From contig NZ_JAIVAE010000012.1 of NCBI RefSeq assembly GCF_020171785.1, positions 1 through 64,000 on the forward strand: a stretch of 64,000 nucleotides of DNA, written 5' to 3'. This document shows positions 1-64,000 of this stretch, piece by piece. The DNA is from Guptibacillus hwajinpoensis. Its GTDB lineage: Bacteria > Bacillota > Bacilli > Bacillales > Guptibacillaceae. Position 1 is the stretch's first letter. Each line of letters begins with the position of its first letter. The notes below the pieces were generated by a model, which searched no databases, was not told the origin of the DNA, and saw only the letters and a list, made by a program, of their open reading frames with translations. The position numbers and the translations under genes were made by a program.

Positions 1-117
1 GATTTCCCACAGCATTAAGCTGGTAAGATCCCTTAGAGATGATGAGGTAGATAGGTTCGGGGTGGAAGCGTGGCAACACGTGGAGCTGACGAATACTAAT
101 CGATCGAGGGCTTAACC
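1..117 (+). rRNA. 23S ribosomal RNA, 3' end (partial)
   Basis: The sequence matches the conserved 3' terminus of Bacillus 23S rRNA, including the stretch around GACGAATACTAATCGATCGA and the terminal CTTAACC. The 5' part lies outside the window. It is followed by 5S rRNA and a tRNA cluster, the normal rrn operon order in Bacillus. The exact 3' end is inferred by family comparison. Confidence 0.95.
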
Positions 118-248
118 GATTATATTGGAAAACGTTGTACGTGCTATCTAGTTTTCAGGGAATGAAAATTTCTCTTGAAAAACTTGATGAAATATAGTAT
201 AATATATTTTGTCGCTGGCAAATCACAAAAGTGATATCCAGTCATAAG

Positions 249-365
<117 letters not shown>

Positions 366-374
366 TGATATTAT

Positions 375-449
375 TCCACAGTAGCTCAGTGGTAGAGCTA
401 TCGGCTGTTAACCGATCGGTCGTAGGTTCGAATCCTACCTGTGGAGCCA
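375..449 (+). tRNA. tRNA-Asn (GTT)
   Basis: The acceptor stem TCCACAG/CTGTGGA, anticodon loop CTGTTAA and encoded CCA give a standard tRNA-Asn. It is the first of 16 tRNAs in the cluster. Confidence 0.96.
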
Positions 450-450
450 T

Positions 451-542
451 GGAGAGCTGTCCGAGTGGCCGAAGGAGCACGATTGGAAATCGTGTAGACG
501 GTCAACGCCGTCTCGAGGGTTCGAATCCCTCGCTCTCCGCCA
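451..542 (+). tRNA. tRNA-Ser (GGA)
   Basis: The acceptor stem GGAGAGC/GCTCTCC, long variable arm and GGA anticodon identify tRNA-Ser. CCA is encoded. Confidence 0.96.
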
Positions 543-565
543 CTAGCGTACATAATAGCAGCAAG

Positions 566-640
566 GGCCCGTTGGTCAAGCGGTTAAGACACCGCCCTTT
601 CACGGCGGTAACACGGGTTCGAATCCCGTACGGGTCACCA
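566..640 (+). tRNA. tRNA-Glu (TTC)
   Basis: The sequence closely matches Bacillus tRNA-Glu, with the TTC anticodon in the loop CTTTCAC and CCA encoded. Confidence 0.96.
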
Positions 641-664
641 ACATAAATATTAGTTTTACTCTGT

Positions 665-740
665 GGAGGATTAGCTCAGCTGGGAGAGCATCTGCCTTAC
701 AAGCAGAGGGTCGGCGGTTCGAGCCCGTCATCCTCCACCA
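665..740 (+). tRNA. tRNA-Val (TAC)
   Basis: The acceptor stem GGAGGAT pairs with ATCCTCC, the anticodon is TAC, and CCA is encoded. Confidence 0.96.
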
Positions 741-748
741 TTTTCTAA

Positions 749-824
749 GGTCCCGTGGTGTAGCGGTTAACATGCCTGCCTGTCACGCAGGAGATCGCGG
801 GTTCGATTCCCGTCGGGACCGCCA
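749..824 (+). tRNA. tRNA-Asp (GTC)
   Basis: The acceptor stem GGTCCCG/CGGGACC and GTC anticodon identify tRNA-Asp. It precedes tRNA-fMet here, whereas I recall B. subtilis trnD having Met before Asp. Confidence 0.95.
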
Positions 825-842
825 TTTAAATTTTAATATTAT

Positions 843-922
<80 letters not shown>

Positions 923-1005
923 AATTTTAACAACGTCGAATATTCATCCTTGTTAAAATTAGAATGTAGTCCTGTTAAGGGCAACCAATTAATTTCATCT
1001 AACAT

Positions 1006-1081
1006 GGCTCTGTAGCTCAGTCGGTAGAGCAGTGGACTGAAAATCCACGTGTCGGCGGTTCGATTCCGTCCGGAGCCACCA
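1006..1081 (+). tRNA. tRNA-Phe (GAA)
   Basis: The acceptor stem GGCTCTG, anticodon loop CTGAAAA and encoded CCA identify tRNA-Phe. Confidence 0.96.
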
Positions 1082-1085
1082 TGTT

Positions 1086-1161
<76 letters not shown>

Positions 1162-1231
1162 TTTTCTCGAAATGAGATCAATTTCCATTGCACTTTCATA
1201 AGATATGTATTACAATGGTAATTGTCAATTT

Positions 1232-1316
1232 GGAGGGGTAGCGAAGTGGCTAAACGCGGCGGACTGTAAATCCGCTCCCTCAGGGTTCGGCGGTTCGAAT
1301 CCGTCCCCCTCCACCA
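1232..1316 (+). tRNA. tRNA-Tyr (GTA)
   Basis: The acceptor stem GGAGGGG/CCCCTCC, GTA anticodon and long variable arm identify tRNA-Tyr. CCA is encoded. Confidence 0.96.
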
Positions 1317-1322
1317 TTTTAT

Positions 1323-1396
1323 AGGGGTATAGTTTAAAGGTAGAACAGAGGTCTCCAAAACCTCCGGTGTGGGTTCGAGTCCTACTACCCCTGCCA
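1323..1396 (+). tRNA. tRNA-Trp (CCA)
   Basis: The acceptor stem AGGGGTA/TACCCCT and anticodon loop CTCCAAA (anticodon CCA) identify tRNA-Trp. The 3' CCA is encoded. Confidence 0.95.
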
Positions 1397-1411
1397 ATTT
1401 AATTCTTTTAT

Positions 1412-1488
1412 GGCGGTTGTGGCGAAGTGGTTAACGCACCGGATTGTGATTCCGGCATTCGTGGGTTCAATTCCCATCAGCCGCCCCA
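1412..1488 (+). tRNA. tRNA-His (GTG)
   Basis: The anticodon is GTG. The gene encodes the extra G at position -1, which pairs with C73 as expected for tRNA-His, and a 3' CCA. Confidence 0.95.
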
Positions 1489-1492
1489 TTTT

Positions 1493-1567
1493 TGGGCTAT
1501 AGCCAAGCGGTAAGGCAACGGATTTTGATTCCGTCATGCGCTGGTTCGAATCCAGCTAGCCCAGCCA
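1493..1567 (+). tRNA. tRNA-Gln (TTG)
   Basis: The acceptor stem TGGGCTA/TAGCCCA and TTG anticodon identify tRNA-Gln. CCA is encoded. Confidence 0.95.
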
Positions 1568-1574
1568 TTTTGTT

Positions 1575-1649
1575 GCGGAAGTAGTTCAGTGGTAGAACAT
1601 CACCTTGCCAAGGTGGGGGTCGCGGGTTCGAATCCCGTCTTCCGCTCCA
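1575..1649 (+). tRNA. tRNA-Gly (GCC)
   Basis: The acceptor stem GCGGAAG/CTTCCGC and GCC anticodon identify tRNA-Gly. CCA is encoded. Confidence 0.95.
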
Positions 1650-1658
1650 TTTTACAAA

Positions 1659-1733
1659 GGCGGCATAGCCAAGTGGTAAGGCACGGGTCTGCAAAACCCT
1701 TACGCCCCGGTTCAAATCCGGGTGCCGCCTCCA
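1659..1733 (+). tRNA. tRNA-Cys (GCA)
   Basis: The acceptor stem GGCGGCA/TGCCGCC and GCA anticodon identify tRNA-Cys. CCA is encoded. Confidence 0.95.
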
Positions 1734-1760
1734 ATCTTAATATTTTTTCTTTAAAGTCCT

Positions 1761-1850
1761 GCCGGAGTGGCGGAATTGGCAGACGCACAGGACTTAAAAT
1801 CCTGCGGAGGGTGTACCTCCGTGCCGGTTCGAGCCCGGCCTCCGGCACCA
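1761..1850 (+). tRNA. tRNA-Leu (TAA)
   Basis: The acceptor stem GCCGGAG, anticodon loop CTTAAAA (anticodon TAA) and long variable arm identify tRNA-Leu. CCA is encoded. Confidence 0.95.
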
Positions 1851-1883
1851 CTTATTTTTTGCCTAAATTAAACATGGTACTTT

Positions 1884-1968
1884 GCCGGTGTGGCGGAATT
1901 GGCAGACGCGCACGACTCAAAATCGTGTTCCGAGAGGAGTGTCGGTTCGAACCCGACCACCGGTACCA
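1884..1968 (+). tRNA. tRNA-Leu (CAA), integration target
   Basis: The acceptor stem GCCGGTG/CACCGGT, CAA anticodon and variable arm identify tRNA-Leu. From position 1914, inside the anticodon stem, the sequence through 1980 is repeated exactly at 15647-15713. The 3' part of this gene is therefore probably supplied by the integrated element, which restores a functional tRNA after insertion. It is the last tRNA of the cluster. Confidence 0.95.
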
Positions 1969-1980
1969 TTACATACGTAA
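1914..1980 (+). repeat. attL: 67-bp direct repeat, left end of island
   Basis: These 67 bases are identical to 15647-15713. They start in the anticodon stem of tRNA-Leu(CAA) and run 12 nt past its CCA. The flanking bases differ on both sides (C versus T before, T versus A after), which marks the repeat edges. Such repeats are the product of tyrosine-recombinase insertion into a tRNA gene, and the integrase gene starts 141 bp downstream. Confidence 0.93.
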
Positions 1981-2006
1981 TATAAAGTGAATATATCAGT
2001 AATATC

Positions 2007-2040
2007 AACCGTTCTTCATATTGTGGAGAACGGTTTTTTT
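2007..2040 (+). terminator. terminator after the tRNA cluster, inside the island
   Basis: AACCGTTCT and AGAACGGTT form a hairpin followed by seven or more T. It lies within the island, so the element probably brings its own terminator for the rRNA-tRNA operon, while the original one appears to be the hairpin after attR. Confidence 0.85.
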
Positions 2041-2078
2041 GTGTTTAAAATTGTTCTTTTGTCTTTACTGAATAACTT

Positions 2079-2103
2079 CAAATCGTGTGAACAAATCGTG
2101 TTC
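2079..2103 (+). promoter_or_regulatory. tandem CAAATCGTGT repeats before the integrase
   Basis: CAAATCGTGT occurs twice, at 2079-2088 and 2092-2101, 13 bp apart. Both resemble the att core CAAAATCGTGTTC with one A missing. The pair lies just before the integrase ribosome binding site, so it could be an arm-type integrase site or an operator. Function is inferred from position and similarity only. Confidence 0.4.
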
Positions 2104-2121
2104 ATAGGGGGTGTATAAGTA

Positions 2122-3114
2122 TTGGGAAGACGTCAGAACGCTTTGAGTGAGTCTGAATTAGCTATTCTTCATCAGAAGAAGCGAAAGTATGTTGAAAGCT
2201 TTAAAGATGCCTTAGAGTTGTTTGAGAAGGACTGTGACTTACGTAACTTAAGACCATATACAATTAAGTATTATCGAAATGAAATATCAGCTTTCCTTAA
2301 TCAGCTATCTGAACAAGGATTTAAGTTGTCGGTGTTAAAACCTACAAACCTTAGAGAAGAACATATTAAAGAGAACGTGATTTTGTATATGAGAAAAAGC
2401 AAAGGTGCAAAAGTCGTTTCAGTTAATACACGCTTACGTGCATTACGTGCGTTCTTTAATTTTCTTCATAAAAACAATCATGTACCTAAAAACCCTATGG
2501 AGAATATCAAGCTTTTAAAGGATAGAAAACCTGTTATCCCTACATTCACTAAAGAACAGTTAAACAAACTGTTTCGCCAGCCTGATTTAAAAACGTTTAT
2601 TGGTGTACGAGACTACACTATAATGCTTATTTTTTTAGAAACTGGTGTCCGTGTGAATGAATTAACAGGACTATCTTTAGCTGATATTCGGTGGGAAGAT
2701 AATTTGATTTGTATTAGAAATGCAAAGAGTTATCGAGAACGATTAGTACCTATCCAGTCTGAAATGAAAACTCAGCTTAAAAAGTACATTGCAATACGTG
2801 GATCAGTGAAAAGTGATGCTTTATTTTTAACTATTGATGAGACACCTTTAACAAGACGAGGAATTCAACAAAGAATTGAAAAGTATGGGGTTATGGCTAA
2901 CTTAAAGGGTGTACGTTGCAGCTGTCATACTTTCAGGCACACTTTTGCCAAATTAAGTGTTCAACAGGGTGCAAATATCTTCGAACTACAAGCAATTTTA
3001 GGTCATACCAGTATGGAAATCGTTAAAACCTATGTAAATCTATTTGGTAATGATGTTAGAGATAGACACAAAGAGTTTTCACCTTTAAAGGTTTTAAAAG
3101 ATCTTGATGATTAG
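2122..3114 (+). CDS. tyrosine recombinase / integrase of the island
   Basis: This 330-residue protein is a XerC/D-type site-specific recombinase that probably inserts and excises the island at tRNA-Leu. Residues 25-120 form a SAM-like core-binding domain and 145-310 the catalytic domain. The active-site set is visible: Arg177 (TGVRVNEL), His269-x-x-Arg272 (HTFRHTF), His295 (LGHTS) and nucleophile Tyr304 (KTYVNLFG). Start is TTG at 2122, eight bases after an AGGGGGTG ribosome binding site. Its place next to attL supports the role. A small ORF follows 12 bp downstream, probably in the same operon. Confidence 0.93.
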   Translation: MGRRQNALSESELAILHQKKRKYVESFKDALELFEKDCDLRNLRPYTIKYYRNEISAFLNQLSEQGFKLSVLKPTNLREEHIKENVILYMRKSKGAKVVSVNTRLRALRAFFNFLHKNNHVPKNPMENIKLLKDRKPVIPTFTKEQLNKLFRQPDLKTFIGVRDYTIMLIFLETGVRVNELTGLSLADIRWEDNLICIRNAKSYRERLVPIQSEMKTQLKKYIAIRGSVKSDALFLTIDETPLTRRGIQQRIEKYGVMANLKGVRCSCHTFRHTFAKLSVQQGANIFELQAILGHTSMEIVKTYVNLFGNDVRDRHKEFSPLKVLKDLDD

Positions 3115-3126
3115 GGGGATATAAGG

Positions 3127-3384
3127 ATGGAAAGTCGTTATAAATTATATGATGCAGAAGAAAAGGGATTATTTATTGGGGTGTGTAACCATTATTTTAA
3201 AGTGACTGATGCAAAAGAAGTATATAACAAAGCAAAATCCACTGGTGATAAAGATGATTCTCTTTTGATGATCATTAAAAGGGATAGTAACGAAGAAGCT
3301 GAAGAGAATATTTCTTTTGGTGTGGAAGAAGGAGAACAGTTTGCACTGACAATACTAAATATATGTAATGCAATAAAGAGATAG
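3127..3384 (+). CDS. small unknown protein in the integrase operon
   Basis: This 85-residue acidic protein has no family I recognise. It starts with ATG after the ribosome binding site GGGGGATATAAGG, 12 bp after the integrase stop, and ends before a hairpin terminator. Its position suggests cotranscription with the integrase, perhaps as a regulator or excision helper, but nothing in the sequence shows that. No membrane segment or cysteine motif is visible. Confidence 0.7.
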   Translation: MESRYKLYDAEEKGLFIGVCNHYFKVTDAKEVYNKAKSTGDKDDSLLMIIKRDSNEEAEENISFGVEEGEQFALTILNICNAIKR

Positions 3385-3390
3385 TAGAAC

Positions 3391-3429
3391 GAAGAAAAGC
3401 CACCTATTAGTGTAGGTGACTTCGTTTTT
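3391..3429 (+). terminator. terminator of the integrase operon
   Basis: GAAG...CACCTA and TAGGTG...CTTC form an imperfect hairpin followed by GTTTTTG. It closes the integrase-ORF85 operon and separates it from the structured non-coding locus. Confidence 0.75.
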
Positions 3430-3540
3430 GGAAACCAAGGAATGGTCCAATTGAATAGCTGACGGTCAATCAACTAAACACCTTCATTCTAGTCCAAAAA
3501 ATGGGAAAATGCAAGGCTAGTTAAGTGATGCCTTTTTTAG

Positions 3541-3920
3541 GCAGTAGGATTGGTCTATCACTTGCTGGAATGCCTACTAATAGCAAGTAAATCAAACCTT
3601 GATAGGTTAGCTGAAGCCGATGCAATAACTTCAGCGTTATCCACGCTATACAGTTCCTTGTTTCTGTAGTGGATAGACTACGTGAAAGCTACGTTAGTGC
3701 TAGTCGTGGAAGGGTGTTGCAATTAAGGTTGCAGTAGAATAAACCATAAGTACCTAAAGGGAAACTGTCAGGGGCATTTGACACAGTAGGTTTATGTGGA
3801 GAAATCCAGCGATTAAACAAGGTGCATACACACGGATTCCTTAATTCGATAGACCATGTTGTGTAAATTCGCCTACTACTTACAAGATTACTTATTTTAG
3901 TTTTTCTTGTAGGTAGTCAA
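3541..3920 (+). ncRNA. candidate large structured RNA (or single-strand origin)
   Basis: About 380 bp without a convincing ORF but with many helices. GGTCTATC (3552-3559) pairs over nearly 300 nt with GATAGACC (3848-3855), and AGTAGG (3543-3548) with CCTACT (3573-3578 or 3872-3877). Local hairpins are ACTTGCT/AGCAAGT (3560-3588), AACCT/AGGTT (3595-3608), GCTGAAG/CTTCAGC (3610-3635), ATCCAC..TACAG/CTGTA.GTGGAT (3639-3674), GACTA/TAGTC (3676-3705), ACTGTCA/TGACACAGT (3764-3787) and TGGA-GAAA-TCCA (3797-3808). The GAAA tetraloop appears only on the plus strand, and a final 13-bp stem (3875-3917) could end transcription. The alternative is a DNA origin folding as single strand; a DnaA-box-like TTATCCACG sits at 3638-3646. 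I cannot match it to a named RNA family. Confidence 0.5.
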
Positions 3921-3986
3921 TTTTCTGCACCAGCCGTTTTCCTATATTCTCAACCCATGTTGGTAAAGAACAAACCATTAAGCAAG

Positions 3987-5108
3987 TTATTTACTGTAAG
4001 GGGGGTTAAATACTACCTGTCCTTTATGGTTATTAAAGAAATCCATTGGTATAGATCTTTGACACTTATAACTTTCTTCACCAACATAAGTAAAGTGTTC
4101 TCCTAATTTGTACCCAGGACAAAGTACGGCACCCTTCACTTCACCTGTTTGAGGATCAGTCAGGGCAATTAGGTACCTAGCATTATAAGTGGTGAAACCT
4201 AAATTAGTACCAGTATTAATATCTTCTGGAAATTCAGGTGAGTACTTACCGAGGTCAACAGTTTGGCTATCTTGTACTTTAACTTCTAGAACCTGATTCC
4301 TTATATCTGGATAACCACCTTCAAGAGGATCTCCTTCTTTAATGTTATAACCCAATTCTTTTGCTATTAAGTATTCTAAAGCTTGTCCACGGTTTTTAGT
4401 TGATAGATTATCGAGAGTAGTTCCTATGATTTTGTTTTGAACAATTTCTTTTATTTTTTCTAAGCTTAATATTTGTCCTGCTACTGGATTATCTCTAATA
4501 GAACTATTAGAAAGATTTACAGTGTCGCTTATTACCCCAGAAACTTCTTTATCATCCGGATAAAATAAAATAGAGTTCTCATTAGAGAGTATTTTGTCTC
4601 TCTTAAACTGGGATATTATTAACTGTTGCTTAACAGTAGGTTTACCAAACTTCCCAAAGTTCTTGACTATGTGATCTCCAGTCATAATAGTAATAGATTC
4701 AATTTCATGAGAAACAGTATTTACTTTAGTAAGAACAAATCTACTATCACTCGTCATAAGGGGTGGTGAATTTACATATTCAATTTGAACTGAATCAATT
4801 GAAGGATTCCTATTCCAAACCTGTAAGTTGTAGTTCTTTCCACTTGTAACTATATAAGAGTCAAGAAACTCTCTGGTGATTTTAGGAACACCTTTACGTC
4901 TTGGTGGAATAATTGAGAAAGAATCTTGAGGTGCTTTACAAGGAACGCCATTATTTTCAAGAATACATTCAATTCTTCTTCTCATATTAGATCCATCAGT
5001 TCTTGTAACCTTACTAAGCGGAAACTTTTCGCCAATGAGTGGAGTTAAGATTTCACAAAGCTTCGAAGGGTCTGTAAGTGCATCTTTAGAAATTGGTGGG
5101 TTATTCAT
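3987..5108 (-). CDS. type II restriction endonuclease (PD-(D/E)xK)
   Basis: This 373-residue protein is probably the restriction enzyme of the adjacent methyltransferase. The C-terminal half carries a PD-(D/E)xK nuclease core: helix NRGQALEYLIAKELGY (about 239-254), then Pro267-Asp268 and Glu275-Val-Lys277 in PDIRNQVLEVK. The N-terminal 200 residues probably contact DNA. Its start overlaps the XRE regulator's end by 8 bp, giving a controller-nuclease operon divergent from the methyltransferase, as in C-protein-regulated systems. The nuclease name is inferred from motif and context; its recognition site cannot be read from the sequence. Confidence 0.82.
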   Translation of the reverse strand: MNNPPISKDALTDPSKLCEILTPLIGEKFPLSKVTRTDGSNMRRRIECILENNGVPCKAPQDSFSIIPPRRKGVPKITREFLDSYIVTSGKNYNLQVWNRNPSIDSVQIEYVNSPPLMTSDSRFVLTKVNTVSHEIESITIMTGDHIVKNFGKFGKPTVKQQLIISQFKRDKILSNENSILFYPDDKEVSGVISDTVNLSNSSIRDNPVAGQILSLEKIKEIVQNKIIGTTLDNLSTKNRGQALEYLIAKELGYNIKEGDPLEGGYPDIRNQVLEVKVQDSQTVDLGKYSPEFPEDINTGTNLGFTTYNARYLIALTDPQTGEVKGAVLCPGYKLGEHFTYVGEESYKCQRSIPMDFFNNHKGQVVFNPPYSK

Positions 5109-5352
5109 TAATGTCTCCTTTGATATTAAAATTTAATAGATCGCTTGCAGTAACATTTAATGACAATGCTATTTTGTGGAGATTTAAAACGGTAATGTTT
5201 TTTTCGCCTCTTTCAACAGCACCAATGTAAGTTCGGTGTAGACCAGATAAAAATGCAAGTTTTTCTTGAGAATAACGCTTCTTCTGTCTACATATCCGAA
5301 TGTTTTCTCCAAGTAATTCTAGGTAATTTCTATCATGAATATTTCGTTTCAT
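5101..5352 (-). CDS. XRE-family controller protein of the R-M system
   Basis: This 83-residue protein is mostly one XRE helix-turn-helix domain (about residues 12-65: SQEKLAFLSGLHRTYIGAVE). It resembles restriction-modification C proteins in size and position. ATG at 5352 is preferred because GGGAG lies ten bases upstream; an ATG at 5370 would add six residues without a clear ribosome binding site. It is expected to bind the palindromes at 5376-5403, activating its own operon and delaying nuclease expression. Confidence 0.85.
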   Translation of the reverse strand: MKRNIHDRNYLELLGENIRICRQKKRYSQEKLAFLSGLHRTYIGAVERGEKNITVLNLHKIALSLNVTASDLLNFNIKGDINE

Positions 5353-5375
5353 AGTACTATATTCTCCCATCTGCT

Positions 5376-5403
5376 ACTTATAAGTCGACAGACTATTAAT
5401 AGC
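5376..5403. promoter_or_regulatory. C-box-like operator between R-M genes
   Basis: ACTTATAAGT, a perfect palindrome, is followed by CGACA and GACTATTAATAGC. The centre reads AGTC-GACA-GACT. This double symmetric layout resembles C-protein operators such as that of PvuII. It lies just upstream of the controller gene. The assignment rests on pattern and place. Confidence 0.6.
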
Positions 5404-5473
5404 ATTTCCTGTTTAAGTAAGGTGAGGTAAATCAAGGTAATATCCACCTATACGTTCATCTATTAATTAATAG

Positions 5474-5489
5474 TTAGTGTTGGTATAAT
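5474..5489 (+). promoter_or_regulatory. extended -10 promoter of the methyltransferase
   Basis: TGGTATAAT forms a perfect extended -10 hexamer (TATAAT at 5484-5489), 36 bp before the ATG at 5526. No good -35 is seen, which fits an extended -10 promoter. The AGGAGTG ribosome binding site is at 5513-5519. Confidence 0.6.
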
Positions 5490-5525
5490 AAGTTGTAGAA
5501 AAGAACGGATTTTAGGAGTGAAATA

Positions 5526-7262
5526 ATGGATACTACACTTAATGATACATTAAGAACAAGAAAAGAAACTGGATCTCATTTTACATCTACAGGGTTAGCT
5601 GATGTAGTTGCTAAAAGACTAATAAATGAATTAAATAAGCTTGAAATTGATAATCAAAATAAATTAAGAGTACTTGATCCTGCTTGTGGTGATGGTGAAT
5701 TACTTCTTTCATTTAAGCGTCTGGCGGAACTGAATAGTTTTAACAATGTAGATTTGGTTGGTGTCGATGAGAATCAACAGGCAGTCGAAAGGGCTGTTAC
5801 CAGACTGGAAGAAGTTAAGGCTGAAAATCTTGATTTAATACCAAATGACTTCTTAGAAATGATTAATATTGAAGAGAATATTTCATTATTTGAAAATGAA
5901 TCTAAAAAGATTGATCCTGTTGATGTGATAATAGCCAATCCACCATATGTAAGAACACAGGTATTAGGTTCGGAAGTAGCACAATCATTAGCTAAGAAGT
6001 TTAATTTAAAAGGTAAAGTAGATCTATATCAGGCATTTATTATTGCTATGACCATGCAATTAAAACCAGGCGGATTATTGGGTGTTATCACATCTAACCG
6101 TTATTTAACCACAAAAGGCGGGGAATCACTTAGAAAGTTTTTCCGTGAAAACTACGAAATCATTGAAGTTATGGATCTTGGAGATACAAAATTATTTGAA
6201 GCAGCAGTACTACCTTCTATATTCATAGGTAGAAAAAAAAGCAATAAAGTAATTGAAAACAATTCACCAGCTAATTTCTATAAAATTTATGAAGAGAAAA
6301 AGTCAGAATTGATTGATGAAGCAGTTGGTTTTGATTCTGTATTTGAACTCTTGGAAAACCTAGAATCAGGCACGTTTAAAGTTGAAGAAAAGTTTTATTC
6401 TACATTAATAGGTAAACTAATCTTCCCTGAATCTCATAAAGAACCATGGGTCATGGCATCGGATGAAGAATATAAATGGATTGAAGAAGTTAATCAAGCT
6501 TCTTATGCAAGGTTTGAAGACATAGGTGATATTAGAGTTGGTATCAAAACAACAGCAGATAATGTTTTCATAAGTGAGTCTTGGGATGAACTCGATACTG
6601 AATTAAAACCAGAAAGCGAATTATTGGTTCCGTTGCATTCAGCAGATAATGCATCAAGATGGCTACCAATCGAAAAGAAACCGAAAAGAGAAATTCTATA
6701 TACCCATACGATGGTTGATGGTAAAAAGGAAGTTATTGATTTTACACAATACGAACGAGGGTTTAATTATTTATCGTCTCATAGAGAACAGTTAGAAGGC
6801 AGAAAATATGTTACTAAATCTAGAAATTGGTATGAGATTTGGGTTACACAGAATCCTGGGCTATTAAAATTACCAAAATTGATTTTTCCCGATATTAGTA
6901 CTGAACCTAAATTCTTTTATGACGATGGTAGTTGTTTTGTAGATGGCAACTGCTATTGGATTAGTTTAAAAGATGGGGTTGATAATGACCTATTGTACTT
7001 GCTTCTAGGCATAGCTAATACAGCTTATTTAACCAAGTACCATGACATAGCTTTCCAGAATAAACTTTACGCAGGTAGAAGAAGGTACATGACACAATAC
7101 GTGAACAAGTACCCAGTTCCAAACCCTGATACGGTTTATGCTAAAGATATAATAAAGCAAGTGAAAAGTTTGGTGTTTAATGAACTAACTGTTGAGGAAA
7201 AAAGCAAGATTGAGAAAGAAATTGAAGAGTTAACTGAAAAGGCCTTTGGTGTTAAAAAATGA
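5526..7262 (+). CDS. adenine-N6 DNA methyltransferase (TaqI/Eco57I-like)
   Basis: This 578-residue enzyme is expected to methylate adenine at the partner nuclease's site. Residues 15-250 form the catalytic domain: GSHFTSTGLAD at the start (motif X), SAM motif I VLDPACGDGELL (49-60) and catalytic motif IV NPPY (138-141). The order X-I-IV and the C-terminal half, probably the target-recognition region, place it in the gamma class with TaqI and Eco57I-like enzymes. It diverges from the controller and nuclease genes. ATG 5526 follows a good ribosome binding site. A hairpin terminator follows the stop. Confidence 0.92.
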   Translation: MDTTLNDTLRTRKETGSHFTSTGLADVVAKRLINELNKLEIDNQNKLRVLDPACGDGELLLSFKRLAELNSFNNVDLVGVDENQQAVERAVTRLEEVKAENLDLIPNDFLEMINIEENISLFENESKKIDPVDVIIANPPYVRTQVLGSEVAQSLAKKFNLKGKVDLYQAFIIAMTMQLKPGGLLGVITSNRYLTTKGGESLRKFFRENYEIIEVMDLGDTKLFEAAVLPSIFIGRKKSNKVIENNSPANFYKIYEEKKSELIDEAVGFDSVFELLENLESGTFKVEEKFYSTLIGKLIFPESHKEPWVMASDEEYKWIEEVNQASYARFEDIGDIRVGIKTTADNVFISESWDELDTELKPESELLVPLHSADNASRWLPIEKKPKREILYTHTMVDGKKEVIDFTQYERGFNYLSSHREQLEGRKYVTKSRNWYEIWVTQNPGLLKLPKLIFPDISTEPKFFYDDGSCFVDGNCYWISLKDGVDNDLLYLLLGIANTAYLTKYHDIAFQNKLYAGRRRYMTQYVNKYPVPNPDTVYAKDIIKQVKSLVFNELTVEEKSKIEKEIEELTEKAFGVKK

Positions 7263-7272
7263 ATTTTTGGGG

Positions 7273-7304
7273 GACGTTGTGTGAATTCATAACGTCTTTT
7301 TTTT
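7273..7304. terminator. bidirectional terminator between convergent genes
   Basis: GACGTT and AACGTC form a hairpin followed by eight T on the plus strand. It separates the methyltransferase from the convergent helicase-like gene. Confidence 0.8.
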
Positions 7305-7310
7305 ATGGAT

Positions 7311-8591
7311 TCAATATTCACCATCTAAATAATTAATTAGTAACCTTCTCATTCTACTACTAGGTATATATAAGTTGATCATTTCTCCTTTTCTAATTCT
7401 GCTTCTCCATATCCACTGAATGAGTTCAGAGAGTGCAAATAAATCTTCCTGTACGTCTATACCTTTCTTAGTAAAGAATTTCTTCTCAAAAGGGTTCATG
7501 AACCGATTAATAACGTATGCCAGTGATTCTTTATGGCTGAAATTATTAGTAGCACGTGTATTAAGAGGGATAAAGGACAACTTTTCTATATCCTTTAGAC
7601 TCTTTATGTCTTTATAATCTTTTGGGGAACCAGCATAACCTTTTCCTTTAAGAGTGGTACGGTCTGCTTTATAACAAGTCCACATATTTAAGTTTGTTCT
7701 TGAATCTACATGACGTCTGAAGTAGGTGTGCATGTTCTTTTTCAATTTTTCAATCATATGTTGGTTTTTATCTTTTCTAAACCAACTAGCAGATAGGGCA
7801 TTTTTATCTTCACCTATATCATTTAACTTTCCATCATGAATGTTAATAAGGGGTTTAATTACATTTCTGATGTAGTCTTTTTCAATTGGCTTATTCTGAT
7901 CATGATCAACCAATTCGAAACCTTTATCAGTATAATGTACAGCCTTAAAAGAGTATTCTATATCATACATGTCATAATAGTATCGTTGTTGCTGTGCTTG
8001 AAAGAGGTAAGTCATAATAAATACGTTCTCAAAGGCTTGAAACACTGATACAGGGAAAGTCCAAAATAAAATAGTATCTTCGAAGAAGTAAAGATTTTCT
8101 GTTTTAGCTAGGTTTTTAATTTTGTCGTATTTTGTGAACTGATACTTACTATCATTATTCCAACGTACTAAGCCTGTAGAATCTTCCACATAAACCATTC
8201 CCGAATCAATAAGCAGCTTAAAGTCATCTTTATTCATTTCATAACGATCTACCACTTCCATAGCCTCATCTAGAATTAATGTATAGTTGCTTGCCTTTAG
8301 TAATTCAATGGTTTCTACATCAACATTTTGAAAAAGCTTATGCGTTGTTGCGATATCCTTTTCATCAATGATTAACCTTTTTAAATCCTCTAATTTTCCT
8401 GATCCCTTATTTACAGGATCATTGAAATTTCTTTCAGGAACACTTTCTTTAATCCTATCTACTTCTTTTAAAAAGGGGGTAATGTAAATAAAGTTAATTT
8501 CTTTATCACTTTGGTTCATGTACTGAATAGACCATGATGTCTTACCACTACCCATTATTGAATCAATGACTATAATATTTGTGTTCTTCAT
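7311..8591 (-). CDS. P-loop helicase-like protein, unknown role
   Basis: This 426-residue protein starts with a Walker A motif at its extreme N-terminus (IMGSGKT, 12-18) and has a Walker B/DEAD-like LILDEA (105-110). Near the C-terminus IWRSRIRKG resembles a helicase motif VI arginine finger. This layout suits a superfamily 2 helicase fold as seen in phage replication proteins. It could serve island replication or work with the OLD nuclease upstream on the same strand. The specific role is not visible. It is monocistronic, with a 458-bp leader. Confidence 0.7.
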   Translation of the reverse strand: MKNTNIIVIDSIMGSGKTSWSIQYMNQSDKEINFIYITPFLKEVDRIKESVPERNFNDPVNKGSGKLEDLKRLIIDEKDIATTHKLFQNVDVETIELLKASNYTLILDEAMEVVDRYEMNKDDFKLLIDSGMVYVEDSTGLVRWNNDSKYQFTKYDKIKNLAKTENLYFFEDTILFWTFPVSVFQAFENVFIMTYLFQAQQQRYYYDMYDIEYSFKAVHYTDKGFELVDHDQNKPIEKDYIRNVIKPLINIHDGKLNDIGEDKNALSASWFRKDKNQHMIEKLKKNMHTYFRRHVDSRTNLNMWTCYKADRTTLKGKGYAGSPKDYKDIKSLKDIEKLSFIPLNTRATNNFSHKESLAYVINRFMNPFEKKFFTKKGIDVQEDLFALSELIQWIWRSRIRKGEMINLYIPSSRMRRLLINYLDGEY

Positions 8592-9049
8592 CTGAAATCC
8601 TTCCTTTCGATTGCTTCTAAATCCTTAACAATTATTGAAAGGAAAACAGACAAATCTATCCTAAAGGTGGACAATTTATATCAAACCGTTTTAAAACCGA
8701 ATTATATTATAGATATGACATGATTCATTCGGTTTATAAGGTTTTATATAAGTGTTTAGTTGTTTCTTTTCTATTAGATACATATATGACGAACTTTATG
8801 AAGAGGTTGTTTTCCTACCCTTAAAGAAAAAGTAACAAATAGTAGACAATTCAAAAGATATTGCTTCACTTCGTTCAGCAGGTAAAAGCTAAAGCTTTTC
8901 CCTTTTTAATAAATAGTGAGTAAATACAAAGGTCAATCTGCCAAATATAAATAACAAATTAACTTGTTTATTGGATAAGATAAAGTGTTAATGGTTAGGA
9001 ACGACACAAAAAAAAGAAGCAGGAAAGTAAGTTCCCACTTCAATCTTAT
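8592..9049. other. non-coding gap with inverted repeats
   Basis: No ORF is convincing here. AAACCGAAT (8694-8702) and CATTCGGTTT (8726-8735) are inverted around an AT-rich centre, and CATTCGGTTT recurs at 12884-12893. Near 8884-8900, AAAAGCT and AGCTTTT form a short hairpin followed by T's. The first pair lies in the leader of the helicase-like gene and may be an operator. Confidence 0.5.
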
Positions 9050-10894
9050 TTAACTTTGTTTCTTTTTTATAGTATTGAAAATATCAGTTAGTGCATTTGT
9101 AATTTCCTTCATATCAGTATCCATTAAAGTTTCTATATCAATGGATTCTATTATTTCTTTGATACTTCGTTTAGACCATCCCTGCTGAATATTTTTTATT
9201 ATTTCTATTTCTGTAATATCTAGTTGCCAGGTCATTTCATAAAAAACATCTTTCTTTGTATCGAAGAAATTTTTAGGCTTAAACTTATTTTGGAAATCAA
9301 CTTTTTTTAACAGAGATTGGTTTTTCATTTCTCTTTTTTCTCTATAAATATCAAAATATCTTTTAGAAATCCTTTCTGCATCGCTTGCTGTTACGTTAGC
9401 TATAAAAGGTAGGATTTTATCGTTAATAAAGTATGATTCTAATGCGTAATGATTTAATGTAAATAATTTTGATTGGTCATAAATCTTTCGTGAATCTCCT
9501 TTTAGATCTTTTTCAATTTCGCTTTTCACTTCATCAGGTGTGTCACCGTCAGAGTCTGTTAATATCCAAAAGTTATAGTTTTTATGAAACGAACTATTGA
9601 TCGTATTCATTATTCTTGCGTTAGCATAAAAACTCATTGTCTTAATTCCATCTACATCTAATATTTTTAATTGATCTGCTACATGTTCATCTACTAGATT
9701 ATTATCAACATACTTAGTTACCAATGCTTGAATTAATTCTTTATCATCAGAACCTTCAACAAAGAGGACATTAGTATACTGGAAAACATCGTCTGGTTTA
9801 ATACCGAGTTCGTTAATGAGATCCTCTGGTTCATAATCAATAATAGAGGTGATTCCGTTATTCTTTCTAATAGAGATTAATTGACTAGGTGACAGTTGAC
9901 TGACAACTAATGGAGAATGAGAAGAGATTAAAACCTGATTAGATTCACTTACTTTTTTTAAAGCCTTTATCATTTTTCTTTGAAGAGAAGGGTGCAGGTA
10001 TACTTCAGGTTCTTCAATTATTAATATAAAGTCCTTTTCAACGTTATGTTCTACATAGGCTTCTAAAATAGTGAGTATCATTACACTTTGCATGCCAGTA
10101 CCACTTGATAAAATATCAAATCCACCGTTAGCAGAATAATCTCCACTATGACTTTGAATGTCGTGATCAATTATCTTAGTTTTATGCTTATAGACAATAT
10201 CCGTAGATTCAACATTAATATCAATAGATAATGAGTCATGTCCTAATATGTTTTGAAACCTTCCAGTGATATCTTGTGAGATTTGTTTTACTTTTCTCTC
10301 TTCATGTTGTTTAAGACTTTTTTTAATACTACTTATAGAATGGGTGTTTTTATCGAAAGAAATTTCTTCCTCTTCATCTTCAGAGGTAAGTAAATCCATT
10401 AGCTGCTGGATATTGCTTGTTTTATTATTGAAAGTTGTATCTTCTGGTTGTCTAATTGAAGAAATGTATTTAATCTCTGGAAGGCAAATTTTTAAATCTT
10501 TATTATTTATCTTTTCTTTACCAGTACTTACAAGGTTGTAGCTAATACTATGAGAATTAGTATTAAAAGTGGCGGTTATAGTCAAGTAACCATTAAAGTT
10601 ATTTTCACTTACCCAAGTATCAGTATCACTTTCATTTTTACTTTTTAATAGTGTGTGAAGATTCTCTATTGTAACGTCCTTAAATTCAATTGTGATTATT
10701 GGTAACTGATTTGACCTATTCATATGTATATCTTTAGTATTTACTTTACTGCAGTTAAAAAACATTTGAATGGCTTCATAAATAGCAGTCTTACCGTAAT
10801 TGTTTTTTCCTACAATAGCAGTCAATTCGCTTGCGTCAAATGTAATGTCCTTTATTGACTTAAATCTCTCTATTCTTACAGTTTTTATTTGCAT
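9050..10894 (-). CDS. OLD-family ATP-dependent nuclease (ATPase plus TOPRIM)
   Basis: This 614-residue protein belongs to the overcoming-lysogenization-defect family, which defends against phages by cutting DNA. The N-terminal ABC-type ATPase has Walker A VGKNNYGKTA (28-37), a Walker B IIEEPEVYLHP and a switch SSHSPLV. The C-terminal TOPRIM domain has LFVEGSDDKE and ILTDSDGD. No UvrD-type helicase follows, so it is not a Gabija pair and best fits a stand-alone (class 1-like) OLD. It is in its own transcription unit inside the island, where a defence role is likely but inferred. Confidence 0.88.
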   Translation of the reverse strand: MQIKTVRIERFKSIKDITFDASELTAIVGKNNYGKTAIYEAIQMFFNCSKVNTKDIHMNRSNQLPIITIEFKDVTIENLHTLLKSKNESDTDTWVSENNFNGYLTITATFNTNSHSISYNLVSTGKEKINNKDLKICLPEIKYISSIRQPEDTTFNNKTSNIQQLMDLLTSEDEEEEISFDKNTHSISSIKKSLKQHEERKVKQISQDITGRFQNILGHDSLSIDINVESTDIVYKHKTKIIDHDIQSHSGDYSANGGFDILSSGTGMQSVMILTILEAYVEHNVEKDFILIIEEPEVYLHPSLQRKMIKALKKVSESNQVLISSHSPLVVSQLSPSQLISIRKNNGITSIIDYEPEDLINELGIKPDDVFQYTNVLFVEGSDDKELIQALVTKYVDNNLVDEHVADQLKILDVDGIKTMSFYANARIMNTINSSFHKNYNFWILTDSDGDTPDEVKSEIEKDLKGDSRKIYDQSKLFTLNHYALESYFINDKILPFIANVTASDAERISKRYFDIYREKREMKNQSLLKKVDFQNKFKPKNFFDTKKDVFYEMTWQLDITEIEIIKNIQQGWSKRSIKEIIESIDIETLMDTDMKEITNALTDIFNTIKKKQS

Positions 10895-11044
10895 AATTTA
10901 CCCCTTTTCAATTCGTTTGGGTTACATTACCAATTGTACGCATCTAGTTTAAGTTTATCCACTATTAATAGAAGGAAGTATTTAAGCAGATAACAAGGCT
11001 GGTGCCAGTAAAAGAAAACTATCATTCATATTTTCCAGCATAAT

Positions 11045-11073
11045 AAACAAAAAGACTGGTATAGGAACCAGCC
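11045..11073 (-). terminator. terminator of the second recombinase
   Basis: On the minus strand GGCTGGT and ACCAGTC pair with one G-T wobble, followed by TTTTTGTTT. It sits directly after the stop at 11075. Confidence 0.7.
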
Positions 11074-11074
11074 T

Positions 11075-11641
11075 TTAAAGAGAGAAATTATCTAAACTAT
11101 CTTCGATTTCTTCATCAGTTATCCCAATGTAATCCAATGTTACTTTAGGATGCGTATGATTTAGTATTCTTTGAAGTCGTGCAACATCTTTCGATTGTTT
11201 GTAATACCAGTACCCAAACGTTTTTCGCATTGTATGGGTTCCTATTCCTTCAGTAATATCAACCATATCTGATGCCTTGTTAAGCTGTCTATATGCTTGA
11301 ACAGATGATATAGGCTTATCCCCTTTACGACTAGGGAACAACCATTCAGAATCTACTGTTTTGATATATGCCTGTACTTCTTCATAAATACTATTGTTAA
11401 AAACAATCACACGTGACTTCTTTGTTTTTCCTTCCTGAATAGTAACCTTCTTTTTACCTCTAACATCTTTCAATTTCAGCTTTAATAGATCACTAACACG
11501 TAAACCTGTATTGATACCTATTAAGAACATAATATAATCACGTTCTTGACAGTGCCTTTTAAGTGAGTACTTCAAATCATTTATTAGTTCTAGACTTCTT
11601 ATTGGTCGTACATCTTTTATTTGATTAGGGTTTTTATTCAT
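11075..11641 (-). CDS. short tyrosine recombinase (second integrase-like)
   Basis: This 188-residue protein is a catalytic-domain-only tyrosine recombinase; the N-terminal core-binding domain is absent. The active-site residues are present: Arg48 (TGLRVSDL), Lys72/74, His136-x-x-Arg139 (HTMRKTF), His162 (LNHTH) and Tyr171 (LDYIG). It therefore looks active rather than decayed. Such short forms are common on Bacillus phages and elements. Its role next to the full integrase is unknown: excision partner, dimer resolution or phase switching are possible. Confidence 0.88.
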   Translation of the reverse strand: MNKNPNQIKDVRPIRSLELINDLKYSLKRHCQERDYIMFLIGINTGLRVSDLLKLKLKDVRGKKKVTIQEGKTKKSRVIVFNNSIYEEVQAYIKTVDSEWLFPSRKGDKPISSVQAYRQLNKASDMVDITEGIGTHTMRKTFGYWYYKQSKDVARLQRILNHTHPKVTLDYIGITDEEIEDSLDNFSL

Positions 11642-13531
11642 GTGCTTAGAATCCTTTCAATTAAGGGTTTTGAATGTATGTTTTTTATTTATGTGTTTAT
11701 TTTATCGTGTTTATTGCATGAATTCAATAGGTACAGTATTTTGAATGTATGTTTTTATGTATTTTCTTACATTGGTCTTAAAACTATGGTGGGGGGATCT
11801 ATTTAAACTATCGCTATATCCTGATCAGTATTAGCAACATTTTTTAAAGGGGTGGGGGTGCTTAGAAATAACAAAGGATAGGGGGCATTATTAAACACAG
11901 GGGGGGTGTGCTGGTTTTAGTGCAGTACCTACCCTATGAATCAGATAATACTGGTAAGTTACTGACAGGCTACACGGTGGATATATAAGCATACTGCACA
12001 GGCTACACTGATACTATACTGATAGATGCAGTAAGACAGCACCAGCATCATAAGGATTAAAGAGTTATAAAGGTTCGTGATCCATTAAGGAATACGAAGT
12101 TTATTGTTTAATATCAGTTGATAAACAGCGTATTTGTTAAGTGTTCCTTTCAAAAACAATAGATAAATAACTTCGTGTTTCCTTTGTTGTTGCAGTTATT
12201 GCAGTTCATTCTTCATTGATTGTTATTGTTATTTAGTTTAATTTCTATTTCATTCAGTTTGATCAGCAAACACTATTAATTGAATGCCTTTAGAAGTTCA
12301 CACAAAGCGTTTTAAGAGGTTTTGAATATTAATATACAAATACATAGCAATAACTAGATAAATGCTTATGAGAAGGCACTATGAAAGGCTTAACCCCACC
12401 ATATGGGGCACAGGGGGGGGGATATCCCTGACTCCTACCAAACCAATATGTAGAAAGTTTTTTTTCATGCCTTCCCTTCCTTGCAGTACCATGCAGGGGG
12501 TGACAAGTTTTAATGTTTCGTAATGACAGCAAGTCACTGTAAAAACTTATGTTTCTAAATATTCATCTTGAACATTTAGAACCTTACAGGGGGTAACAAG
12601 TTCCTTCAGTAATTATAAGAAAAATTTTATCTTCTCCTTCTATTTCCTTCAGCACCTTCACATTCTTTCACACTGCTTCACTGTATTCTTCTATATATCT
12701 TCAGCACCTAAAACCCTTCTACTATTAAACAGTCTGCACAGTCCATTGTGTGGCTTTCTATGACATACCCATGATTAAGATTTACCTGATTAAGTTGAAA
12801 AGAGAACTGTTCAGATATAACTAGAAAAGATTTATGTAATTGTTCGTTTTCTGTTCAGAATAAGTTAAGCAGCAAAACAAAATCATTCGGTTTTTAATCA
12901 AATTCAGCTGAACCTGGAGTAAATATTATTCGGATATTAGAGACAGAGTTAAATAATTTAAGTTAGTTAAGCTGATATTGCAGGATATAAGGCCAAAATG
13001 CTTTATACCTACTTAAAAAATTTAAGTTAGTCTCTTTCACTGATTTAAGTTTCTTAATTGTTCAGGGTTAAAAAACTTAATACTAACTAGAACTTTCTTT
13101 TATAACTAGATTTATTCTTTATAAATAAAGAGACAGAACCACCTGATAAAGTACCCTGACATAACATGACATACCTAATTGATCAGAGTGTATTTAATAA
13201 ATAAGTGTCTGTATTTGATCAGTTTCATGTTAGGGATTTAGATGTTAAAGAGTTTCTTTAAAAGATAACTGAAGAAACCATTTCATTTTAAATAAATATC
13301 AGGCACAAGTCGTACTTTAGGGGGTTCTCATTAACTTAAAGGTAAGGACATGGAAACGGCATAATTCCCTTTCACGATGTTTCTACTTTACATTTAATTA
13401 CCTTATTTCATTTGCAGATGGGAAAGTAAATTTTCCTAAAGTGTGTAAAGGTGCTGGTGTTTTTCATCAGTGCTTTTTTATTTGGTTAAGAGTACGTAAA
13501 ACAGACAAGAAAAAGAAAAGAGGGATATAGA
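11642..13531. other. 1.9-kb non-coding tract with repeats and G-runs
   Basis: No ORF of note spans this stretch; short frames in it lack ribosome binding sites. It holds G-runs (11849-11906 and nine G at 12413-12421), ACAGGCTACAC twice (11965, 11998), a large inverted repeat (12089-12182), two near-copies of an ACC..CAGGGGGT..ACAAGTT motif (12488, 12581) and AATTTAAGTTAGT twice (12955, 13019). Candidate uses are a replication origin, a cis RNA or the control region for the right-end operon. Confidence 0.55.
12089..12182. repeat. large inverted repeat, possible origin or RNA stem
   Basis: The left arm (12089-12109) contains GGAAtACGAAGTT then TATTGTTT. The right arm (12154-12182) reads AAACAAT, a short insert, then AACTTCGTgTTTCC, its complement. 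The arms enclose about 44 bp. The insert is AT-rich and there is no T-run at the end, so it is unlike a terminator. Confidence 0.6.
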
Positions 13532-13768
13532 TTGGATGCTGAAGTTCTAAAGCATTTGAGAATCATTTCAGGATTAACTCAAAAAGAATTAAGTGATCGT
13601 GTTGATGTGAGTTCATCACTTATAACAAAGATTGAAAAGCGTGAAAGAACGTTACAACCAGATTTAGAAAAGAAAGTCCTTACAGTATTTAGTGAAGTTG
13701 GGTTAGCTGATCAGGAAATCACTTCACTTGATTATATTTTGAAAAGAACAACTGCAAATAAGACGTAG
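13532..13768 (+). CDS. XRE-family helix-turn-helix regulator
   Basis: This 78-residue protein is a single XRE helix-turn-helix domain (SGLTQKELSDRVDVSSSLITKIEKRERTL). It starts with TTG at 13532 after an AGGGAT ribosome binding site. It heads a four-gene operon (13532-15353) at the right end of the island and is a likely repressor of that operon or of the element's switch. Target sites were not identified. Confidence 0.82.
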   Translation: MDAEVLKHLRIISGLTQKELSDRVDVSSSLITKIEKRERTLQPDLEKKVLTVFSEVGLADQEITSLDYILKRTTANKT

Positions 13769-13782
13769 AAAGGGATGAAGTC

Positions 13783-14181
13783 ATGAGAGGAATTATCATC
13801 AAATTAGAACAGATTCAAAAGAAGCTAGACAATGGAACTTACATGAATCAGAAAGACAAACTTATTAAAAAGGTTGAGAGTATCGAAAGTGAAGTAAGAA
13901 ACAAAACATATACGCATAGAGAAGTTCGCTATGACAATGACGCACAAGCACACCTTCCTGTATATCGTGCATGGATTCGTGCAGGTAAATATAAAACCTT
14001 ATCTGATGCATACGAACTAAAGCACGAACTTTCAAAGGAAGAAACAAACGTTTTACGTGCCAATGCAATTATTAATAAATTGATCAGCACCGATTTACAT
14101 CAGAAAGAGGTGACTGCAACTATTAGAACTTTTGCTTCACGTACTAAAGGTAAGCATGGAACGATTCTAACAGCGAAATAG
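13783..14181 (+). CDS. unknown small phage-like protein
   Basis: This 132-residue basic protein has no recognised family. It starts with ATG after AAAGGGAT, 14 bp past the regulator stop, so it shares the operon. The N-terminal 45 residues are helical with many charged residues, and the C-terminus is Arg/Lys-rich (RTFASRTKGKHG), hinting at nucleic-acid contact. That is inference. Confidence 0.65.
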   Translation: MRGIIIKLEQIQKKLDNGTYMNQKDKLIKKVESIESEVRNKTYTHREVRYDNDAQAHLPVYRAWIRAGKYKTLSDAYELKHELSKEETNVLRANAIINKLISTDLHQKEVTATIRTFASRTKGKHGTILTAK

Positions 14182-14196
14182 AAAGGGGATATTAAT

Positions 14197-14679
14197 TTGG
14201 ATGCAAATACAAAGTCACAAGAACTAATTGATGCTATATCAGTGCCTGACAAACTAACAGAAAGACAGGTAACACTAGCAAAGCAATTTGTTAGATCAAA
14301 GATGCAAGAAGGCTTTACTGTAAGTGAATTTTGCAGTAGTAACAGCTTAAGCAGTAAGACATGGTATAGCTGGATGGAGAATCCTGATTTTAGCAATTAT
14401 GTAGAAGAAATTCAGGGTGCAATTATCCCAGACGATGAGAGGGCAGCTTATCAAGAACTAAAGAGAAAAATTATGGGGATTCCTTATAAGAAGAGTGATC
14501 TAACAGTAAAAGAATATGAGTTGTTCTTAGCTACGTTTCCATATCTTGCTGAAGAAGATAGAAGAAAAAACATGGAACAACGTGGTTTGACTGATGAAAA
14601 AGGCAAAGGAACAGATTCAAGTAACTCACATGAAAAACGTAATGCATTACTAACAAAATTAAAAGGTGGTGCTGAATAA
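14197..14679 (+). CDS. phBC6A51-type helix-turn-helix protein (terminase-small-subunit-like)
   Basis: This 160-residue protein has a helix-turn-helix near residues 40-70 (FTVSEFCSSNSLSSKTWYSW), resembling the phBC6A51-family of small phage DNA-binding proteins and terminase small subunits. It starts with TTG at 14197 after GAAAGGGG. Its stop overlaps the next gene's ATG by one base. No large terminase lies in the island, so a role in packaging would depend on a helper phage; a replication or control role is equally possible. Confidence 0.6.
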   Translation: MDANTKSQELIDAISVPDKLTERQVTLAKQFVRSKMQEGFTVSEFCSSNSLSSKTWYSWMENPDFSNYVEEIQGAIIPDDERAAYQELKRKIMGIPYKKSDLTVKEYELFLATFPYLAEEDRRKNMEQRGLTDEKGKGTDSSNSHEKRNALLTKLKGGAE

Positions 14680-15353
14680 TGGCGAATAAGTTTACACAGA
14701 AGCTAGATAAGTTTTTAAATATCTATCGTGGTAAAGATGAAAGTGATGAAAAAATTGAAGCAAAACTTGAAGAAAAGCAGGGTGAACTGATTCAATTAGA
14801 TAGCGATATTCAGGAACAAGAAACCCTTGTAAGGGATCTTAGAAAAAGTTATCTTTTAGATGAAATTAAAGAAACTAGTTACCTTGAAGCTAAAGCTGAA
14901 CTTGATGAAATGATTGAAAAGAAAGCTACAATTCAAGAAGATATGAAACTGATTCAGCAGTATCGACAGGAAGATGCTGAACTAATTCTTGATGAACTTG
15001 AATCTTATCGTGATAAAGAATTGAAGAAAGAAGAAAGCAAAGAAGTAAAAGAAATTAAAAATGAAGTAGCTGAAGCAAAACTTGCTTATCTAACTAAACT
15101 ATCTGAATTAGGAAAAAGACATAAAAAAGTTAATGGTGTTCAAGCTACAATTGACCGATTTAGCGAAAAGTTAGGCGGTAAAATGACAAGTTTTCAAGGT
15201 AGCACCTATGATATATTAGGAGTAATTCACACAGGAAGAAATGTTACTGTACCAGTAGAAGTTGATGTTGACGAAGCAAACAATGCTTTGCAAAATGGTT
15301 TAGTTGATTCGCATCTAAAAAACTATGTAGAAGGCAAGAAGAAAGCGAAATAA
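14679..15353 (+). CDS. coiled-coil protein, unknown function
   Basis: This 224-residue protein is mostly long charged helices with heptad-like repeats (about 20-160) and a C-terminal domain (160-224). Its ATG overlaps the preceding stop (TAATG), so translation is coupled to the phBC6A51-like gene. The shape recalls phage scaffold or structural helper proteins, but no motif proves it. A hairpin terminator follows. Confidence 0.7.
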   Translation: MANKFTQKLDKFLNIYRGKDESDEKIEAKLEEKQGELIQLDSDIQEQETLVRDLRKSYLLDEIKETSYLEAKAELDEMIEKKATIQEDMKLIQQYRQEDAELILDELESYRDKELKKEESKEVKEIKNEVAEAKLAYLTKLSELGKRHKKVNGVQATIDRFSEKLGGKMTSFQGSTYDILGVIHTGRNVTVPVEVDVDEANNALQNGLVDSHLKNYVEGKKKAK

Positions 15354-15385
15354 AGTTATTAGTATAAAACCCCTTTATATAAAGA

Positions 15386-15432
15386 AACCCCTGACAATTG
15401 GCATCAGTGCCTTTTGTTGGGGGTCTTTTTTT
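15386..15432 (+). terminator. terminator of the right-end operon
   Basis: AACCCC...GGGGGT enclose an inner hairpin GGCA/TGCC, followed by CTTTTTTT. It ends the four-gene operon. Confidence 0.8.
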
Positions 15433-15646
15433 GCTTTAAATATAATTATTTGGATTGGGTGGGGAAACAAAAAAATAATAGAAGATTTGAGGATTTACCA
15501 TTGATAAAAACTAGTTTCTTCCTATATAATAGTAATTGTTCAGTAATCGTATGAAGTGATTTAGTATTGACCACAATTTACTGATGAATAACTGTTAATA
15601 TCACTGTTCTTCACTTATATATTACGTAAATGGTAAACAGGAAACT

Positions 15647-15713
15647 GACTCAAAATCGTGTTCCGAGAGGAGTGTCGGTTCGAACCCGACCACCGGTACC
15701 ATTACATACGTAA
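15647..15713 (+). repeat. attR: 67-bp direct repeat with tRNA-Leu 3' fragment
   Basis: Identical to 1914-1980. It contains 56 bases of the 3' part of tRNA-Leu, from within the anticodon stem, without the 5' half. It is probably the displaced end of the original gene, and the hairpin after it (15718-15750) the original operon terminator. The element spans about 13.7 kb between repeats. Confidence 0.93.
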
Positions 15714-15717
15714 ATTC

Positions 15718-15750
15718 AAGACTTCAACGTTCTCGTTGAGGTCTTTTTTG
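15718..15750 (+). terminator. original rRNA-tRNA operon terminator, now separated
   Basis: AAGAC..AACG and CGTT..GTCTT pair, then TTTTTT. It follows attR directly, so before insertion it would have ended the tRNA cluster. Confidence 0.8.
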
Positions 15751-15852
15751 TATATCTTAAATCTTTATATTCTTATTTGAGTGAAACCAGATTTAACTAA
15801 CTAGAAAACGGCATACTAAGCGATAGAATTAACTATAGCTAGGAGGCTGTTT

Positions 15853-16488
15853 ATGGATTTCGATCTATTATGGAAAGCTGTGTTAATTGTGATCGGGGGA
15901 ACGTTGCTCTTACGTGTGGCAGGTCGTAAATCGATCTCCCAAATGACGCTTGCCCAAGTTGTCATAATGATTGGGATTGGCTCATTACTTATTCAACCCA
16001 TTGTAGGTAAAAACGTGTTTACGACACTTTTAGTAGGACTAGCCCTTGTTTTAACTCTCGTTATTGTTGAATATAGTCAGCTGAAATTTGATTGGCTAGA
16101 AATGTTTATTACTGGGCGCTCAAAAATTCTAATTAAAAATGGCGTACTCCAAGAAAATAATCTTAAAAGATTACGCTTTACTGTTGATCAGCTTGAAATG
16201 AAACTAAGACAATCACAAATTCACTCTATCTCGGATGTAGCTGATGCTACGCTAGAACCAAATGGTCAGCTTGGATTTCAGCTTAAAGAATCGAAGCAAC
16301 CCGCGACCAAGGAGGAGATCGCTAAGATCTTCGAAGAGTTAAAGAACCTTAATCAAGTTATTCAAGGTTTATCAAACAGTCCTGTACGAAAGACTCCTCC
16401 GGCAAATTCTGTTGATAAAAAATCCACTTTATTTGATGAGGTGGGGTCAAATGTTCATAATCCACCAGTACCTAATAAACTTCAATGA
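15853..16488 (+). CDS. DUF421 membrane protein (YetF-like)
   Basis: This 211-residue protein has a membrane part in residues 1-75 with two or three hydrophobic helices, then a cytoplasmic DUF421 domain (GRSKILIKNGVLQENNLKRL, MKLRQSQI) of the YetF family. The C-terminal 50 residues are disordered and proline-rich. The function of the family is unknown; it is found in spore formers. ATG 15853 follows AGGAGGCTG. It starts the chromosomal part right of the island. Confidence 0.85.
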   Translation: MDFDLLWKAVLIVIGGTLLLRVAGRKSISQMTLAQVVIMIGIGSLLIQPIVGKNVFTTLLVGLALVLTLVIVEYSQLKFDWLEMFITGRSKILIKNGVLQENNLKRLRFTVDQLEMKLRQSQIHSISDVADATLEPNGQLGFQLKESKQPATKEEIAKIFEELKNLNQVIQGLSNSPVRKTPPANSVDKKSTLFDEVGSNVHNPPVPNKLQ

Positions 16489-16588
16489 TTCATAGGAAAG
16501 ACCTGGTTGAGCAAATTCCTGCTCATTTTAAAATAGAGGTGATAAAATATAAGTACGTAAAATAATGATAAACTGAAAGAGTGATTTG

Positions 16589-17290
16589 ATGAGAATTGAA
16601 GTATGGTCTGACTTTGTATGTCCATTTTGCTATATAGGAAAAAGACGTCTTGAGAGTGCACTTCAGTCTTTCCCACAGCGTGATCAAGTAGAAGTCGTTT
16701 TTAAAAGCTTTGAACTTGATCCGAATGCGAAAGAATCTAATGGGGAAAGCATGGCTGAGCTTTTGGCAGCGAAATATAATGTGAGTCTAGAACAAGCTCA
16801 AGGTATGTGTGAGAATATGAGGCAACAAGCTGAAGGGGAAAACCTTACGTATGATTTCGATCAAATGATTCCCACGAATTCATTTGATGCCCATCGTCTA
16901 GTTCACTATGCAACAGAGCATGGTAAAAGTAATGAGATGTCGGAACGTCTTTTTTATGCCTTCTTTACTGAATCCAAAAATATCGGTGATCATGAAACAC
17001 TTGCGTCACTTGGTGAGGAGCTTGGGTTAGACGCTAAGGATATAAAACGTATGCTAGGAACGGAAGAGTTTACGAAAGAAGTTCGCAGTGATGAAGCAAT
17101 GGGAAGTCAACTAGGCATCCAGGGTGTACCGTTCTTTGTATTTGACGGTAAATATGCGGTGTCAGGTGCTCAGCCTGTAGAAATGTTCGAACAGGCGATT
17201 GAAAAGGCATGGGGAGAAGGTAATAAGCTTGAGGTCGTTGGTGGCAATGCAGAAGCTTGTTCTGCTGACTCTTGTGATTTTCCTAAATAA
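16589..17290 (+). CDS. DsbA-family oxidoreductase (FrnE-like)
   Basis: This 233-residue protein has a thioredoxin fold with the active site CPFC near residue 12 (SDFVCPFCYIG) and the helical insertion of DsbA proteins. FrnE-type relatives act as thiol-disulfide oxidoreductases. No signal peptide is seen, so it is probably cytoplasmic. A cis-proline motif GVPFFV is present at about residue 180. ATG 16589 is chosen over an upstream in-frame TTG. A terminator follows. Confidence 0.9.
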   Translation: MRIEVWSDFVCPFCYIGKRRLESALQSFPQRDQVEVVFKSFELDPNAKESNGESMAELLAAKYNVSLEQAQGMCENMRQQAEGENLTYDFDQMIPTNSFDAHRLVHYATEHGKSNEMSERLFYAFFTESKNIGDHETLASLGEELGLDAKDIKRMLGTEEFTKEVRSDEAMGSQLGIQGVPFFVFDGKYAVSGAQPVEMFEQAIEKAWGEGNKLEVVGGNAEACSADSCDFPK

Positions 17291-17299
17291 AAGCGTAAG

Positions 17300-17331
17300 A
17301 AAGCTCTCTTAATATAAAGAGAGCTTTTTCT
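17300..17331. terminator. bidirectional terminator between convergent genes
   Basis: AAGCTCTCTT and AAGAGAGCTT flank AATATA and are followed by TTTTC. It separates the DsbA-like gene from the minus-strand small ORF. Confidence 0.75.
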
Positions 17332-17552
17332 TATGCGTCTGTCTTTTCTTGTTTAATCGTTTTGTAAGCTGAATCGAGGTTACGAATGCGACGAACAATT
17401 TCAGAGTTTTTGTTAAGGTTATCATAGATCATGGATGACACAACGGAACGATAGTAGCTATTCATTGCCTCTAATTTTGAAAATACATCGCGGTTTTTTT
17501 CTATGTATTGTCGAAAATTATCTTCGAAAAATGGTGTAGAGAAGGGTTCCAT
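17331..17552 (-). CDS. small hypothetical protein
   Basis: This 73-residue protein has no family I recognise. It is predicted mostly helical and rich in Tyr, Arg and Asn. It has a good ribosome binding site (GGAGAACG) before ATG 17552 and ends at the shared terminator. Confidence 0.7.
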   Translation of the reverse strand: MEPFSTPFFEDNFRQYIEKNRDVFSKLEAMNSYYRSVVSSMIYDNLNKNSEIVRRIRNLDSAYKTIKQEKTDA

Positions 17553-17767
17553 ATTCGTTCTCCTTTCTAATGATAGTTCCGATTATAGATGGACATCGAG
17601 AAACCGTCAAACTTGCTATTGGGCATAAACATCTCCTACAAAGTAGAGTAAATCAGTTGTTTTGTTAAGTAATTATGAAAAATGTGTTGTTTCTTACATA
17701 CATTCTGTGGTATTCTAGCTACATCAGCGAGGATTGTAGAAATTCCTCGAATTTTTACCATTGACCC

Positions 17768-17810
17768 AACGCAGTGTTTCGTTAATATTAACGAAGCGTT
17801 GCGTTTTTTT
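17768..17810. terminator. strong hairpin terminator
   Basis: AACGCAGTGTTTCGTTAA and its complement enclose TATT and run into TTTTTTT. On the other strand it ends the B3/4-domain gene. A short upstream hairpin, CGAGG/CCTCG at 17730-17754 followed by AATTTTT, might end a small plus-strand transcript, but no promoter is sure. Confidence 0.7.
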
Positions 17811-17827
17811 ATGCTTACAAACTCCCT

Positions 17828-18496
17828 TTAAATGGAAACTCCACTTTCGACTTGGCCACCATGTATTTGATGGAACATTTCAGCAGAAGCATCAACAAGC
17901 TTTTTACATTCCGATAGGGGAAGTGACGGTTGCAGATAAAAGAGTTGAATCGCGTTTGTCGTATTTTCCGTTACAGCCGTTCGTTTAGAATCGACAATCG
18001 GGCTTCCGAATGCACCCTTTTGGTCGATTGAATGAATTTTGTTAGTAAAGGAGACCTCACGACCATTTAAACCTGCATAGAAGGTATTCTTATCTCCGAT
18101 ATCGATCGTAATATCTCCTTCGATTTGATCTAAATCATAAATTCCAAGGGGAATTTTGTATTGAAGAGATAATAAGTTGTTGATGTCGACTGCAGAATGG
18201 ACAAGTGGGATCGTACTTCCTTTTTTTAATCGTCGTAAGAGAGATTCAGAAGAGGGACGATACCGAGCAGGATCCGCGCCGAATTTTTTGAAAATGGATC
18301 GCCATTCTGAGACGGCGGAAAACGAAATAAGATCGGTCTCTTCAAGGTCCATCATCATTGTTTCTTGATAAAATTGAAAGCGACCGCGTACCATTTGCGG
18401 TGACTTTTCAACCACGATATTATGATAAATAGCATAACCCATTTTAAATTCTGGATAGTGCTCTTTTATAGATGGAGCGAGAGTAATATTGGTCAT
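17828..18496 (-). CDS. B3/B4 tRNA-binding domain protein
   Basis: This 222-residue protein matches the B3/4 domain found in the phenylalanyl-tRNA synthetase beta subunit and in free-standing editing-like proteins. Motif KKFGADPARYRPS (about 70-82) and the long LRRLKKGSTIPL, LVHSAVDINNLLSL segments are typical. The presumed role is contact with tRNA or amino acid, but no reaction is proven for the stand-alone family. It has a good ribosome binding site (AGGAGG) before ATG 18496. Confidence 0.85.
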   Translation of the reverse strand: MTNITLAPSIKEHYPEFKMGYAIYHNIVVEKSPQMVRGRFQFYQETMMMDLEETDLISFSAVSEWRSIFKKFGADPARYRPSSESLLRRLKKGSTIPLVHSAVDINNLLSLQYKIPLGIYDLDQIEGDITIDIGDKNTFYAGLNGREVSFTNKIHSIDQKGAFGSPIVDSKRTAVTENTTNAIQLFYLQPSLPLSECKKLVDASAEMFHQIHGGQVESGVSI

Positions 18497-18578
18497 AACT
18501 CTTTCCTCCTAGTTCATATTTTTCGTTCATTTTACCATATACCAGATTTTGAAGCTTAAAAGGAGGTTTGTCTCATAG

Positions 18579-20273
18579 ATGAAGGAACTTAAAAAGCAGT
18601 TAGAACGCATAGATGGAAAAGGTTATAAGGCATACAAGGATTTGAAAGGGCATTATAACTTTGATGACTATACCCTTGCGATTGATTATGTTCAGGGAGA
18701 CCCGTTTGCTAGTCCTTCCCGCATAAGAATTATCGTTCCTCGTACGAAAACAATTATTGAACGTGAATGGTTTGGGGCGTCTGTGAGAAAAGTCCGAACG
18801 GAAGATGAGATTGCGCGAAAAGTAGGAAGGGCCATCAGAAAGACGGAGAGGCATGCAAAAGGCACGGGGAAAAGTGGAATGATCTTTATCGATCAACCGG
18901 GGCAAAAGGTTATTGAGAGAGCTGCAGTGAACGTCACGGAGGAAGTTATTACGATATGTTTATCCATAGGATTACCCGCTCAAGGCAGGAGGGTTCTTGG
19001 TAGACAGGCGATAGATCTGCTTCTGCATCGCATCCCAGATATTATGAAGAAATCTATCTTTGCTCTAAATAAAGATCTTATAGTTAAAGCCCTTTTCTTA
19101 GCAGATCAACAGGAAGCAATTCGTAATTACCTTACTGATAATGGATATGTAGCTTTTGTAGCAAATGGAGCTATTCTGCCACGTGAGAGTGGGGTTAGCG
19201 ATCGTCCTATGCAGCAAAAGGCCGTCCAATTTGAATCGCCTGAAAGTATGGAAGTATCTCTTAAGATTCCACATCGGTCAAAACCTTTAACAGGGATGGC
19301 GGTAAAAGAAGGGATTACTTTAATTGTTGGTGGTGGTTACCATGGAAAAAGTACCCTCTTGCATGCTATGGAGCATGGCGTCTATGATCATATTTCAGGA
19401 GATGGAAGAGAGTATGTGCTCACAAATCACCACGCAATGAAGATTCGTTCAGAAGATGGGCGTCAGGTGACTGGAGTTGATATATCGCCATTTATCAACA
19501 ATCTTCCATATGGCAAGGATACACGGTCTTTCACATCTGAAAATGCCAGTGGAAGTACGTCACAGGCTGCAAATATTATAGAAGCAATAGAGGCTGGGGC
19601 AGATACGCTTCTAATTGACGAAGATACGAGTGCGACAAACTTTATGATTCGAGATTATCGGATGCAGCAGTTAGTTGCGAAAGAAAAAGAACCAATTACC
19701 CCATTTATTGATCGTGTAAAGCAATTGAGTACAGAACGACACATATCAACCGTACTTGTTATGGGTGGATCTGGTGATTACTTTGAGGTAGCAGATCAGG
19801 TTATTTTAATGGAAAACTATGTTCCCTACGATGTAACCGATAAAGCTAAAAAAATTGCGCAAGAATCTGCCCGCCAAAAAGAAGGTGGAGAAACGTTTGG
19901 TGATGCAAGAAAGAGAGTACCTGAACGGAGTAGTTTGAACAGTCAAAAGGGAAAGAAATCGAAAGTGACTGCTCGAGGACTGCACCAAATTCAATATGGT
20001 CATACGGAAGTTTCCTTTCTTCAAGTAGAGCAACTTGTTGATTCCAGCCAAACAAGATTTGCTGCTGATGTTCTTCATTTTCTAGAAAGAAATCAGACGT
20101 TAGGAAATAAGTCGATTCCAGAGCTATTGGACTTCATTGAAGAAAAAATAACTAGTGAGGGGCTAGGTTCCTTTTCGTTATTTCAAGATCAGCACCCAGG
20201 AGACATTGCTCGAATTAGAAGAACGGAAATGGCGGCGATATTAAATCGGATTCGAACGTTAAAAATAAAATAA
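18579..20273 (+). CDS. ABC-class predicted ATPase
   Basis: This 564-residue protein belongs to the family of predicted ATPases of the ABC class (PF09818). It has a Walker A motif GGGYHGKST (about 251-259) and Walker B-like LLIDEDTSATNF (about 345-356) with LVMGGSGDYF following. The N-terminal 220 residues carry the family's substrate-like region. No transporter partner is nearby, so it is probably cytosolic. The function is unknown. Confidence 0.88.
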   Translation: MKELKKQLERIDGKGYKAYKDLKGHYNFDDYTLAIDYVQGDPFASPSRIRIIVPRTKTIIEREWFGASVRKVRTEDEIARKVGRAIRKTERHAKGTGKSGMIFIDQPGQKVIERAAVNVTEEVITICLSIGLPAQGRRVLGRQAIDLLLHRIPDIMKKSIFALNKDLIVKALFLADQQEAIRNYLTDNGYVAFVANGAILPRESGVSDRPMQQKAVQFESPESMEVSLKIPHRSKPLTGMAVKEGITLIVGGGYHGKSTLLHAMEHGVYDHISGDGREYVLTNHHAMKIRSEDGRQVTGVDISPFINNLPYGKDTRSFTSENASGSTSQAANIIEAIEAGADTLLIDEDTSATNFMIRDYRMQQLVAKEKEPITPFIDRVKQLSTERHISTVLVMGGSGDYFEVADQVILMENYVPYDVTDKAKKIAQESARQKEGGETFGDARKRVPERSSLNSQKGKKSKVTARGLHQIQYGHTEVSFLQVEQLVDSSQTRFAADVLHFLERNQTLGNKSIPELLDFIEEKITSEGLGSFSLFQDQHPGDIARIRRTEMAAILNRIRTLKIK

Positions 20274-20304
20274 ACTCACCCCAATAAAGAAAGGAGGGGA
20301 ATGA

Positions 20305-21444
20305 ATGACAAACGCACAATTAAAAGCTGATATTGTGGCATACAGTAAAACAATTGGGATTGATAAAATAGGCTTCGCTGCTGCAGATCCGTTTAAAACA
20401 CTGAAACAACGATTGCAGCGTCAGCAGGAGCTTGGGTATCAGTCGGGGTTCGAGGAATCTGATATCGAGAAGAGAACAAAGCCTGAGCTATTGTTGAGCG
20501 GTGCAACGACGATTGTTTCGATTGCCATTGCTTATCCTTCGCGAATGAAGGATAGCCCAAGGAGTAAGAAAGGTGAACGAAGAGGACTATTTTGTCGCGC
20601 GTCATGGGGGGTTGATTATCATCATGTGCTTAGAGAGAAACTCTCCCTCCTAGATGCATATATTAAATCGAAGGTTCCTGAAGCTAGAACGAGTTCAATG
20701 GTCGATACGGGCGAATTATCCGATCGAGCTGTAGCTGAAAGAGCCGGCATTGGGTTTAGCGGTAAAAACACAATGACCATAACAGAAGAATTTGGATCAT
20801 GGGTCTATCTTGGTGAGATGATTACTGATCTAAATTTGGAACCTGACGAGCCTGTTGAGGAGGGATGTGGAGACTGTAATATTTGTGTAGATGCCTGTCC
20901 AACGGGTGCCTTAATTGAAGGTGGTCAGCTTAACGCGAATAAATGCATTGCTTTTCTTACGCAAACAAAGGGTTTCTTACCTGACGAATACAGGTCTAAA
21001 TTAGGCAATCGTTTATATGGATGTGATACGTGTCAGCTTGTTTGTCCTAAAAACAAAGGAAAAGATTTTCATCACCATCCAGAACTCGAACCTGATCCAG
21101 AAATGGTAAAACCAAAATTAATTCCGCTCTTAACTATGACGAATCGTGAATTTAAAGAGCAATTTGGTAAAGCAGCGGGCTCATGGAGAGGGAAGAAGCC
21201 AATCCAGAGAAATGCGATTCTTGCTCTAGCTCATTATAAAGATGAAACAGCAGTTGATACTCTGGTGGAAGTGATGGAAAAAGACCCTCGTCCGGTGATC
21301 CGCGGAACCTCGGCGTGGGCCCTAGGAAAAATCGGTGGTGAAAAGGCCCTTCATGCCCTTATGAAGGAGCAAATGAGAGAAAAAGATACGGATGTGGCAG
21401 ATGAGATCGCTAAGGGCCTGTCAATGCTTGAAAATAAGGCTTAA
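20305..21444 (+). CDS. queG: epoxyqueuosine reductase
   Basis: This 379-residue enzyme makes the last step of queuosine in tRNA by reducing epoxyqueuosine, using cobalamin and two iron-sulfur clusters. The two [4Fe-4S] motifs are visible: Cys188, 191, 194 and 198 (CGDCNICVDACP) and Cys240, 243 and 247 (CDTCQLVCP), plus Cys214. The catalytic region VDTGELSDRA is near 133-142. The C-terminal HEAT-like repeats are typical. It matches B. subtilis YhbA in order with yhbB and trmL. Confidence 0.95.
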   Translation: MTNAQLKADIVAYSKTIGIDKIGFAAADPFKTLKQRLQRQQELGYQSGFEESDIEKRTKPELLLSGATTIVSIAIAYPSRMKDSPRSKKGERRGLFCRASWGVDYHHVLREKLSLLDAYIKSKVPEARTSSMVDTGELSDRAVAERAGIGFSGKNTMTITEEFGSWVYLGEMITDLNLEPDEPVEEGCGDCNICVDACPTGALIEGGQLNANKCIAFLTQTKGFLPDEYRSKLGNRLYGCDTCQLVCPKNKGKDFHHHPELEPDPEMVKPKLIPLLTMTNREFKEQFGKAAGSWRGKKPIQRNAILALAHYKDETAVDTLVEVMEKDPRPVIRGTSAWALGKIGGEKALHALMKEQMREKDTDVADEIAKGLSMLENKA

Positions 21445-21510
21445 TGCTGATGGTCAAACGATTAGATGCGTTGTAAGATAGTGAAAAATGTACAATAAAG
21501 AAGGGATAGA

Positions 21511-22047
21511 ATGGAGAAACAAGTGATTTATTATGGGGAGTTTCAATCACCGATTGGTCCATTAACGTTGTTTGCTAGTTCGAAAGGAGTTAGTAGGCTC
21601 GATTTTGGTTGCCAGAAGGATGTGCTGCCTGCTGCTGAAACATGGTACAAGAAACATCATGTAAATGCGGACCTTGTTTTCAATTCTGATATGATTGAAC
21701 CAATTGTCATGCAATTGGAGGAATACTTCAGTGGAAAAAGAAAGGTTTTTGATCTTGAGCTTGATCCAATAGGAACGATTTTTCAGCAGAAAGTATGGAA
21801 AAACCTCTCGGAAATTCCATATGGGGAAACGCGTTCCTACAGAGATGTTGCCGTCGGTATTTCCGCCCCAAAAGCTGTTCGAGCAATTGGTTCAGCTAAT
21901 AATCGAAACCCGATTCCCATTATTGTACCGTGTCACAGAGTAATTGGAAGCAATGGTGCTCTCGTTGGATACGGTGGTGGCGTCACGAAGAAAGAATATT
22001 TATTATCTCTTGAACAACAGCATGCGATGCATGCAATGTTGCCATAA
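21511..22047 (+). CDS. ogt: methylated-DNA-protein-cysteine methyltransferase
   Basis: This 178-residue suicide enzyme repairs O6-methylguanine by transferring the alkyl group to its own cysteine. The active-site motif PCHRV is at 140-144 with acceptor Cys141. The N-terminal domain (1-85) and C-terminal winged helix are typical. It sits between queG and a YczE-like membrane protein, with its own ribosome binding site and terminator (22057-22099). Confidence 0.95.
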   Translation: MEKQVIYYGEFQSPIGPLTLFASSKGVSRLDFGCQKDVLPAAETWYKKHHVNADLVFNSDMIEPIVMQLEEYFSGKRKVFDLELDPIGTIFQQKVWKNLSEIPYGETRSYRDVAVGISAPKAVRAIGSANNRNPIPIIVPCHRVIGSNGALVGYGGGVTKKEYLLSLEQQHAMHAMLP

Positions 22048-22056
22048 CAAGATTTG

Positions 22057-22099
22057 AAGCCTGTTTGCTACGATTTATCCGTGGCAAACAGGCTTTTTT
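22057..22099 (+). terminator. terminator after ogt
   Basis: AAGCCTGTTTGC and GCAAACAGGCTT form a 12-bp stem followed by TTTTTT. Confidence 0.9.
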
Positions 22100-22252
22100 G
22101 GATTTTTCGTTTTAGGCATAATGCTACAAAAAGCGTCTGCTTTCTTGTAAAATAGCAAATGCGGTTAAATGACAGATGAAAAATTCAAATAAAAAGTAAT
22201 GAATGCAACAAGTAAATGGATTGTATTCAGAGTCTTCTTAAGAGGAGTGGAA

Positions 22253-22882
22253 ATGATGAACAGCTTTTTGTCGAAAAGCCTTATTTACGTAGCAGGATTA
22301 TTTACCCTTGCCTTTGGAGTAGTATTGTTAATCAATGCTGATGTTGGAATTGCTCCTTGGGATGCTTTATATGTCGCCCTGTCAGACCAAATTGGATTTA
22401 CAGTAGGATCATGGGTGTTTATAGTAGGCGGTATTTTGATTTTCATTAACAGTCTCATTATGATGAGGAAACCTAATCTGGCTGGTTTTATCCCGATTAT
22501 TTTACTAGGACTGTTTGTAGACTTATTGAATTTAAAAATATTAACTTTTATTGACGTAAATGGAATCGTTCCCAGATGGATGTTGTTTCTTGTTGGATTA
22601 GTCATTATGGGACTCGGGATAGCTGTGTATTTATTTGCTTCATTGGCATCTATTCCAAATGATGAATTAATGCTTGCACTTACTGAACGAACCGGATGGA
22701 CTATCGGTGTTACAAAGACAATAACGGAAGCTCTTGCATTTGTTTTAGCCTTTCTTCTTGGTGGTCCCATTGGTGCAGGTACGTTTGTTGAAGTCCTCCT
22801 ACTCGGTTTCCTTGTCGGTTGGTTTGATAAACTCCTAAAAAAAATAAATCATTCTTCACCTGAAGCAGCTGTTCATTCTTGA
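22253..22882 (+). CDS. YczE/YyaS/YitT-family membrane protein
   Basis: This 209-residue integral membrane protein has about five hydrophobic helices and motifs of the family that includes YczE, YyaS and YitT (FGVVLLINADVGIAPWDAL near the start). Its function is unknown. The start ATG 22253 is chosen because AAGAGGAGTGG sits just upstream; a frame opening at 22199 would be longer but lacks a site. Confidence 0.82.
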   Translation: MMNSFLSKSLIYVAGLFTLAFGVVLLINADVGIAPWDALYVALSDQIGFTVGSWVFIVGGILIFINSLIMMRKPNLAGFIPIILLGLFVDLLNLKILTFIDVNGIVPRWMLFLVGLVIMGLGIAVYLFASLASIPNDELMLALTERTGWTIGVTKTITEALAFVLAFLLGGPIGAGTFVEVLLLGFLVGWFDKLLKKINHSSPEAAVHS

Positions 22883-22937
22883 TTCCATGTCATGTGTGAG
22901 TTTCCCTTATCATAAATTGCGATGAGGGGGGACGCAT

Positions 22938-23825
22938 ATGGGGTGGGGAGAAGAGTTGAAATCTTTTTGGAAAGATCAAGCAACCAGTTTAATAAATGGT
23001 ACGGAATTAGCTAGGTTAGGCATTCGTCCTACAACAGAAGAAGAAGCAGCGGCCCGGTACCTGCAACAATGCGAGGATAGAGGAGCCACTGTTATTCGAA
23101 TAAAAAACAAAGGGATCCTTCTTAGCAAGAAAGGTTTTTCAAAGGAGCAAATGTATGATTACCTTCTCCATCAACAGTTCTTGATCAAGCAAGGGAAGAA
23201 ACTTTATCAAGAAGAACGAATGGAAAAGAGATTCGCGAAGATGAATGAAGGTGATCTTGTTCTAGATTGTTCTGTGGAAGTTGAAGGAGAGCGTCCTCAA
23301 ACAATAGAGAGTGAAGGAGACGATCGCATTGGTATGAAAGGTTCATACTATGATCGCTTATCTGCTCTTAAGTATGCTGAACGCTGGTGGGACGATTATA
23401 ACCCGGCATATCAATCATTTGATGTTGATTGTACGAACTATATTTCACAATGTCTTCATGCGGGAAAGGCTCCAATGCGTGGTTATCCTGATCGCACAAA
23501 AGGATGGTGGATGAAAGGGAGTAATTGGAGTTATTCTTGGACAGTGGCCCATGCTCTTCGCTGGCATTTAAGCGGCTCGAAGACTGGTCTACGCGCACGT
23601 GAAGTAGCAAATCCTGATGATTTGATTCCAGGAGATATTATATGCTATGACTTCGATGGAGATGGTCATTGGCAACATACTACTTTCGTTGTTGATAATG
23701 ATGAGAAGGGGTATCCTCTTGTAAATGCTCATACGACAAATAGCAGAATGCGCTATTGGGCTTATGAAGATTCTACGGCATGGACACCTGAGATCAAGTA
23801 TAAGTTTTTTCATATTGAAGATTAG
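22938..23825 (+). CDS. putative amidase (YhbB-like, Amidase_6)
   Basis: This 295-residue protein has the Amidase_6 fold in its C-terminal half with a Cys-His pair: DCTNYISQ (about 164-171) and WQHTTFV (about 249-255). The N-terminal 130 residues hold a helical region. It could hydrolyse amide bonds in peptidoglycan-like substrates, but the target is unknown. It sits between the ogt/YczE genes and trmL, as yhbB does in B. subtilis. Confidence 0.86.
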   Translation: MGWGEELKSFWKDQATSLINGTELARLGIRPTTEEEAAARYLQQCEDRGATVIRIKNKGILLSKKGFSKEQMYDYLLHQQFLIKQGKKLYQEERMEKRFAKMNEGDLVLDCSVEVEGERPQTIESEGDDRIGMKGSYYDRLSALKYAERWWDDYNPAYQSFDVDCTNYISQCLHAGKAPMRGYPDRTKGWWMKGSNWSYSWTVAHALRWHLSGSKTGLRAREVANPDDLIPGDIICYDFDGDGHWQHTTFVVDNDEKGYPLVNAHTTNSRMRYWAYEDSTAWTPEIKYKFFHIED

Positions 23826-23889
23826 TGAATTCCATCTCCATTTAAAAACATGCTATAATAGAAATGTTTTGAAGTGGAGGTGAATGAAG

Positions 23890-24363
23890 ATGTCTTTAAA
23901 TATCGTCCTTTTTCAGCCAGAAATACCGGCGAATACGGGGAATATCGCACGAACATGTGCAGCTACTCATACAAGTTTACATTTAATTCGTCCATTGGGC
24001 TTTTCAACTGATGATAAAATGTTGAAACGTGCAGGATTGGATTACTGGCAATATGCTGATGTTCATTATTATGATTCTCTAGATGAGTTTTTTGAAAAGA
24101 ATCAGGATGGGAAATATTACTATATAACGAAATATGGTACAAATACACATACTGATTTTGATTACTCTAATCAAGACGAGAATACGTATTTTGTTTTTGG
24201 AAGAGAAACAAATGGCTTGCCAGATGAATTGATTGAGAATAATAAAGAACGTTGTCTTCGTCTACCGATGACTGATCACGTTCGCGCTCTTAACCTATCT
24301 AATACAGCTGCCATTATGGTTTATGAAGCGTTGAGACAGCAAAATTACCCTGGAATGAAATAA
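23890..24363 (+). CDS. trmL: tRNA (cytidine/uridine 34-2'-O) methyltransferase
   Basis: This 157-residue SPOUT-class enzyme methylates the ribose of the wobble base in tRNA-Leu. Family motifs NIVLFQPEIPANTGNIARTC, IRPLGFSTDD, FVFGRETNGLP and LNLSNTAAIMVYE are present. ATG 23890 is chosen because the family begins MSLNIV and AGTGGAGG is at the right distance; an ATG at 23884 would put the site too close. It belongs to the queG-amidase-trmL group. Confidence 0.95.
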   Translation: MSLNIVLFQPEIPANTGNIARTCAATHTSLHLIRPLGFSTDDKMLKRAGLDYWQYADVHYYDSLDEFFEKNQDGKYYYITKYGTNTHTDFDYSNQDENTYFVFGRETNGLPDELIENNKERCLRLPMTDHVRALNLSNTAAIMVYEALRQQNYPGMK

Positions 24364-24408
24364 AAAAGAACGACTTTTCAGCAAAGAGCTGTAAGTCGTT
24401 CTTTTTTT
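24362..24408 (+). terminator. terminator after trmL
   Basis: AAAAAAGAACGACTT and AAGTCGTTCTTTTTTT pair around an inner CAGC/GCTG stem. Confidence 0.9.
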
Positions 24409-24434
24409 GATAGACGATCAAAGCGTTATTCAGA

Positions 24435-24722
24435 TCAAGAGTTCCAATATCTCCGTTTCTAAACGCTCGTCTTCGCTTTTCTTGTCTAGCTGCGACTCGC
24501 AGAAACTGCGATATTTCACTCTTTCACCAGAACACAAAGTGCGTGTTCTAGTTCAAGAGTTCCAATATCTCCGTTTCTAAACGCTCGTCTTCGCTTTTCG
24601 TAGATCCAGCTGCAGTGGGCAAATCCTCCGGCTGTTTCGCCCTTTCGATTGAGACAAAAAGCGTCTCATTCGAAAGGGCTCCAACATCCTGCGGATTTAA
24701 CCGCCCACTTCCGCTTTTCGTT
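24435..24722. repeat. dispersed hairpin repeat cluster
   Basis: The 47 bp at 24435-24481 are repeated exactly at 24553-24599, with small palindromes CTGCG/CGCAG and GAACAC/GTGTTC between them. The 126 bp at 24474-24599 reappear at 44712-44837 with about five mismatches. Beside them, 24615-24709 forms a near-perfect hairpin (AGTGGG..AAATCC outer arm, CCCTTTCG..GAGAC inner arm). No ORF is present. Such dispersed hairpin repeats are widespread in Bacillaceae. Confidence 0.85.
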
Positions 24723-24827
24723 TTACCGACTACCTTTTTTGGTTTTGCTTGGTCGGTCGTTGTAGCCGGCGGTGAAGATTGCTGCTAGGAATGCCAGGAT
24801 TACTACTAAAATACCCAGGAAACTCAT
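24723..24827 (-). CDS. small single-pass membrane protein (34 aa)
   Basis: This 34-residue ORF begins with ATG 24827 after a GAGGAGG ribosome binding site and has one hydrophobic helix (residues 3-19, GILVVILAFLAAIF) and a short basic tail (RPSKTKKGSR). The ribosome binding site, correct stop and lack of overlap with the repeat cluster support it. The role is unknown; it could be a regulatory small membrane protein of a spore former. Confidence 0.55.
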   Translation of the reverse strand: MSFLGILVVILAFLAAIFTAGYNDRPSKTKKGSR

Positions 24828-25001
24828 GGTCTCATCCTCCTCAGGTAAAATTGTGTCCAAATCTACCTCTCATTATAAACCATGTGAGGTGAGGTGTGAA
24901 TGTTTTGAGGGGAATTGTTGGAGTTGTGAGTGGTTTGAATTGGAAAAAAATACGGTTATTCGATAGGATAGAGATAGAAAGATAAAGGAGGCTTTTTAAT
25001 T

Positions 25002-25307
25002 ATGTATGTTGTCATGAATGAATTAAAGGTGCCAGATGAAGCGAAGGACATGATGAAACAACGTTTTGGTAAGAGCGCAGAGAGTATGAAGAATGTAGAA
25101 GGTTGTTTAGAATTTATGTTCCTGGAACAATCTGCTGAGAATGGAAAGTTAATTGTGTTTACGAAGTGGGAGAATGAAGAGGCTTATCAGAACTGGGTAC
25201 ATTCCGATTCCTTCAAGAATGCTCACAAAGAAAAACGTGAATCGAAAGAGAAATCACCCGCAACTGGTAATGAACTTAGTGAGTTTACTGTTGTCTATCA
25301 TACGTAA
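25002..25307 (+). CDS. antibiotic-biosynthesis-type monooxygenase, HmoA-like
   Basis: This 101-residue protein has the ferredoxin-like ABM fold of HmoA and IsdG. Asn7 and Trp57 (KWENEEAYQNWV) with a His at about 74 recall haem-degrading IsdG-type enzymes, although the exact catalytic set needs structural comparison. A role in haem degradation is plausible but inferred. A GGAGGC ribosome binding site precedes ATG 25002. Confidence 0.75.
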   Translation: MYVVMNELKVPDEAKDMMKQRFGKSAESMKNVEGCLEFMFLEQSAENGKLIVFTKWENEEAYQNWVHSDSFKNAHKEKRESKEKSPATGNELSEFTVVYHT

Positions 25308-25312
25308 GAGTG

Positions 25313-25338
25313 AGAGCCGGCCGAGCCGGCTCTTTTTG
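25313..25338 (+). terminator. terminator after the monooxygenase
   Basis: AGAGCCGGC and GCCGGCTCT pair, then TTTTT. Confidence 0.85.
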
Positions 25339-25490
25339 TTTGTTTTATAAAGTCCTTGTGATCTCTCCTTTACGTGAACTTATTTAGCCCTTATCCGTGT
25401 CTTTACGTTCAAAAAGAAAGCCGAATGTTATAGGACATCCCCGCATAACATGTATTAAATCCGATGAATCAAACTTGGAGGGGGCTCGTA

Positions 25491-27386
25491 ATGGATATCT
25501 TACGTAAAATCCAGCAGCATCGAGAAGATGAAAGGCGGCTGAAGTGGGAAGGAACCTTCAGCGAGTATTTAGACATTATCCGGGAACGACCTGAAGTAGC
25601 GCAGTCAGCTCATTCACGTGTTTATAATATGATAAAAGATGCCGGGATCGATGAAGTTGATGGGAAGCGTAGTTATTCTTTTTTCTCCGAAGAACTCTAC
25701 GGTCTCGAGGAAGCGATCGAACGTCTTGTAGAAGAATATTTTCATCCAGCTGCCAAACGGTTGGATGTTCGGAAACGAATTCTCTTATTGATGGGGCCAG
25801 TTAGTGGTGGTAAATCAACGCTAGTTACTGTATTGAAAAGAGGTTTAGAAAAATATTCACATGAAGATTCAGGTGCCGTATATGCGATTAAAGGGTGTCC
25901 AATGCATGAAGATCCCCTTCATTTGATTCCACATCATTTAAGAGATGAGTTCCATGAGGAATATGGAATTCGGATCGAAGGAAGCCTCTCTCCTCTTAAC
26001 GTTATGCGTCTTGAGCAGGAGTATGGCGGCCGAATTGAAGATGTCATGATTGAACGTATTTTCTTTAATGAAGATAAGCGGACAGGTATTGGTACCTTTA
26101 GTCCTTCCGATCCTAAGTCTCAGGATATTGCAGATTTAACAGGTAGCATCGACTTTTCAACCATTGCTGAGTTTGGATCGGAGTCTGATCCACGAGCATA
26201 TCGGTTTGATGGCGAGTTAAATAAAGCAAATCGCGGTATGATGGAGTTCCAGGAAATGTTGAAATGTGATGAGAAGTTTCTATGGCATTTGCTGTCACTT
26301 ACACAAGAAGGAAATTTTAAAGCTGGTCGCTTTGCTTTAATTTCGGCGGATGAATTAGTTGTAGCTCACACGAATGAAGCGGAGTACCGCTCATTTATTT
26401 CAAACAAAAAGAATGAGGCACTCCACTCTCGTATTATTGTTATGCCGGTTCCCTATAACTTGAAAGTTAGCCAGGAAGAACGCATTTACGAGAAGATGAT
26501 TCGTGAAAGCGATGTGGCAGATGTTCATATTGCCCCACATGCTCTTAGAGTGGCTGCCATTTTCTCTATCTTGACGAGGTTAAAAGATACGAATCGTCAA
26601 GGAGTAGATCTTGTTAAGAAGATGCGACTCTATGATGGAGAAATCGTGGAAGGGTTTAATCAGGTAGATGTAGATGAGCTTCATAAAGAGCATTCAGATG
26701 AAGGGATGAGCGGAATTGATCCACGGTATGTCATTAACCGGATTTCTTCCACCATTATAAGAAAAGAAGTACCGTCCATTAATGCATTAGATGTATTACG
26801 CTCATTGAAGGATGGACTAGATCAACATGCATCAATTTCGAAAGAAGACAAAGAGCGTTATATGAATTTCATTTCCATTGCCAGAAAAGAATATGATGAG
26901 ATCGCGAAGAAAGAAGTGCAGAAAGCTTTTGTGTACTCCTATGAAGAAAGTGCGAAGACGTTGATGGATAACTATCTTGATAACGTAGAAGCATACTGTA
27001 ATAAAAATAAGTTACGTGATCCACTGACTGGTGAAGAAATGAGTCCAGATGACAAACTCATGCGTTCAATTGAAGAGCAAATTGGAATTTCTGAAAATGC
27101 GAAAAAAGCATTCCGTGAAGAGATCTTAATTCGAATCTCTGCTTATGCTAGGAAAGGTAAGAAATTTGATTACAATTCCCATGAGCGTTTAAGAGAAGCG
27201 ATTCAGAAGAAATTGTTTGCAGACTTAAAAGATGTCGTGAAAATTACAACTTCATCTAAAACACCAAATGAGAATCAACTCAAAAAAATCAATGAGGTTA
27301 TTGCTCGTCTTATTGATGAACATGGCTACAATTCGATTTCAGCTAACGAACTGCTCCGTTATGTTGGAAGTCTCCTAAACCGATAA
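25491..27386 (+). CDS. prkA: serine protein kinase / AAA-type PrkA
   Basis: This 631-residue protein matches PrkA. The N-terminal AAA-like ATPase holds the P-loop GPVSGGKST (102-110). Residue size equals that recalled for B. subtilis PrkA. ATG 25491 is used because GGAGGGGG lies just before it; an upstream in-frame ATG lacks a site. PrkA is linked to sporulation control, and in many bacteria is found with YhbH and SpoVR, both present in this window. Confidence 0.95.
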   Translation: MDILRKIQQHREDERRLKWEGTFSEYLDIIRERPEVAQSAHSRVYNMIKDAGIDEVDGKRSYSFFSEELYGLEEAIERLVEEYFHPAAKRLDVRKRILLLMGPVSGGKSTLVTVLKRGLEKYSHEDSGAVYAIKGCPMHEDPLHLIPHHLRDEFHEEYGIRIEGSLSPLNVMRLEQEYGGRIEDVMIERIFFNEDKRTGIGTFSPSDPKSQDIADLTGSIDFSTIAEFGSESDPRAYRFDGELNKANRGMMEFQEMLKCDEKFLWHLLSLTQEGNFKAGRFALISADELVVAHTNEAEYRSFISNKKNEALHSRIIVMPVPYNLKVSQEERIYEKMIRESDVADVHIAPHALRVAAIFSILTRLKDTNRQGVDLVKKMRLYDGEIVEGFNQVDVDELHKEHSDEGMSGIDPRYVINRISSTIIRKEVPSINALDVLRSLKDGLDQHASISKEDKERYMNFISIARKEYDEIAKKEVQKAFVYSYEESAKTLMDNYLDNVEAYCNKNKLRDPLTGEEMSPDDKLMRSIEEQIGISENAKKAFREEILIRISAYARKGKKFDYNSHERLREAIQKKLFADLKDVVKITTSSKTPNENQLKKINEVIARLIDEHGYNSISANELLRYVGSLLNR

Positions 27387-27391
27387 TTTTC

Positions 27392-27426
27392 AAAAAGCAT
27401 ACCTCAAAAGGGGGGTATGCTTTTTG
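27392..27426 (+). terminator. terminator after prkA
   Basis: AAAAAGCATACC and GGTATGCTTTTT pair around TCAAAAGGGG. Confidence 0.85.
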
Positions 27427-27543
27427 GAATGTATGAATGTGCCGAACACTCTTTATGTAATCGCTTACTGAGGCGGGTGCGCTTGTGCCAGCTAATTAGG
27501 AGTGATAGATTAGACGTAAAGACGTATTGAAAAGAGGTTTGAG

Positions 27544-28101
27544 ATGGAGAAGGAACGCAATCCGCTTTGGGAGTGGATAAAGGCTTTTTCAATAGCTGTC
27601 GTCCTGGCGATTGTTATTCGTGAATTTCTCATCACGAATTATGTGGTACACGGCGAATCGATGATGCCAACGATTCAAGACGGGAATCGTTTAATAATTA
27701 ATAAAATTGGTTACGAAGTATCTGAGCCTGAGCGGTTTGATCTTGTCGTATTTCATGCGAACGAACAAGAAGATTATATTAAGAGAGTGATTGGTCTCCC
27801 GGGGGATACAATCGAATACAAAAATGATCATCTGTTTGTAAACGGCGAGAAGATGAGTGAACCTTATCTTGAACGGTACAAAGATGAGATATTTAACGGT
27901 AATTTAACGGAAAACTTCAATCTTGAAGATAAAACAGGCAAAATGAAGGTTCCAGAGAACTCTTTATTTTTAATGGGTGATAATCGGAGACATAGTTATG
28001 ATAGTCGGCATATTGGCTTTGTACCAATGGATCAAGTAGTTGGAGAAGTAAACCTTCGTTATTGGCCACTTGAAGAATTCGACTTCACGTTCGAGAAGTG
28101 A
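27544..28101 (+). CDS. sip: type I signal peptidase
   Basis: This 185-residue enzyme cuts signal peptides at the membrane. One transmembrane helix is at about 12-30. Catalytic Ser39 (VHGESMMPT) and Lys80 (DYIKRVIGLPGD) are in place, with the downstream GDNRRHSYDSR box. The paralog (SipS, SipT and so on) cannot be named. It lies between prkA and a small ORF. Confidence 0.94.
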   Translation: MEKERNPLWEWIKAFSIAVVLAIVIREFLITNYVVHGESMMPTIQDGNRLIINKIGYEVSEPERFDLVVFHANEQEDYIKRVIGLPGDTIEYKNDHLFVNGEKMSEPYLERYKDEIFNGNLTENFNLEDKTGKMKVPENSLFLMGDNRRHSYDSRHIGFVPMDQVVGEVNLRYWPLEEFDFTFEK

Positions 28102-28157
28102 GGTGCAAATAGGTTAATCATCATGAGATCCGGGTACGTAGATTAATGAGGTGATGC

Positions 28158-28328
28158 ATGATGACAGACCGAAAAGATAAACCAGACAATAGCTCAATGG
28201 CTATGGATGAAAAGGAAATGCAGGCACTTGGTAAAGAGATGGAAGAACTAGAGACAAATGATGAACTTAAGAAAAAGGGTCGTCGTCCAGACCCGGTTCA
28301 ACATGAAGAGAAAGCCGATGAAAAATAA
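28158..28328 (+). CDS. small acidic hypothetical protein (56 aa)
   Basis: The 56-codon frame starts at ATG 28158 after GAGGTG and is rich in Asp, Glu, Lys and Met (EMQALGKEMEELE). It contains a second ATG at 28161. A terminator lies immediately after its stop. The small size, ribosome binding site and terminator support a real gene; the function is unknown. Confidence 0.6.
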   Translation: MMTDRKDKPDNSSMAMDEKEMQALGKEMEELETNDELKKKGRRPDPVQHEEKADEK

Positions 28329-28353
28329 CTCCCAACCGGGGGTTATTTTTTTT
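28324..28353 (+). terminator. terminator after the 56-aa ORF
   Basis: AATAACTCCC and GGGGGTTATT pair, then TTTTTTT. Confidence 0.8.
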
Positions 28354-28615
28354 GGAATAATCGTAGGAATAGTAAAAGAGGGGAGGAAGTGTCCATATTT
28401 TGTCCAAATTCAATAAGAAGTTTGATAAAACGTTAATTTGTCAGAATTAATTGTCAATTATCGCTTGTATTTGCATAGGATAAAGTATACTATTCAACGC
28501 AGCCAGGGGATGTCCATATAAGGATGCTGCTTTTGAACACTCATCATGAGCGATCATCGATCATTGAATAAATTTCCGATAGAAATTTTATTTTTTTTAA
28601 GGAGGGGAATAAGGC

Positions 28616-29788
28616 ATGAAAGACAAGAATTCCAACAATTTCGTCGTCTCTCAGGAGAATTGGTCCCTCCACCGAAAAGGCTATCAGGATCAACAACGCC
28701 ATGCCGAAAAAGTTCAGGATGCTATCCAAAACAATCTCCCGGATCTCATCAGTGAAGAGAACATTATTCTTTCCAACGGTCGAGATGTCATTAAAATACC
28801 AATTCGATCACTTGATGAATATAAAATTCGATACAACTATGATAAATCAAAGCACGTTGGGCAGGGCGAAGGCGATAGCCAGGTGGGAGACGTAGTAGCA
28901 CGTGATGGATCCGGCGAAAAACAGCCAGGAGCAGGTAAGGGTGAAGGAGCCGGTGATCAACCTGGAGAAGATTACTACGAAGCGGAAGTGTCGCTTGTAG
29001 AACTTCAGGATATCCTATTTAAAGAACTTGAATTGCCGAATTTACGTGAAAAAGAAACAGCAGATGTTGTCCAGAAAAAAGTAGAATTTAATGATATTCG
29101 AAAAACTGGTCTAATGGGTAATATTGATAAAAAACGTACCATATTAACTGCGTATAAGCGAAATGCCATTAGCGGTAAACCAGCAATTGCACCGATCTAT
29201 CAAGATGACCTACGTTTTAAAACATGGAATGAAGAAATTAAGCGTGAGTCAAAAGCAGTTGTTTTGGCGATGATGGATACAAGTGGCTCGATGGGAAAAT
29301 GGGAAAAATATATGGCTAGAAGCTTTTTCTTCTGGATGTCTCGTTTTCTTAGATCAAAATACGAAACAGTAGAGATCGAGTTTATCGCTCATCATACAGA
29401 AGCAAAAGTCGTCACAGAAGACGATTTTTTTTCAAAAGGAGAAAGCGGTGGAACGATTTGTTCATCCGCTTATCGAAAAGCACTTGAATTAATTGATGAA
29501 AAGTATTCTCCATCTCGCTATAACATCTATCCATTCCACTTCTCAGATGGTGATAATTTAACGTCTGATAACACAAGATGCGTTAAACTGGTGAATCAAA
29601 TCATGAAGGTATCCAATATGTTCGGATATGGAGAAGTAAATGCTTATAACAGACACTCTACACTAATGAGCGCTTACAAGAATATCCATGACCCTAAATT
29701 TAGGCATTATATTTTAAAAGAGAAAAAAGATGTTTACCATGCCATGAAAAGTTTCTTTCGAAAAGAAGAAGAAGAAGTTCGTTCATAA
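28616..29788 (+). CDS. yhbH: sporulation protein YhbH
   Basis: This 390-residue protein matches the YhbH/YeaH family, which often works with PrkA and SpoVR. A von Willebrand A-like segment contains a MIDAS-like motif DTSGSMG. The N-terminal 140 residues contain a Gly/Glu-rich linker. ATG 28616 follows AAGGAGGGG. It is separated from prkA by sip and a small ORF. Confidence 0.93.
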
Positions 29789-29814
29789 AACTTCCCTGAA
29801 ATGGGGAGTTTTTT
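29786..29814 (+). terminator. terminator after yhbH
   Basis: AACTTCCC and GGGGAGTT pair with one wobble, then TTTTTTC. Confidence 0.75.
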
Positions 29815-29909
29815 CTTTTTGTATGAAAAGTAACGGATTAGCAGCATCATTATGCTTTTAGTTAAGAAAGGAAAGAGCATACTAATGGGAAGAAAAAATA
29901 GGAGGAACG

Positions 29910-30782
29910 ATGATGAAGTTTTTAATCGCTCTTTTTTTCTCCCATCTTATCCTATTACAAATGCCGTATCTCGTGACTGCAGAAACCAATTTGGTTGAAG
30001 TTCACTTTCTGGATGTTGGACAGGCTGATAGTATTTTCATTACATTTGGAGAAGAAACAATGTTAGTGGACGCAGGCGATAATGGTGATGGGGGAATGGT
30101 AACCAATTATTTAAAAGAGCTAGGAGTTAAGCAATTGGATTATCTCGTAGCTACTCACCCTCATCACGATCATATCGGTGGCATGGATGAGGTGATAAAA
30201 GGTTTTGAAGTGGAACGGGTGCTGATGCCAGATGTATCTTATCCAACTACTCATTATAAATCTTTACTCAAGGAATTGAAGAAAAAAGACATTCCTGTGA
30301 CGATGGCGCACGAAGGCGTGAAGATAAAACTTGGGCGTCGTGTGAGTGTACAGGTGATTTCACCTTCTGAAAATGCTGAATACGAGGATTTTAACGACTA
30401 TAGTGCAGTGCTTCGTCTTAAACATGGGGATAATCGTTTTTTATTTATGGGGGATGCCGGTGTAGAAGTGGAAAAGCAAATGCTCGATGGATTGAAAAAG
30501 AAGCATCTAGTATCTGACGTATTGAAAATCGGTCATCACGGAGCAAACTCTGCGACTACTGAAGCGTTTATAAAAGCTGTGAGTCCTGAAACTGCGGTGA
30601 TTTCAGTCGGAAAAGATAACCGGTATCATTTTCCGGATAATGATGTCCTTCAAAGGTTGCGTGGGAATGATATTTCCATTCTTAGAACGGATCAAATCGG
30701 AACAATTATAGCAACAAGTGACGGAAAGAATATTAGCTTCCATACTGAAAATAATCTGATCTCACATAAAAAGGAAAAATAA
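29910..30782 (+). CDS. secreted MBL-fold (ComEC-like) hydrolase
   Basis: This 290-residue protein has a signal peptide (1-24) and a metallo-beta-lactamase fold like the ComEC C-terminal domain. The zinc motif HPHHDH is at 83-88, with FLDVGQADSIF and a GHHGANSATT motif. Relatives may hydrolyse DNA or small molecules. It is therefore probably an extracellular hydrolase whose substrate is unknown. Confidence 0.87.
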   Translation: MMKFLIALFFSHLILLQMPYLVTAETNLVEVHFLDVGQADSIFITFGEETMLVDAGDNGDGGMVTNYLKELGVKQLDYLVATHPHHDHIGGMDEVIKGFEVERVLMPDVSYPTTHYKSLLKELKKKDIPVTMAHEGVKIKLGRRVSVQVISPSENAEYEDFNDYSAVLRLKHGDNRFLFMGDAGVEVEKQMLDGLKKKHLVSDVLKIGHHGANSATTEAFIKAVSPETAVISVGKDNRYHFPDNDVLQRLRGNDISILRTDQIGTIIATSDGKNISFHTENNLISHKKEK

Positions 30783-30788
30783 TAAATT

Positions 30789-30841
30789 TGAATTGAGCTT
30801 ACACTATAACGGTGGAAGGCAGTGCCTTTCCAAGCTCAATG
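30789..30841 (+). other. long hairpin upstream of the CBS gene
   Basis: TTGAGCT and AGCTCAA close a hairpin with an inner GGAAGGC/GCCTTTCC stem. No T-run follows, so it is not a normal terminator. It lies 25 bp before the CBS gene and could be a leader RNA structure or mRNA stabiliser. Confidence 0.4.
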
Positions 30842-30866
30842 ATCATACAACCTGGGAGGAATGCTT

Positions 30867-31298
30867 GTGCAAAACAATCTGCAAAATCTCATGTCTAAGA
30901 ACATTGTGTCAGTCACACCAGAGCAGTCCATTCAAGAAGCAGCCGCGTTAATGAACCAACACAATATTGGCTCATTACCAGTTATGAAAAACGGTCAGCT
31001 TTGTGGGATGGTTACGGATCGTGATATCACGACTCGGGCCACTGCAACTGGAGGAAATGCTAACTGTCAGGTGAGTCAATGTATGTCTAATAACATTGTT
31101 TCAGCCACTTCGAACATGAGTGCAGATGAAGCGGCAGCTTTAATGGCTCAAAATCAAATTCGCCGCTTACCTGTCGTAGAAAACAATCAGGTTGTTGGCA
31201 TGGTCTCACTTGGGGATTTTGCAACGAAAACACCTGATCAACAAGAAGCAGGTCCAGCACTATCCAGCATTTCTCAAAATGGAGCTCCAAAGGCGTAA
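30867..31298 (+). CDS. two-CBS-domain protein (YhcV-like)
   Basis: This 143-residue protein consists of two CBS domains (about 6-60 and 72-125, VVGMVSLGDFA) that typically bind adenine nucleotides. The GTG at 30867 is preferred because GGAGG is seven bases upstream; the ATG at 30861 would sit only one base away. The family includes YhcV. It is followed by a terminator. Confidence 0.85.
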   Translation: MQNNLQNLMSKNIVSVTPEQSIQEAAALMNQHNIGSLPVMKNGQLCGMVTDRDITTRATATGGNANCQVSQCMSNNIVSATSNMSADEAAALMAQNQIRRLPVVENNQVVGMVSLGDFATKTPDQQEAGPALSSISQNGAPKA

Positions 31299-31303
31299 AG
31301 CCA

Positions 31304-31336
31304 GGGAGACTGACTACGTCAGTCTCCTCTCTTTTT
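31304..31336 (+). terminator. terminator after the CBS gene
   Basis: GGAGACTGA and TCAGTCTCC pair around CTACG, then TCTCTTTTT. Confidence 0.85.
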
Positions 31337-31413
31337 ACATATGATAAAATCAAGGTACAAACTAACGTAAATAGGGTATATAGTAAAATAGATCTAAAGT
31401 GGAGGGAAAACAG

Positions 31414-32949
31414 ATGTCAGAATTAGACGTATCGAAATTCGAAAAGAAGATTGAGATCAGACAAATTCGTCACGAAGATATCGAGGAAATTCTAGCCCTA
31501 CAAAAAAAGTGCTTTCCGGGAATGGATCCCTGGAAACGAGAACACCTGGAAAGTCACCTCGATATTTTTCCAGAAGGTCAGTTTTGTGTCGAGCTGGAGG
31601 GCGAAATTATTGGTTCATGTTCAAGCCTAATGGTTAACTTTGATGAATATGATGATCAGCACACATGGGACGATATTACGGATGAGGGGTACATAACAAA
31701 TCATAATCCCGACGGCTATAACCTCTATGGAATTGAAGTAATGGTTCATCCTGAATATAGAAGAATGAAGATCGGCAAGCGCTTATACGATGCACGTAAA
31801 GATCTTGCTCGTGAATTAAATGTTAAGAGTATCATTATTGGCGGGCGAATTCCGAATTATCATAAACATGCAGATGAAATGAAGGCATCTGAATATGTGG
31901 AAGAAGTAAAATTCCAAAATATTTATGATCCGGTGTTAACGTTCCAGTTAATGAATGGTTTTAACGTGATGAGAATCAATCCAAACTACCTACCAGACGA
32001 TAAAGCATCAAAGCAATTCGCTACGTTAATGGAATGGAATAACGTTGAATATAAGGCAGTGACAAGAAGACATTTTAGGTCCTCTTTCCCTGTTCGGATC
32101 TGCGCCATTCAATATGCTATGAAGAAGATTTCTTCCTTTGAGGAGTTTGCAAACCAGGTTGAATATTATGTAGATGTGGCAGCTGACTTTGGTTCTGATT
32201 TCGCTGTTTTCCCTGAGATCTTTACAACACAGCTCATGTCGTTTATGGATGAGAAAATTCCAAGTAAAGCCGTGCGTAAATTAACAGAGTATACAGAGCC
32301 TTACATTGAACTTTTCACTGAATTAGCAGTTAAGTACAATGTGAACATTATTGGTGGCTCTCACTTTGTATTAGAGGATGAAAAAATCTACAATATTGCC
32401 TATTTGTTTAGAAGAGACGGAACGATTGAAAAACAGTACAAAATCCATGTTACACCGAATGAGCGTCGCTGGTGGGGTATTCACGGTTCTGATGGCATCG
32501 AGGTTTTCGATACAGACTGTGGTAAAATCGCGATTCAAATATGTTATGATATTGAATTTCCAGAGCTCGGTCGTATTGCAACAGATAAAGGAGCAAATAT
32601 TCTTTTCACACCTTTCTGTACAGATGATCGTCAAGGGTATTTACGTGTTCGTTACTGCGCGCAGGCTAGAGCAGTTGAAAATCAAATTTATACAGTGATT
32701 GCTGGTACAATTGGCAACCTTTCTCAAGTAGAGAATATGGATGTGCAGTATGCGCAATCCGGCATTTTCACGCCATCTGACTTTGCCTTTTCAAGAGACG
32801 GCATTGCCGGAGAGTGTCACCCAAATATTGAAACTGTCGTTGTAGGGGATGTCGATCTTGAAATTCTAAGAAGGCAGCGTCAGTCTGGAACGGTTCGTCA
32901 ATTACGAGATCGTCGAAAAGACTTATATGAAATTCATTATAAAAAGTAA
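31414..32949 (+). CDS. yhcX: acetyltransferase-nitrilase fusion protein (YhcX-like)
   Basis: This 511-residue protein fuses an N-terminal GNAT acetyltransferase (about 10-200; VHPEYRRMKIGKRLYDARK) to a C-terminal carbon-nitrogen hydrolase (about 225-500). The nitrilase triad is visible as Glu in FPEIFT, Lys in QYKIHVTPNE and Cys in IQICYDIEFPE. ATG 31414 is used because the frame's GTG at 31399 overlaps the AGTGGAGGG ribosome binding site itself. The natural substrate is unknown. Confidence 0.93.
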   Translation: MSELDVSKFEKKIEIRQIRHEDIEEILALQKKCFPGMDPWKREHLESHLDIFPEGQFCVELEGEIIGSCSSLMVNFDEYDDQHTWDDITDEGYITNHNPDGYNLYGIEVMVHPEYRRMKIGKRLYDARKDLARELNVKSIIIGGRIPNYHKHADEMKASEYVEEVKFQNIYDPVLTFQLMNGFNVMRINPNYLPDDKASKQFATLMEWNNVEYKAVTRRHFRSSFPVRICAIQYAMKKISSFEEFANQVEYYVDVAADFGSDFAVFPEIFTTQLMSFMDEKIPSKAVRKLTEYTEPYIELFTELAVKYNVNIIGGSHFVLEDEKIYNIAYLFRRDGTIEKQYKIHVTPNERRWWGIHGSDGIEVFDTDCGKIAIQICYDIEFPELGRIATDKGANILFTPFCTDDRQGYLRVRYCAQARAVENQIYTVIAGTIGNLSQVENMDVQYAQSGIFTPSDFAFSRDGIAGECHPNIETVVVGDVDLEILRRQRQSGTVRQLRDRRKDLYEIHYKK

Positions 32950-32972
32950 GCCTTAACGGCTTGCTTTTTTTG
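32948..32972 (+). terminator. terminator after yhcX
   Basis: AAGCC and GGCTT pair, then GCTTTTTTT. Confidence 0.75.
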
Positions 32973-33142
32973 TCGTTTTTTAGGAAATGGTGTCTTTTTC
33001 CTAAATAGCATTGGCTGATCAAACAATTCGTATTATGATTAAGTAAGAATAAGAGAAAATCTGACCTAAAGGAAGGACTTCAGTCGGTTTTCTAGAAATG
33101 ATACAAACGTGATAAAGAAGTATACATAACGGGAGGAAAAAA

Positions 33143-34882
33143 ATGGACTGGAAAAACGCGTACAAGAGATGGACATCAGCAACTTCACTTGATGAGGAAT
33201 TAAAAAAGGATCTGGAAGCTCTTAGTGGACAGGATCAAGCACTTGAAGATGCTTTTTACAAAAACCTTGAGTTTGGAACAGGTGGGATGCGTGGAGAAAT
33301 CGGTCCTGGTACTAATCGTATGAACTTATATACGATACGTAAGGCGTCTGAAGGCCTAGCGCAATACATAGATGCAAACGGTGAGGAATATCAAAAACGA
33401 GGAGTAGCCATTGCATACGATTCACGTCACAAGTCACCTGAGTTCGCCATGGAAGCCGCTAAGACGTTAGCGACACATGGTATTCAAACATATGTCTTTG
33501 AAGAGCTACGCCCTACACCAGAGCTTTCTTTTGCTGTTCGAACGTTAAATGCCTGTGCTGGAATCGTTATCACAGCTAGTCATAATCCGCCAGAATATAA
33601 TGGGTACAAAGTATATGGCGAAGATGGAGGACAACTTCCTCCTAAAGCTGCTTCAGAAGTGATTTCATATGTAGACGGCATAGAGAATGAGTTAGAGGTG
33701 ACCGTTTCTTCAGAACAAGAATTAAAAGACAAAGGACTCATTCAAATGATTGGCGCAGAGATTGATCGTCAATACGTTGAGCAATTAAAAACGCTTCGCG
33801 TGAATCAATCACTACTTTCTGAAATGGGTGAGCAGTTAAAGATCGTCTTCACTCCTTTACATGGAACAGCTAATATCCCTGTTAGAGAAGGATTAAAAGC
33901 TTATGGTTTTAACAATGTGACGGTGGTAAAGGAACAGGAGATGCCAGATCCTAACTTCTCTACTGTTTCTTCTCCAAATCCTGAAGAGCATGCAGCATTT
34001 GAACTTGCTATTCAATACGGCGAGCAGCAAGATGCTGACATTCTTTTAGCTACTGACCCTGATGCTGATCGCGTTGGTATAGCTGTAAAGAACAAGGAAG
34101 GTAAATATGTTGTTCTTACTGGGAATCAAACAGGTGCTCTTCTGTTGAATTATATTATTACTCAGAAAAAAGAAAATGGTGAACTTCCACAAAATGGCGC
34201 AGTCCTAAAGACAATTGTCACTTCTGAAATCGGTCGTAAGATTGCAGAAGACAATGGTCTGACTTCCTATGATACGTTAACTGGATTTAAGTTCATTGGC
34301 GAGAAAATAAAAGAGTTTGAAACGACTGGGGAGCATACTTTCTTATTCGGATATGAAGAGAGCTATGGTTACCTTGTTGGAGACTTTGTTCGAGATAAAG
34401 ATGCTGTTCAAGCGTGTCTTGTGGCCGCAGAAGTTGCTGGATTTTACAAATCCAAAGGAATGACACTTTATGAAGGACTTCTCGAGGTATTCGAACAATA
34501 TGGCTATTATCAAGAAGGGTTGGAATCACTAACACTTAAAGGGAAAGAAGGCGCTGAAAAAATCGTATCTTTACTTGCAAAGTTTCGTGAAGATCCACCT
34601 ACTGAAGCAGCTGGATTAACTGTTCAAAGCGTAGAAGACTATGAGATAAGTAAACGAACTTATTTAGGTCAAAATAAGAGTGAACAAATTGATTTGCCTA
34701 CTTCAAATGTATTAAAGTATAAACTTGAAGATGGATCATGGTTCTGTCTGCGACCTTCAGGAACCGAGCCAAAGGTGAAGTTTTATTTTGGAGTGAACGG
34801 TGATAATCTAGAACACAGTCAGAGCAAATTGGCTGATCTTAGAAAATCTGTGATGAGTAAAGTGAATGACCGGTTGGAATAA
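33143..34882 (+). CDS. pgcA: phosphoglucomutase / phosphomannomutase
   Basis: This 579-residue enzyme converts glucose 1- and 6-phosphate. The active-serine loop is [11 protein letters not shown] (about 144-154), the metal loop is DPDADRVG and the sugar loop GYEESYGY is present. The C-terminal phosphate-binding motif is [10 protein letters not shown]. It matches B. subtilis PgcA (YhxB), needed for UDP-glucose and teichoic acid lipid anchor synthesis. Terminators follow. Confidence 0.95.
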
Positions 34883-34899
34883 TAGGATAGTGGTGAAAG

Positions 34900-34930
34900 A
34901 AAACCAGGACAATGTTCGTCCTGGTTTTCT
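34900..34930 (+). terminator. terminator after pgcA
   Basis: AAAACCAGGAC and GTCCTGGTTTT pair, then CT-rich sequence. Confidence 0.85.
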
Positions 34931-34950
34931 TATTTAACTAAAAACATGAA

Positions 34951-34978
34951 AAAAAACCGGTTAGCAAACCGGTTTTTC
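34951..34978. terminator. second hairpin, shared with the small ORF
   Basis: AAAAACCGGTT and AACCGGTTTTT pair, strong in both directions; it ends the minus-strand gene. Confidence 0.85.
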
Positions 34979-34980
34979 TA

Positions 34981-35169
34981 CTATTGGTGAAGTTGTTGTT
35001 TATTCAATTGATGTTCGTAATCAGCTTTATTCTTACGAATGAGATGAAATACTTTGTCTTTCGTTTCGCTATCTAGTTTTTCGAGAATTTTACCTGCTTT
35101 GTATTCGTTCGAGGTAACAATTTTTCGATAAATTTTAGATAACCGTTTATCATCTTCGGATAAATCCAA
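34981..35169 (-). CDS. small hypothetical protein (62 aa)
   Basis: This 62-residue protein is charged and mostly helical, with Lys- and Asp-rich content. It has a GGAGGC ribosome binding site before ATG 35169. No family was recognised. It is converging with pgcA. Confidence 0.6.
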   Translation of the reverse strand: MDLSEDDKRLSKIYRKIVTSNEYKAGKILEKLDSETKDKVFHLIRKNKADYEHQLNKQQLHQ

Positions 35170-35326
35170 AAGGCACTGCCTCCTTATAATGATCTAAACC
35201 TTTTTCCTATCCTTAAATTACGATTTATTTTACAATATATGAAGAGAAGTAGCAAGAAATTAATATAATTATGACAGAATATTCTTATATATAATAAATT
35301 AAATGAACATGAAAGGGAGTCATACC

Positions 35327-35587
35327 ATGGAATATACAAATGAAATGAAAAATCGTTTAAAAAGAGTGGAAGGTCAAATTCGCGGTGTTCTCCGGATGAT
35401 CGAAGAAGAAAAAGATTGTAAAGACGTTATTACTCAGCTTTCTGCGAGTCGGACGGCAATTGACCGTACGATTGGATTAATTGTTGGTTCGAATCTTGAA
35501 GAGTGCATTCGAGAACAACTTGATAAGGGTGAGTCCACAGAAGATGTCGTAAAAGAAGCCGTACAACTATTAGTGAAAAGCCGCTAG
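35327..35587 (+). CDS. CsoR/CstR-family metal- or persulfide-sensing repressor
   Basis: This 86-residue protein is a helical DUF156 repressor. Cys31 and Cys60 are present, the spacing known for CstR. Position 56, where copper CsoR has His, is Asn. This favours persulfide or another thiol stress over copper. ATG 35327 follows AAAGGGAG; a longer frame from 35303 lacks a site. No rhodanese-like partner is next to it, so targets are unknown. Confidence 0.82.
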   Translation: MEYTNEMKNRLKRVEGQIRGVLRMIEEEKDCKDVITQLSASRTAIDRTIGLIVGSNLEECIREQLDKGESTEDVVKEAVQLLVKSR

Positions 35588-35789
35588 TTCAATTTTGCCT
35601 CAAACATTTTATATTGTCGGATACAATTCATGTTGTGGTCAATCAAAATGAATGAGAGTGTATATAACTTGCAAGCTGGAGAAATAGTGAATAATAGATC
35701 TTCTCATTTCTGTTATTTGCTTTTAGTTCTATTTGCATGAATGGATAGAGATGATTGCTTTTACGTTTGTTTGAAAAAAGGAGGAGCAA

Positions 35790-36359
35790 ATGAAACGTCT
35801 AAGAATAGGAATCGTTTTTGTTCTCGGTTTTCTAGCATATAGTCTCTATTCTTCATATCAAGAGAAAGAAGTGAGCCATCCAGCTCAAATGCAAGCTTCT
35901 GAAGTAACGTCTAATGCGCATGAAATAGGAATTGAAGAAGGAAATCGTGCACCTGATTTCACATTATATTCGCTTGAAGGGAAAGAAGTGAGCCTTTCAG
36001 ATTCCAAAGGAAAGGTTACCTTTATTAATTTCTGGACCACCTGGTGTCCTCCATGTAAAGAAGAAATGCCTGATATGCAGCAGTTTTATGAGGAAGATGG
36101 GAAAGAGCTTGATGCGGAAATCTTTGCGGTTAATCTTACAACGAATGAGTCATCCTCACAGGTTGTAAAAGATTTTGCAAGGAAAAATAATCTTACTTTT
36201 CCTATTTTGTTAGACACAGAGGGACAATTAATGGAAACATTCGCGACCATTACAATTCCTACTACTTATGTGATTGACAAAAATGGTATAATCATGAAGA
36301 AAGTGATTGGTCCTATGAGTAAAGAAATGATGAACGATTTGGCATTCTCTGCTCGATAA
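35790..36359 (+). CDS. TlpA/ResA-like thiol-disulfide oxidoreductase
   Basis: This 189-residue membrane-anchored thioredoxin has an N-terminal membrane anchor (about 5-22) and an active site WCPPC near 86-90. Such proteins reduce apocytochrome c or other exported thiols. The cis-proline TIPTTYV is at about 153. Downstream lies a small two-helix membrane protein, possibly unrelated. Confidence 0.92.
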   Translation: MKRLRIGIVFVLGFLAYSLYSSYQEKEVSHPAQMQASEVTSNAHEIGIEEGNRAPDFTLYSLEGKEVSLSDSKGKVTFINFWTTWCPPCKEEMPDMQQFYEEDGKELDAEIFAVNLTTNESSSQVVKDFARKNNLTFPILLDTEGQLMETFATITIPTTYVIDKNGIIMKKVIGPMSKEMMNDLAFSAR

Positions 36360-36471
36360 AGTGATCACTTGTTGGTTATCTATGTCTTGTTGTTCGTTCC
36401 TTTGTTCTTTTTAGAAGACGATTTTAGGAAACACCGAGGATAAACAGTTGACACATAAGGGGGAGTGAACT

Positions 36472-36660
36472 GTGACAAATCTAGGATTTGGTGTAATGCT
36501 ATTTGTTATACTCGGGTATGTCCAATACAGTTGGATTTATGAAACAGTAGATGGAATTGGGTACGAATTCAAATCAAAATGGTCTTACATATCGATTTCA
36601 GTGTTTTTGGGTGTGTTAGTTGGCTACTTCATTACAACTGGTCTTTATCAAGCTTATTAA
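36472..36660 (+). CDS. small two-helix membrane protein
   Basis: This 62-residue protein has two hydrophobic helices (about 5-20 and 40-58). It begins with GTG after AAGGGGGAG. The function is unknown. Confidence 0.65.
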   Translation: MTNLGFGVMLFVILGYVQYSWIYETVDGIGYEFKSKWSYISISVFLGVLVGYFITTGLYQAY

Positions 36661-36740
36661 AAAGAGTGATTAATTTTATCAAGTTTGAAAGAATATGTTT
36701 CCTTTGACGTTTTGTGAACTAGCACTTATGCTGTACATTG

Positions 36741-36847
36741 TATACTAAAACCAGCCCAAAGATGGCTGGACGGCGATTTTTCTGAGAGACGGATCTCTCA
36801 TTTTCATCGCCCTCAGTTGATTAAATCGACAGGGGGCGATTTTTTTA
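36741..36847 (+). promoter_or_regulatory. attenuator/riboswitch-like leader of the EamA gene
   Basis: TATACT at 36741-36746 is a -10 candidate. Downstream are CCAGCC/GGCTGG (36751-36769), then GGCGAT (36772-36777) pairing with ATCGCC (36806-36811) around TGAGAGA/TCTCTCA. ATCGCC can alternatively pair with GGCGAT (36835-36840), which is followed by seven T. These are mutually exclusive terminator and antiterminator folds, the layout of transcription attenuators. The ligand class is not recognised. Confidence 0.65.
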
Positions 36848-36919
36848 TTGTTTACACACAGTATTAAGCTCTTTTCTGAAGTTGATGGTTAGAAAAATGG
36901 TATGAAGAGGGATTTATAA

Positions 36920-37819
36920 ATGTGGAAGTATGTATTGCTTGTATTAGCTGCTGGATGCAGTCTGGGATCACTATCAACCATTACGAAAATTGGGATTACA
37001 AGAGGATTTTCTGTAGGAGAACTTTTAGCAGGACAGTTTGTCTTTGGGTGGTTGATCTTACTTGTTCTACTTCTAATTTTTAAACAAAAGCCAAGTTTTA
37101 AAGGAGCTAAATTTTTGTTGCTTGGCGGAGCTATGATCGGGTGTGTTTCCATATTTTATACACTTGCTGTCTCAAAGCTTCCAGCTTCCATTGCTGTTCT
37201 GCTTTTGTTCCAATTTACATGGATTGGTATTGTCATTGATTCCTTATATCAAAAAAAATGGCCAGATGTAAAAACGCTTTTTTCCGTTAGTATTCTTCTT
37301 ATCGGAACGATTCTAGCGAGTGGAATTATTGGAAGTGAGAAGATCGCTTATGATCCAACCGGAATCATGTTAGGGCTTTTATCAGCAATTTGCTTTGCCA
37401 TATACATTTTTATTATGGACAAAACTTCAGCGGAAGTTCCTGCAATACAGAAAAGCTTTTTCATGGTGACCGTCGCAGGAGTTCTTGTGTTAATGACATT
37501 TTCTCCAGGATCTCTTCTACATGGTGGGCTATCGTTAGAATGGACGCTGTTTGGTTTATTCTTAGCGCTTCTCGGCAATATATTCCCTGTTCTTTTTATG
37601 GCAATAGGTGTACCGAAAGTTGGTTCGAGTGTTGGAACAATTCTTAGTTCTTCAGAGCTCCCTGCAGCAGTGTTTCTGTCGGCTATCTTTCTCCATGAAG
37701 CCGTTCAAATGTTTCAATGGTTTGGCGTTTTTCTCGTTCTTACTGGCATTGTCATTTCCCAATGGGATGTTTTCAGTAAAAGTAAATCAAAAAAAAGCAG
37801 TATAATTTTAGATAACTGA
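36920..37819 (+). CDS. EamA/DMT-family transporter
   Basis: This 299-residue protein has about ten transmembrane helices in two EamA halves (about 5-135 and 150-285). It probably exports or imports a small metabolite. It is preceded by the attenuator-like leader, which may sense its substrate. ATG 36920 follows GAAGAGGG. Confidence 0.9.
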   Translation: MWKYVLLVLAAGCSLGSLSTITKIGITRGFSVGELLAGQFVFGWLILLVLLLIFKQKPSFKGAKFLLLGGAMIGCVSIFYTLAVSKLPASIAVLLLFQFTWIGIVIDSLYQKKWPDVKTLFSVSILLIGTILASGIIGSEKIAYDPTGIMLGLLSAICFAIYIFIMDKTSAEVPAIQKSFFMVTVAGVLVLMTFSPGSLLHGGLSLEWTLFGLFLALLGNIFPVLFMAIGVPKVGSSVGTILSSSELPAAVFLSAIFLHEAVQMFQWFGVFLVLTGIVISQWDVFSKSKSKKSSIILDN

Positions 37820-37886
37820 CAAATAGAAGAAAATGAAAACGAATGTATATCTTTATAACCTATTTTTGTAAAGGGGAAATTGCGTA

Positions 37887-38966
37887 ATGGATTTGTTACG
37901 TATTGATGATACCTGGATTCAACTTGGAATTGCCATTGGAATCTTCCTTCTTTTTCTATTAATGAGGAAAATTTTCGCGAAGTATATTTATAATCTCGTT
38001 CTTAAATTAAGCAGAAAATCTTCTAATGAATTTTTTACACATCTTTTTTTAGCATTTGAAAGACCGCTACGAATGCTATTTGTGATTATAGGAATAAATA
38101 TTTCTGTTCGATATGTTTCTTTTCTTGATCATCATAATGAACTCTTTGGAGACATTATGAGTTCATCGTTAATTTTCTTAGCGGCTTGGGGGCTGTATAA
38201 CTTATCCTCAGCTTCTTCATTGTTTTTCCAAACGATGAACACGAAATATAATTTAAAGATTGATCAGCTTCTAATTCCATTTCTATCAAAAACCCTCCGT
38301 CTCTTAATTGTTGCCATGACGTTCAGCGTCATTGCTGGAGAATTTGGTTATGATGTGAATGGGTTTATTACAGGACTTGGACTAGGAGGATTAGCCTTTG
38401 CTCTTGCAGCAAAAGAAACGATTGAGAACTTCTTTGGTGGCATTGTGATTATTACAGAAAAGCCATTCTCAATTGGGGAATGGATTAAAACGCCTAGTGT
38501 TGAAGGGGTCGTTGAAGACATTACGTTTAGAAGTACAAAAATCCGTACGTTTGCTCAAGCGCTTGTTACCGTTCCAAATGCGAGACTAGCTAATGAAAAT
38601 ATTACAAACTGGTCTAAAATGGGGAAACGTCAGATTACGTTTCACGTTGGTGTCACGTACAATACGCCTTCAGAAAGACTTGAAACGTGTATTACTCGTA
38701 TTGAGAAGATGCTTCGAGATCATGATGAAATCCATCCTGAAACGATCTTTGTTTCTTTTGATGAGTTTAATCATAGTAGCCTTGATGTTTTTCTTTATTT
38801 CTTTACAAATACGACAACATGGGGTGATTTTTTAAATGTGAAGCAAGACGTGAACTTTAAAATTATGAAAATAATGGAGGAAGAGCAAGTTTCCTTTGCA
38901 TTCCCTACGCAAACACTCCATGTTGAAAGTGCACGATCTCATGAAGAAGAGAAAATGTATAGCTAA
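37887..38966 (+). CDS. MscS-family mechanosensitive channel
   Basis: This 359-residue protein has an N-terminal membrane region with about four helices, then the MscS pore helix and beta domain (GLGLGGLAFALAAKETIENF near 163-182). The C-terminal cage domain follows. It probably releases solutes on osmotic downshift. ATG follows AAAGGGG. A terminator is shared with the convergent BASS gene. Confidence 0.9.
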   Translation: MDLLRIDDTWIQLGIAIGIFLLFLLMRKIFAKYIYNLVLKLSRKSSNEFFTHLFLAFERPLRMLFVIIGINISVRYVSFLDHHNELFGDIMSSSLIFLAAWGLYNLSSASSLFFQTMNTKYNLKIDQLLIPFLSKTLRLLIVAMTFSVIAGEFGYDVNGFITGLGLGGLAFALAAKETIENFFGGIVIITEKPFSIGEWIKTPSVEGVVEDITFRSTKIRTFAQALVTVPNARLANENITNWSKMGKRQITFHVGVTYNTPSERLETCITRIEKMLRDHDEIHPETIFVSFDEFNHSSLDVFLYFFTNTTTWGDFLNVKQDVNFKIMKIMEEEQVSFAFPTQTLHVESARSHEEEKMYS

Positions 38967-38971
38967 AGAAG

Positions 38972-39006
38972 AAGGCAGGTCTCCATTTGAGAGACCTGCC
39001 TTTTTG
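38972..39006. terminator. shared terminator of convergent genes
   Basis: AAGGCAGGTCTC and GAGACCTGCCTT pair, then TTTTT. It lies between the MscS and BASS genes. Confidence 0.9.
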
Positions 39007-39972
39007 CTATGCGCTTCTTTTTGATAAAACGTTTTGTTCTTTAGTAGCCGGCTTCCTTTTACTCCAGATGGTAGCAAGAATAGGACCGGATATATTATGC
39101 CATACACTGAAGATGGCACTCGGTACGGCGGCGATTGGATTGAAATGAGCTGCTGCGAGTGCTGCTCCAAGACCAGAATTTTGCATCCCAACTTCAATAG
39201 AGATAGCTCGTTGATCGCGTTCATTAAGTCGAAATAATTTTGCGAGAAAATAGCCAATCATTAGGCCGAGCAAGTTATGAAGAATAACAATTGAGAAGAT
39301 CAACAGTCCTGTCTCTGCGATGCGGTCCTTGCTTGCGCCTACGACTGCAGCCACAATAGCGACGATAGAAATGACCGAAACAAGGGGTAACGCTTTTACA
39401 CTTTCCGCAACTTTTTCTTTGAAAATAAGCTTTACAATAACGCCAAGAGTGATTGGTATGACAACCATTTGGAAAATGGATAAGAATAGATCTCCAGCTG
39501 ATACCGGTAGCCACTGACTCGCAAATAATAAGACGAGTGCAGGCGTTAATAAAGGAGCAAGTAGTGTTGAGACAGCTGTAATGGCTACGGATAAAGCTGT
39601 ATTTCCTTTAGAAAGATAAGTGATCACATTGGAAGCTGTTCCGCCAGGACAGCAGCCGACTAGGATGACACCAACAGCAACTTCAGCTGGTAACCGAAAT
39701 ACAACCGCTAGAGCGTATGCGAGTAATGGCATAATGATAAATTGTGCTGCCACCCCAATGGCAACACTTTTTGGCTGCTTCACGATTTCTTTAAAATCAT
39801 TGGTAGAGAGGGTCATCCCCATCCCAAACATAATAATGCCTAGTAGTATGGTTATGTAAGAAGTAATCCACGTAAATCCTTCAGGGTAAAGAAACCCTAA
39901 TACTGCAAAAAGAAGTACCCATATTGCAAATGTATTTCCCGCAAAGCGACTTGCCTTTTCAAGAGCTTTCAT
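39007..39972 (-). CDS. BASS-family transporter (YocS-like)
   Basis: This 321-residue protein has about ten membrane helices with the BASS motif [19 protein letters not shown] (about 106-124). The family imports organic anions with sodium. The substrate is not visible. RBS GGTGG before ATG 39972. Confidence 0.88.
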
Positions 39973-40143
39973 TCCACCACATCCTTAGAAATTTTAACCT
40001 TGATTATACGCTTATTCAAACAATTTTCAATACTATCTGAAAACTTATTCAGCTATTTTTCCATAACGATTTTCCTCCCCCTAATCATGAACCTACTTGT
40101 CCGGTCATACATATTAGTAAGCAATACATTAGGAGGGAATGAC

Positions 40144-41547
40144 ATGTCTACAGAGAAAGAAATCTTTTATGCCATAGAAGAGATTACGGAGATCGCAAAA
40201 GGGTTCGGACTTGATTATTACCCAATGCGTTATGAGATATGTCCAGCAGATATTATTTACACATTCGGAGCATATGGAATGCCAACGCGGTTCTCTCATT
40301 GGAGTTTTGGAAAACAGTTTCACAAAATGAAGCTGCAATACGATCTAGGACTAAGTAAAATCTATGAGCTTGTTATTAATTCAGATCCTTGCTATGCCTT
40401 TTTATTAGATACAAATAGCCTCATTCAAAATAAGCTTATTATTGCTCATGTATTGGCGCACTGTGACTTTTTTAAGAATAATGTTCGTTTCTCAAATACA
40501 CGAAGAGACATGGTGGAAAGTATGACAGCCACTGCTGAGCGTGTTGCTTATTATGAACATCATTATGGGAAAGACGAAGTAGAAAACTTCCTGGATGCCG
40601 TCCTCTCGATCCAAGAACATATAGATCCTTCTATCATGCGCCCTAGACTAACTTATAATTATCAAGACGATACACCAATTCCAGTGAAACATGATTCACC
40701 ATACAATGATTTATGGTCAATCGATAAGGATGATTCTACGGACGAGCCAACTCCAAAGAAAAAGAAGAAATTCCCTCCACAACCAGAAAAAGACCTTCTT
40801 CTTTTCATTCAGGAATATAGCACGGAGCTAGAAGACTGGCAACGCGATATTTTGACCATGATGCGAGAAGAAATGCTTTATTTCTGGCCACAGCTTGAAA
40901 CAAAGATTATGAATGAGGGCTGGGCGAGTTACTGGCATCAGCGTATTCTGCGCGAAATGGATTTAACGACGGATGAAGCAATCGAATTTGCTTCTTTAAA
41001 TGCTAATGTGGTGCAGCCTTCACGCACACGTATTAATCCTTACTACCTGGGGCTTAAAATTTTCGAGCATATTGAAGAAGTCTACGATAATCCAACGGAT
41101 GAGATGAGACAGCGGGGATTCGAGCCTGGGAAAGGGCGAGAAAAGATGTTTGAGGTCCGTGAAGTAGAAGCTGATATTTCATTCATTCGAAATTATTTAA
41201 CGAAAGACCTCGTCCACAAAGAAGATTTATATTTATTTCAGAAAAAGGGGCGGGATTATAAAATTGTAGATAAAGAATGGGAGCATATTCGCGATCAACT
41301 AGTGACAATGCGAGTAAATGGCGGTTTTCCTTATTTAACTGTCAATGACGGAAACTATCTGAAAGCTGGCGAAATGTATCTTCACCATTCTTTTGAAGAC
41401 ACAGAACTTGATCTTCAATATCTAGAGCGGGTTATTCCTTATATTTATCAGCTTTGGGGGCGTCCGGTTCATATGGAAACAAAAGTGGAAGATAAAGAAG
41501 TTCTTTTTTCATATGACGGAAAGAAATTACATCGAAGGTATTTGTAG
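40144..41547 (+). CDS. spoVR: stage V sporulation protein R
   Basis: This 467-residue protein matches SpoVR, involved in spore cortex formation. Start ATG 40144 follows TAGGAGGG; a longer frame from 40000 is not supported. Its length equals that recalled for B. subtilis. PrkA and YhbH, often linked to SpoVR, are 12-15 kb away. The next gene overlaps its 3' flank by a three-base gap. Confidence 0.94.
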
Positions 41548-41550
41548 GCG

Positions 41551-42123
41551 TTGGACATCCTGAGTCATTTAAATGATCATTTCTGGACTTATCTTCTCTT
41601 TATTACGTTCGCTGGCGCAGTAGGAGGAGTTGGGAACATTCTTATCTCAGGTGAATTCCAGCGTTTTCGTAAAATAATCAATTACGAAAATCAAACAGTT
41701 TACTACAGTCTAGGGTCTATTAAAGAGCCGTTTGTAGGAGCCATTGGCGGTATTTTAACAACGCTTTTGTTTATCGAAACAGCTTCAGCTCAGTATTTGT
41801 TATACTTAGCACTGCTCACAGGATTTGGGAGCAGTGCTTTTCTAAAGCGATACGTGGATCAAAAAACAGATCAAATTATTGATCAAAATAACAGTGCGAT
41901 TCAAAATGAAAATATTCAAATATATGCTGTGAAAAATGAAGCAGACGGGTCAAAGGTAAAAGGGATTATGAGTCCATCACCTATTTACTTAACGGAAGAA
42001 GAAATGGAACGTCTTGCAAAACTTCAAGCAAAAGTGGGTGAAGCGGTAGGTCCGAAAGAAGCAAAACTGTATCAGTGTGAAATTAATTCACTTCTAAGTC
42101 AAGGCAAGCAGCGCTCGTTTTAG
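41551..42123 (+). CDS. DUF4257-like membrane protein
   Basis: This 190-residue protein has an N-terminal membrane region (about 12-35, 65-90) and a soluble helical tail. It starts with TTG at 41551, three bases after spoVR. I assign DUF4257 from overall look only. It may be cotranscribed with spoVR. Confidence 0.6.
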   Translation: MDILSHLNDHFWTYLLFITFAGAVGGVGNILISGEFQRFRKIINYENQTVYYSLGSIKEPFVGAIGGILTTLLFIETASAQYLLYLALLTGFGSSAFLKRYVDQKTDQIIDQNNSAIQNENIQIYAVKNEADGSKVKGIMSPSPIYLTEEEMERLAKLQAKVGEAVGPKEAKLYQCEINSLLSQGKQRSF

Positions 42124-42193
42124 GTGTCTCTTGTCGAAGTATGAGATCTATCGTATGATATATGTGATTATGCACATATAAGGGGGATCTCAT

Positions 42194-42907
42194 ATGAAAA
42201 AAGTGATAAAACGAATCAGCCTTATTGTTTTACTGTTAGTAGTGGTCCTTTCAATCGCTTTCTTTTTCTGGGCGCGCTCTGCATATGAACCAACGAAAGA
42301 AGCGCTAGCTTATATAGAAAAATCCAATGAGAATGAATTAACTTTTGGATCAACAGACGCAGATAAAGGGGTTATCTTTTATCAAGGCGGCAAAGTAGAA
42401 GAAGAAGCCTATGCGTACCTGGCGCACCAGCTTGCTGAGAAAGGTTATTTTGTTGTCATCCCGCGACTAACGTTAAACCTTGCTATTCTGGATGGGGACG
42501 AAGCTACGAGTATTATTGATCGGTATAGCTCGATCGATCATTGGTACATTGGTGGTCATTCACTAGGCGGTGCTGTGGCTTCCTCATTTGCAATCGAACA
42601 TCCCGATCGCATACAGGGGTTGTTTTTTCTCGCTGCTTATCCGATTGAAGACATGTCTAACTTAGAGATGCCTACGTTAACAATATACGGGGAGGATGAT
42701 GGAGTAGCTACCTTATCTGACCAAAAGGAAAAAGAAAGCTTGCTATCTTCTCAAGCCGTCATTCATGTAATTGAAGGCGGAAATCATGCGAACTATGGTA
42801 TGTACGGTGAACAAAAAGGAGATAATCCTGGATCACTTACATCCGAACAACAAATCGATGAAACTGTCCAAACTATTACAACATGGATAGAAAAGGAACA
42901 AAAATAA
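42194..42907 (+). CDS. alpha/beta hydrolase, membrane-anchored
   Basis: This 237-residue protein has an N-terminal membrane anchor (8-28) and a fold with the nucleophile elbow GGHSLGG (about 120-126). An Asp (YGEDDG) and final His (GGNHANYG) complete the triad. The substrate is unknown. ATG follows AAGGGGG. A terminator follows. Confidence 0.88.
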   Translation: MKKVIKRISLIVLLLVVVLSIAFFFWARSAYEPTKEALAYIEKSNENELTFGSTDADKGVIFYQGGKVEEEAYAYLAHQLAEKGYFVVIPRLTLNLAILDGDEATSIIDRYSSIDHWYIGGHSLGGAVASSFAIEHPDRIQGLFFLAAYPIEDMSNLEMPTLTIYGEDDGVATLSDQKEKESLLSSQAVIHVIEGGNHANYGMYGEQKGDNPGSLTSEQQIDETVQTITTWIEKEQK

Positions 42908-42936
42908 GAAGCTGTCACTGACAGCTTCTTATTTTT
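42906..42936 (+). terminator. terminator after the hydrolase
   Basis: AAGAAGCTGTC and GACAGCTTCTT pair, then ATTTTT. Confidence 0.9.
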
Positions 42937-43150
42937 GTGAGGTTTTTTAGTTCGGATAAGGGAATAAGGAATAGAAGGTAAGAAGATTCTCAATAATGGA
43001 GGATATAGGAAAGAGATTGACAGAAAGCGTATATGGGTTAAGATAGGGAATGTAATTATCTAACCCTTCATATGAGTTCAACTCCTAACTTTAAATGATA
43101 GAACAAATGGTTAGGAGCTCTCTCAAAAGTTTGTATTATATGAAAAGGCT

Positions 43151-44512
43151 GTGGATGCTTTGTTAAGATCTCGATTTCGACGAATCCGATTAACGTCTGT
43201 TCAGTTAATCGTTTTGTTTTATTTAATAGCGGTAACGGTTTCCACTTTCTTAATTAGTTTACCGATTGCCCATCAACCTGGTGTGGAGCTTTCTTTTATT
43301 GATGCGCTATTTACAGCCGTTAGTGCGGTAAGTGTAACGGGTCTTTCTGTTGTATCTATTGCGGATACGTTCAGCGTTCCAGGCATTTTCATCCTCGCTG
43401 CAGTCCTCCAAATTGGTGGAATTGGAATTATGACGCTCGGTACATTTGTGTGGCTTGTGATGGGCAAGAAGATTGGGTTGAAAGAAAGACAGTTGATTAT
43501 GACAGATCAAAATCAATCAACCCTCGCAGGCTTAGTGCAACTGATGAAACAAATTCTTGGCTTGATATTCATTATAGAAGTGATCGGTGCTCTTGTTCTC
43601 GGTACGTATTACCTTCGCTTCTTTGAAACCTGGCAGGAAGCCTATTTACAGGGGTTCTTTGCCTCTGTTAGTGCAACGACAAATGGTGGTTTTGATATAA
43701 CAGGTAGCTCGCTTCAGCCGTTCGCTCAAGACTATTTCGTGCAATTTATTCATATCTTATTGATTGTGACTGGAGCAATAGGGTTTCCAGTTTTAATTGA
43801 AGTGAAAAACTTTTTGTTTTCTAGACAAAATAGTTATCGCTACAAATTTTCTTTATTTACAAAACTAACGACAATGACGTTCTTTGTGTTAGTTGTATCA
43901 GGTGCTATCCTGATTTGGGCTTTTGAAGCGACAACCTTCTTTGCGGACAAAAGCTGGCATGAATCGTTTTTCTATGCCATGTTTCAGTCGGTAACAACTC
44001 GTAGTGGAGGACTCTCAACGATGGATGTGAATCAATTCCAGGAGCCTACACAGCTACTATTGTCTGCATTAATGTTTATTGGTGCTTCCCCAAGCAGTGT
44101 TGGAGGGGGAGTACGAACAACAACATTTGCAATTGTACTACTTGCTATTTTCTTCTTCGCAAAAGGCGGGACATCGATCAAAGTTTTTGGACGAGAATTG
44201 CATCATGAGGACATTCACAAAGCATTTGTCGTCTTCACCGTAGCCATTATCGTGTGGAGCTGTGGAATTATTATGCTCTCATTCTCAGAACCATTTCCAA
44301 TTGTGGCGATTATTTTCGAAGTCTCATCAGCATTTGGTACTACTGGTTTATCAATGGGTGTAACACCAGGATTAAGTACATTTGGTAAAATTGTCATCAT
44401 GTGTTTGATGTTTATCGGAAGAATTGGGATTCTTTCGTTTCTCTTCCTTATTCGAGGAACAGTGCTTCGTGAAAGATACCACTACCCAACAGAACGAGTT
44501 ATTATTGGATAA
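43151..44512 (+). CDS. TrkH/KtrB-family potassium transporter
   Basis: This 453-residue membrane protein has the four pore-like repeats of the TrkH family (AVSVTGLSV, ATTNGGFD, VTTRSGGLS, FGTTGLS). It forms the K+ pore with a KtrA/TrkA-type regulatory subunit, which is not next to it. GTG 43151 is used though its ribosome binding site is weak. The start could be the TTG at 43160. No c-di-AMP riboswitch is seen upstream. Confidence 0.92.
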   Translation: MDALLRSRFRRIRLTSVQLIVLFYLIAVTVSTFLISLPIAHQPGVELSFIDALFTAVSAVSVTGLSVVSIADTFSVPGIFILAAVLQIGGIGIMTLGTFVWLVMGKKIGLKERQLIMTDQNQSTLAGLVQLMKQILGLIFIIEVIGALVLGTYYLRFFETWQEAYLQGFFASVSATTNGGFDITGSSLQPFAQDYFVQFIHILLIVTGAIGFPVLIEVKNFLFSRQNSYRYKFSLFTKLTTMTFFVLVVSGAILIWAFEATTFFADKSWHESFFYAMFQSVTTRSGGLSTMDVNQFQEPTQLLLSALMFIGASPSSVGGGVRTTTFAIVLLAIFFFAKGGTSIKVFGRELHHEDIHKAFVVFTVAIIVWSCGIIMLSFSEPFPIVAIIFEVSSAFGTTGLSMGVTPGLSTFGKIVIMCLMFIGRIGILSFLFLIRGTVLRERYHYPTERVIIG

Positions 44513-44545
44513 AAGCAAGTGGCCTAGTGCTACTTGCTTTTTTTT
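44511..44545 (+). terminator. terminator after the potassium transporter
   Basis: AAAAGCAAGT and ACTTGCTTTT pair, then TTTT. Confidence 0.85.
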
Positions 44546-44582
44546 CGTTAAGTCCTTTCAATGTAGTAGTTGTTTTCTGTTA

Positions 44583-44672
44583 CGCGGAATTAGTTGGATT
44601 TTCGCGGAAATATTGTTCATTATCGCGGGAAAAATAAAAATAACGCGGAAATATCGCAGAAATCGCGGAAAT
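44583..44672. repeat. CGCGGAAAT-like clustered repeats
   Basis: CGCGGAA or CGCGGGA occurs at 44583, 44603, 44624, 44644 and 44663, and CGCAGAA at 44655. The spacing is about 20 bp. No ORF is present. They could be a binding cluster or a degenerate repeat; the cause is not visible. Confidence 0.65.
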
Positions 44673-44711
44673 ACGTTTTTATGATGCCTGCAGTGTCTAA
44701 TCGCCCACTTC

Positions 44712-44837
44712 CGCTTTTCTTGTCTAGCTGCGACTGGCAGAAACTGCGATATTTCACTCTTTTACCAGAACACAAAGGACGTGTTCTAGTTCAAGAGTTC
44801 CAATATCTCCGTTTCTAAACGCTCGTCTCCGCTTTTC
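44712..44837. repeat. second copy of the dispersed repeat
   Basis: These 126 bp match 24474-24599 with about five mismatches, including GAACAC/GTGTTC and CTGCGA palindromes. See the first cluster. Confidence 0.85.
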
Positions 44838-44861
44838 TGGACTTATTTACCAAAAAATATT

Positions 44862-44891
44862 GGTATATAAAAATCGGTATTTCACAAACTA
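44862..44891 (+). promoter_or_regulatory. sigma-G-like promoter of the SASP gene
   Basis: GGTATA and CAAACTA are 17 bp apart, near the sigma-G consensus GYATR-17-CATWCTA. It lies 24 bp before the SASP ATG. Sigma G drives SASP genes in late forespore. Confidence 0.5.
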
Positions 44892-44914
44892 GTTGTACAA
44901 AGGAGGTGATTGAC

Positions 44915-45130
44915 ATGGCTCAACAACAAAGCAGACAAGGAAGCTCTAACAACCTTGTAGTACCTGGTGTAGCTCAGGCTATCGACCAGATGAAGTATGA
45001 AATCGCTACTGAGTTCGGAGTGCAACTTGGTCCAGATTCAACTTCTCGCGCTAACGGATCTGTTGGTGGAGAAATCACAAAGCGTTTGGTTCAAATGGCT
45101 GAACAACAGCTTGGCGGTTACCAAAAATAA
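44915..45130 (+). CDS. alpha/beta-type small acid-soluble spore protein
   Basis: This 71-residue protein matches the SASP alpha/beta family ([37 protein letters not shown]), which coats and protects spore DNA. ATG 44915 follows AAAGGAGG. The paralog cannot be named. Confidence 0.95.
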
Positions 45131-45205
45131 TTTTATACCATGGCTGTAAGGGGTGGATTCGTCCATCCCTTCTTACGTGATTTATCCATAGAAGGAGGAG
45201 GCTTT

Positions 45206-45454
45206 ATGTCTTTTGAATGTCCGCTCTGTAATAGCTTTGCTGCTATTGAGCTTGTTTGTCAAGTATGTGAAGGTAAGTTAACGGATAAGGGAAGGGAAGC
45301 GGAGTATTATGATGAATATAGTGCGTATGAGCCTATTGAATCAATGAAAAAAGCGGACGGATATAAAAGCAAAGCGCATGAATGTCCCCATCTTCTATCT
45401 TGTCCAACGTGCGGATGGAATGACGTCTATTTAATTGAAGAATGGATTACATAG
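45206..45454 (+). CDS. small zinc-ribbon-like protein
   Basis: This 82-residue protein has CxxC pairs at residues 6-9 (CPLC), CQVC and CPTC, suggesting zinc ribbons. ATG 45206 follows AGGAGGAGG. The function is unknown. It follows the SASP gene by 76 bp. Confidence 0.75.
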   Translation: MSFECPLCNSFAAIELVCQVCEGKLTDKGREAEYYDEYSAYEPIESMKKADGYKSKAHECPHLLSCPTCGWNDVYLIEEWIT

Positions 45455-45455
45455 C

Positions 45456-45486
45456 AAAGAGCTGCCGGTTTGGGCAGCTCTTTATC
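45456..45486. terminator. shared terminator of convergent genes
   Basis: AAAGAGCTGCC and GGCAGCTCTTT pair between the zinc-ribbon gene and the permease. Confidence 0.9.
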
Positions 45487-45489
45487 TTA

Positions 45490-46149
45490 TTAAGAGGATG
45501 GAATATACAATTTTTTCTCAAGAAAACTTTGGATGAGATTAAGGATTGTCGTAAAGAACCAGTAGATGAAGGCTGCTGTTAATAAGATTGGTAAGACTTT
45601 AAAGTTTGATGCCGCAATTTGATCTGCGTTATAGGTTAATTCTGAAATCGTAAGTACTGAAGCAAGAGAAGAGGCTTTAACGATATCAATTAAAGAGTTC
45701 CACACTGGTGGAATGGCTCTTCTCCATGCTTGAGGTAGGATAACCTCTTTGTAAATTAACGATTTTTTCATACCGAGTGACATTGCGGCTTCCCATTGTC
45801 CCTTTGATAGGGAGAGGATAGCTGCGCGAAATGACTCTGAAATATAAGCACCAAAATGTAAAATAAGTCCAGTGTAGGCGGCCTGCCAGGCTGTTAATTG
45901 AATATCCACTGAAACAAGACCATAATACAAAATAAATAATTGAATAAGAAGAGGTGTGCCTCTAAAGAACGAGACGTACAATTTCGCTATTCCAGATGCG
46001 ATTTTGCTTTTTGAAAGACGTAACAAAGCGATGAATAAACCAACTAATAGCGCACCAAATATTGAAAAGAAACTAAGTAGAAGTGTATTCTTCGCCCCTT
46101 CCAGAAGAAAGGGCAAAGAATTTATTAACACATCAGTTGTCTCACTCAC
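45490..46149 (-). CDS. amino-acid ABC transporter permease
   Basis: This 219-residue permease has about five helices and an EAA-like loop (EAAMSLGMKKSLIYKEVILPQA near 118-139). It pairs with the binding protein upstream, overlapping it by 8 bp (GTG start in the end of the previous gene). The transporter probably takes up a polar amino acid. No ATPase gene follows. Confidence 0.9.
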   Translation of the reverse strand: MSETTDVLINSLPFLLEGAKNTLLLSFFSIFGALLVGLFIALLRLSKSKIASGIAKLYVSFFRGTPLLIQLFILYYGLVSVDIQLTAWQAAYTGLILHFGAYISESFRAAILSLSKGQWEAAMSLGMKKSLIYKEVILPQAWRRAIPPVWNSLIDIVKASSLASVLTISELTYNADQIAASNFKVLPILLTAAFIYWFFTTILNLIQSFLEKKLYIPSS

Positions 46150-46933
46150 TTACATTCTCTCCATTAAAATATTCTTTAGAGATGTCAGCAAGCGTTCCAT
46201 CTTCTTTCATTTCTTTTAGTGCACCGTTGATCTTTTCAATAAGCTCTTCGTTTCCTTTTGGTAGGGCAAAGGCCATTTCTGTTTTGTTGAATGTTTCTCC
46301 AACGCCTTTTACTTTATAATCCTGTTCAGGAAGTTCCGTTAAAATGAAGAGACGATCATTCATCGCTGCTTCAATGTTACGTTCGTTACTAAGATCTGTT
46401 AACACCTGGTTAGCGCCCTTGTAGATTTTCGTTTCAGCACCAGCTTCTTCAGCAGCCTGGGCATAGTTACTTCCCTGGGTTGTTCCTACGGTTTTTCCTT
46501 CAAGATCTTCAATACCTTTAATATCATCGTTATTCTCATTAACGATCACCTGACCACCTGAATAAGTATATGGTTCTGTAAAGTCAAATTGTTCTTTACG
46601 ATCATCCGTAATGGTTACTTGATTGGCGACCATATCAATACGTTCTGTTTCAAGTGAGGATAGAAGCCCTTTCCATTCAATTGCTTTGAATTCCGCTTTC
46701 ATTCCAATGCGCTCGGCTACTTCTCTGGCAACTTCCACGTCGTAACCAGTGATTTCATTATCGTCGTTACGATAGCTAAATGGTGGGTAAGTTGCTTCCG
46801 TTCCAATTAACAGCGTTTCTTTTTCATTGGAACTTCCTTCTTCGCTATTCTCTGTATTATCATTGCTACCGCAGGCAGCAAGTACAGTAAGTGTTAAGGC
46901 AAGTACCAACCCTAGCATCCATTTTTTATTCAA
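46142..46933 (-). CDS. amino-acid-binding lipoprotein
   Basis: This 263-residue protein has a signal peptide with lipobox LAAC (Cys21) and a periplasmic-binding fold of the amino-acid type (LLIGTEATYPPFSYRND, GYDVEVAREVAERIG). It delivers substrate to the permease. It is followed by the permease but no ATPase. RBS AAAGGAGG. Confidence 0.93.
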   Translation of the reverse strand: MNKKWMLGLVLALTLTVLAACGSNDNTENSEEGSSNEKETLLIGTEATYPPFSYRNDDNEITGYDVEVAREVAERIGMKAEFKAIEWKGLLSSLETERIDMVANQVTITDDRKEQFDFTEPYTYSGGQVIVNENNDDIKGIEDLEGKTVGTTQGSNYAQAAEEAGAETKIYKGANQVLTDLSNERNIEAAMNDRLFILTELPEQDYKVKGVGETFNKTEMAFALPKGNEELIEKINGALKEMKEDGTLADISKEYFNGENVSE

Positions 46934-47062
46934 AATAAAGTCCTCCTTTTAATTCCTACAAAATTGATGTGAATTATAAATTTATTGTAGTTAGCATTTG
47001 ACTTAAAGTCAATCAAGAAACATTATTGACGTTAATTTACTGCTTCATGCAAAAAGACAAAT

Positions 47063-47098
47063 AAAAAAGCTTCCTCGCTGTAAGAGGAAGCTTTTTTA
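47063..47098 (-). terminator. terminator after the MsmX-type gene
   Basis: AAAAAAGCTTCCTC and GAGGAAGCTTTTTT pair. It is strong in both directions. Confidence 0.9.
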
Positions 47099-47107
47099 GC
47101 CATTTTA

Positions 47108-48205
47108 TTAACGAATACGAAGTTCTGATTCAGTATCAAAGAAATGGCATTTGTTCATATCGAACGCAAGGCTGATATTCTGACCGTTTTGAATATCGGT
47201 ACGAGAGTCAACACGTGCTACAAAGTCTTGTTCTGCAACTTTGGAATAAAGGTAAGTTTCTGCTCCCATCAATTCAGCTACATCAATGACAGCATTTACT
47301 TTTGTATCTTGAGAAGATTCGATAAATACTGGCTCATCATGAATATCTTCAGGACGAATGCCAAGCATCACTTCTTTGTTCAAGTATCCTTGATCACGAA
47401 GGACTTTCATTTTCCCTTCAGGAACTTTTACTTGAACATCACCTAGTTTGAAGAAGCCATCTTGCAAAGTACCACGGAAGAAGTTCATGGCAGGGGATCC
47501 AATAAATCCGCCAACAAAAACGTTGTCAGGTGCATCGTAAACTTCTTTTGGAGAACCAACCTGTTGGATAACCCCGTCTTTCATAATCACGATACGTGTT
47601 GCCATCGTCATCGCTTCCGTTTGGTCATGCGTTACGTAAATTGTAGTCGTTTGAAGGCGCTGGTGTAGCTTGGAGATTTCAGCACGCATCTGTACACGAA
47701 GTTTGGCATCAAGGTTAGAAAGTGGCTCATCCATCAAGAATACTTGTGGATCACGTACAATGGCACGACCTAGTGCAACACGCTGACGCTGACCACCTGA
47801 GAGTGCTTTAGGTTTACGATCGAGCAGGCTTTCAAGACCAAGAATACGAGCAGCATCTGTTACGCGACGTTCAATTTCTTTTTTGTCGAACTTACGCAGT
47901 TTCAAACCAAAAGCCATGTTATCGTATACGTTCATGTGAGGATAAAGGGCATAGTTTTGGAATACCATTGCGATATCACGATCTTTTGGTGCTACGTCAT
48001 TCACGCGACGATCACCAATAACAAGGTCGCCATCTGAGATATCTTCAAGGCCGGCAATCATACGAAGCGTTGTTGATTTACCGCAACCAGAAGGTCCTAC
48101 AAACACGATAAATTCCTTATCTTTAATATCAAGGTTAAAGTCTTTCACTGCCTCAAATTTGTTATCATATCTTTTGTAAATGTGATTGAGTGCGATCTCT
48201 GCCAT
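47108..48205 (-). CDS. msmX: sugar ABC transporter ATPase (MsmX/UgpC-like)
   Basis: This 365-residue ATPase has Walker A GPSGCGKST (about 38-46), signature LSGGQRQR and Walker B VFLMDEPLSNLD, plus the C-terminal OB-fold regulatory domain of the MsmX group. MsmX serves several sugar permeases, so it stands alone here. No sugar permease is near. ATG follows AGGAGG. Confidence 0.93.
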   Translation of the reverse strand: MAEIALNHIYKRYDNKFEAVKDFNLDIKDKEFIVFVGPSGCGKSTTLRMIAGLEDISDGDLVIGDRRVNDVAPKDRDIAMVFQNYALYPHMNVYDNMAFGLKLRKFDKKEIERRVTDAARILGLESLLDRKPKALSGGQRQRVALGRAIVRDPQVFLMDEPLSNLDAKLRVQMRAEISKLHQRLQTTTIYVTHDQTEAMTMATRIVIMKDGVIQQVGSPKEVYDAPDNVFVGGFIGSPAMNFFRGTLQDGFFKLGDVQVKVPEGKMKVLRDQGYLNKEVMLGIRPEDIHDEPVFIESSQDTKVNAVIDVAELMGAETYLYSKVAEQDFVARVDSRTDIQNGQNISLAFDMNKCHFFDTESELRIR

Positions 48206-48256
48206 GTTAATGCCTCCTATGAAATGAACTCCTTTTGCTAGTTCTAAGTCTACTCT

Positions 48257-48272
48257 ATGAAAACGCTATCGT
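48257..48272 (-). promoter_or_regulatory. cre-like site upstream of msmX
   Basis: ATGAAAACGCTATCGT matches the CcpA cre consensus with one mismatch. It lies 52 bp before the ATG. Function is not proven. Confidence 0.35.
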
Positions 48273-48352
48273 AAATTGTAAGCGTGCACAAACTTGTTGT
48301 GAGGTTTTGTGCATTTTGACCGAAACACGTGAGAGGAAAGGAGGTACGCACT

Positions 48353-48378
48353 AAAAAAACTGCGTCCATTAACGCAGT
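48353..48378 (-). terminator. terminator of the PucR-like regulator
   Basis: On the minus strand AACTGCGT/ACGCAGTT pair and run into TTTTTT. It overlaps the stop of the gene. Confidence 0.75.
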
Positions 48379-49259
48379 TCCATCGCAAGAAGAGAAAGGT
48401 AAACCATGACAGCTCCTTGAAAGCTTTTAACATCGATTCCCGTTTTTTCAATAAACTTATCAACACGATATTGAAGACTATTTCTATGTACGTATAGCTG
48501 TTTTGCTGCAAGGGTAATGTTTAAGTTTGATTCTAAATAAATCCGGATACTTTTTAGTAGTTCAGAGTCATGTTGAATTGGTTCCATAAGTTTAATTAAG
48601 TAATCAATGGTTTCTTCACTTGCTTCATTGAACAGAACAGCAGGTACAATGTCCACGTGTGTGAAAACCATTTGAGAAGGCATCAACTCTCTTCCTGTAG
48701 CAAACCATTTTTTTTCGGCTTTATAAACACGTTTTAAGTGACTGCTATCCGAATGACTTATTGTCTGACCAACAAACAAAGACATCCCAGTAAAAAAGTC
48801 GGCTGTTAGGGCTGCAGCTGTTTGTTCGAGTTCATGAACGATTTGTTCGTCTATATCGTTAGCTTGCACGAGGACGCCTTTCCTCTCATTTTCAAACAAG
48901 AGCACGGTTTCATCAGAAAACAATCCAGTCATAGCCTCGATAAAATCAGTAAGATCGGATGGTGCTTCTTTTAAATAAAAATGAATATACCGGACAGGTG
49001 AATGAAGGTTAAGTTCCACGCTTGAATTATCTTCAAAAAGGAGAGAAGCCCATTTTACTTGAACCTCGTTCATCCGATCATCTAGTATGCGTATGGAAGG
49101 GAAAAGGGCATTTAAAAGATCCTTCTCCCGTCCCGTAAGACGAGTTTTTCGAATCCCGAATTCTTCCCCATCAGTGGTTCTGTACCAATGGAACAGATCG
49201 GGCTGTTCGGAGGTGAGGACATAATCATTTCCATATAAATCGGCAAGTTTTGCATTCAT
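48369..49259 (-). CDS. PucR/CdaR-family transcriptional regulator
   Basis: This 296-residue protein has a C-terminal HTH_30 domain (LNITLAAKQLYVHRNSLQYR near 250) typical of PucR-type regulators. The N-terminal 180 residues hold a GGDEF-like/unknown sensor domain. It is upstream of msmX and on the same strand but has its own terminator. Target unknown. Confidence 0.82.
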   Translation of the reverse strand: MNAKLADLYGNDYVLTSEQPDLFHWYRTTDGEEFGIRKTRLTGREKDLLNALFPSIRILDDRMNEVQVKWASLLFEDNSSVELNLHSPVRYIHFYLKEAPSDLTDFIEAMTGLFSDETVLLFENERKGVLVQANDIDEQIVHELEQTAAALTADFFTGMSLFVGQTISHSDSSHLKRVYKAEKKWFATGRELMPSQMVFTHVDIVPAVLFNEASEETIDYLIKLMEPIQHDSELLKSIRIYLESNLNITLAAKQLYVHRNSLQYRVDKFIEKTGIDVKSFQGAVMVYLSLLAMELR

Positions 49260-49334
49260 AAGTGGTCCTCCTAATGTACAGTTATCCTCTAGTATAACGC
49301 ATCAGCTGCTTCAAATTAATAGAGAAGGAATCGA

Positions 49335-49366
49335 AAAGAACCTCTTCGTATGCAAGAGGTTCTTTG
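49335..49366. terminator. hairpin terminator
   Basis: AAAGAACCTCTT and AAGAGGTTCTTT pair. It lies after the small ORF ending at 49373, on the minus strand. Confidence 0.8.
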
Positions 49367-49372
49367 GTTACA

Positions 49373-49579
49373 TTATTTCTGTTTGTCTTTATCTTTTTTT
49401 TCTACGCTAGAATAGGGTGGCTCTTGTTCCATCACGGGGATGGCTTCTTCAATTTGTGCTTGTTTGTAACTTTGATGAACGGCCCCGCCAGCCATTCCTT
49501 CATTTACCATACGATCGATATCCATATCATACTTATCGCGGCCTTCGTACATTGAGTCTTCTGTTTTTTTAGTTGGCAA
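49373..49579 (-). CDS. small acidic hypothetical protein
   Basis: This 68-residue protein is hydrophilic, with many Glu, Lys and Met residues (IDRMVNEGMAGGAVHQ). RBS AAGGAGATG before ATG 49579. No family was recognised. It may be linked to the YheC/D operon upstream. Confidence 0.65.
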   Translation of the reverse strand: MPTKKTEDSMYEGRDKYDMDIDRMVNEGMAGGAVHQSYKQAQIEEAIPVMEQEPPYSSVEKKDKDKQK

Positions 49580-49636
49580 CCTGATTCATCTCCTTATTTC
49601 ATCGAATAAGGATAGTATGCGTTCTCTGAATGAGGA

Positions 49637-49855
49637 TTATGAATCTTGTTCGTATACATGGAAAAGCATAAGTTCATGAATTTGAGACTGAAGTTTGTTT
49701 TGTTCCGAATCGGGTGGAGCGGGCTGGAACCATTCGAATTCTCCAGTATGAAGGTATAGCGTACGGTAATACGTTCCTTGGTGAAAAAAAGATACTTCCC
49801 ATTTAGGTTTTCTTACTTTTGATCCAACGGATTTATATTGAAAGTGCGAAATCAT
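49637..49855 (-). CDS. yheE: YheE-family protein
   Basis: This 72-residue protein matches the YheE family (SHFQYKSVGS near the start, FEWFQPAPP). It lies just after the ATP-grasp genes as yheE follows yheC/D in B. subtilis. ATG 49855 with GGGGGAAT upstream is favoured over an upstream ATG. The function is unknown. Confidence 0.78.
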   Translation of the reverse strand: MISHFQYKSVGSKVRKPKWEVSFFHQGTYYRTLYLHTGEFEWFQPAPPDSEQNKLQSQIHELMLFHVYEQDS

Positions 49856-49899
49856 TGTATTCCCCCATGTCCACTTTTTTATCATCATAACATAGGATG

Positions 49900-51063
49900 T
49901 TAATACGCTGAATACGTTCGAAAAGATGAGGTGAGGGATCGTATAAAGGCTTGATGAATCAATGGTTCGTCAAAACGCATTGGTTTTGCATTCGCTTCAA
50001 AAATCCATAGCTGTCCATCTTGATCTTTTCCGATGTCTAAAGAGCATTCGAGCATCTGTTCTTTTTCTTCGAGAACTTCAGCTGTACGAATCGCAAGCGC
50101 GGTCAGTCGCGCTTCATCTTCCTGAGTGGCTACCTTATGAAACGGAAGAATACGCCCACCTTTTGGAACGTGGGTTGTTAGTCCATTAGGTGGAGCTGCA
50201 CGAACTCCAATTCCTGTGACCTGCCAGCTTTTGAACGGTTTTTGTAAAAGGACTCGAAAATCATAAGCTTCTCCTTGATGGGTTGCCAGTTTAATTTTAC
50301 GTTGCATGATGTACGATTCTCCAATTTGAGTAGCAAGATGCTCTTTTAATAAGGAGAAAGTTGAAAATAAATAACTCCTTTCATGATCGATATAATGAAA
50401 TCCAGTCTTTACTCTATTTAATTTAAAAATTCCTCTTCCTTTACTACCTGAAGTTGGTTTGAAAAATATGGAGTGATGCGTAAAGAGAAATTGTTCTATA
50501 TTTGATTCGGTAACAGGTGCTGTTTCTGGAATAAAAGGTAACAATTCTTCGTTTGCTGATAAGTGAGCAAGTACATGATCTTTTTGGAAAAATGACCGAT
50601 TAAAATATGGGATCCCTTTCTTCTTTAATAAGCTAAAAAAAGCGTTCACTTTATCGGAGTTCTCTTCTACGCGGTCAGGAATCCGATTGTAAACAATGTT
50701 AGGGTACGGGAAACGATAACCTGTCCATTTTTGAGAAAAGTGATCGTAAAGATAACCAGTTATAAACGATGAGTGAATATCATCAGGTGTAAATACGTAA
50801 GAAAGTCCGCCAGAATCAGTGAGCTCTTTTTGAATGGCTTTGAATATCGTGCCATTCCCACTGAAGTGCTGCTTACGGTTAGAACCTGCAAGAATTCCGA
50901 CAAGAGGTCTGATGGCATCATGGGACGACTGCAATTTCATAATAGAAGAAGCAAAAGAGGGAAAGGGAGAGAGCTTATTTGGCTCTTTCCCCCAGTAAAT
51001 GGATTGATAACTGCTCTGCTGATACCAGCGTTTATTTGCATGACTATAAAATAATTCAATCAT
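49900..51063 (-). CDS. ATP-grasp protein, YheC-like
   Basis: This 387-residue protein has an ATP-grasp fold. The ATP loop FKPTSGSKGRGIFKL (about 200) and metal-binding FEANAKP near the end are present. Its start overlaps the upstream gene by four bases (ATGA), so translation is coupled. It is shorter than the YheD-like relatives and lacks their N-terminal domain. The family is spore-linked in B. subtilis, but its product is unknown. It is the last of four paralogs. Confidence 0.85.
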   Translation of the reverse strand: MIELFYSHANKRWYQQSSYQSIYWGKEPNKLSPFPSFASSIMKLQSSHDAIRPLVGILAGSNRKQHFSGNGTIFKAIQKELTDSGGLSYVFTPDDIHSSFITGYLYDHFSQKWTGYRFPYPNIVYNRIPDRVEENSDKVNAFFSLLKKKGIPYFNRSFFQKDHVLAHLSANEELLPFIPETAPVTESNIEQFLFTHHSIFFKPTSGSKGRGIFKLNRVKTGFHYIDHERSYLFSTFSLLKEHLATQIGESYIMQRKIKLATHQGEAYDFRVLLQKPFKSWQVTGIGVRAAPPNGLTTHVPKGGRILPFHKVATQEDEARLTALAIRTAEVLEEKEQMLECSLDIGKDQDGQLWIFEANAKPMRFDEPLIHQAFIRSLTSSFRTYSAY

Positions 51064-52433
51064 ACTGTCGTAACCAATTGCTTTTCGATTGTCGATTGTG
51101 CAAGAAAGATGGCATATTCGATCGGTAACATTCTCGTTCTTGCTTCTTCTGCTTTTAATTTCGGATGGGAGAAAATACCTCTACCTGGTTTTGAATTTGC
51201 TTCAAATAAATAAATTTTCCCTTCTTTTGTAATACCAAGATCAAACCCAATTTCACCAATAAAGCCAGAGACTTTTTTATCTATCGCACGACTTAATTGA
51301 AGGGCAGCCGCCATTAAATCAGTTTCTACCTGCTTCTTTACGCCATATTCAGAAGTGAGCTCTCCAATTGTTTTAACCGTTCCGTTAGATGCCATGTGAG
51401 TCGTTAGGCTTCCAGCGCCTGCGATTTTTGCAGCAATCGCACTGACTTCCCAGTATCCCTCTTTGTTTTTGTTTGTATGAACGCGATAATCCATTGAACG
51501 ATGATGAATGCGATGTAAATCAATTCCCTGTTGAGCAATGAGACCTTCCATTCCATTTGGGTACTGCGTTTTGAGGAGCCTTGCTAGTGATGTATATCGT
51601 CTAAGTCGGTTCTCTTTATCTGTTCTGAAGCGGCAATAATAATACTTTTCATTAGCTGGTTTTAAGATTTGCTGAATGCCAAGACCAAGACTTCCGTTGG
51701 CAGGTTTAATATATAGTTGCTCATACTCTTTCAACATGCTTGCGATAATCGTTGTTTTAGGACTTAGAACCGTTTCAGGTAAATAATCTTTTACGGCTTC
51801 ATCTGTGCTTAATTTCTCGAACATCGTCCACTTATCAAAAAATCCAGGATTAAACCACGGGGTGAAATATTGCGACTGAAGTTTCTTCATTGTCGTACTG
51901 ACTTGTTCTATGTTTGCTGAACTTCGATTTGGAAGGCGGTCGTAAACAACATCTGGGATTGGTACGGTTACTCTATACCAGCCTCGTTTGTTATACATTA
52001 ATCCTTTAATACTTCCTGCTTTCCAATCAATGTGATGCGCTCCAAAAGCAAAGCCAATAGCACCACACTTCAAGGTAGCTGACAATAATTTAGCGAAATA
52101 CATACTTCTTTCCCCGATCGGTCTCATGCTATCCTTTGTAAAACCTGCTGTGAAAATCCCAATTAACGGTCCGATATGGAGTGAATTGCCCTTCTCAAAA
52201 AGATGCACAGATGTTTCTGAAGGCACGCCCAGCACCTTCCATAGATCTTCTGAGAGAAGGTACTCTTCTTTGTTATCCGGATGAGGAGAGACTGTGCAAA
52301 AGGATCGTCTAGAACCAAAACATAGCTGATTAGGAAAAGAAATGCGATCGACCCAACGCTTAAACAGAGTGGCTGGAACATAGAAATTTCCTTGAGAAGT
52401 ACTATCCTTTTTTAATGGAAGAATTGCCTCCAT
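51060..52433 (-). CDS. ATP-grasp protein, YheD-like
   Basis: This 457-residue protein has an extra N-terminal domain (about 1-110) before the ATP-grasp fold. The ATP loop is YIKPANGSLGLGIQQI and the metal motif FEANSKPGRG. ATG 52433 follows AAAGGGG; a longer frame is not supported. It overlaps the upstream gene's end by 32 bp. Third of four paralogs. Confidence 0.85.
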   Translation of the reverse strand: MEAILPLKKDSTSQGNFYVPATLFKRWVDRISFPNQLCFGSRRSFCTVSPHPDNKEEYLLSEDLWKVLGVPSETSVHLFEKGNSLHIGPLIGIFTAGFTKDSMRPIGERSMYFAKLLSATLKCGAIGFAFGAHHIDWKAGSIKGLMYNKRGWYRVTVPIPDVVYDRLPNRSSANIEQVSTTMKKLQSQYFTPWFNPGFFDKWTMFEKLSTDEAVKDYLPETVLSPKTTIIASMLKEYEQLYIKPANGSLGLGIQQILKPANEKYYYCRFRTDKENRLRRYTSLARLLKTQYPNGMEGLIAQQGIDLHRIHHRSMDYRVHTNKNKEGYWEVSAIAAKIAGAGSLTTHMASNGTVKTIGELTSEYGVKKQVETDLMAAALQLSRAIDKKVSGFIGEIGFDLGITKEGKIYLFEANSKPGRGIFSHPKLKAEEARTRMLPIEYAIFLAQSTIEKQLVTTV

Positions 52434-53490
52434 AGCAGTTAACCCCTTTCCTCTCGCTGATAAGCGAATGGCAATAGTAAAATGGAATCGTATAGTAATC
52501 TTGATGCGACCGAATGGCTTTATGCCCCGGTTTTGAATTTGCTTCAAGTAACCAGACTTTACCTGATCGATCAATTCCGAAGTCTAATCCAAGTTCAAAC
52601 AATGGAGAAAAAGTTTCTTCTAAAATAGTAGCTACGGAATGAGAAAGGCGGCTGATTATTGACTCAGCATGATGAAAGACAGACTCTGACATTAAAAGCT
52701 TTTGATCGGTTTGAATGGTGCCACCGCTATGCAAGTTTGATACAAAAGAGTCAGGATTTCCTAAACGAGTTGCCCGACCGATTTCTTCCCAGGTTGTATG
52801 GGAGGTTTTTTTCATGACCACTCTTCGATCAAACGGTTGATTGTTTTGGTCAACCAAAGAAAGCCATTGCTGTGCGATATAGTCGCGCTGGTTTAAAGTG
52901 TTCCTGATCATTTTTAGTAAAGAACTGGTTTTATCATAAGTATGATGAAAGATACGCCCATTATGATTGATTTGAACACCAATCTGGTCCTCGGTTTGAG
53001 TGAGTAGCATGATACCGTTTCCCTGAGAACCGATAATTGGTTTTAGAATAATCTTGCTGTGTTCAGTTAGTAAATCAGATAGTACTTTAGCACACGTGTG
53101 AGGATGAAGTTTTATCGAATGTGGTAGATGTCGATTTAGTAAAGGGCTTTTCTTTAATTGTTTGTATATCTCCCACTTACCTGGAAGCCCATGACCTAGG
53201 AAAGTGGCGTTAGATTCGGTTTTCAGCCATTTAATAAAAGCTGTTTCTTTTTTTGTGGTGTTTCCGCTATGAAAGCATCGATCATAGATAAATTCCGGCA
53301 CCTTAAAGTTCGTTTCCACCCAATCTTTTTGTAGTGGTTCGTATTTTAGCCCCTGTATGTGATTGGAAGAATGCTGGTTAGGTGAAAATCGATAGATGTC
53401 GAAACCTAAATTTAATCCAGCTTCACTTAATTTGGAGACGTAATCCATTTCATGATGAAGTGAATGTTGGAGAATACCAAATGATGTCAT
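52402..53490 (-). CDS. ATP-grasp protein, YheC-like
   Basis: This 362-residue protein has the ATP loop LKPIIGSQGNGIMLL and metal motif LEANSKPGHK. It lacks the extra N-terminal domain. It starts at ATG 53490 after AAGGGGGAG, 12 bp from the preceding gene. Second of four paralogs. Confidence 0.86.
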   Translation of the reverse strand: MTSFGILQHSLHHEMDYVSKLSEAGLNLGFDIYRFSPNQHSSNHIQGLKYEPLQKDWVETNFKVPEFIYDRCFHSGNTTKKETAFIKWLKTESNATFLGHGLPGKWEIYKQLKKSPLLNRHLPHSIKLHPHTCAKVLSDLLTEHSKIILKPIIGSQGNGIMLLTQTEDQIGVQINHNGRIFHHTYDKTSSLLKMIRNTLNQRDYIAQQWLSLVDQNNQPFDRRVVMKKTSHTTWEEIGRATRLGNPDSFVSNLHSGGTIQTDQKLLMSESVFHHAESIISRLSHSVATILEETFSPLFELGLDFGIDRSGKVWLLEANSKPGHKAIRSHQDYYTIPFYYCHSLISERKGVNCYGGNSSIKKG

Positions 53491-53502
53491 AATCTCCCCC
53501 TT

Positions 53503-54861
53503 CTATAAAGATGAATACCAATGTACTAAACGGATTAACGCTTTTACGGACGGACGGTAGGTACTTGATGTTGTTCCATCTGAGGTTTTTGAGGGTTTTG
53601 TGTTTACTTCAATTATCCACGGATGACCGTCTTGATCCACTGACATGTCGATTCCAAGCTCCCCAAATAAACCTTCACTCTCACGATCAATGATTTGTGA
53701 AACTTCAAGAGCAAGTTCAGGAATAATCCGCATTAGTTGGCTTTTCATCGAATCTTCAAAAGGAGCGAGACCTTCATGGAATTTTTTTAATAGAGCACCA
53801 CGTGCGATATTTGAAACAAATTGTTCATTTGTTCGGGAAACTCGCGACACAGCTGATACAACTGACCATTTCCCACCAATACCTTTTAAACATAGAATTC
53901 GGAAGTCTACAGGACATCCGTCAATATCGATGAGAGGTATGCCTTGTTGGATAAGGTAGGGAATATATTTAGATCGTAAGCGAATCGTCTTGTAGAGGTT
54001 CGGTAAGGCAGAAGATGAAATTGTTTGACTGCCATGGAAGCTAGAGTAATCAAGATGAAAGAGGTGATCACTTTGACTGATCCGAAAAATATGTTTGCCC
54101 TGGCTTCCATTTAACGGTTTTAAATATAGGATAGGATGTTTTGTAATCATGATTTCAATCGTATCAAACCCTTCTAGAAGAACCGTTTCAGGAAGATATG
54201 GAACGATCTCATCGTATAAGAGGAGTTTCTGATGTACCTCCCATTTATCAAGAAATGACTCATTAAAATAGGGGATTTTCTGTTGTTGCCAATAGACTTT
54301 CAATTGTTTGATAAAATGAGAATTCTCAAGTTTTCTAGAATGGATTCGATTATAGATAACGGATGGTATTGGCAGTATCGTTTCCACCCATGTTCGCTGA
54401 TTCCAAATGAATCCAGATACCTTTGTTTCATTCCAAGGCTGTAATGTATACACGTAGAAAAGAATATGGTGTTCCTCGCAATACTCTGCAACTTCCTTAC
54501 AAAAATCTGTATAGGATCCAAACAGATTCTCTGCTTTTGAAGAAGAATTAAGAGCAAGGCAGAAGATTGGACCTAGTGAGAGTATTTGTTTCTGATGACA
54601 AAAGCTCATGGTCATCGGAATGGTTTGATCTGGCAGTGACAGGGAACGGAGTAGATCAGGTGAACAGTATACGGTATGACTTGATGGTGTAGGATAGACC
54701 TTTATTGAAACGTTGACTTCAACCGCGCCACATTGCAGTGGAAGGGGAGAATCCGTCAGTTTCCATTTAGTAGCGATTTTTTCTGGAATGGTTAACGTAA
54801 GTTTTGACTGGGAAGAGCTTGAATTTTCTGGTTGTATAATAATTTTTTCAGCAAGTTTCAT
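53503..54861 (-). CDS. ATP-grasp protein, YheD-like
   Basis: This 452-residue protein has an N-terminal domain (about 1-115), ATP loop YLKPLNGSQGKHIFRI and metal motif IEVNTKPSK. It heads the operon 54861-49900. The four genes alternate long-short-long-short, matching two YheD-YheC pairs. ATG follows GAGGGTC. It diverges from the yheB-like gene. Confidence 0.86.
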   Translation of the reverse strand: MKLAEKIIIQPENSSSSQSKLTLTIPEKIATKWKLTDSPLPLQCGAVEVNVSIKVYPTPSSHTVYCSPDLLRSLSLPDQTIPMTMSFCHQKQILSLGPIFCLALNSSSKAENLFGSYTDFCKEVAEYCEEHHILFYVYTLQPWNETKVSGFIWNQRTWVETILPIPSVIYNRIHSRKLENSHFIKQLKVYWQQQKIPYFNESFLDKWEVHQKLLLYDEIVPYLPETVLLEGFDTIEIMITKHPILYLKPLNGSQGKHIFRISQSDHLFHLDYSSFHGSQTISSSALPNLYKTIRLRSKYIPYLIQQGIPLIDIDGCPVDFRILCLKGIGGKWSVVSAVSRVSRTNEQFVSNIARGALLKKFHEGLAPFEDSMKSQLMRIIPELALEVSQIIDRESEGLFGELGIDMSVDQDGHPWIIEVNTKPSKTSDGTTSSTYRPSVKALIRLVHWYSSL

Positions 54862-54988
54862 TCAAGACCCTCGTTCAACATTTTTTGCTTGATTACCTTC
54901 CTTTAACTGGATAGGCAATAGCGGATATCGTATACTATGAAGATGAAGTTTACTATGTGAACGTGAAAGATAGAAAGGTTGAGGTATC

Positions 54989-56131
54989 ATGTCGTCCATA
55001 ATTATAACAATCCTCTTTATGATCGCTATTGGCGCAGTAATAGGTGGATTCACGAATTCATTAGCGATTAAAATGCTGTTTAGACCATATGAAGCTCGGC
55101 ACATAGGTAAATGGAAAGTTCCATTTACTCCTGGTCTCATTCCGAAGCGGAGAGATGAATTAGCAGTGCAACTTGGGAAAATGGTTGTTGAACACCTTTT
55201 AACTGCTGAAGGAATTCAACAAAAAATGAATGATCCTGTTTTCAAGCGTACGATGATTGAGTATGCACAAAAAGAAGTGTTGAAATTACTAGAGACAGAT
55301 GAAAAAATTGAGGATCTTTTAAAGCGAGGACTTCATCTCGAGAATCCCGAGCAAGAAATAAGATTAAAAGCAAGCACGTACCTTACTAAGAAAATCGAAA
55401 CAAAACTAGTAAGTTTAAAAAGCAAGGAATTAACTGAGGTTCTTCCAGAGAAAACACAGGAGAGAATTGATGGTGCAATCGAACCGATTGCGGATCTTAT
55501 ATTAACGAAAATTAGTGACTACATCGCTTCATCTGAAGGAAAGAACAAACTATCTGTCATGATTGATCGTTATCTTGCTGACCGTGGAACGCTTGGAAGT
55601 ATGATTAATATGTTTTTTACGAATACAAGATTAGTCGATAAGGTGCAACCTGAGCTGCTTCGTCTTTTGAAGCAAAAAGATATTCAAAATGTTATCATCA
55701 CGATGCTGGAGAAAGAATGGCAATCGCTTAAAGAAACGAAATTAGAGACATTTGAAGAAAAATTCGATTCAGAAGAGCTCGTGCAAGGAATAACAAACCT
55801 TATTGTGGATGAACTTCCAATTCAGCATGTGATGAATTTAAGCCTATCAGAAGCAGTAGAGCCTTATAAACAGCGTATTGTTGAAGACTTTGTGCCAAGA
55901 ATAGTGGATGCAGCTGGTCAGTACCTAAGTCAGAATTTGCAGCCGCTCATGGAACAACTGCATCTTGCCGATGTGGTGAAAAGTCAGGTAGAGACGTTCT
56001 CTGTAGGGCGTCTCGAAGAAATGGTTTTATCGATATCCAGACGAGAATTTAAAATGATAACGTATCTTGGCGCAGTACTCGGAGGGTTGATTGGGTTGAT
56101 CCAGGGCATAATCATTACCCTTATGGGATGA
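54989..56131 (+). CDS. yheB: DUF445 membrane protein (YheB-like)
   Basis: This 380-residue protein has N-terminal and C-terminal membrane helices and a helical DUF445 core. Motifs GGFTNSLAIKMLFRPYEA and FTPGLIPKRRDELA are typical of YheB. The function is unknown. It diverges from the ATP-grasp operon. Confidence 0.9.
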   Translation: MSSIIITILFMIAIGAVIGGFTNSLAIKMLFRPYEARHIGKWKVPFTPGLIPKRRDELAVQLGKMVVEHLLTAEGIQQKMNDPVFKRTMIEYAQKEVLKLLETDEKIEDLLKRGLHLENPEQEIRLKASTYLTKKIETKLVSLKSKELTEVLPEKTQERIDGAIEPIADLILTKISDYIASSEGKNKLSVMIDRYLADRGTLGSMINMFFTNTRLVDKVQPELLRLLKQKDIQNVIITMLEKEWQSLKETKLETFEEKFDSEELVQGITNLIVDELPIQHVMNLSLSEAVEPYKQRIVEDFVPRIVDAAGQYLSQNLQPLMEQLHLADVVKSQVETFSVGRLEEMVLSISRREFKMITYLGAVLGGLIGLIQGIIITLMG

Positions 56132-56214
56132 ATTTCGTTTCAGTCTTTGTTATAGTGGGGAAGTATAGGGTTATGAGAGCGAAATAATCCTCACTTACTA
56201 AGGAGGTATATACA

Positions 56215-56583
56215 ATGGCAGAGAAAAATCTTTACGACGTAGCATACGAATTAGAAAGCGCAATGCGCGAGCATGAGGACTACACGAAGCTTAAAGAATT
56301 ATACGATCAGGTAAACCAAGATGAAGTATCAAAGAAACTTTTTGATAACTTCCGCAACATGCAAATGGAGCTTCAACAGAAGCAAATGTCTGGTCAACAG
56401 ATCACAGAAGAAGAAGCTCAAAAAGCTCAACAACAAGTTGAACTTGTGCAGCAACATGAAGTGATTTCCCAGTTGATGCAGCAAGAACAGCGCATGAGCC
56501 AGGTAATTCAGGACATTAACAAAATCGTAACGAAGCCTCTAGAAGACCTTTACGGTAGCCCTGAAGAAGACATTCAGCAGTAA
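56215..56583 (+). CDS. yheA: YlbF/YmcA-family protein (YheA-like)
   Basis: This 122-residue helical protein matches YheA of the YlbF/YmcA family (LYDVAYELESAMREHEDYTKL). Family members affect competence and sporulation or RNA turnover. It follows yheB with its own RBS AAGGAGG. A terminator follows. Confidence 0.9.
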   Translation: MAEKNLYDVAYELESAMREHEDYTKLKELYDQVNQDEVSKKLFDNFRNMQMELQQKQMSGQQITEEEAQKAQQQVELVQQHEVISQLMQQEQRMSQVIQDINKIVTKPLEDLYGSPEEDIQQ

Positions 56584-56584
56584 T

Positions 56585-56622
56585 AAAAAATCCGTTCATC
56601 CTAAGATGAACGGATTTTTTAT
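56585..56622 (+). terminator. terminator after yheA
   Basis: AAAAAATCCGTTCATC and GATGAACGGATTTTTT pair. Confidence 0.9.
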
Positions 56623-56734
56623 ATGTTTTGTCTCTCGTGCGTTCGGTGCTTGATTTTGGGTTTATTCGAGTGAAACTTACGCTTCATTCGAATAAGCACA
56701 AAAATATGGGATTAGCTATAAAAAGGATAAGTGC

Positions 56735-56956
56735 TTAGGAAGCGTTCTCAATAACGCCGATGACTTCGAACTGAGTCGGTTGTGTAATGATTGTTTCTTC
56801 TACTGAACAATGAGGACAGTTTAATTGGTGATCCGTTTTCTTATCTTTAGCAATGATCCCTCTAAATTCATGGTCGCATTCTGAACATTTATAAATATGT
56901 GGCTCACTAAATGCTCCTGTGCAGTCAAATCTGATTCTTTCTTTCCCCTTTGTCAT
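56735..56956 (-). CDS. small zinc-ribbon protein
   Basis: This 73-residue protein has CSEC and CPHC pairs, suggesting one zinc ribbon. RBS AGGGGTC before ATG 56956. Function unknown. Confidence 0.7.
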   Translation of the reverse strand: MTKGKERIRFDCTGAFSEPHIYKCSECDHEFRGIIAKDKKTDHQLNCPHCSVEETIITQPTQFEVIGVIENAS

Positions 56957-57154
56957 ATGTTTAAGACCCCTCTCCGTTATTGTAATACGTTTGTAATAAT
57001 ACTAGTTTCATATTAAAACTTCCCACGCTTTTCCTTTTCTAAACGCCTAATTTTGGAACGAGGGATTTTACATGAATTTTAATGTGATAAGACAAGATTT
57101 ACGAGTCATAGAGATAAGTGGGGAAGGGAGTACTTCTATATAGGAGGGATTTGA

Positions 57155-58006
57155 ATGGTTTATCAACTTCTAGCATTAGATATTGATGGAACTTTACTTA
57201 GATCTAATCATAAAATTGACAAAGAAACGAAGGAAGCCATTAGTTATGTGAGAGAGAAAGGAGTATACGTCACGCTCACAACGAGTCGTAACTTTGCATC
57301 TGCTAAGAAAATTGCAAGGGCAGTGAAGTTAGATGACGTCATGCTCGTTACGCATAGTGGCGCCTTTATTGCTGAAGAGGTTGAAAAGCCAATTTATGAA
57401 GAAAGGATTTCAAACGAAGATGTTAACAAGATTGTTAATATTCTAGAGGAATTCGATTGCCATATTCGCATCATTCATGAACGGCTAGCTGTTGGAAATC
57501 GAGTGAAGCATAATAACTATTTATCAGCGAAGATGACGCTAGGTATAGGCGATCCATTATTTTATCCTGTAAACTTTGTGGAAACACTAAGTGAGTATTT
57601 AGAAAAGAAAGACCTCTCTCCTCCAAAAATTGATGCGCATTTCTTTAATGAAGAAGAAAGAGAGGAAGCACGTCTTATGTTAGAGGAGCGCATTCCTTCG
57701 ATATCCGTTGTTCGATCGACAAAATGTAATTTTGGCATCATTCCAAAAGGCGTTTCTAAAGCGAAAGGACTTCGTATTTTAGGGGAGAAATTAGGAGTGC
57801 CTGTGGATGAAATGGTAGTAATCGGTGACGCAGATTGTGATGCTGAAATGATTCGTCAAGCGGGTCTTGGCGTGGCAATGGGGAATGCTTCGTATGAATT
57901 AAAGAGACTTGCCGACTGGGTAACACGATCAAATGACCAACAAGGCGTTTCTTATATGGTAAAAGAAGTTTTTCGAAAGCAAATGCGTGTCCAACTAAAA
58001 AGGTAG
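57155..58006 (+). CDS. yhaX: Cof-type HAD phosphatase (YhaX-like)
   Basis: This 283-residue protein has HAD motif I DIDGTLL (about 8-14), a Cof-type cap domain (about 85-190) and motif IV GDADCDAEM. It probably dephosphorylates a sugar phosphate or flavin precursor. It follows the yhe group as yhaX does in B. subtilis. Confidence 0.92.
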   Translation: MVYQLLALDIDGTLLRSNHKIDKETKEAISYVREKGVYVTLTTSRNFASAKKIARAVKLDDVMLVTHSGAFIAEEVEKPIYEERISNEDVNKIVNILEEFDCHIRIIHERLAVGNRVKHNNYLSAKMTLGIGDPLFYPVNFVETLSEYLEKKDLSPPKIDAHFFNEEEREEARLMLEERIPSISVVRSTKCNFGIIPKGVSKAKGLRILGEKLGVPVDEMVVIGDADCDAEMIRQAGLGVAMGNASYELKRLADWVTRSNDQQGVSYMVKEVFRKQMRVQLKR

Positions 58007-58018
58007 TTCAAGTTTACG

Positions 58019-58067
58019 GACGCCTTCATCGAACCCTGACGAATAGTAGGGAATGAAGGCGTCTTTT
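58019..58067 (+). terminator. terminator after yhaX
   Basis: GACGCCTTCAT and ATGAAGGCGTC pair around a 22-bp loop, then TTTT. Confidence 0.8.
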
Positions 58068-58165
58068 GTGCGACTTTTGAATCATTTTCCTGAAATGAAA
58101 AGGCTTTCACGAAAAAACAGCTAATATGTATAATGTTTGATAATTTTGAATTCTGGAGGGATAGT

Positions 58166-59647
58166 ATGCAAAAATTACTCGACTTGAATCCAAAGGTGAC
58201 GGAATTTCTGAAAGGCACAAAGCAACTTTATATTAACGGTCAATGGAAGGATTCGGTATCAGGTAGAACATTTGATACGCTAAACCCCTCAACAGGTGAA
58301 GTACTGGCAACAGTTAGTGAAGCAATGAAAGACGATATTGATGAAGCAGTGATGGCGGCTCGGAAAGCTTTTGATAGCGGACCTTGGTCTCGCATGTCAG
58401 CCTCTGCTAGAAGTCGCTTAATTTATAAGCTAGCTGATTTGATGGAAGAAAATAAAGAAGAGCTTGCGATGATTGATACGCTTGATAATGGTAAACCAAT
58501 ACGTGAGACGCAAAATGCGGATGTTCCGCTCGCAATCGAGCACTTCCGCTACTATGCTGGCTGGTCGACTAAAATTATGGGACAAACCATTCCGGTTAAC
58601 GGGCCGTTCTTTAACTACACACGTCACGAAGCATTAGGTGTTGTAGGACAAATCATTCCGTGGAACTTCCCGCTACTTATGGCAGCATGGAAGCTTGGTG
58701 CTGCTCTTGCAACTGGTTGTACGGTTGTACTTAAGCCTGCGGAGCAAACGCCGCTTTCAGCGCTTTACTTAGCTCAATTGATGGAAGAGGCTGGTTTCCC
58801 TGAAGGTGTTGTAAACGTTGTACCAGGATATGGTGAGACGGCAGGGGATGCACTCGTCAAACATCCCAATGTGGATAAAATTGCATTTACTGGGTCGACT
58901 GAGGTTGGGAAATATATAATGAATCAGGCTTCAAATGATTTGAAGCGCGTTACGCTTGAGCTCGGAGGAAAGTCTCCAAATATTATCTTACCTGATGCTG
59001 ACATGTCAAAAGCAATACCGGGTGCATTAAGCGGTATTATGTTTAATCAGGGACAGGTCTGCTGTGCTGGATCTAGACTCTTTGTACAGAAGAAAGCTTA
59101 TGATAATGTGATGGCTGACTTAGTAAGCCATAGTCAAAAGATCAAGCAGGGAGCAGGTTTGGATCCAGATACTGAAATGGGACCACTAGTATCAGCCGAA
59201 CAGCATGAGCGAGTCATGAAATATATTTCTAAAGGACAGGATGAGGGTGCAGAATTACTGACAGGTGGACAGGTTCCTTATGATAAAGGCTATTATGTCC
59301 AGCCTACTATTTTCTCTGACGTTGATGATAAAATGACCATCGCAAAAGAGGAAATTTTTGGACCAGTTGTTGCTGCCATGCCGTTTGAAGATTTGGATGA
59401 AGTAATCGAACGAGCAAATGACTCGAACTATGGTCTCGCAGCCGGACTCTGGACAGAGAATCTGAAGTCTGCTCATTATGTTGCAAATAAAATAAAAGCT
59501 GGAACGGTATGGGTGAACTGCTATAATGCGTTTGACGCCGCTTCTCCGTTTGGTGGCTATAAGCAATCTGGTATTGGAAGAGAAATGGGTTCTTATGCTC
59601 TAAATAATTACACTGAAGTAAAGAGTGTATGGATTAACTTAAAATAA
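58166..59647 (+). CDS. dhaS: aldehyde dehydrogenase
   Basis: This 493-residue NAD-dependent enzyme oxidises aldehydes. The catalytic Cys is in FNQGQVCCAGSR (about 300), the general-base Glu in LELGGKSPN (about 267) and the NAD motif GSTEVG is present. ATG 58166 follows CTGGAGGG; an upstream frame lacks a site. Name dhaS by similarity; the substrate is not visible. Confidence 0.92.
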   Translation: MQKLLDLNPKVTEFLKGTKQLYINGQWKDSVSGRTFDTLNPSTGEVLATVSEAMKDDIDEAVMAARKAFDSGPWSRMSASARSRLIYKLADLMEENKEELAMIDTLDNGKPIRETQNADVPLAIEHFRYYAGWSTKIMGQTIPVNGPFFNYTRHEALGVVGQIIPWNFPLLMAAWKLGAALATGCTVVLKPAEQTPLSALYLAQLMEEAGFPEGVVNVVPGYGETAGDALVKHPNVDKIAFTGSTEVGKYIMNQASNDLKRVTLELGGKSPNIILPDADMSKAIPGALSGIMFNQGQVCCAGSRLFVQKKAYDNVMADLVSHSQKIKQGAGLDPDTEMGPLVSAEQHERVMKYISKGQDEGAELLTGGQVPYDKGYYVQPTIFSDVDDKMTIAKEEIFGPVVAAMPFEDLDEVIERANDSNYGLAAGLWTENLKSAHYVANKIKAGTVWVNCYNAFDAASPFGGYKQSGIGREMGSYALNNYTEVKSVWINLK

Positions 59648-59652
59648 TAAAA

Positions 59653-59690
59653 CAGAACCGCCTGTCCTTTTATGGACGGGCGGTTCTTTC
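59653..59690. terminator. shared terminator of convergent genes
   Basis: AGAACCGCC and GGCGGTTCT pair around an inner GTCC/GGAC stem, then TTTC. Confidence 0.85.
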
Positions 59691-59699
59691 ATGATAACG

Positions 59700-59885
59700 C
59701 TATCTTTTTAAGACGATCAATTTTCCTGCAGATGAGACGACGCGGGCCGTATGATTTTCAAATCCTTTTTGCTTCAACAGCTCTTCGCCTACTTTTTTAG
59801 CTTCCTTGTCGTCTTGCGCCTCAAAACTTTCATCAAGAACGGTAGCGCCACTTTTTTCAAATGCTGTTATAATGTATTTTTCCAT
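59700..59885 (-). CDS. YhzD-like small protein
   Basis: This 61-residue protein resembles the YhzD family (KYIITAFEKSGATVLDESFEA). ATG 59885 follows TAGGAGGGG; an upstream ATG at 59933 lacks a site. Function unknown. Confidence 0.65.
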   Translation of the reverse strand: MEKYIITAFEKSGATVLDESFEAQDDKEAKKVGEELLKQKGFENHTARVVSSAGKLIVLKR

Positions 59886-60023
59886 GTTATCCCCTCCTAC
59901 TAATAGTTTACCGATTGAACAATTTGTTGTCACTTTTTTCAGAAAAAACGAATCTTTTAAGAAAATGAAACGTTATACTTATCATGACATTTAAAGGTAA
60001 TGAATAGTTAAAAGGGGGAAGTT

Positions 60024-60920
60024 ATGCTCGAATTTCAACATGTTTCGAAACAGTTTGGTGCCTTTACGGCAGTTGAGGAACTGAATCTTTCCATTCCTGA
60101 AAATGAGATCTTTGGTTTGCTCGGTGGGAATGGAGCTGGTAAAACGACGACATTTCGGATGCTATTGAGACTGATTGATCAAACGAAAGGAACAATTAGC
60201 TGGAAGGGAGAAAGAATCTCCTATGATTCTAGTCATTTAATTGGTTACTTACCTGAAGAACGCGGTCTTTATCCAAAGATGAAAGTCAAAGAACAATTAA
60301 TTTACCTTGGTAAATTACGGGGGATGAAGAAATCTGAGGTTGAAAAAGAGATCACAAGCTGGCTAGAGCGGTTTAAAGTACCAGAATACCTCGACAAGAA
60401 AGTAGAAGAACTATCGAAAGGAAATCAGCAAAAAATTCAATTCATTGCTAGCGTCATCCATAAACCAGAGTTGCTTATTCTAGATGAGCCATTTAGTGGG
60501 CTGGATCCTGTAAATGTTGAAGTGCTTAAAGAGGCTGTTCTGGATTTGAAAAAAGCTGGCACAACGATTTTATTCTCCAGTCATCGAATGGAGCATGTGG
60601 AAGAACTTTGTGAGCATCTCTGTATTTTACATAAAGGAAAAGCAGTCGTTTCAGGAAATTTGAAAGAAATTAAGCGTTCATATGGGAAAAAAAACATTCG
60701 AATTGATGCAGATTTTGATCTCTCCTTTTTAAAAAATGTGGAGGGGGTACTTCGTTTGAAACAAGGCGTGAATCATAGTGTCGTTCAGATTGAGAATGAA
60801 CAGGCTTCTCAGACAATTTTAGAGGAGTTAGCAAGGAAAGGGTTTGTTCGAAAGTTTGAATTAGAAGAGCCATCTTTAAATGATATTTTCATTGAAAAGG
60901 TGGGTGCAGCGTATGAATAA
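60024..60920 (+). CDS. yhaQ: ABC exporter ATPase (YhaQ/NatA-like)
   Basis: This 298-residue ATPase has Walker A GGNGAGKTT (about 34-42), signature ELSKGNQQK and Walker B LLILDEPFSGLD. The C-terminal 70 residues are a coupled domain of NatA-type proteins. The stop overlaps the permease start by 8 bp. The pair probably exports sodium or another substrate. Confidence 0.93.
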   Translation: MLEFQHVSKQFGAFTAVEELNLSIPENEIFGLLGGNGAGKTTTFRMLLRLIDQTKGTISWKGERISYDSSHLIGYLPEERGLYPKMKVKEQLIYLGKLRGMKKSEVEKEITSWLERFKVPEYLDKKVEELSKGNQQKIQFIASVIHKPELLILDEPFSGLDPVNVEVLKEAVLDLKKAGTTILFSSHRMEHVEELCEHLCILHKGKAVVSGNLKEIKRSYGKKNIRIDADFDLSFLKNVEGVLRLKQGVNHSVVQIENEQASQTILEELARKGFVRKFELEEPSLNDIFIEKVGAAYE

Positions 60921-62166
60921 GTTTTTCATCGTTCTTTTTCAAACCTATTTAAATCGCTTAAAATCTAAAGCGTTTATTATTACGACGGTTATGACATTAC
61001 TGTTGATCTTCTTAATTACAAATATCTCAACCATTATTAATACGTTTGATTCAAGTGAGTCTGATCGAGTAGGAGTGATTGATACAGGAACGTTCTATTC
61101 ATCACTTGAAAAGCAGATCAATATGATGGACGCTGAGATTGTATTAGAGAAGTTTGATGGAACGGAAGAGGAAGCGGAGAAAGCGATTGAACAGGGAGAG
61201 CTCGACAGCTATTTGATTCTTGAAGAAAATGAAGCGGAGGAGCCTTCAGGAGTTTATAAAGCAGAGACGGTGGCAGAGCAAGTCACGCCTCAAGTACTTG
61301 AAACTGCTCTACAGCAAATGAAGAATACAGTTGCAGCTGAAAAAGCTGGGGTCACCCAAGAGCAGCTTAATCAAATCGATCAGCCTGTACAATTTGAGAA
61401 AGTGGCTTTAGAAAAAGGCGCAAAGACAGAGGACGAATTAAATCAAGCGCGTGTTTTTGTTTATGTTCTCTTATTCGTCATCTACTTTTCAGTCATTTTT
61501 TATGGGAATATGGTTGCAGTGGAAGTAGCGACAGAAAAATCATCACGAGTGATGGAAATATTAATTTCAAGCGTTTCTCCTGTTAAGCAAATGTTTGGTA
61601 AAATTCTTGGAATTGCTTTGCTTGGTTTAACACAATACGCGATTATTATTGCGAGTGGTTATCTGTTTATGCAGATGCAGGAGGATAGTCTCAGCGAAAC
61701 AGGCTTTCTTTCATTTCTTGATTTTAGTAACATTTCAGCTTCGCTCATTGTTTATGCAATTGTTTTCTTTATGCTTGGGTATTTGCTGTATGCAACGATC
61801 CTTGCCATGGTTGGATCACTTGTAAGCAGGGCTGAAGAAGTGCAGCAAATGATTATGCCAGTGCAACTTCTAATCATTATTGCCTTCTTTATCGCGATGT
61901 TTGGTCTAAGTACACCATCTGCTACATTTGTCACGATTTCATCCTATATCCCGTTTTTTTCACCGGTCGTCATGTTTTTACGTGTAGGCATGCTCTCGAT
62001 TCCATTCTGGGAAGTAGCTCTAAGCCTTACGTTGCTCGTTGGAGCAATTGTGTTATTTGGGATTATGGGCGCGAAAGTCTACCGAGGTGGTGTTCTCATG
62101 TATGGAAAGTCATCTTCATTAAAAGACATTGGAAAAGCATTAAAGTTATCGAAACGTGAACAATAA
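60913..62166 (+). CDS. yhaP: ABC exporter permease (YhaP/NatB-like)
   Basis: This 417-residue permease has one N-terminal helix (about 15-40), an extracytoplasmic loop and five more helices (about 180-400), the NatB/YhaP layout. ATG 60913 follows AAAGGTGGG inside the end of yhaQ. A terminator follows (62189-62222). Confidence 0.92.
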   Translation: MNKFFIVLFQTYLNRLKSKAFIITTVMTLLLIFLITNISTIINTFDSSESDRVGVIDTGTFYSSLEKQINMMDAEIVLEKFDGTEEEAEKAIEQGELDSYLILEENEAEEPSGVYKAETVAEQVTPQVLETALQQMKNTVAAEKAGVTQEQLNQIDQPVQFEKVALEKGAKTEDELNQARVFVYVLLFVIYFSVIFYGNMVAVEVATEKSSRVMEILISSVSPVKQMFGKILGIALLGLTQYAIIIASGYLFMQMQEDSLSETGFLSFLDFSNISASLIVYAIVFFMLGYLLYATILAMVGSLVSRAEEVQQMIMPVQLLIIIAFFIAMFGLSTPSATFVTISSYIPFFSPVVMFLRVGMLSIPFWEVALSLTLLVGAIVLFGIMGAKVYRGGVLMYGKSSSLKDIGKALKLSKREQ

Positions 62167-62188
62167 CATCAAATGAAAAGAAGTTAGC

Positions 62189-62222
62189 AGACCCGGAGAT
62201 ATGGTTCTCTGGGTCTTATTCT
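62189..62222 (+). terminator. terminator after yhaP
   Basis: AGACCC..GAGA and TCTC..GGGTCT pair, then TATTCTT. Confidence 0.75.
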
Positions 62223-62343
62223 TTATCGGTTGGGCTCATAAGTGTTCAATGCAGGTGAAAAAAGAATGTGAAAGCGTACGAACGTGCGCTCGATTAGATA
62301 TGGTAAAATGAATGGTAGAGAGCATTTGAAAGGGAGATGAGTG

Positions 62344-63585
62344 ATGAGAGAAGTATCCTTTCTGCACTGTGCGGATCTACATCTAGATAGACCATTCACC
62401 GGTGCTAATCAATTACCAACTTCGATTCATGAATTTGTTCGAGAAAGTGCTTATCGCTCTTTGCGCGCTATCATTGATCTTGCTATTCAACAACGTGTCG
62501 ATTTTGTCCTTTTTGTTGGAGATTTGTTTGATAGTAGCTACCGTAGCATAAAGACACAGATGGTTCTCTTACAAGAGTTAAAGAGATTAGATGAAGCGGG
62601 GATCTATAGCTATCTTTCTCATGGAAATCATGATGCACTGGACGGAGAGTGGGCTGCTTTAACCTGGCCAGAATCAAGCTGCTTTTTCAGTGAGGAAGTG
62701 GAAGCTGTTCCATTCAAACAAAAAGAGAAAACGGTTGCCTGGATTCATGGATTTAGTTATCCAACTCGTCATGTGAATGAACGGATGATAAGTGCTTACC
62801 AAAGGACGGATGAAGAGAGTTTCCAAATCGGGATGCTTCATGGAAATTTAGAAGGACAGACGGAGCACTCTGCTTATGCCCCGTTCACGTTAGGTGAATT
62901 AATCGAAAAAAACTTCGATTATTGGGCGCTTGGTCATATTCATCAACGGGCAGAGTTACTGGAAAATCCACCGATCGTGTATCCCGGAAACATCCAGGGG
63001 GCTCATTCTAAAGAACGAGGCAAAAAGGGATGTTATTTTGTAAAGTTAAGCGATGCTGATCCGGTCACGGTTTTTCATCAAACATCTGATGTAACATGGC
63101 ATCGGCCAGTTGTTGATATTGGGAAATACAATTCCATGGAGCAACTTCTAAACGTTTGTGAAGAAATACTGAATGAGGAAAATTTCTCTACAGGCGGGCA
63201 TTTAATCAATTTTGAATTTATTGGGGTAAGTTCATTACATACAGATCTGCTGTATGCAAACCAATTAGATGACCTTCTCCAGACGCTCCAATTAAACCGA
63301 GACATGGAAGATAACGGATTTGTGTGGCCGTACAAATTATCTTTGCATTCTATGCCTTCATGGGATCGGGACAGTTTAAAAGAGCAGAGTGGCTTTTTAC
63401 AAGACATTCTCTTTATTTCAGACCACTATGAGCAAAATGATCTGAAAGAAGCCATATCCCCTCTCTATAGCCACAGACGAGCGAGAAAGGCACTTCATCC
63501 TCTAGAAGATGAAAGCCAGTTAATAAAAGAAGCGGAAGAACTCTTGCTCACCTACCTCATTGATTCAAAAGGAGATGGCGAGTAA
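62344..63585 (+). CDS. yhaO: DNA repair exonuclease subunit (SbcD-like, YhaO)
   Basis: This 413-residue phosphoesterase has Mre11/SbcD motifs: CADLHLDRPF, VGDLFDS, SHGNHDAL and LGHIHQR, for two metals. It pairs with the SMC-like YhaN downstream; its stop overlaps YhaN's ATG by one base (TAATG). ATG 62344 is preferred over a GTG at 62341. Confidence 0.93.
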   Translation: MREVSFLHCADLHLDRPFTGANQLPTSIHEFVRESAYRSLRAIIDLAIQQRVDFVLFVGDLFDSSYRSIKTQMVLLQELKRLDEAGIYSYLSHGNHDALDGEWAALTWPESSCFFSEEVEAVPFKQKEKTVAWIHGFSYPTRHVNERMISAYQRTDEESFQIGMLHGNLEGQTEHSAYAPFTLGELIEKNFDYWALGHIHQRAELLENPPIVYPGNIQGAHSKERGKKGCYFVKLSDADPVTVFHQTSDVTWHRPVVDIGKYNSMEQLLNVCEEILNEENFSTGGHLINFEFIGVSSLHTDLLYANQLDDLLQTLQLNRDMEDNGFVWPYKLSLHSMPSWDRDSLKEQSGFLQDILFISDHYEQNDLKEAISPLYSHRRARKALHPLEDESQLIKEAEELLLTYLIDSKGDGE

Positions 63586-64000
63586 TGAAACTTAAAGGCA
63601 TCGAAATCTATGGTTTCGGAAAGTTTGAAAACGATCGAATCGAAGATATTTCAACTGAATTGCAACTTATATTTGGGGAGAACGAAGCAGGGAAATCTAC
63701 GCTTATTGCGTTTATCGAATACGTATTATTTGGCTTTCAGGCTCGTCAAGAAAATAACTATAAGATGAATCAACTGCCGCGTTTTGGAGGCGTGCTTTCT
63801 GTTGAAAATAATGGAGAAATGTTTCGGGTTGAAAGAACGAAAGATCGCACGTCTGAACAGGTTGTGATCTATTATTCGAACGGCTCATTTGGAGATAGTG
63901 ACGATTTAAAGGCCCTATTAAAGGGAATGAATCGAACGAGCTTTAGACAAATTTTCTTTTGCAATTTGACAACGCTAAATGACTATCAATACTATGATGA
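63585..64000 (+). CDS. yhaN: SMC-like ATPase YhaN (5' part only)
   Basis: The first 138 residues are visible; the window cuts the gene. It begins MKLKGIEIYGFGKFEN and has Walker A GENEAGKST (about 31-39) as in SbcC/Rad50-type proteins. It is coupled to yhaO by overlap and probably forms its nuclease complex. Confidence 0.92.
   Translation, partial: MKLKGIEIYGFGKFENDRIEDISTELQLIFGENEAGKSTLIAFIEYVLFGFQARQENNYKMNQLPRFGGVLSVENNGEMFRVERTKDRTSEQVVIYYSNGSFGDSDDLKALLKGMNRTSFRQIFFCNLTTLNDYQYYD

Follow-up and report, generated by a model that had tools for sequence, protein, structure and literature searches.

A conserved structured locus, read as a non-coding RNA, in integrase islands and other mobile elements of Bacillales

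The locus beside the integrase of a tRNA-Leu island

What is the structured, apparently non-coding sequence that lies beside the integrase gene of a genomic island in Guptibacillus hwajinpoensis? A preliminary description of the window (the whole stretch of 64,000 nucleotides that was analysed) had inferred from positions 3541–3920, about 380 bp, that the island encodes a large, ornate RNA. Comparison with related sequences confirmed that there is a structured non-coding locus beside the integrase. The claimed interval lies inside the conserved part but is too short, being the middle of a locus of ≈0.5 kb that extends from about 3449 to 3962, with limits set by eye from the compared relatives. 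No ORF of at least 50 aa was listed within 3541–3920, in agreement with the reported lack of an ORF with a ribosome binding site, and the locus is on the + strand, like the tyrosine integrase upstream.

The window contains a 16-gene tRNA array, followed by a 13.7 kb island inserted in tRNA-Leu(CAA), the ends of which are marked by two exact 17 bp attachment copies (Table 1); zero such matches are expected in shuffles. Downstream of the locus are genes for a 373-aa protein without Pfam match (−), an HTH protein (−) and an Eco57I-type N6-methylase (+). The cargo at 3987–7262 is probably a restriction-modification system, in which the restriction enzyme is assigned from its position. The protein encoded by the next stretch, 7311–8591, has 426 aa and matches ResIII weakly, and its N-terminal DSIMGSGK.SW motif recurs in related-island proteins (L030, L031, L032, L097 and L099, by eye); in L097 and L099, the protein with this motif is encoded by the next gene behind the RNA. 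The gap between integrase and RNA is occupied by small ORFs in several relatives too (by eye). Proteins of 81–85 aa are found there in the window, L033, L034, L093 and L111, some of them alike by eye, and might possibly be an excisionase or a partner of the RNA.

Table 1. Features of the island and of the structured locus, in window coordinates.
Feature	Position	Strand	Remarks
Left attachment core CCCGACCACCGGTACCA, 3' end of tRNA-Leu(CAA)	1952–1968	+	Exact second copy at 15685–15701
Tyrosine recombinase (integrase), 330 aa	2122–3114	+	Pfam PF00589, E 9.5e-32
Small protein, 85 aa, between integrase and RNA	3127–3384	+	No Pfam match
Hairpin directly 3' of small gene	3396–3423	−	Terminator-like on − strand; counterparts in many relatives (by eye)
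Conserved word AATTGAATA	3449–3457	+	Window form of AACTGAATA-like word, 5' of RNA core (by eye)
Leader hairpin AAGGC..GCCTT, then T tract	3513–3538	+	Recurs in relatives (by eye)
Long-range helix GGTCTATC/GATAGACC of the preliminary description	3552–3559 with 3848–3855	+	Perfect in window
Hairpin 1, loop GGAATGCCTACTAAT	3560–3588	+	Both-side changes in 7/7 pairs
Hairpin 2, ACCT TGAT AGGT	3596–3607	+	Sequence conserved, zero both-side changes
Hairpin 3, conserved core in loop GCCGATGCAATAAC	3610–3635	+	Both-side changes in 6/6 pairs
Hairpin 4, helices of 7 bp (outer) and 4 bp (inner), loop TTCCTTGTTT	3638–3675	+	Both-side changes in 11/11 pairs
3-bp helix with 7-nt loop GAAAGCT	3681–3701	+	Pseudoknot 3687–3689 with 3699–3701; from comparison
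Hairpin B	3715–3736	+	Both-side changes in 5/6 pairs
Helix P7	3739–3745 with 3789–3795	+	Both-side changes in 6/7 pairs
Helix D	3764–3768 with 3783–3787	+	Both-side changes in 2/5 pairs
Hairpin E	3797–3808	+	Both-side changes in 4/4 pairs
Direct repeat copy R1, ends CCATGTTG	3837–3861	+	Matches R2
Long 3' hairpin between R1 and R2	3875–3917	+	Single-sequence fold; counterparts in relatives
Direct repeat copy R2, ends CCATGTTG	3939–3962	+	Matches R1; about the 3' limit of conservation in window
Right attachment core	15685–15701	+	Exact copy of 1952–1968

Conserved fold and strand bias

The structure of the 5' core was drawn by eye on a MAFFT alignment of 17 sequences, and a covariance model built from these (17 sequences, 27 pairs) was used to fit 58 sequences, 57 of them distinct and four of them weak, to the structure. 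Across the 57 distinct sequences, the 27 pairs were paired in 92.3% of 1464 cells. Changes on both sides were present in 24 of the 27 pairs and in 370 cells, compared to a shuffled mean of 101 (sd 8.5), although these cells are not independent events, because much of the alignment consists of near relatives that belong to one genus. The covariation score was 0.648 versus 0.161 for shuffled alignments, with all slid controls at or below 0.109; in the MAFFT alignment of 17 sequences, which was not structure-fitted, it was 0.466 versus 0.165. The outermost pair of hairpin 1 was unpaired in 34 of 51 sequences. RNAalifold applied to the genus copies alone misplaced hairpin 1, and the cross-family alignment was used instead.

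The middle domain was likewise drawn by eye on a MAFFT alignment, of 18 of the 19 extracted sequences (L038, which is near to L105, was omitted). Its 28 pairs were paired in 92.9% of 504 cells, with 75 both-side changes versus 21 in shuffles, distributed over 21 pairs, and a score of 0.448 versus 0.192 (slid controls ≤0.110). The compensatory changes looked for in homologs are thus present beyond both shuffled and slid controls, in 45 of the 55 counted base pairs of core and middle domain and in every counted helix except hairpin 2. Helix P7, for example, occurs as ACAAGCC/GGCUUGU, as AUAAACC/GGUUUAU in the window and as UUAUUCC/GGAAUAA in L111. Most of the seven or more local stems that had been proposed are real and conserved; hairpin 2 is the one that lacks both-side change.

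Two more particular elements of the preliminary description were modified by the comparison. The GAAA sequence noted as a tetraloop is present, but belongs to a 7-nt GAAAGCU loop closed by a 3-bp helix and engaged in a pseudoknot, for which two of three pairs have a both-side change, each in one of 18 sequences. The long-range GGTCTATC/GATAGACC helix is complementary in the window, but some relatives keep it only in part and others lack it (by eye), and its conservation is weakly supported.

In the core helices, G-U pairs outnumbered A-C mismatches by 64 to 12 (once three weak rows and a single poor pair had been dropped), and in the middle domain by 14 to 9, a weaker strand signal. This excess points to the + strand as the one that would be transcribed. 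The fold of the single sequence was modestly better than that of shuffled sequences on either strand, and more so on the − strand (z −3.4, 0/100 shuffles as good) than on the + strand (z −2.3, 1/100); folding is not strand-specific, and the strand call therefore comes from the comparison of G-U with A-C. A reading on the − strand was considered for the terminator-like hairpin and set aside on the same comparison, although some − strand transcription is possible, since a − strand terminator-like hairpin precedes many copies. This hairpin (3396–3423) and its counterparts behind the integrase are terminator-like mainly on the − strand.

The strand bias also bears on the suggestion that the locus acts as single-stranded DNA, whether as an origin of replication or transfer, a single-strand origin, or a protein-binding element of the kind proposed for the STAXI motif. 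Its carriers do replicate or transfer, a 7.6 kb plasmid record among them, and direct repeats flank a hairpin near its 3' end. The G-U excess counts against this role, which is disfavored rather than excluded by it, because G-T can pair in DNA too. The DnaA-box-like TTATCCACG lies mostly inside hairpin 4, where it is the 5' arm of the stem and varies among relatives, so that no conserved DnaA box was found. Copies are also kept in common chromosome-type neighborhoods of the genus (by eye), without an integrase. The single-strand replication origin is thus unsupported, and we consider an ssDNA role in general quite unlikely.

Carriers and genomic distribution

The genome of the window holds two further, diverged copies of the locus. 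With the window copy as query, blastn matched 17 of 150 genomes, its own included, and with a chromosome-type copy, 14 of 15 family genomes, which are all 14 of the genus; the other genus gave no match. This second, chromosome-type form is present in 1–2 copies in each of the 14. Among 397 genomes of the order, the 5' core covariance model found the locus in 44, namely all 14 of the genus plus 30 more, of which three are weak or doubtful (G031, G063 and G269). A wider model matched 10 of 398 genomes of the class, six of which were already found in the order scan, and 3 of 398 in the phylum, with no match outside the class. The scans used strict filters, and these counts are therefore lower bounds. 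The core motif also occurred in 13 loci of named genome records, one of which comes from a metagenome bin under another phylum and is probably misbinned; that record aside, all named carriers are Bacillales, among which the family is patchy. A first, stricter motif pattern gave no match in viral contigs, but a looser one found the RNA in five IMG/VR proviral contigs (L143–L147). Four queries against 50,697 phage records gave no match. Matches of ≈50 bp in five Paenibacillus plasmid records were not counted, since the covariance model did not confirm the two that it was applied to. Of the loci found by the scans, L118 seems to be a false match, and L117, L119 and L120 are weak.

Genomic context was examined in 40 loci, comprising 36 (order-scan matches outside the genus, non-chromosome-type matches of the genus, and L038) and four new ones from the class scan; the chromosome-type copies of the genus were treated separately. 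A tyrosine recombinase gene on the same strand was found upstream in 23 of the 40, ending 136–605 nt before the core. All 23 recombinases match PF00589, and the other 22 are 23–79% identical to the window integrase. The islands differ in cargo (by eye), which supports the reading of the locus as a large, ornate RNA belonging to the island, as do the pseudoknot, the both-side changes and the + strand G-U bias. L038, L105, L109 and L110 have neighboring small genes that are common to the five proviral contigs (by eye), while L100 (NZ_CP156676) and L102 (NZ_CP082920) are on plasmids; a further plasmid copy, outside the 40 loci, is found in Planococcus (NZ_CP129237). L127 is in a prophage-like element (≈30 kb) that splits a comGC-like gene and has a large recombinase at its other end (names by eye). 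L094, L103, L106, L108, L113 and L128 have no recognized neighbor, and the remainder of the 17 loci without integrase are the weak or doubtful L117–L120. A tRNA array lies upstream in L098. In L148 (1539–2156) and L149 (10416–12119), a prophage-like element splits a comGC-like gene, with the RNA at its left end and a 567-aa recombinase at its right end.

The chromosome-type copies of Pseudalkalibacillus lie behind small DUF1659 and DUF2922 genes (by Pfam in one locus, by eye in four), and a short frame beside them looks like what we take to be YvrJ. The position of these copies behind ordinary genes suggests that the RNA can be of use without an adjoining integrase. In L028, L029 and L035–L037, the RNA is found behind DUF1659/DUF2922, and in the genome of the window this is so at two different places, as if the whole were one moving unit. 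Among the literature on DUF1659, DUF2922 and YvrJ, no title concerned this RNA.

The fixed place and strand behind the integrase in 23 of 40 loci, together with the hairpin just behind the integrase region, would also fit a region at the 3' end of the integrase mRNA that acts in cis, in which hairpin and folded RNA control the stability or level of that message (retroregulation). This explanation sits poorly with the chromosome-type copies, which lack an integrase in 14 of 14 genus genomes (neighbors read in five loci), with the prophage and plasmid copies that have no integrase beside them, and with the conservation of a large fold rather than a single hairpin, and we regard it as unlikely.

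Instead, we lean towards a folded non-coding RNA of ≈500 nt, made from the + strand as an accessory gene of islands, prophages and plasmids of Bacillales and acting in trans. The conserved fold, the strand bias and the mobile carriers are shown by the sequence comparisons, as are the four-hairpin core, the middle domain with its long-range helix and pseudoknot, and the 3' hairpin between covarying repeats; the locus would be transcribed and its product would act in trans as RNA.

In the scan for sigma-A-like sites, which covered 20 of the 23 integrase-linked loci, the best site upstream was never rarer than 12/40 in shuffles, which kept base composition only. For 12 loci without integrase, such a site stood out in one (L106), and in six the best site had a spacing of 17 and lay at −271 to −328. 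L107 alone among 35 loci had a fair − strand promoter-like site at the right (1/40 shuffles as good). With no recognizable promoter of its own in the islands, the island RNA would probably arise as the 3' portion of the integrase transcript, although a missing sigma-A consensus does not show read-through from the integrase. It might thus be made when the element mobilizes or establishes itself.

Known RNA families and the covarying 3' repeats

Rfam 15 had no family at the RNA at the gathering threshold in the window, and none at 3385–3986 up to E 5 (ROOL, GOLLD and OLE included). In six diverse loci searched up to E 1, the RNA likewise had no match. Neither the catalytic core of group I or group II introns nor the STAXI motif or Bacillus-plasmid RNA was detected with the Rfam models. 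The STAXI motif, too, has an Rfam number. The large fold with a pseudoknot and the covarying repeats near the 3' end would suit a ribozyme or intron-like RNA, with the direct repeats as cleavage or splice sites. Against this, Rfam 15, with its intron and ribozyme families, gave no match, and the locus does not lie within a reading frame (by eye) except in L148, where it is the whole prophage-like element that splits the comGC-like gene; we consider a ribozyme or intron most improbable.

ROOL, GOLLD and OLE have Rfam families, and the functions of GOLLD and ROOL themselves are given as unknown, according to PMC12286853; a number for the Bacillus-plasmid RNA is given in PMC2864571. The RNA shares with ROOL and GOLLD carriage by prophages or phages, often near tRNA islands (here the tRNA-Leu island, five proviral contigs and the tRNA array of L098), against which stands the lack of a match in the 50,697 phage records. 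ROOL and GOLLD are further marked by an RNA-only homo-oligomer (cage). The present RNA differs from both in having no Rfam match and in its length of ≈500 nt, compared to 659 nt for the studied ROOL and >800 nt for many GOLLD members. Like the STAXI motif, it is structured and often near genes for integrases, and PMC2864571 describes STAXI as lying near integrases and other DNA-handling genes and possibly acting as ssDNA; STAXI differs in being a pseudoknot in two or three tandem repeats, and no such tandem was seen here, nor an Rfam match. OLE is likewise a large ornate bacterial RNA (PMC12286853), unlike which the present family is tied to mobile elements and has no Rfam match. The RNA is not described in the passages covered of PMC12286853, PMC11109978, PMC8632094, PMC6429828 and PMC2864571, nor among the titles listed by full-text literature searches, the scope being full text rather than supplementary motif lists.

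Large ornate RNAs carried by mobile elements are thus a known kind, while the RNA family itself appears to be new, distinct in sequence from GOLLD and ROOL with a similar mobile-element lifestyle. Few large structured bacterial RNAs are known, with the function of most open, and this appears to be another family. By analogy with what is supposed for GOLLD and ROOL, the most cautious guess is that it would work as a structural RNA or one that binds protein, perhaps a host factor. The chromosome-type copies and the covarying direct repeats offer two handles on the function of such RNAs, and some of the carrier genera of Bacillales may be tractable.

The direct repeats, R1 and R2, are ≈25 nt long and flank the long hairpin. 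From element to element they vary in sequence (CCATGTTG, CAATCAAG, CCATTCAG, CAAAAGT, CTTCAGT, GCCTGTTGAA and others), but the two tend to match within the same element. For 30 of 38 listed loci (four without an anchor and four near relatives were left out), the longest common word of R1 and R2 had a mean length of 7.47 for own partners versus 5.60 for permuted ones (largest 6.2; 0/2000), and the mean local alignment was 18.7 versus a largest permuted mean of 14.7 (0/5000 permutations). The R2 of at most one other locus fitted R1 better than its own in 18 of the 30. The match is poor in a few loci (L111, L032, L103 and L114), and in a few the longest common word differs from the repeat spotted by eye. 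A search with 6-letter words for an internal RNA partner of the repeats revealed no complement at a consistent place.

The simplest guess for this covariation is one partner that is bound twice. It is conceivable, as a highly speculative extension, that site-specific mobile elements have the RNA as a working partner, in which R1 and R2 would be the element-specific recognition code for a single element- or host-specific partner. If that were true, tyrosine-recombinase islands would depend in part on an RNA for their mobility or establishment, a role for an RNA of which we know no description.

Pairing of a 3' GUCAAG with a conserved CUUGAC was considered and rejected, as it fails in several members (by eye). 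The GTCAAG word recurs ≈20–35 nt behind R2 in many loci (not all, and not in the window), where it ends an A-rich stretch.
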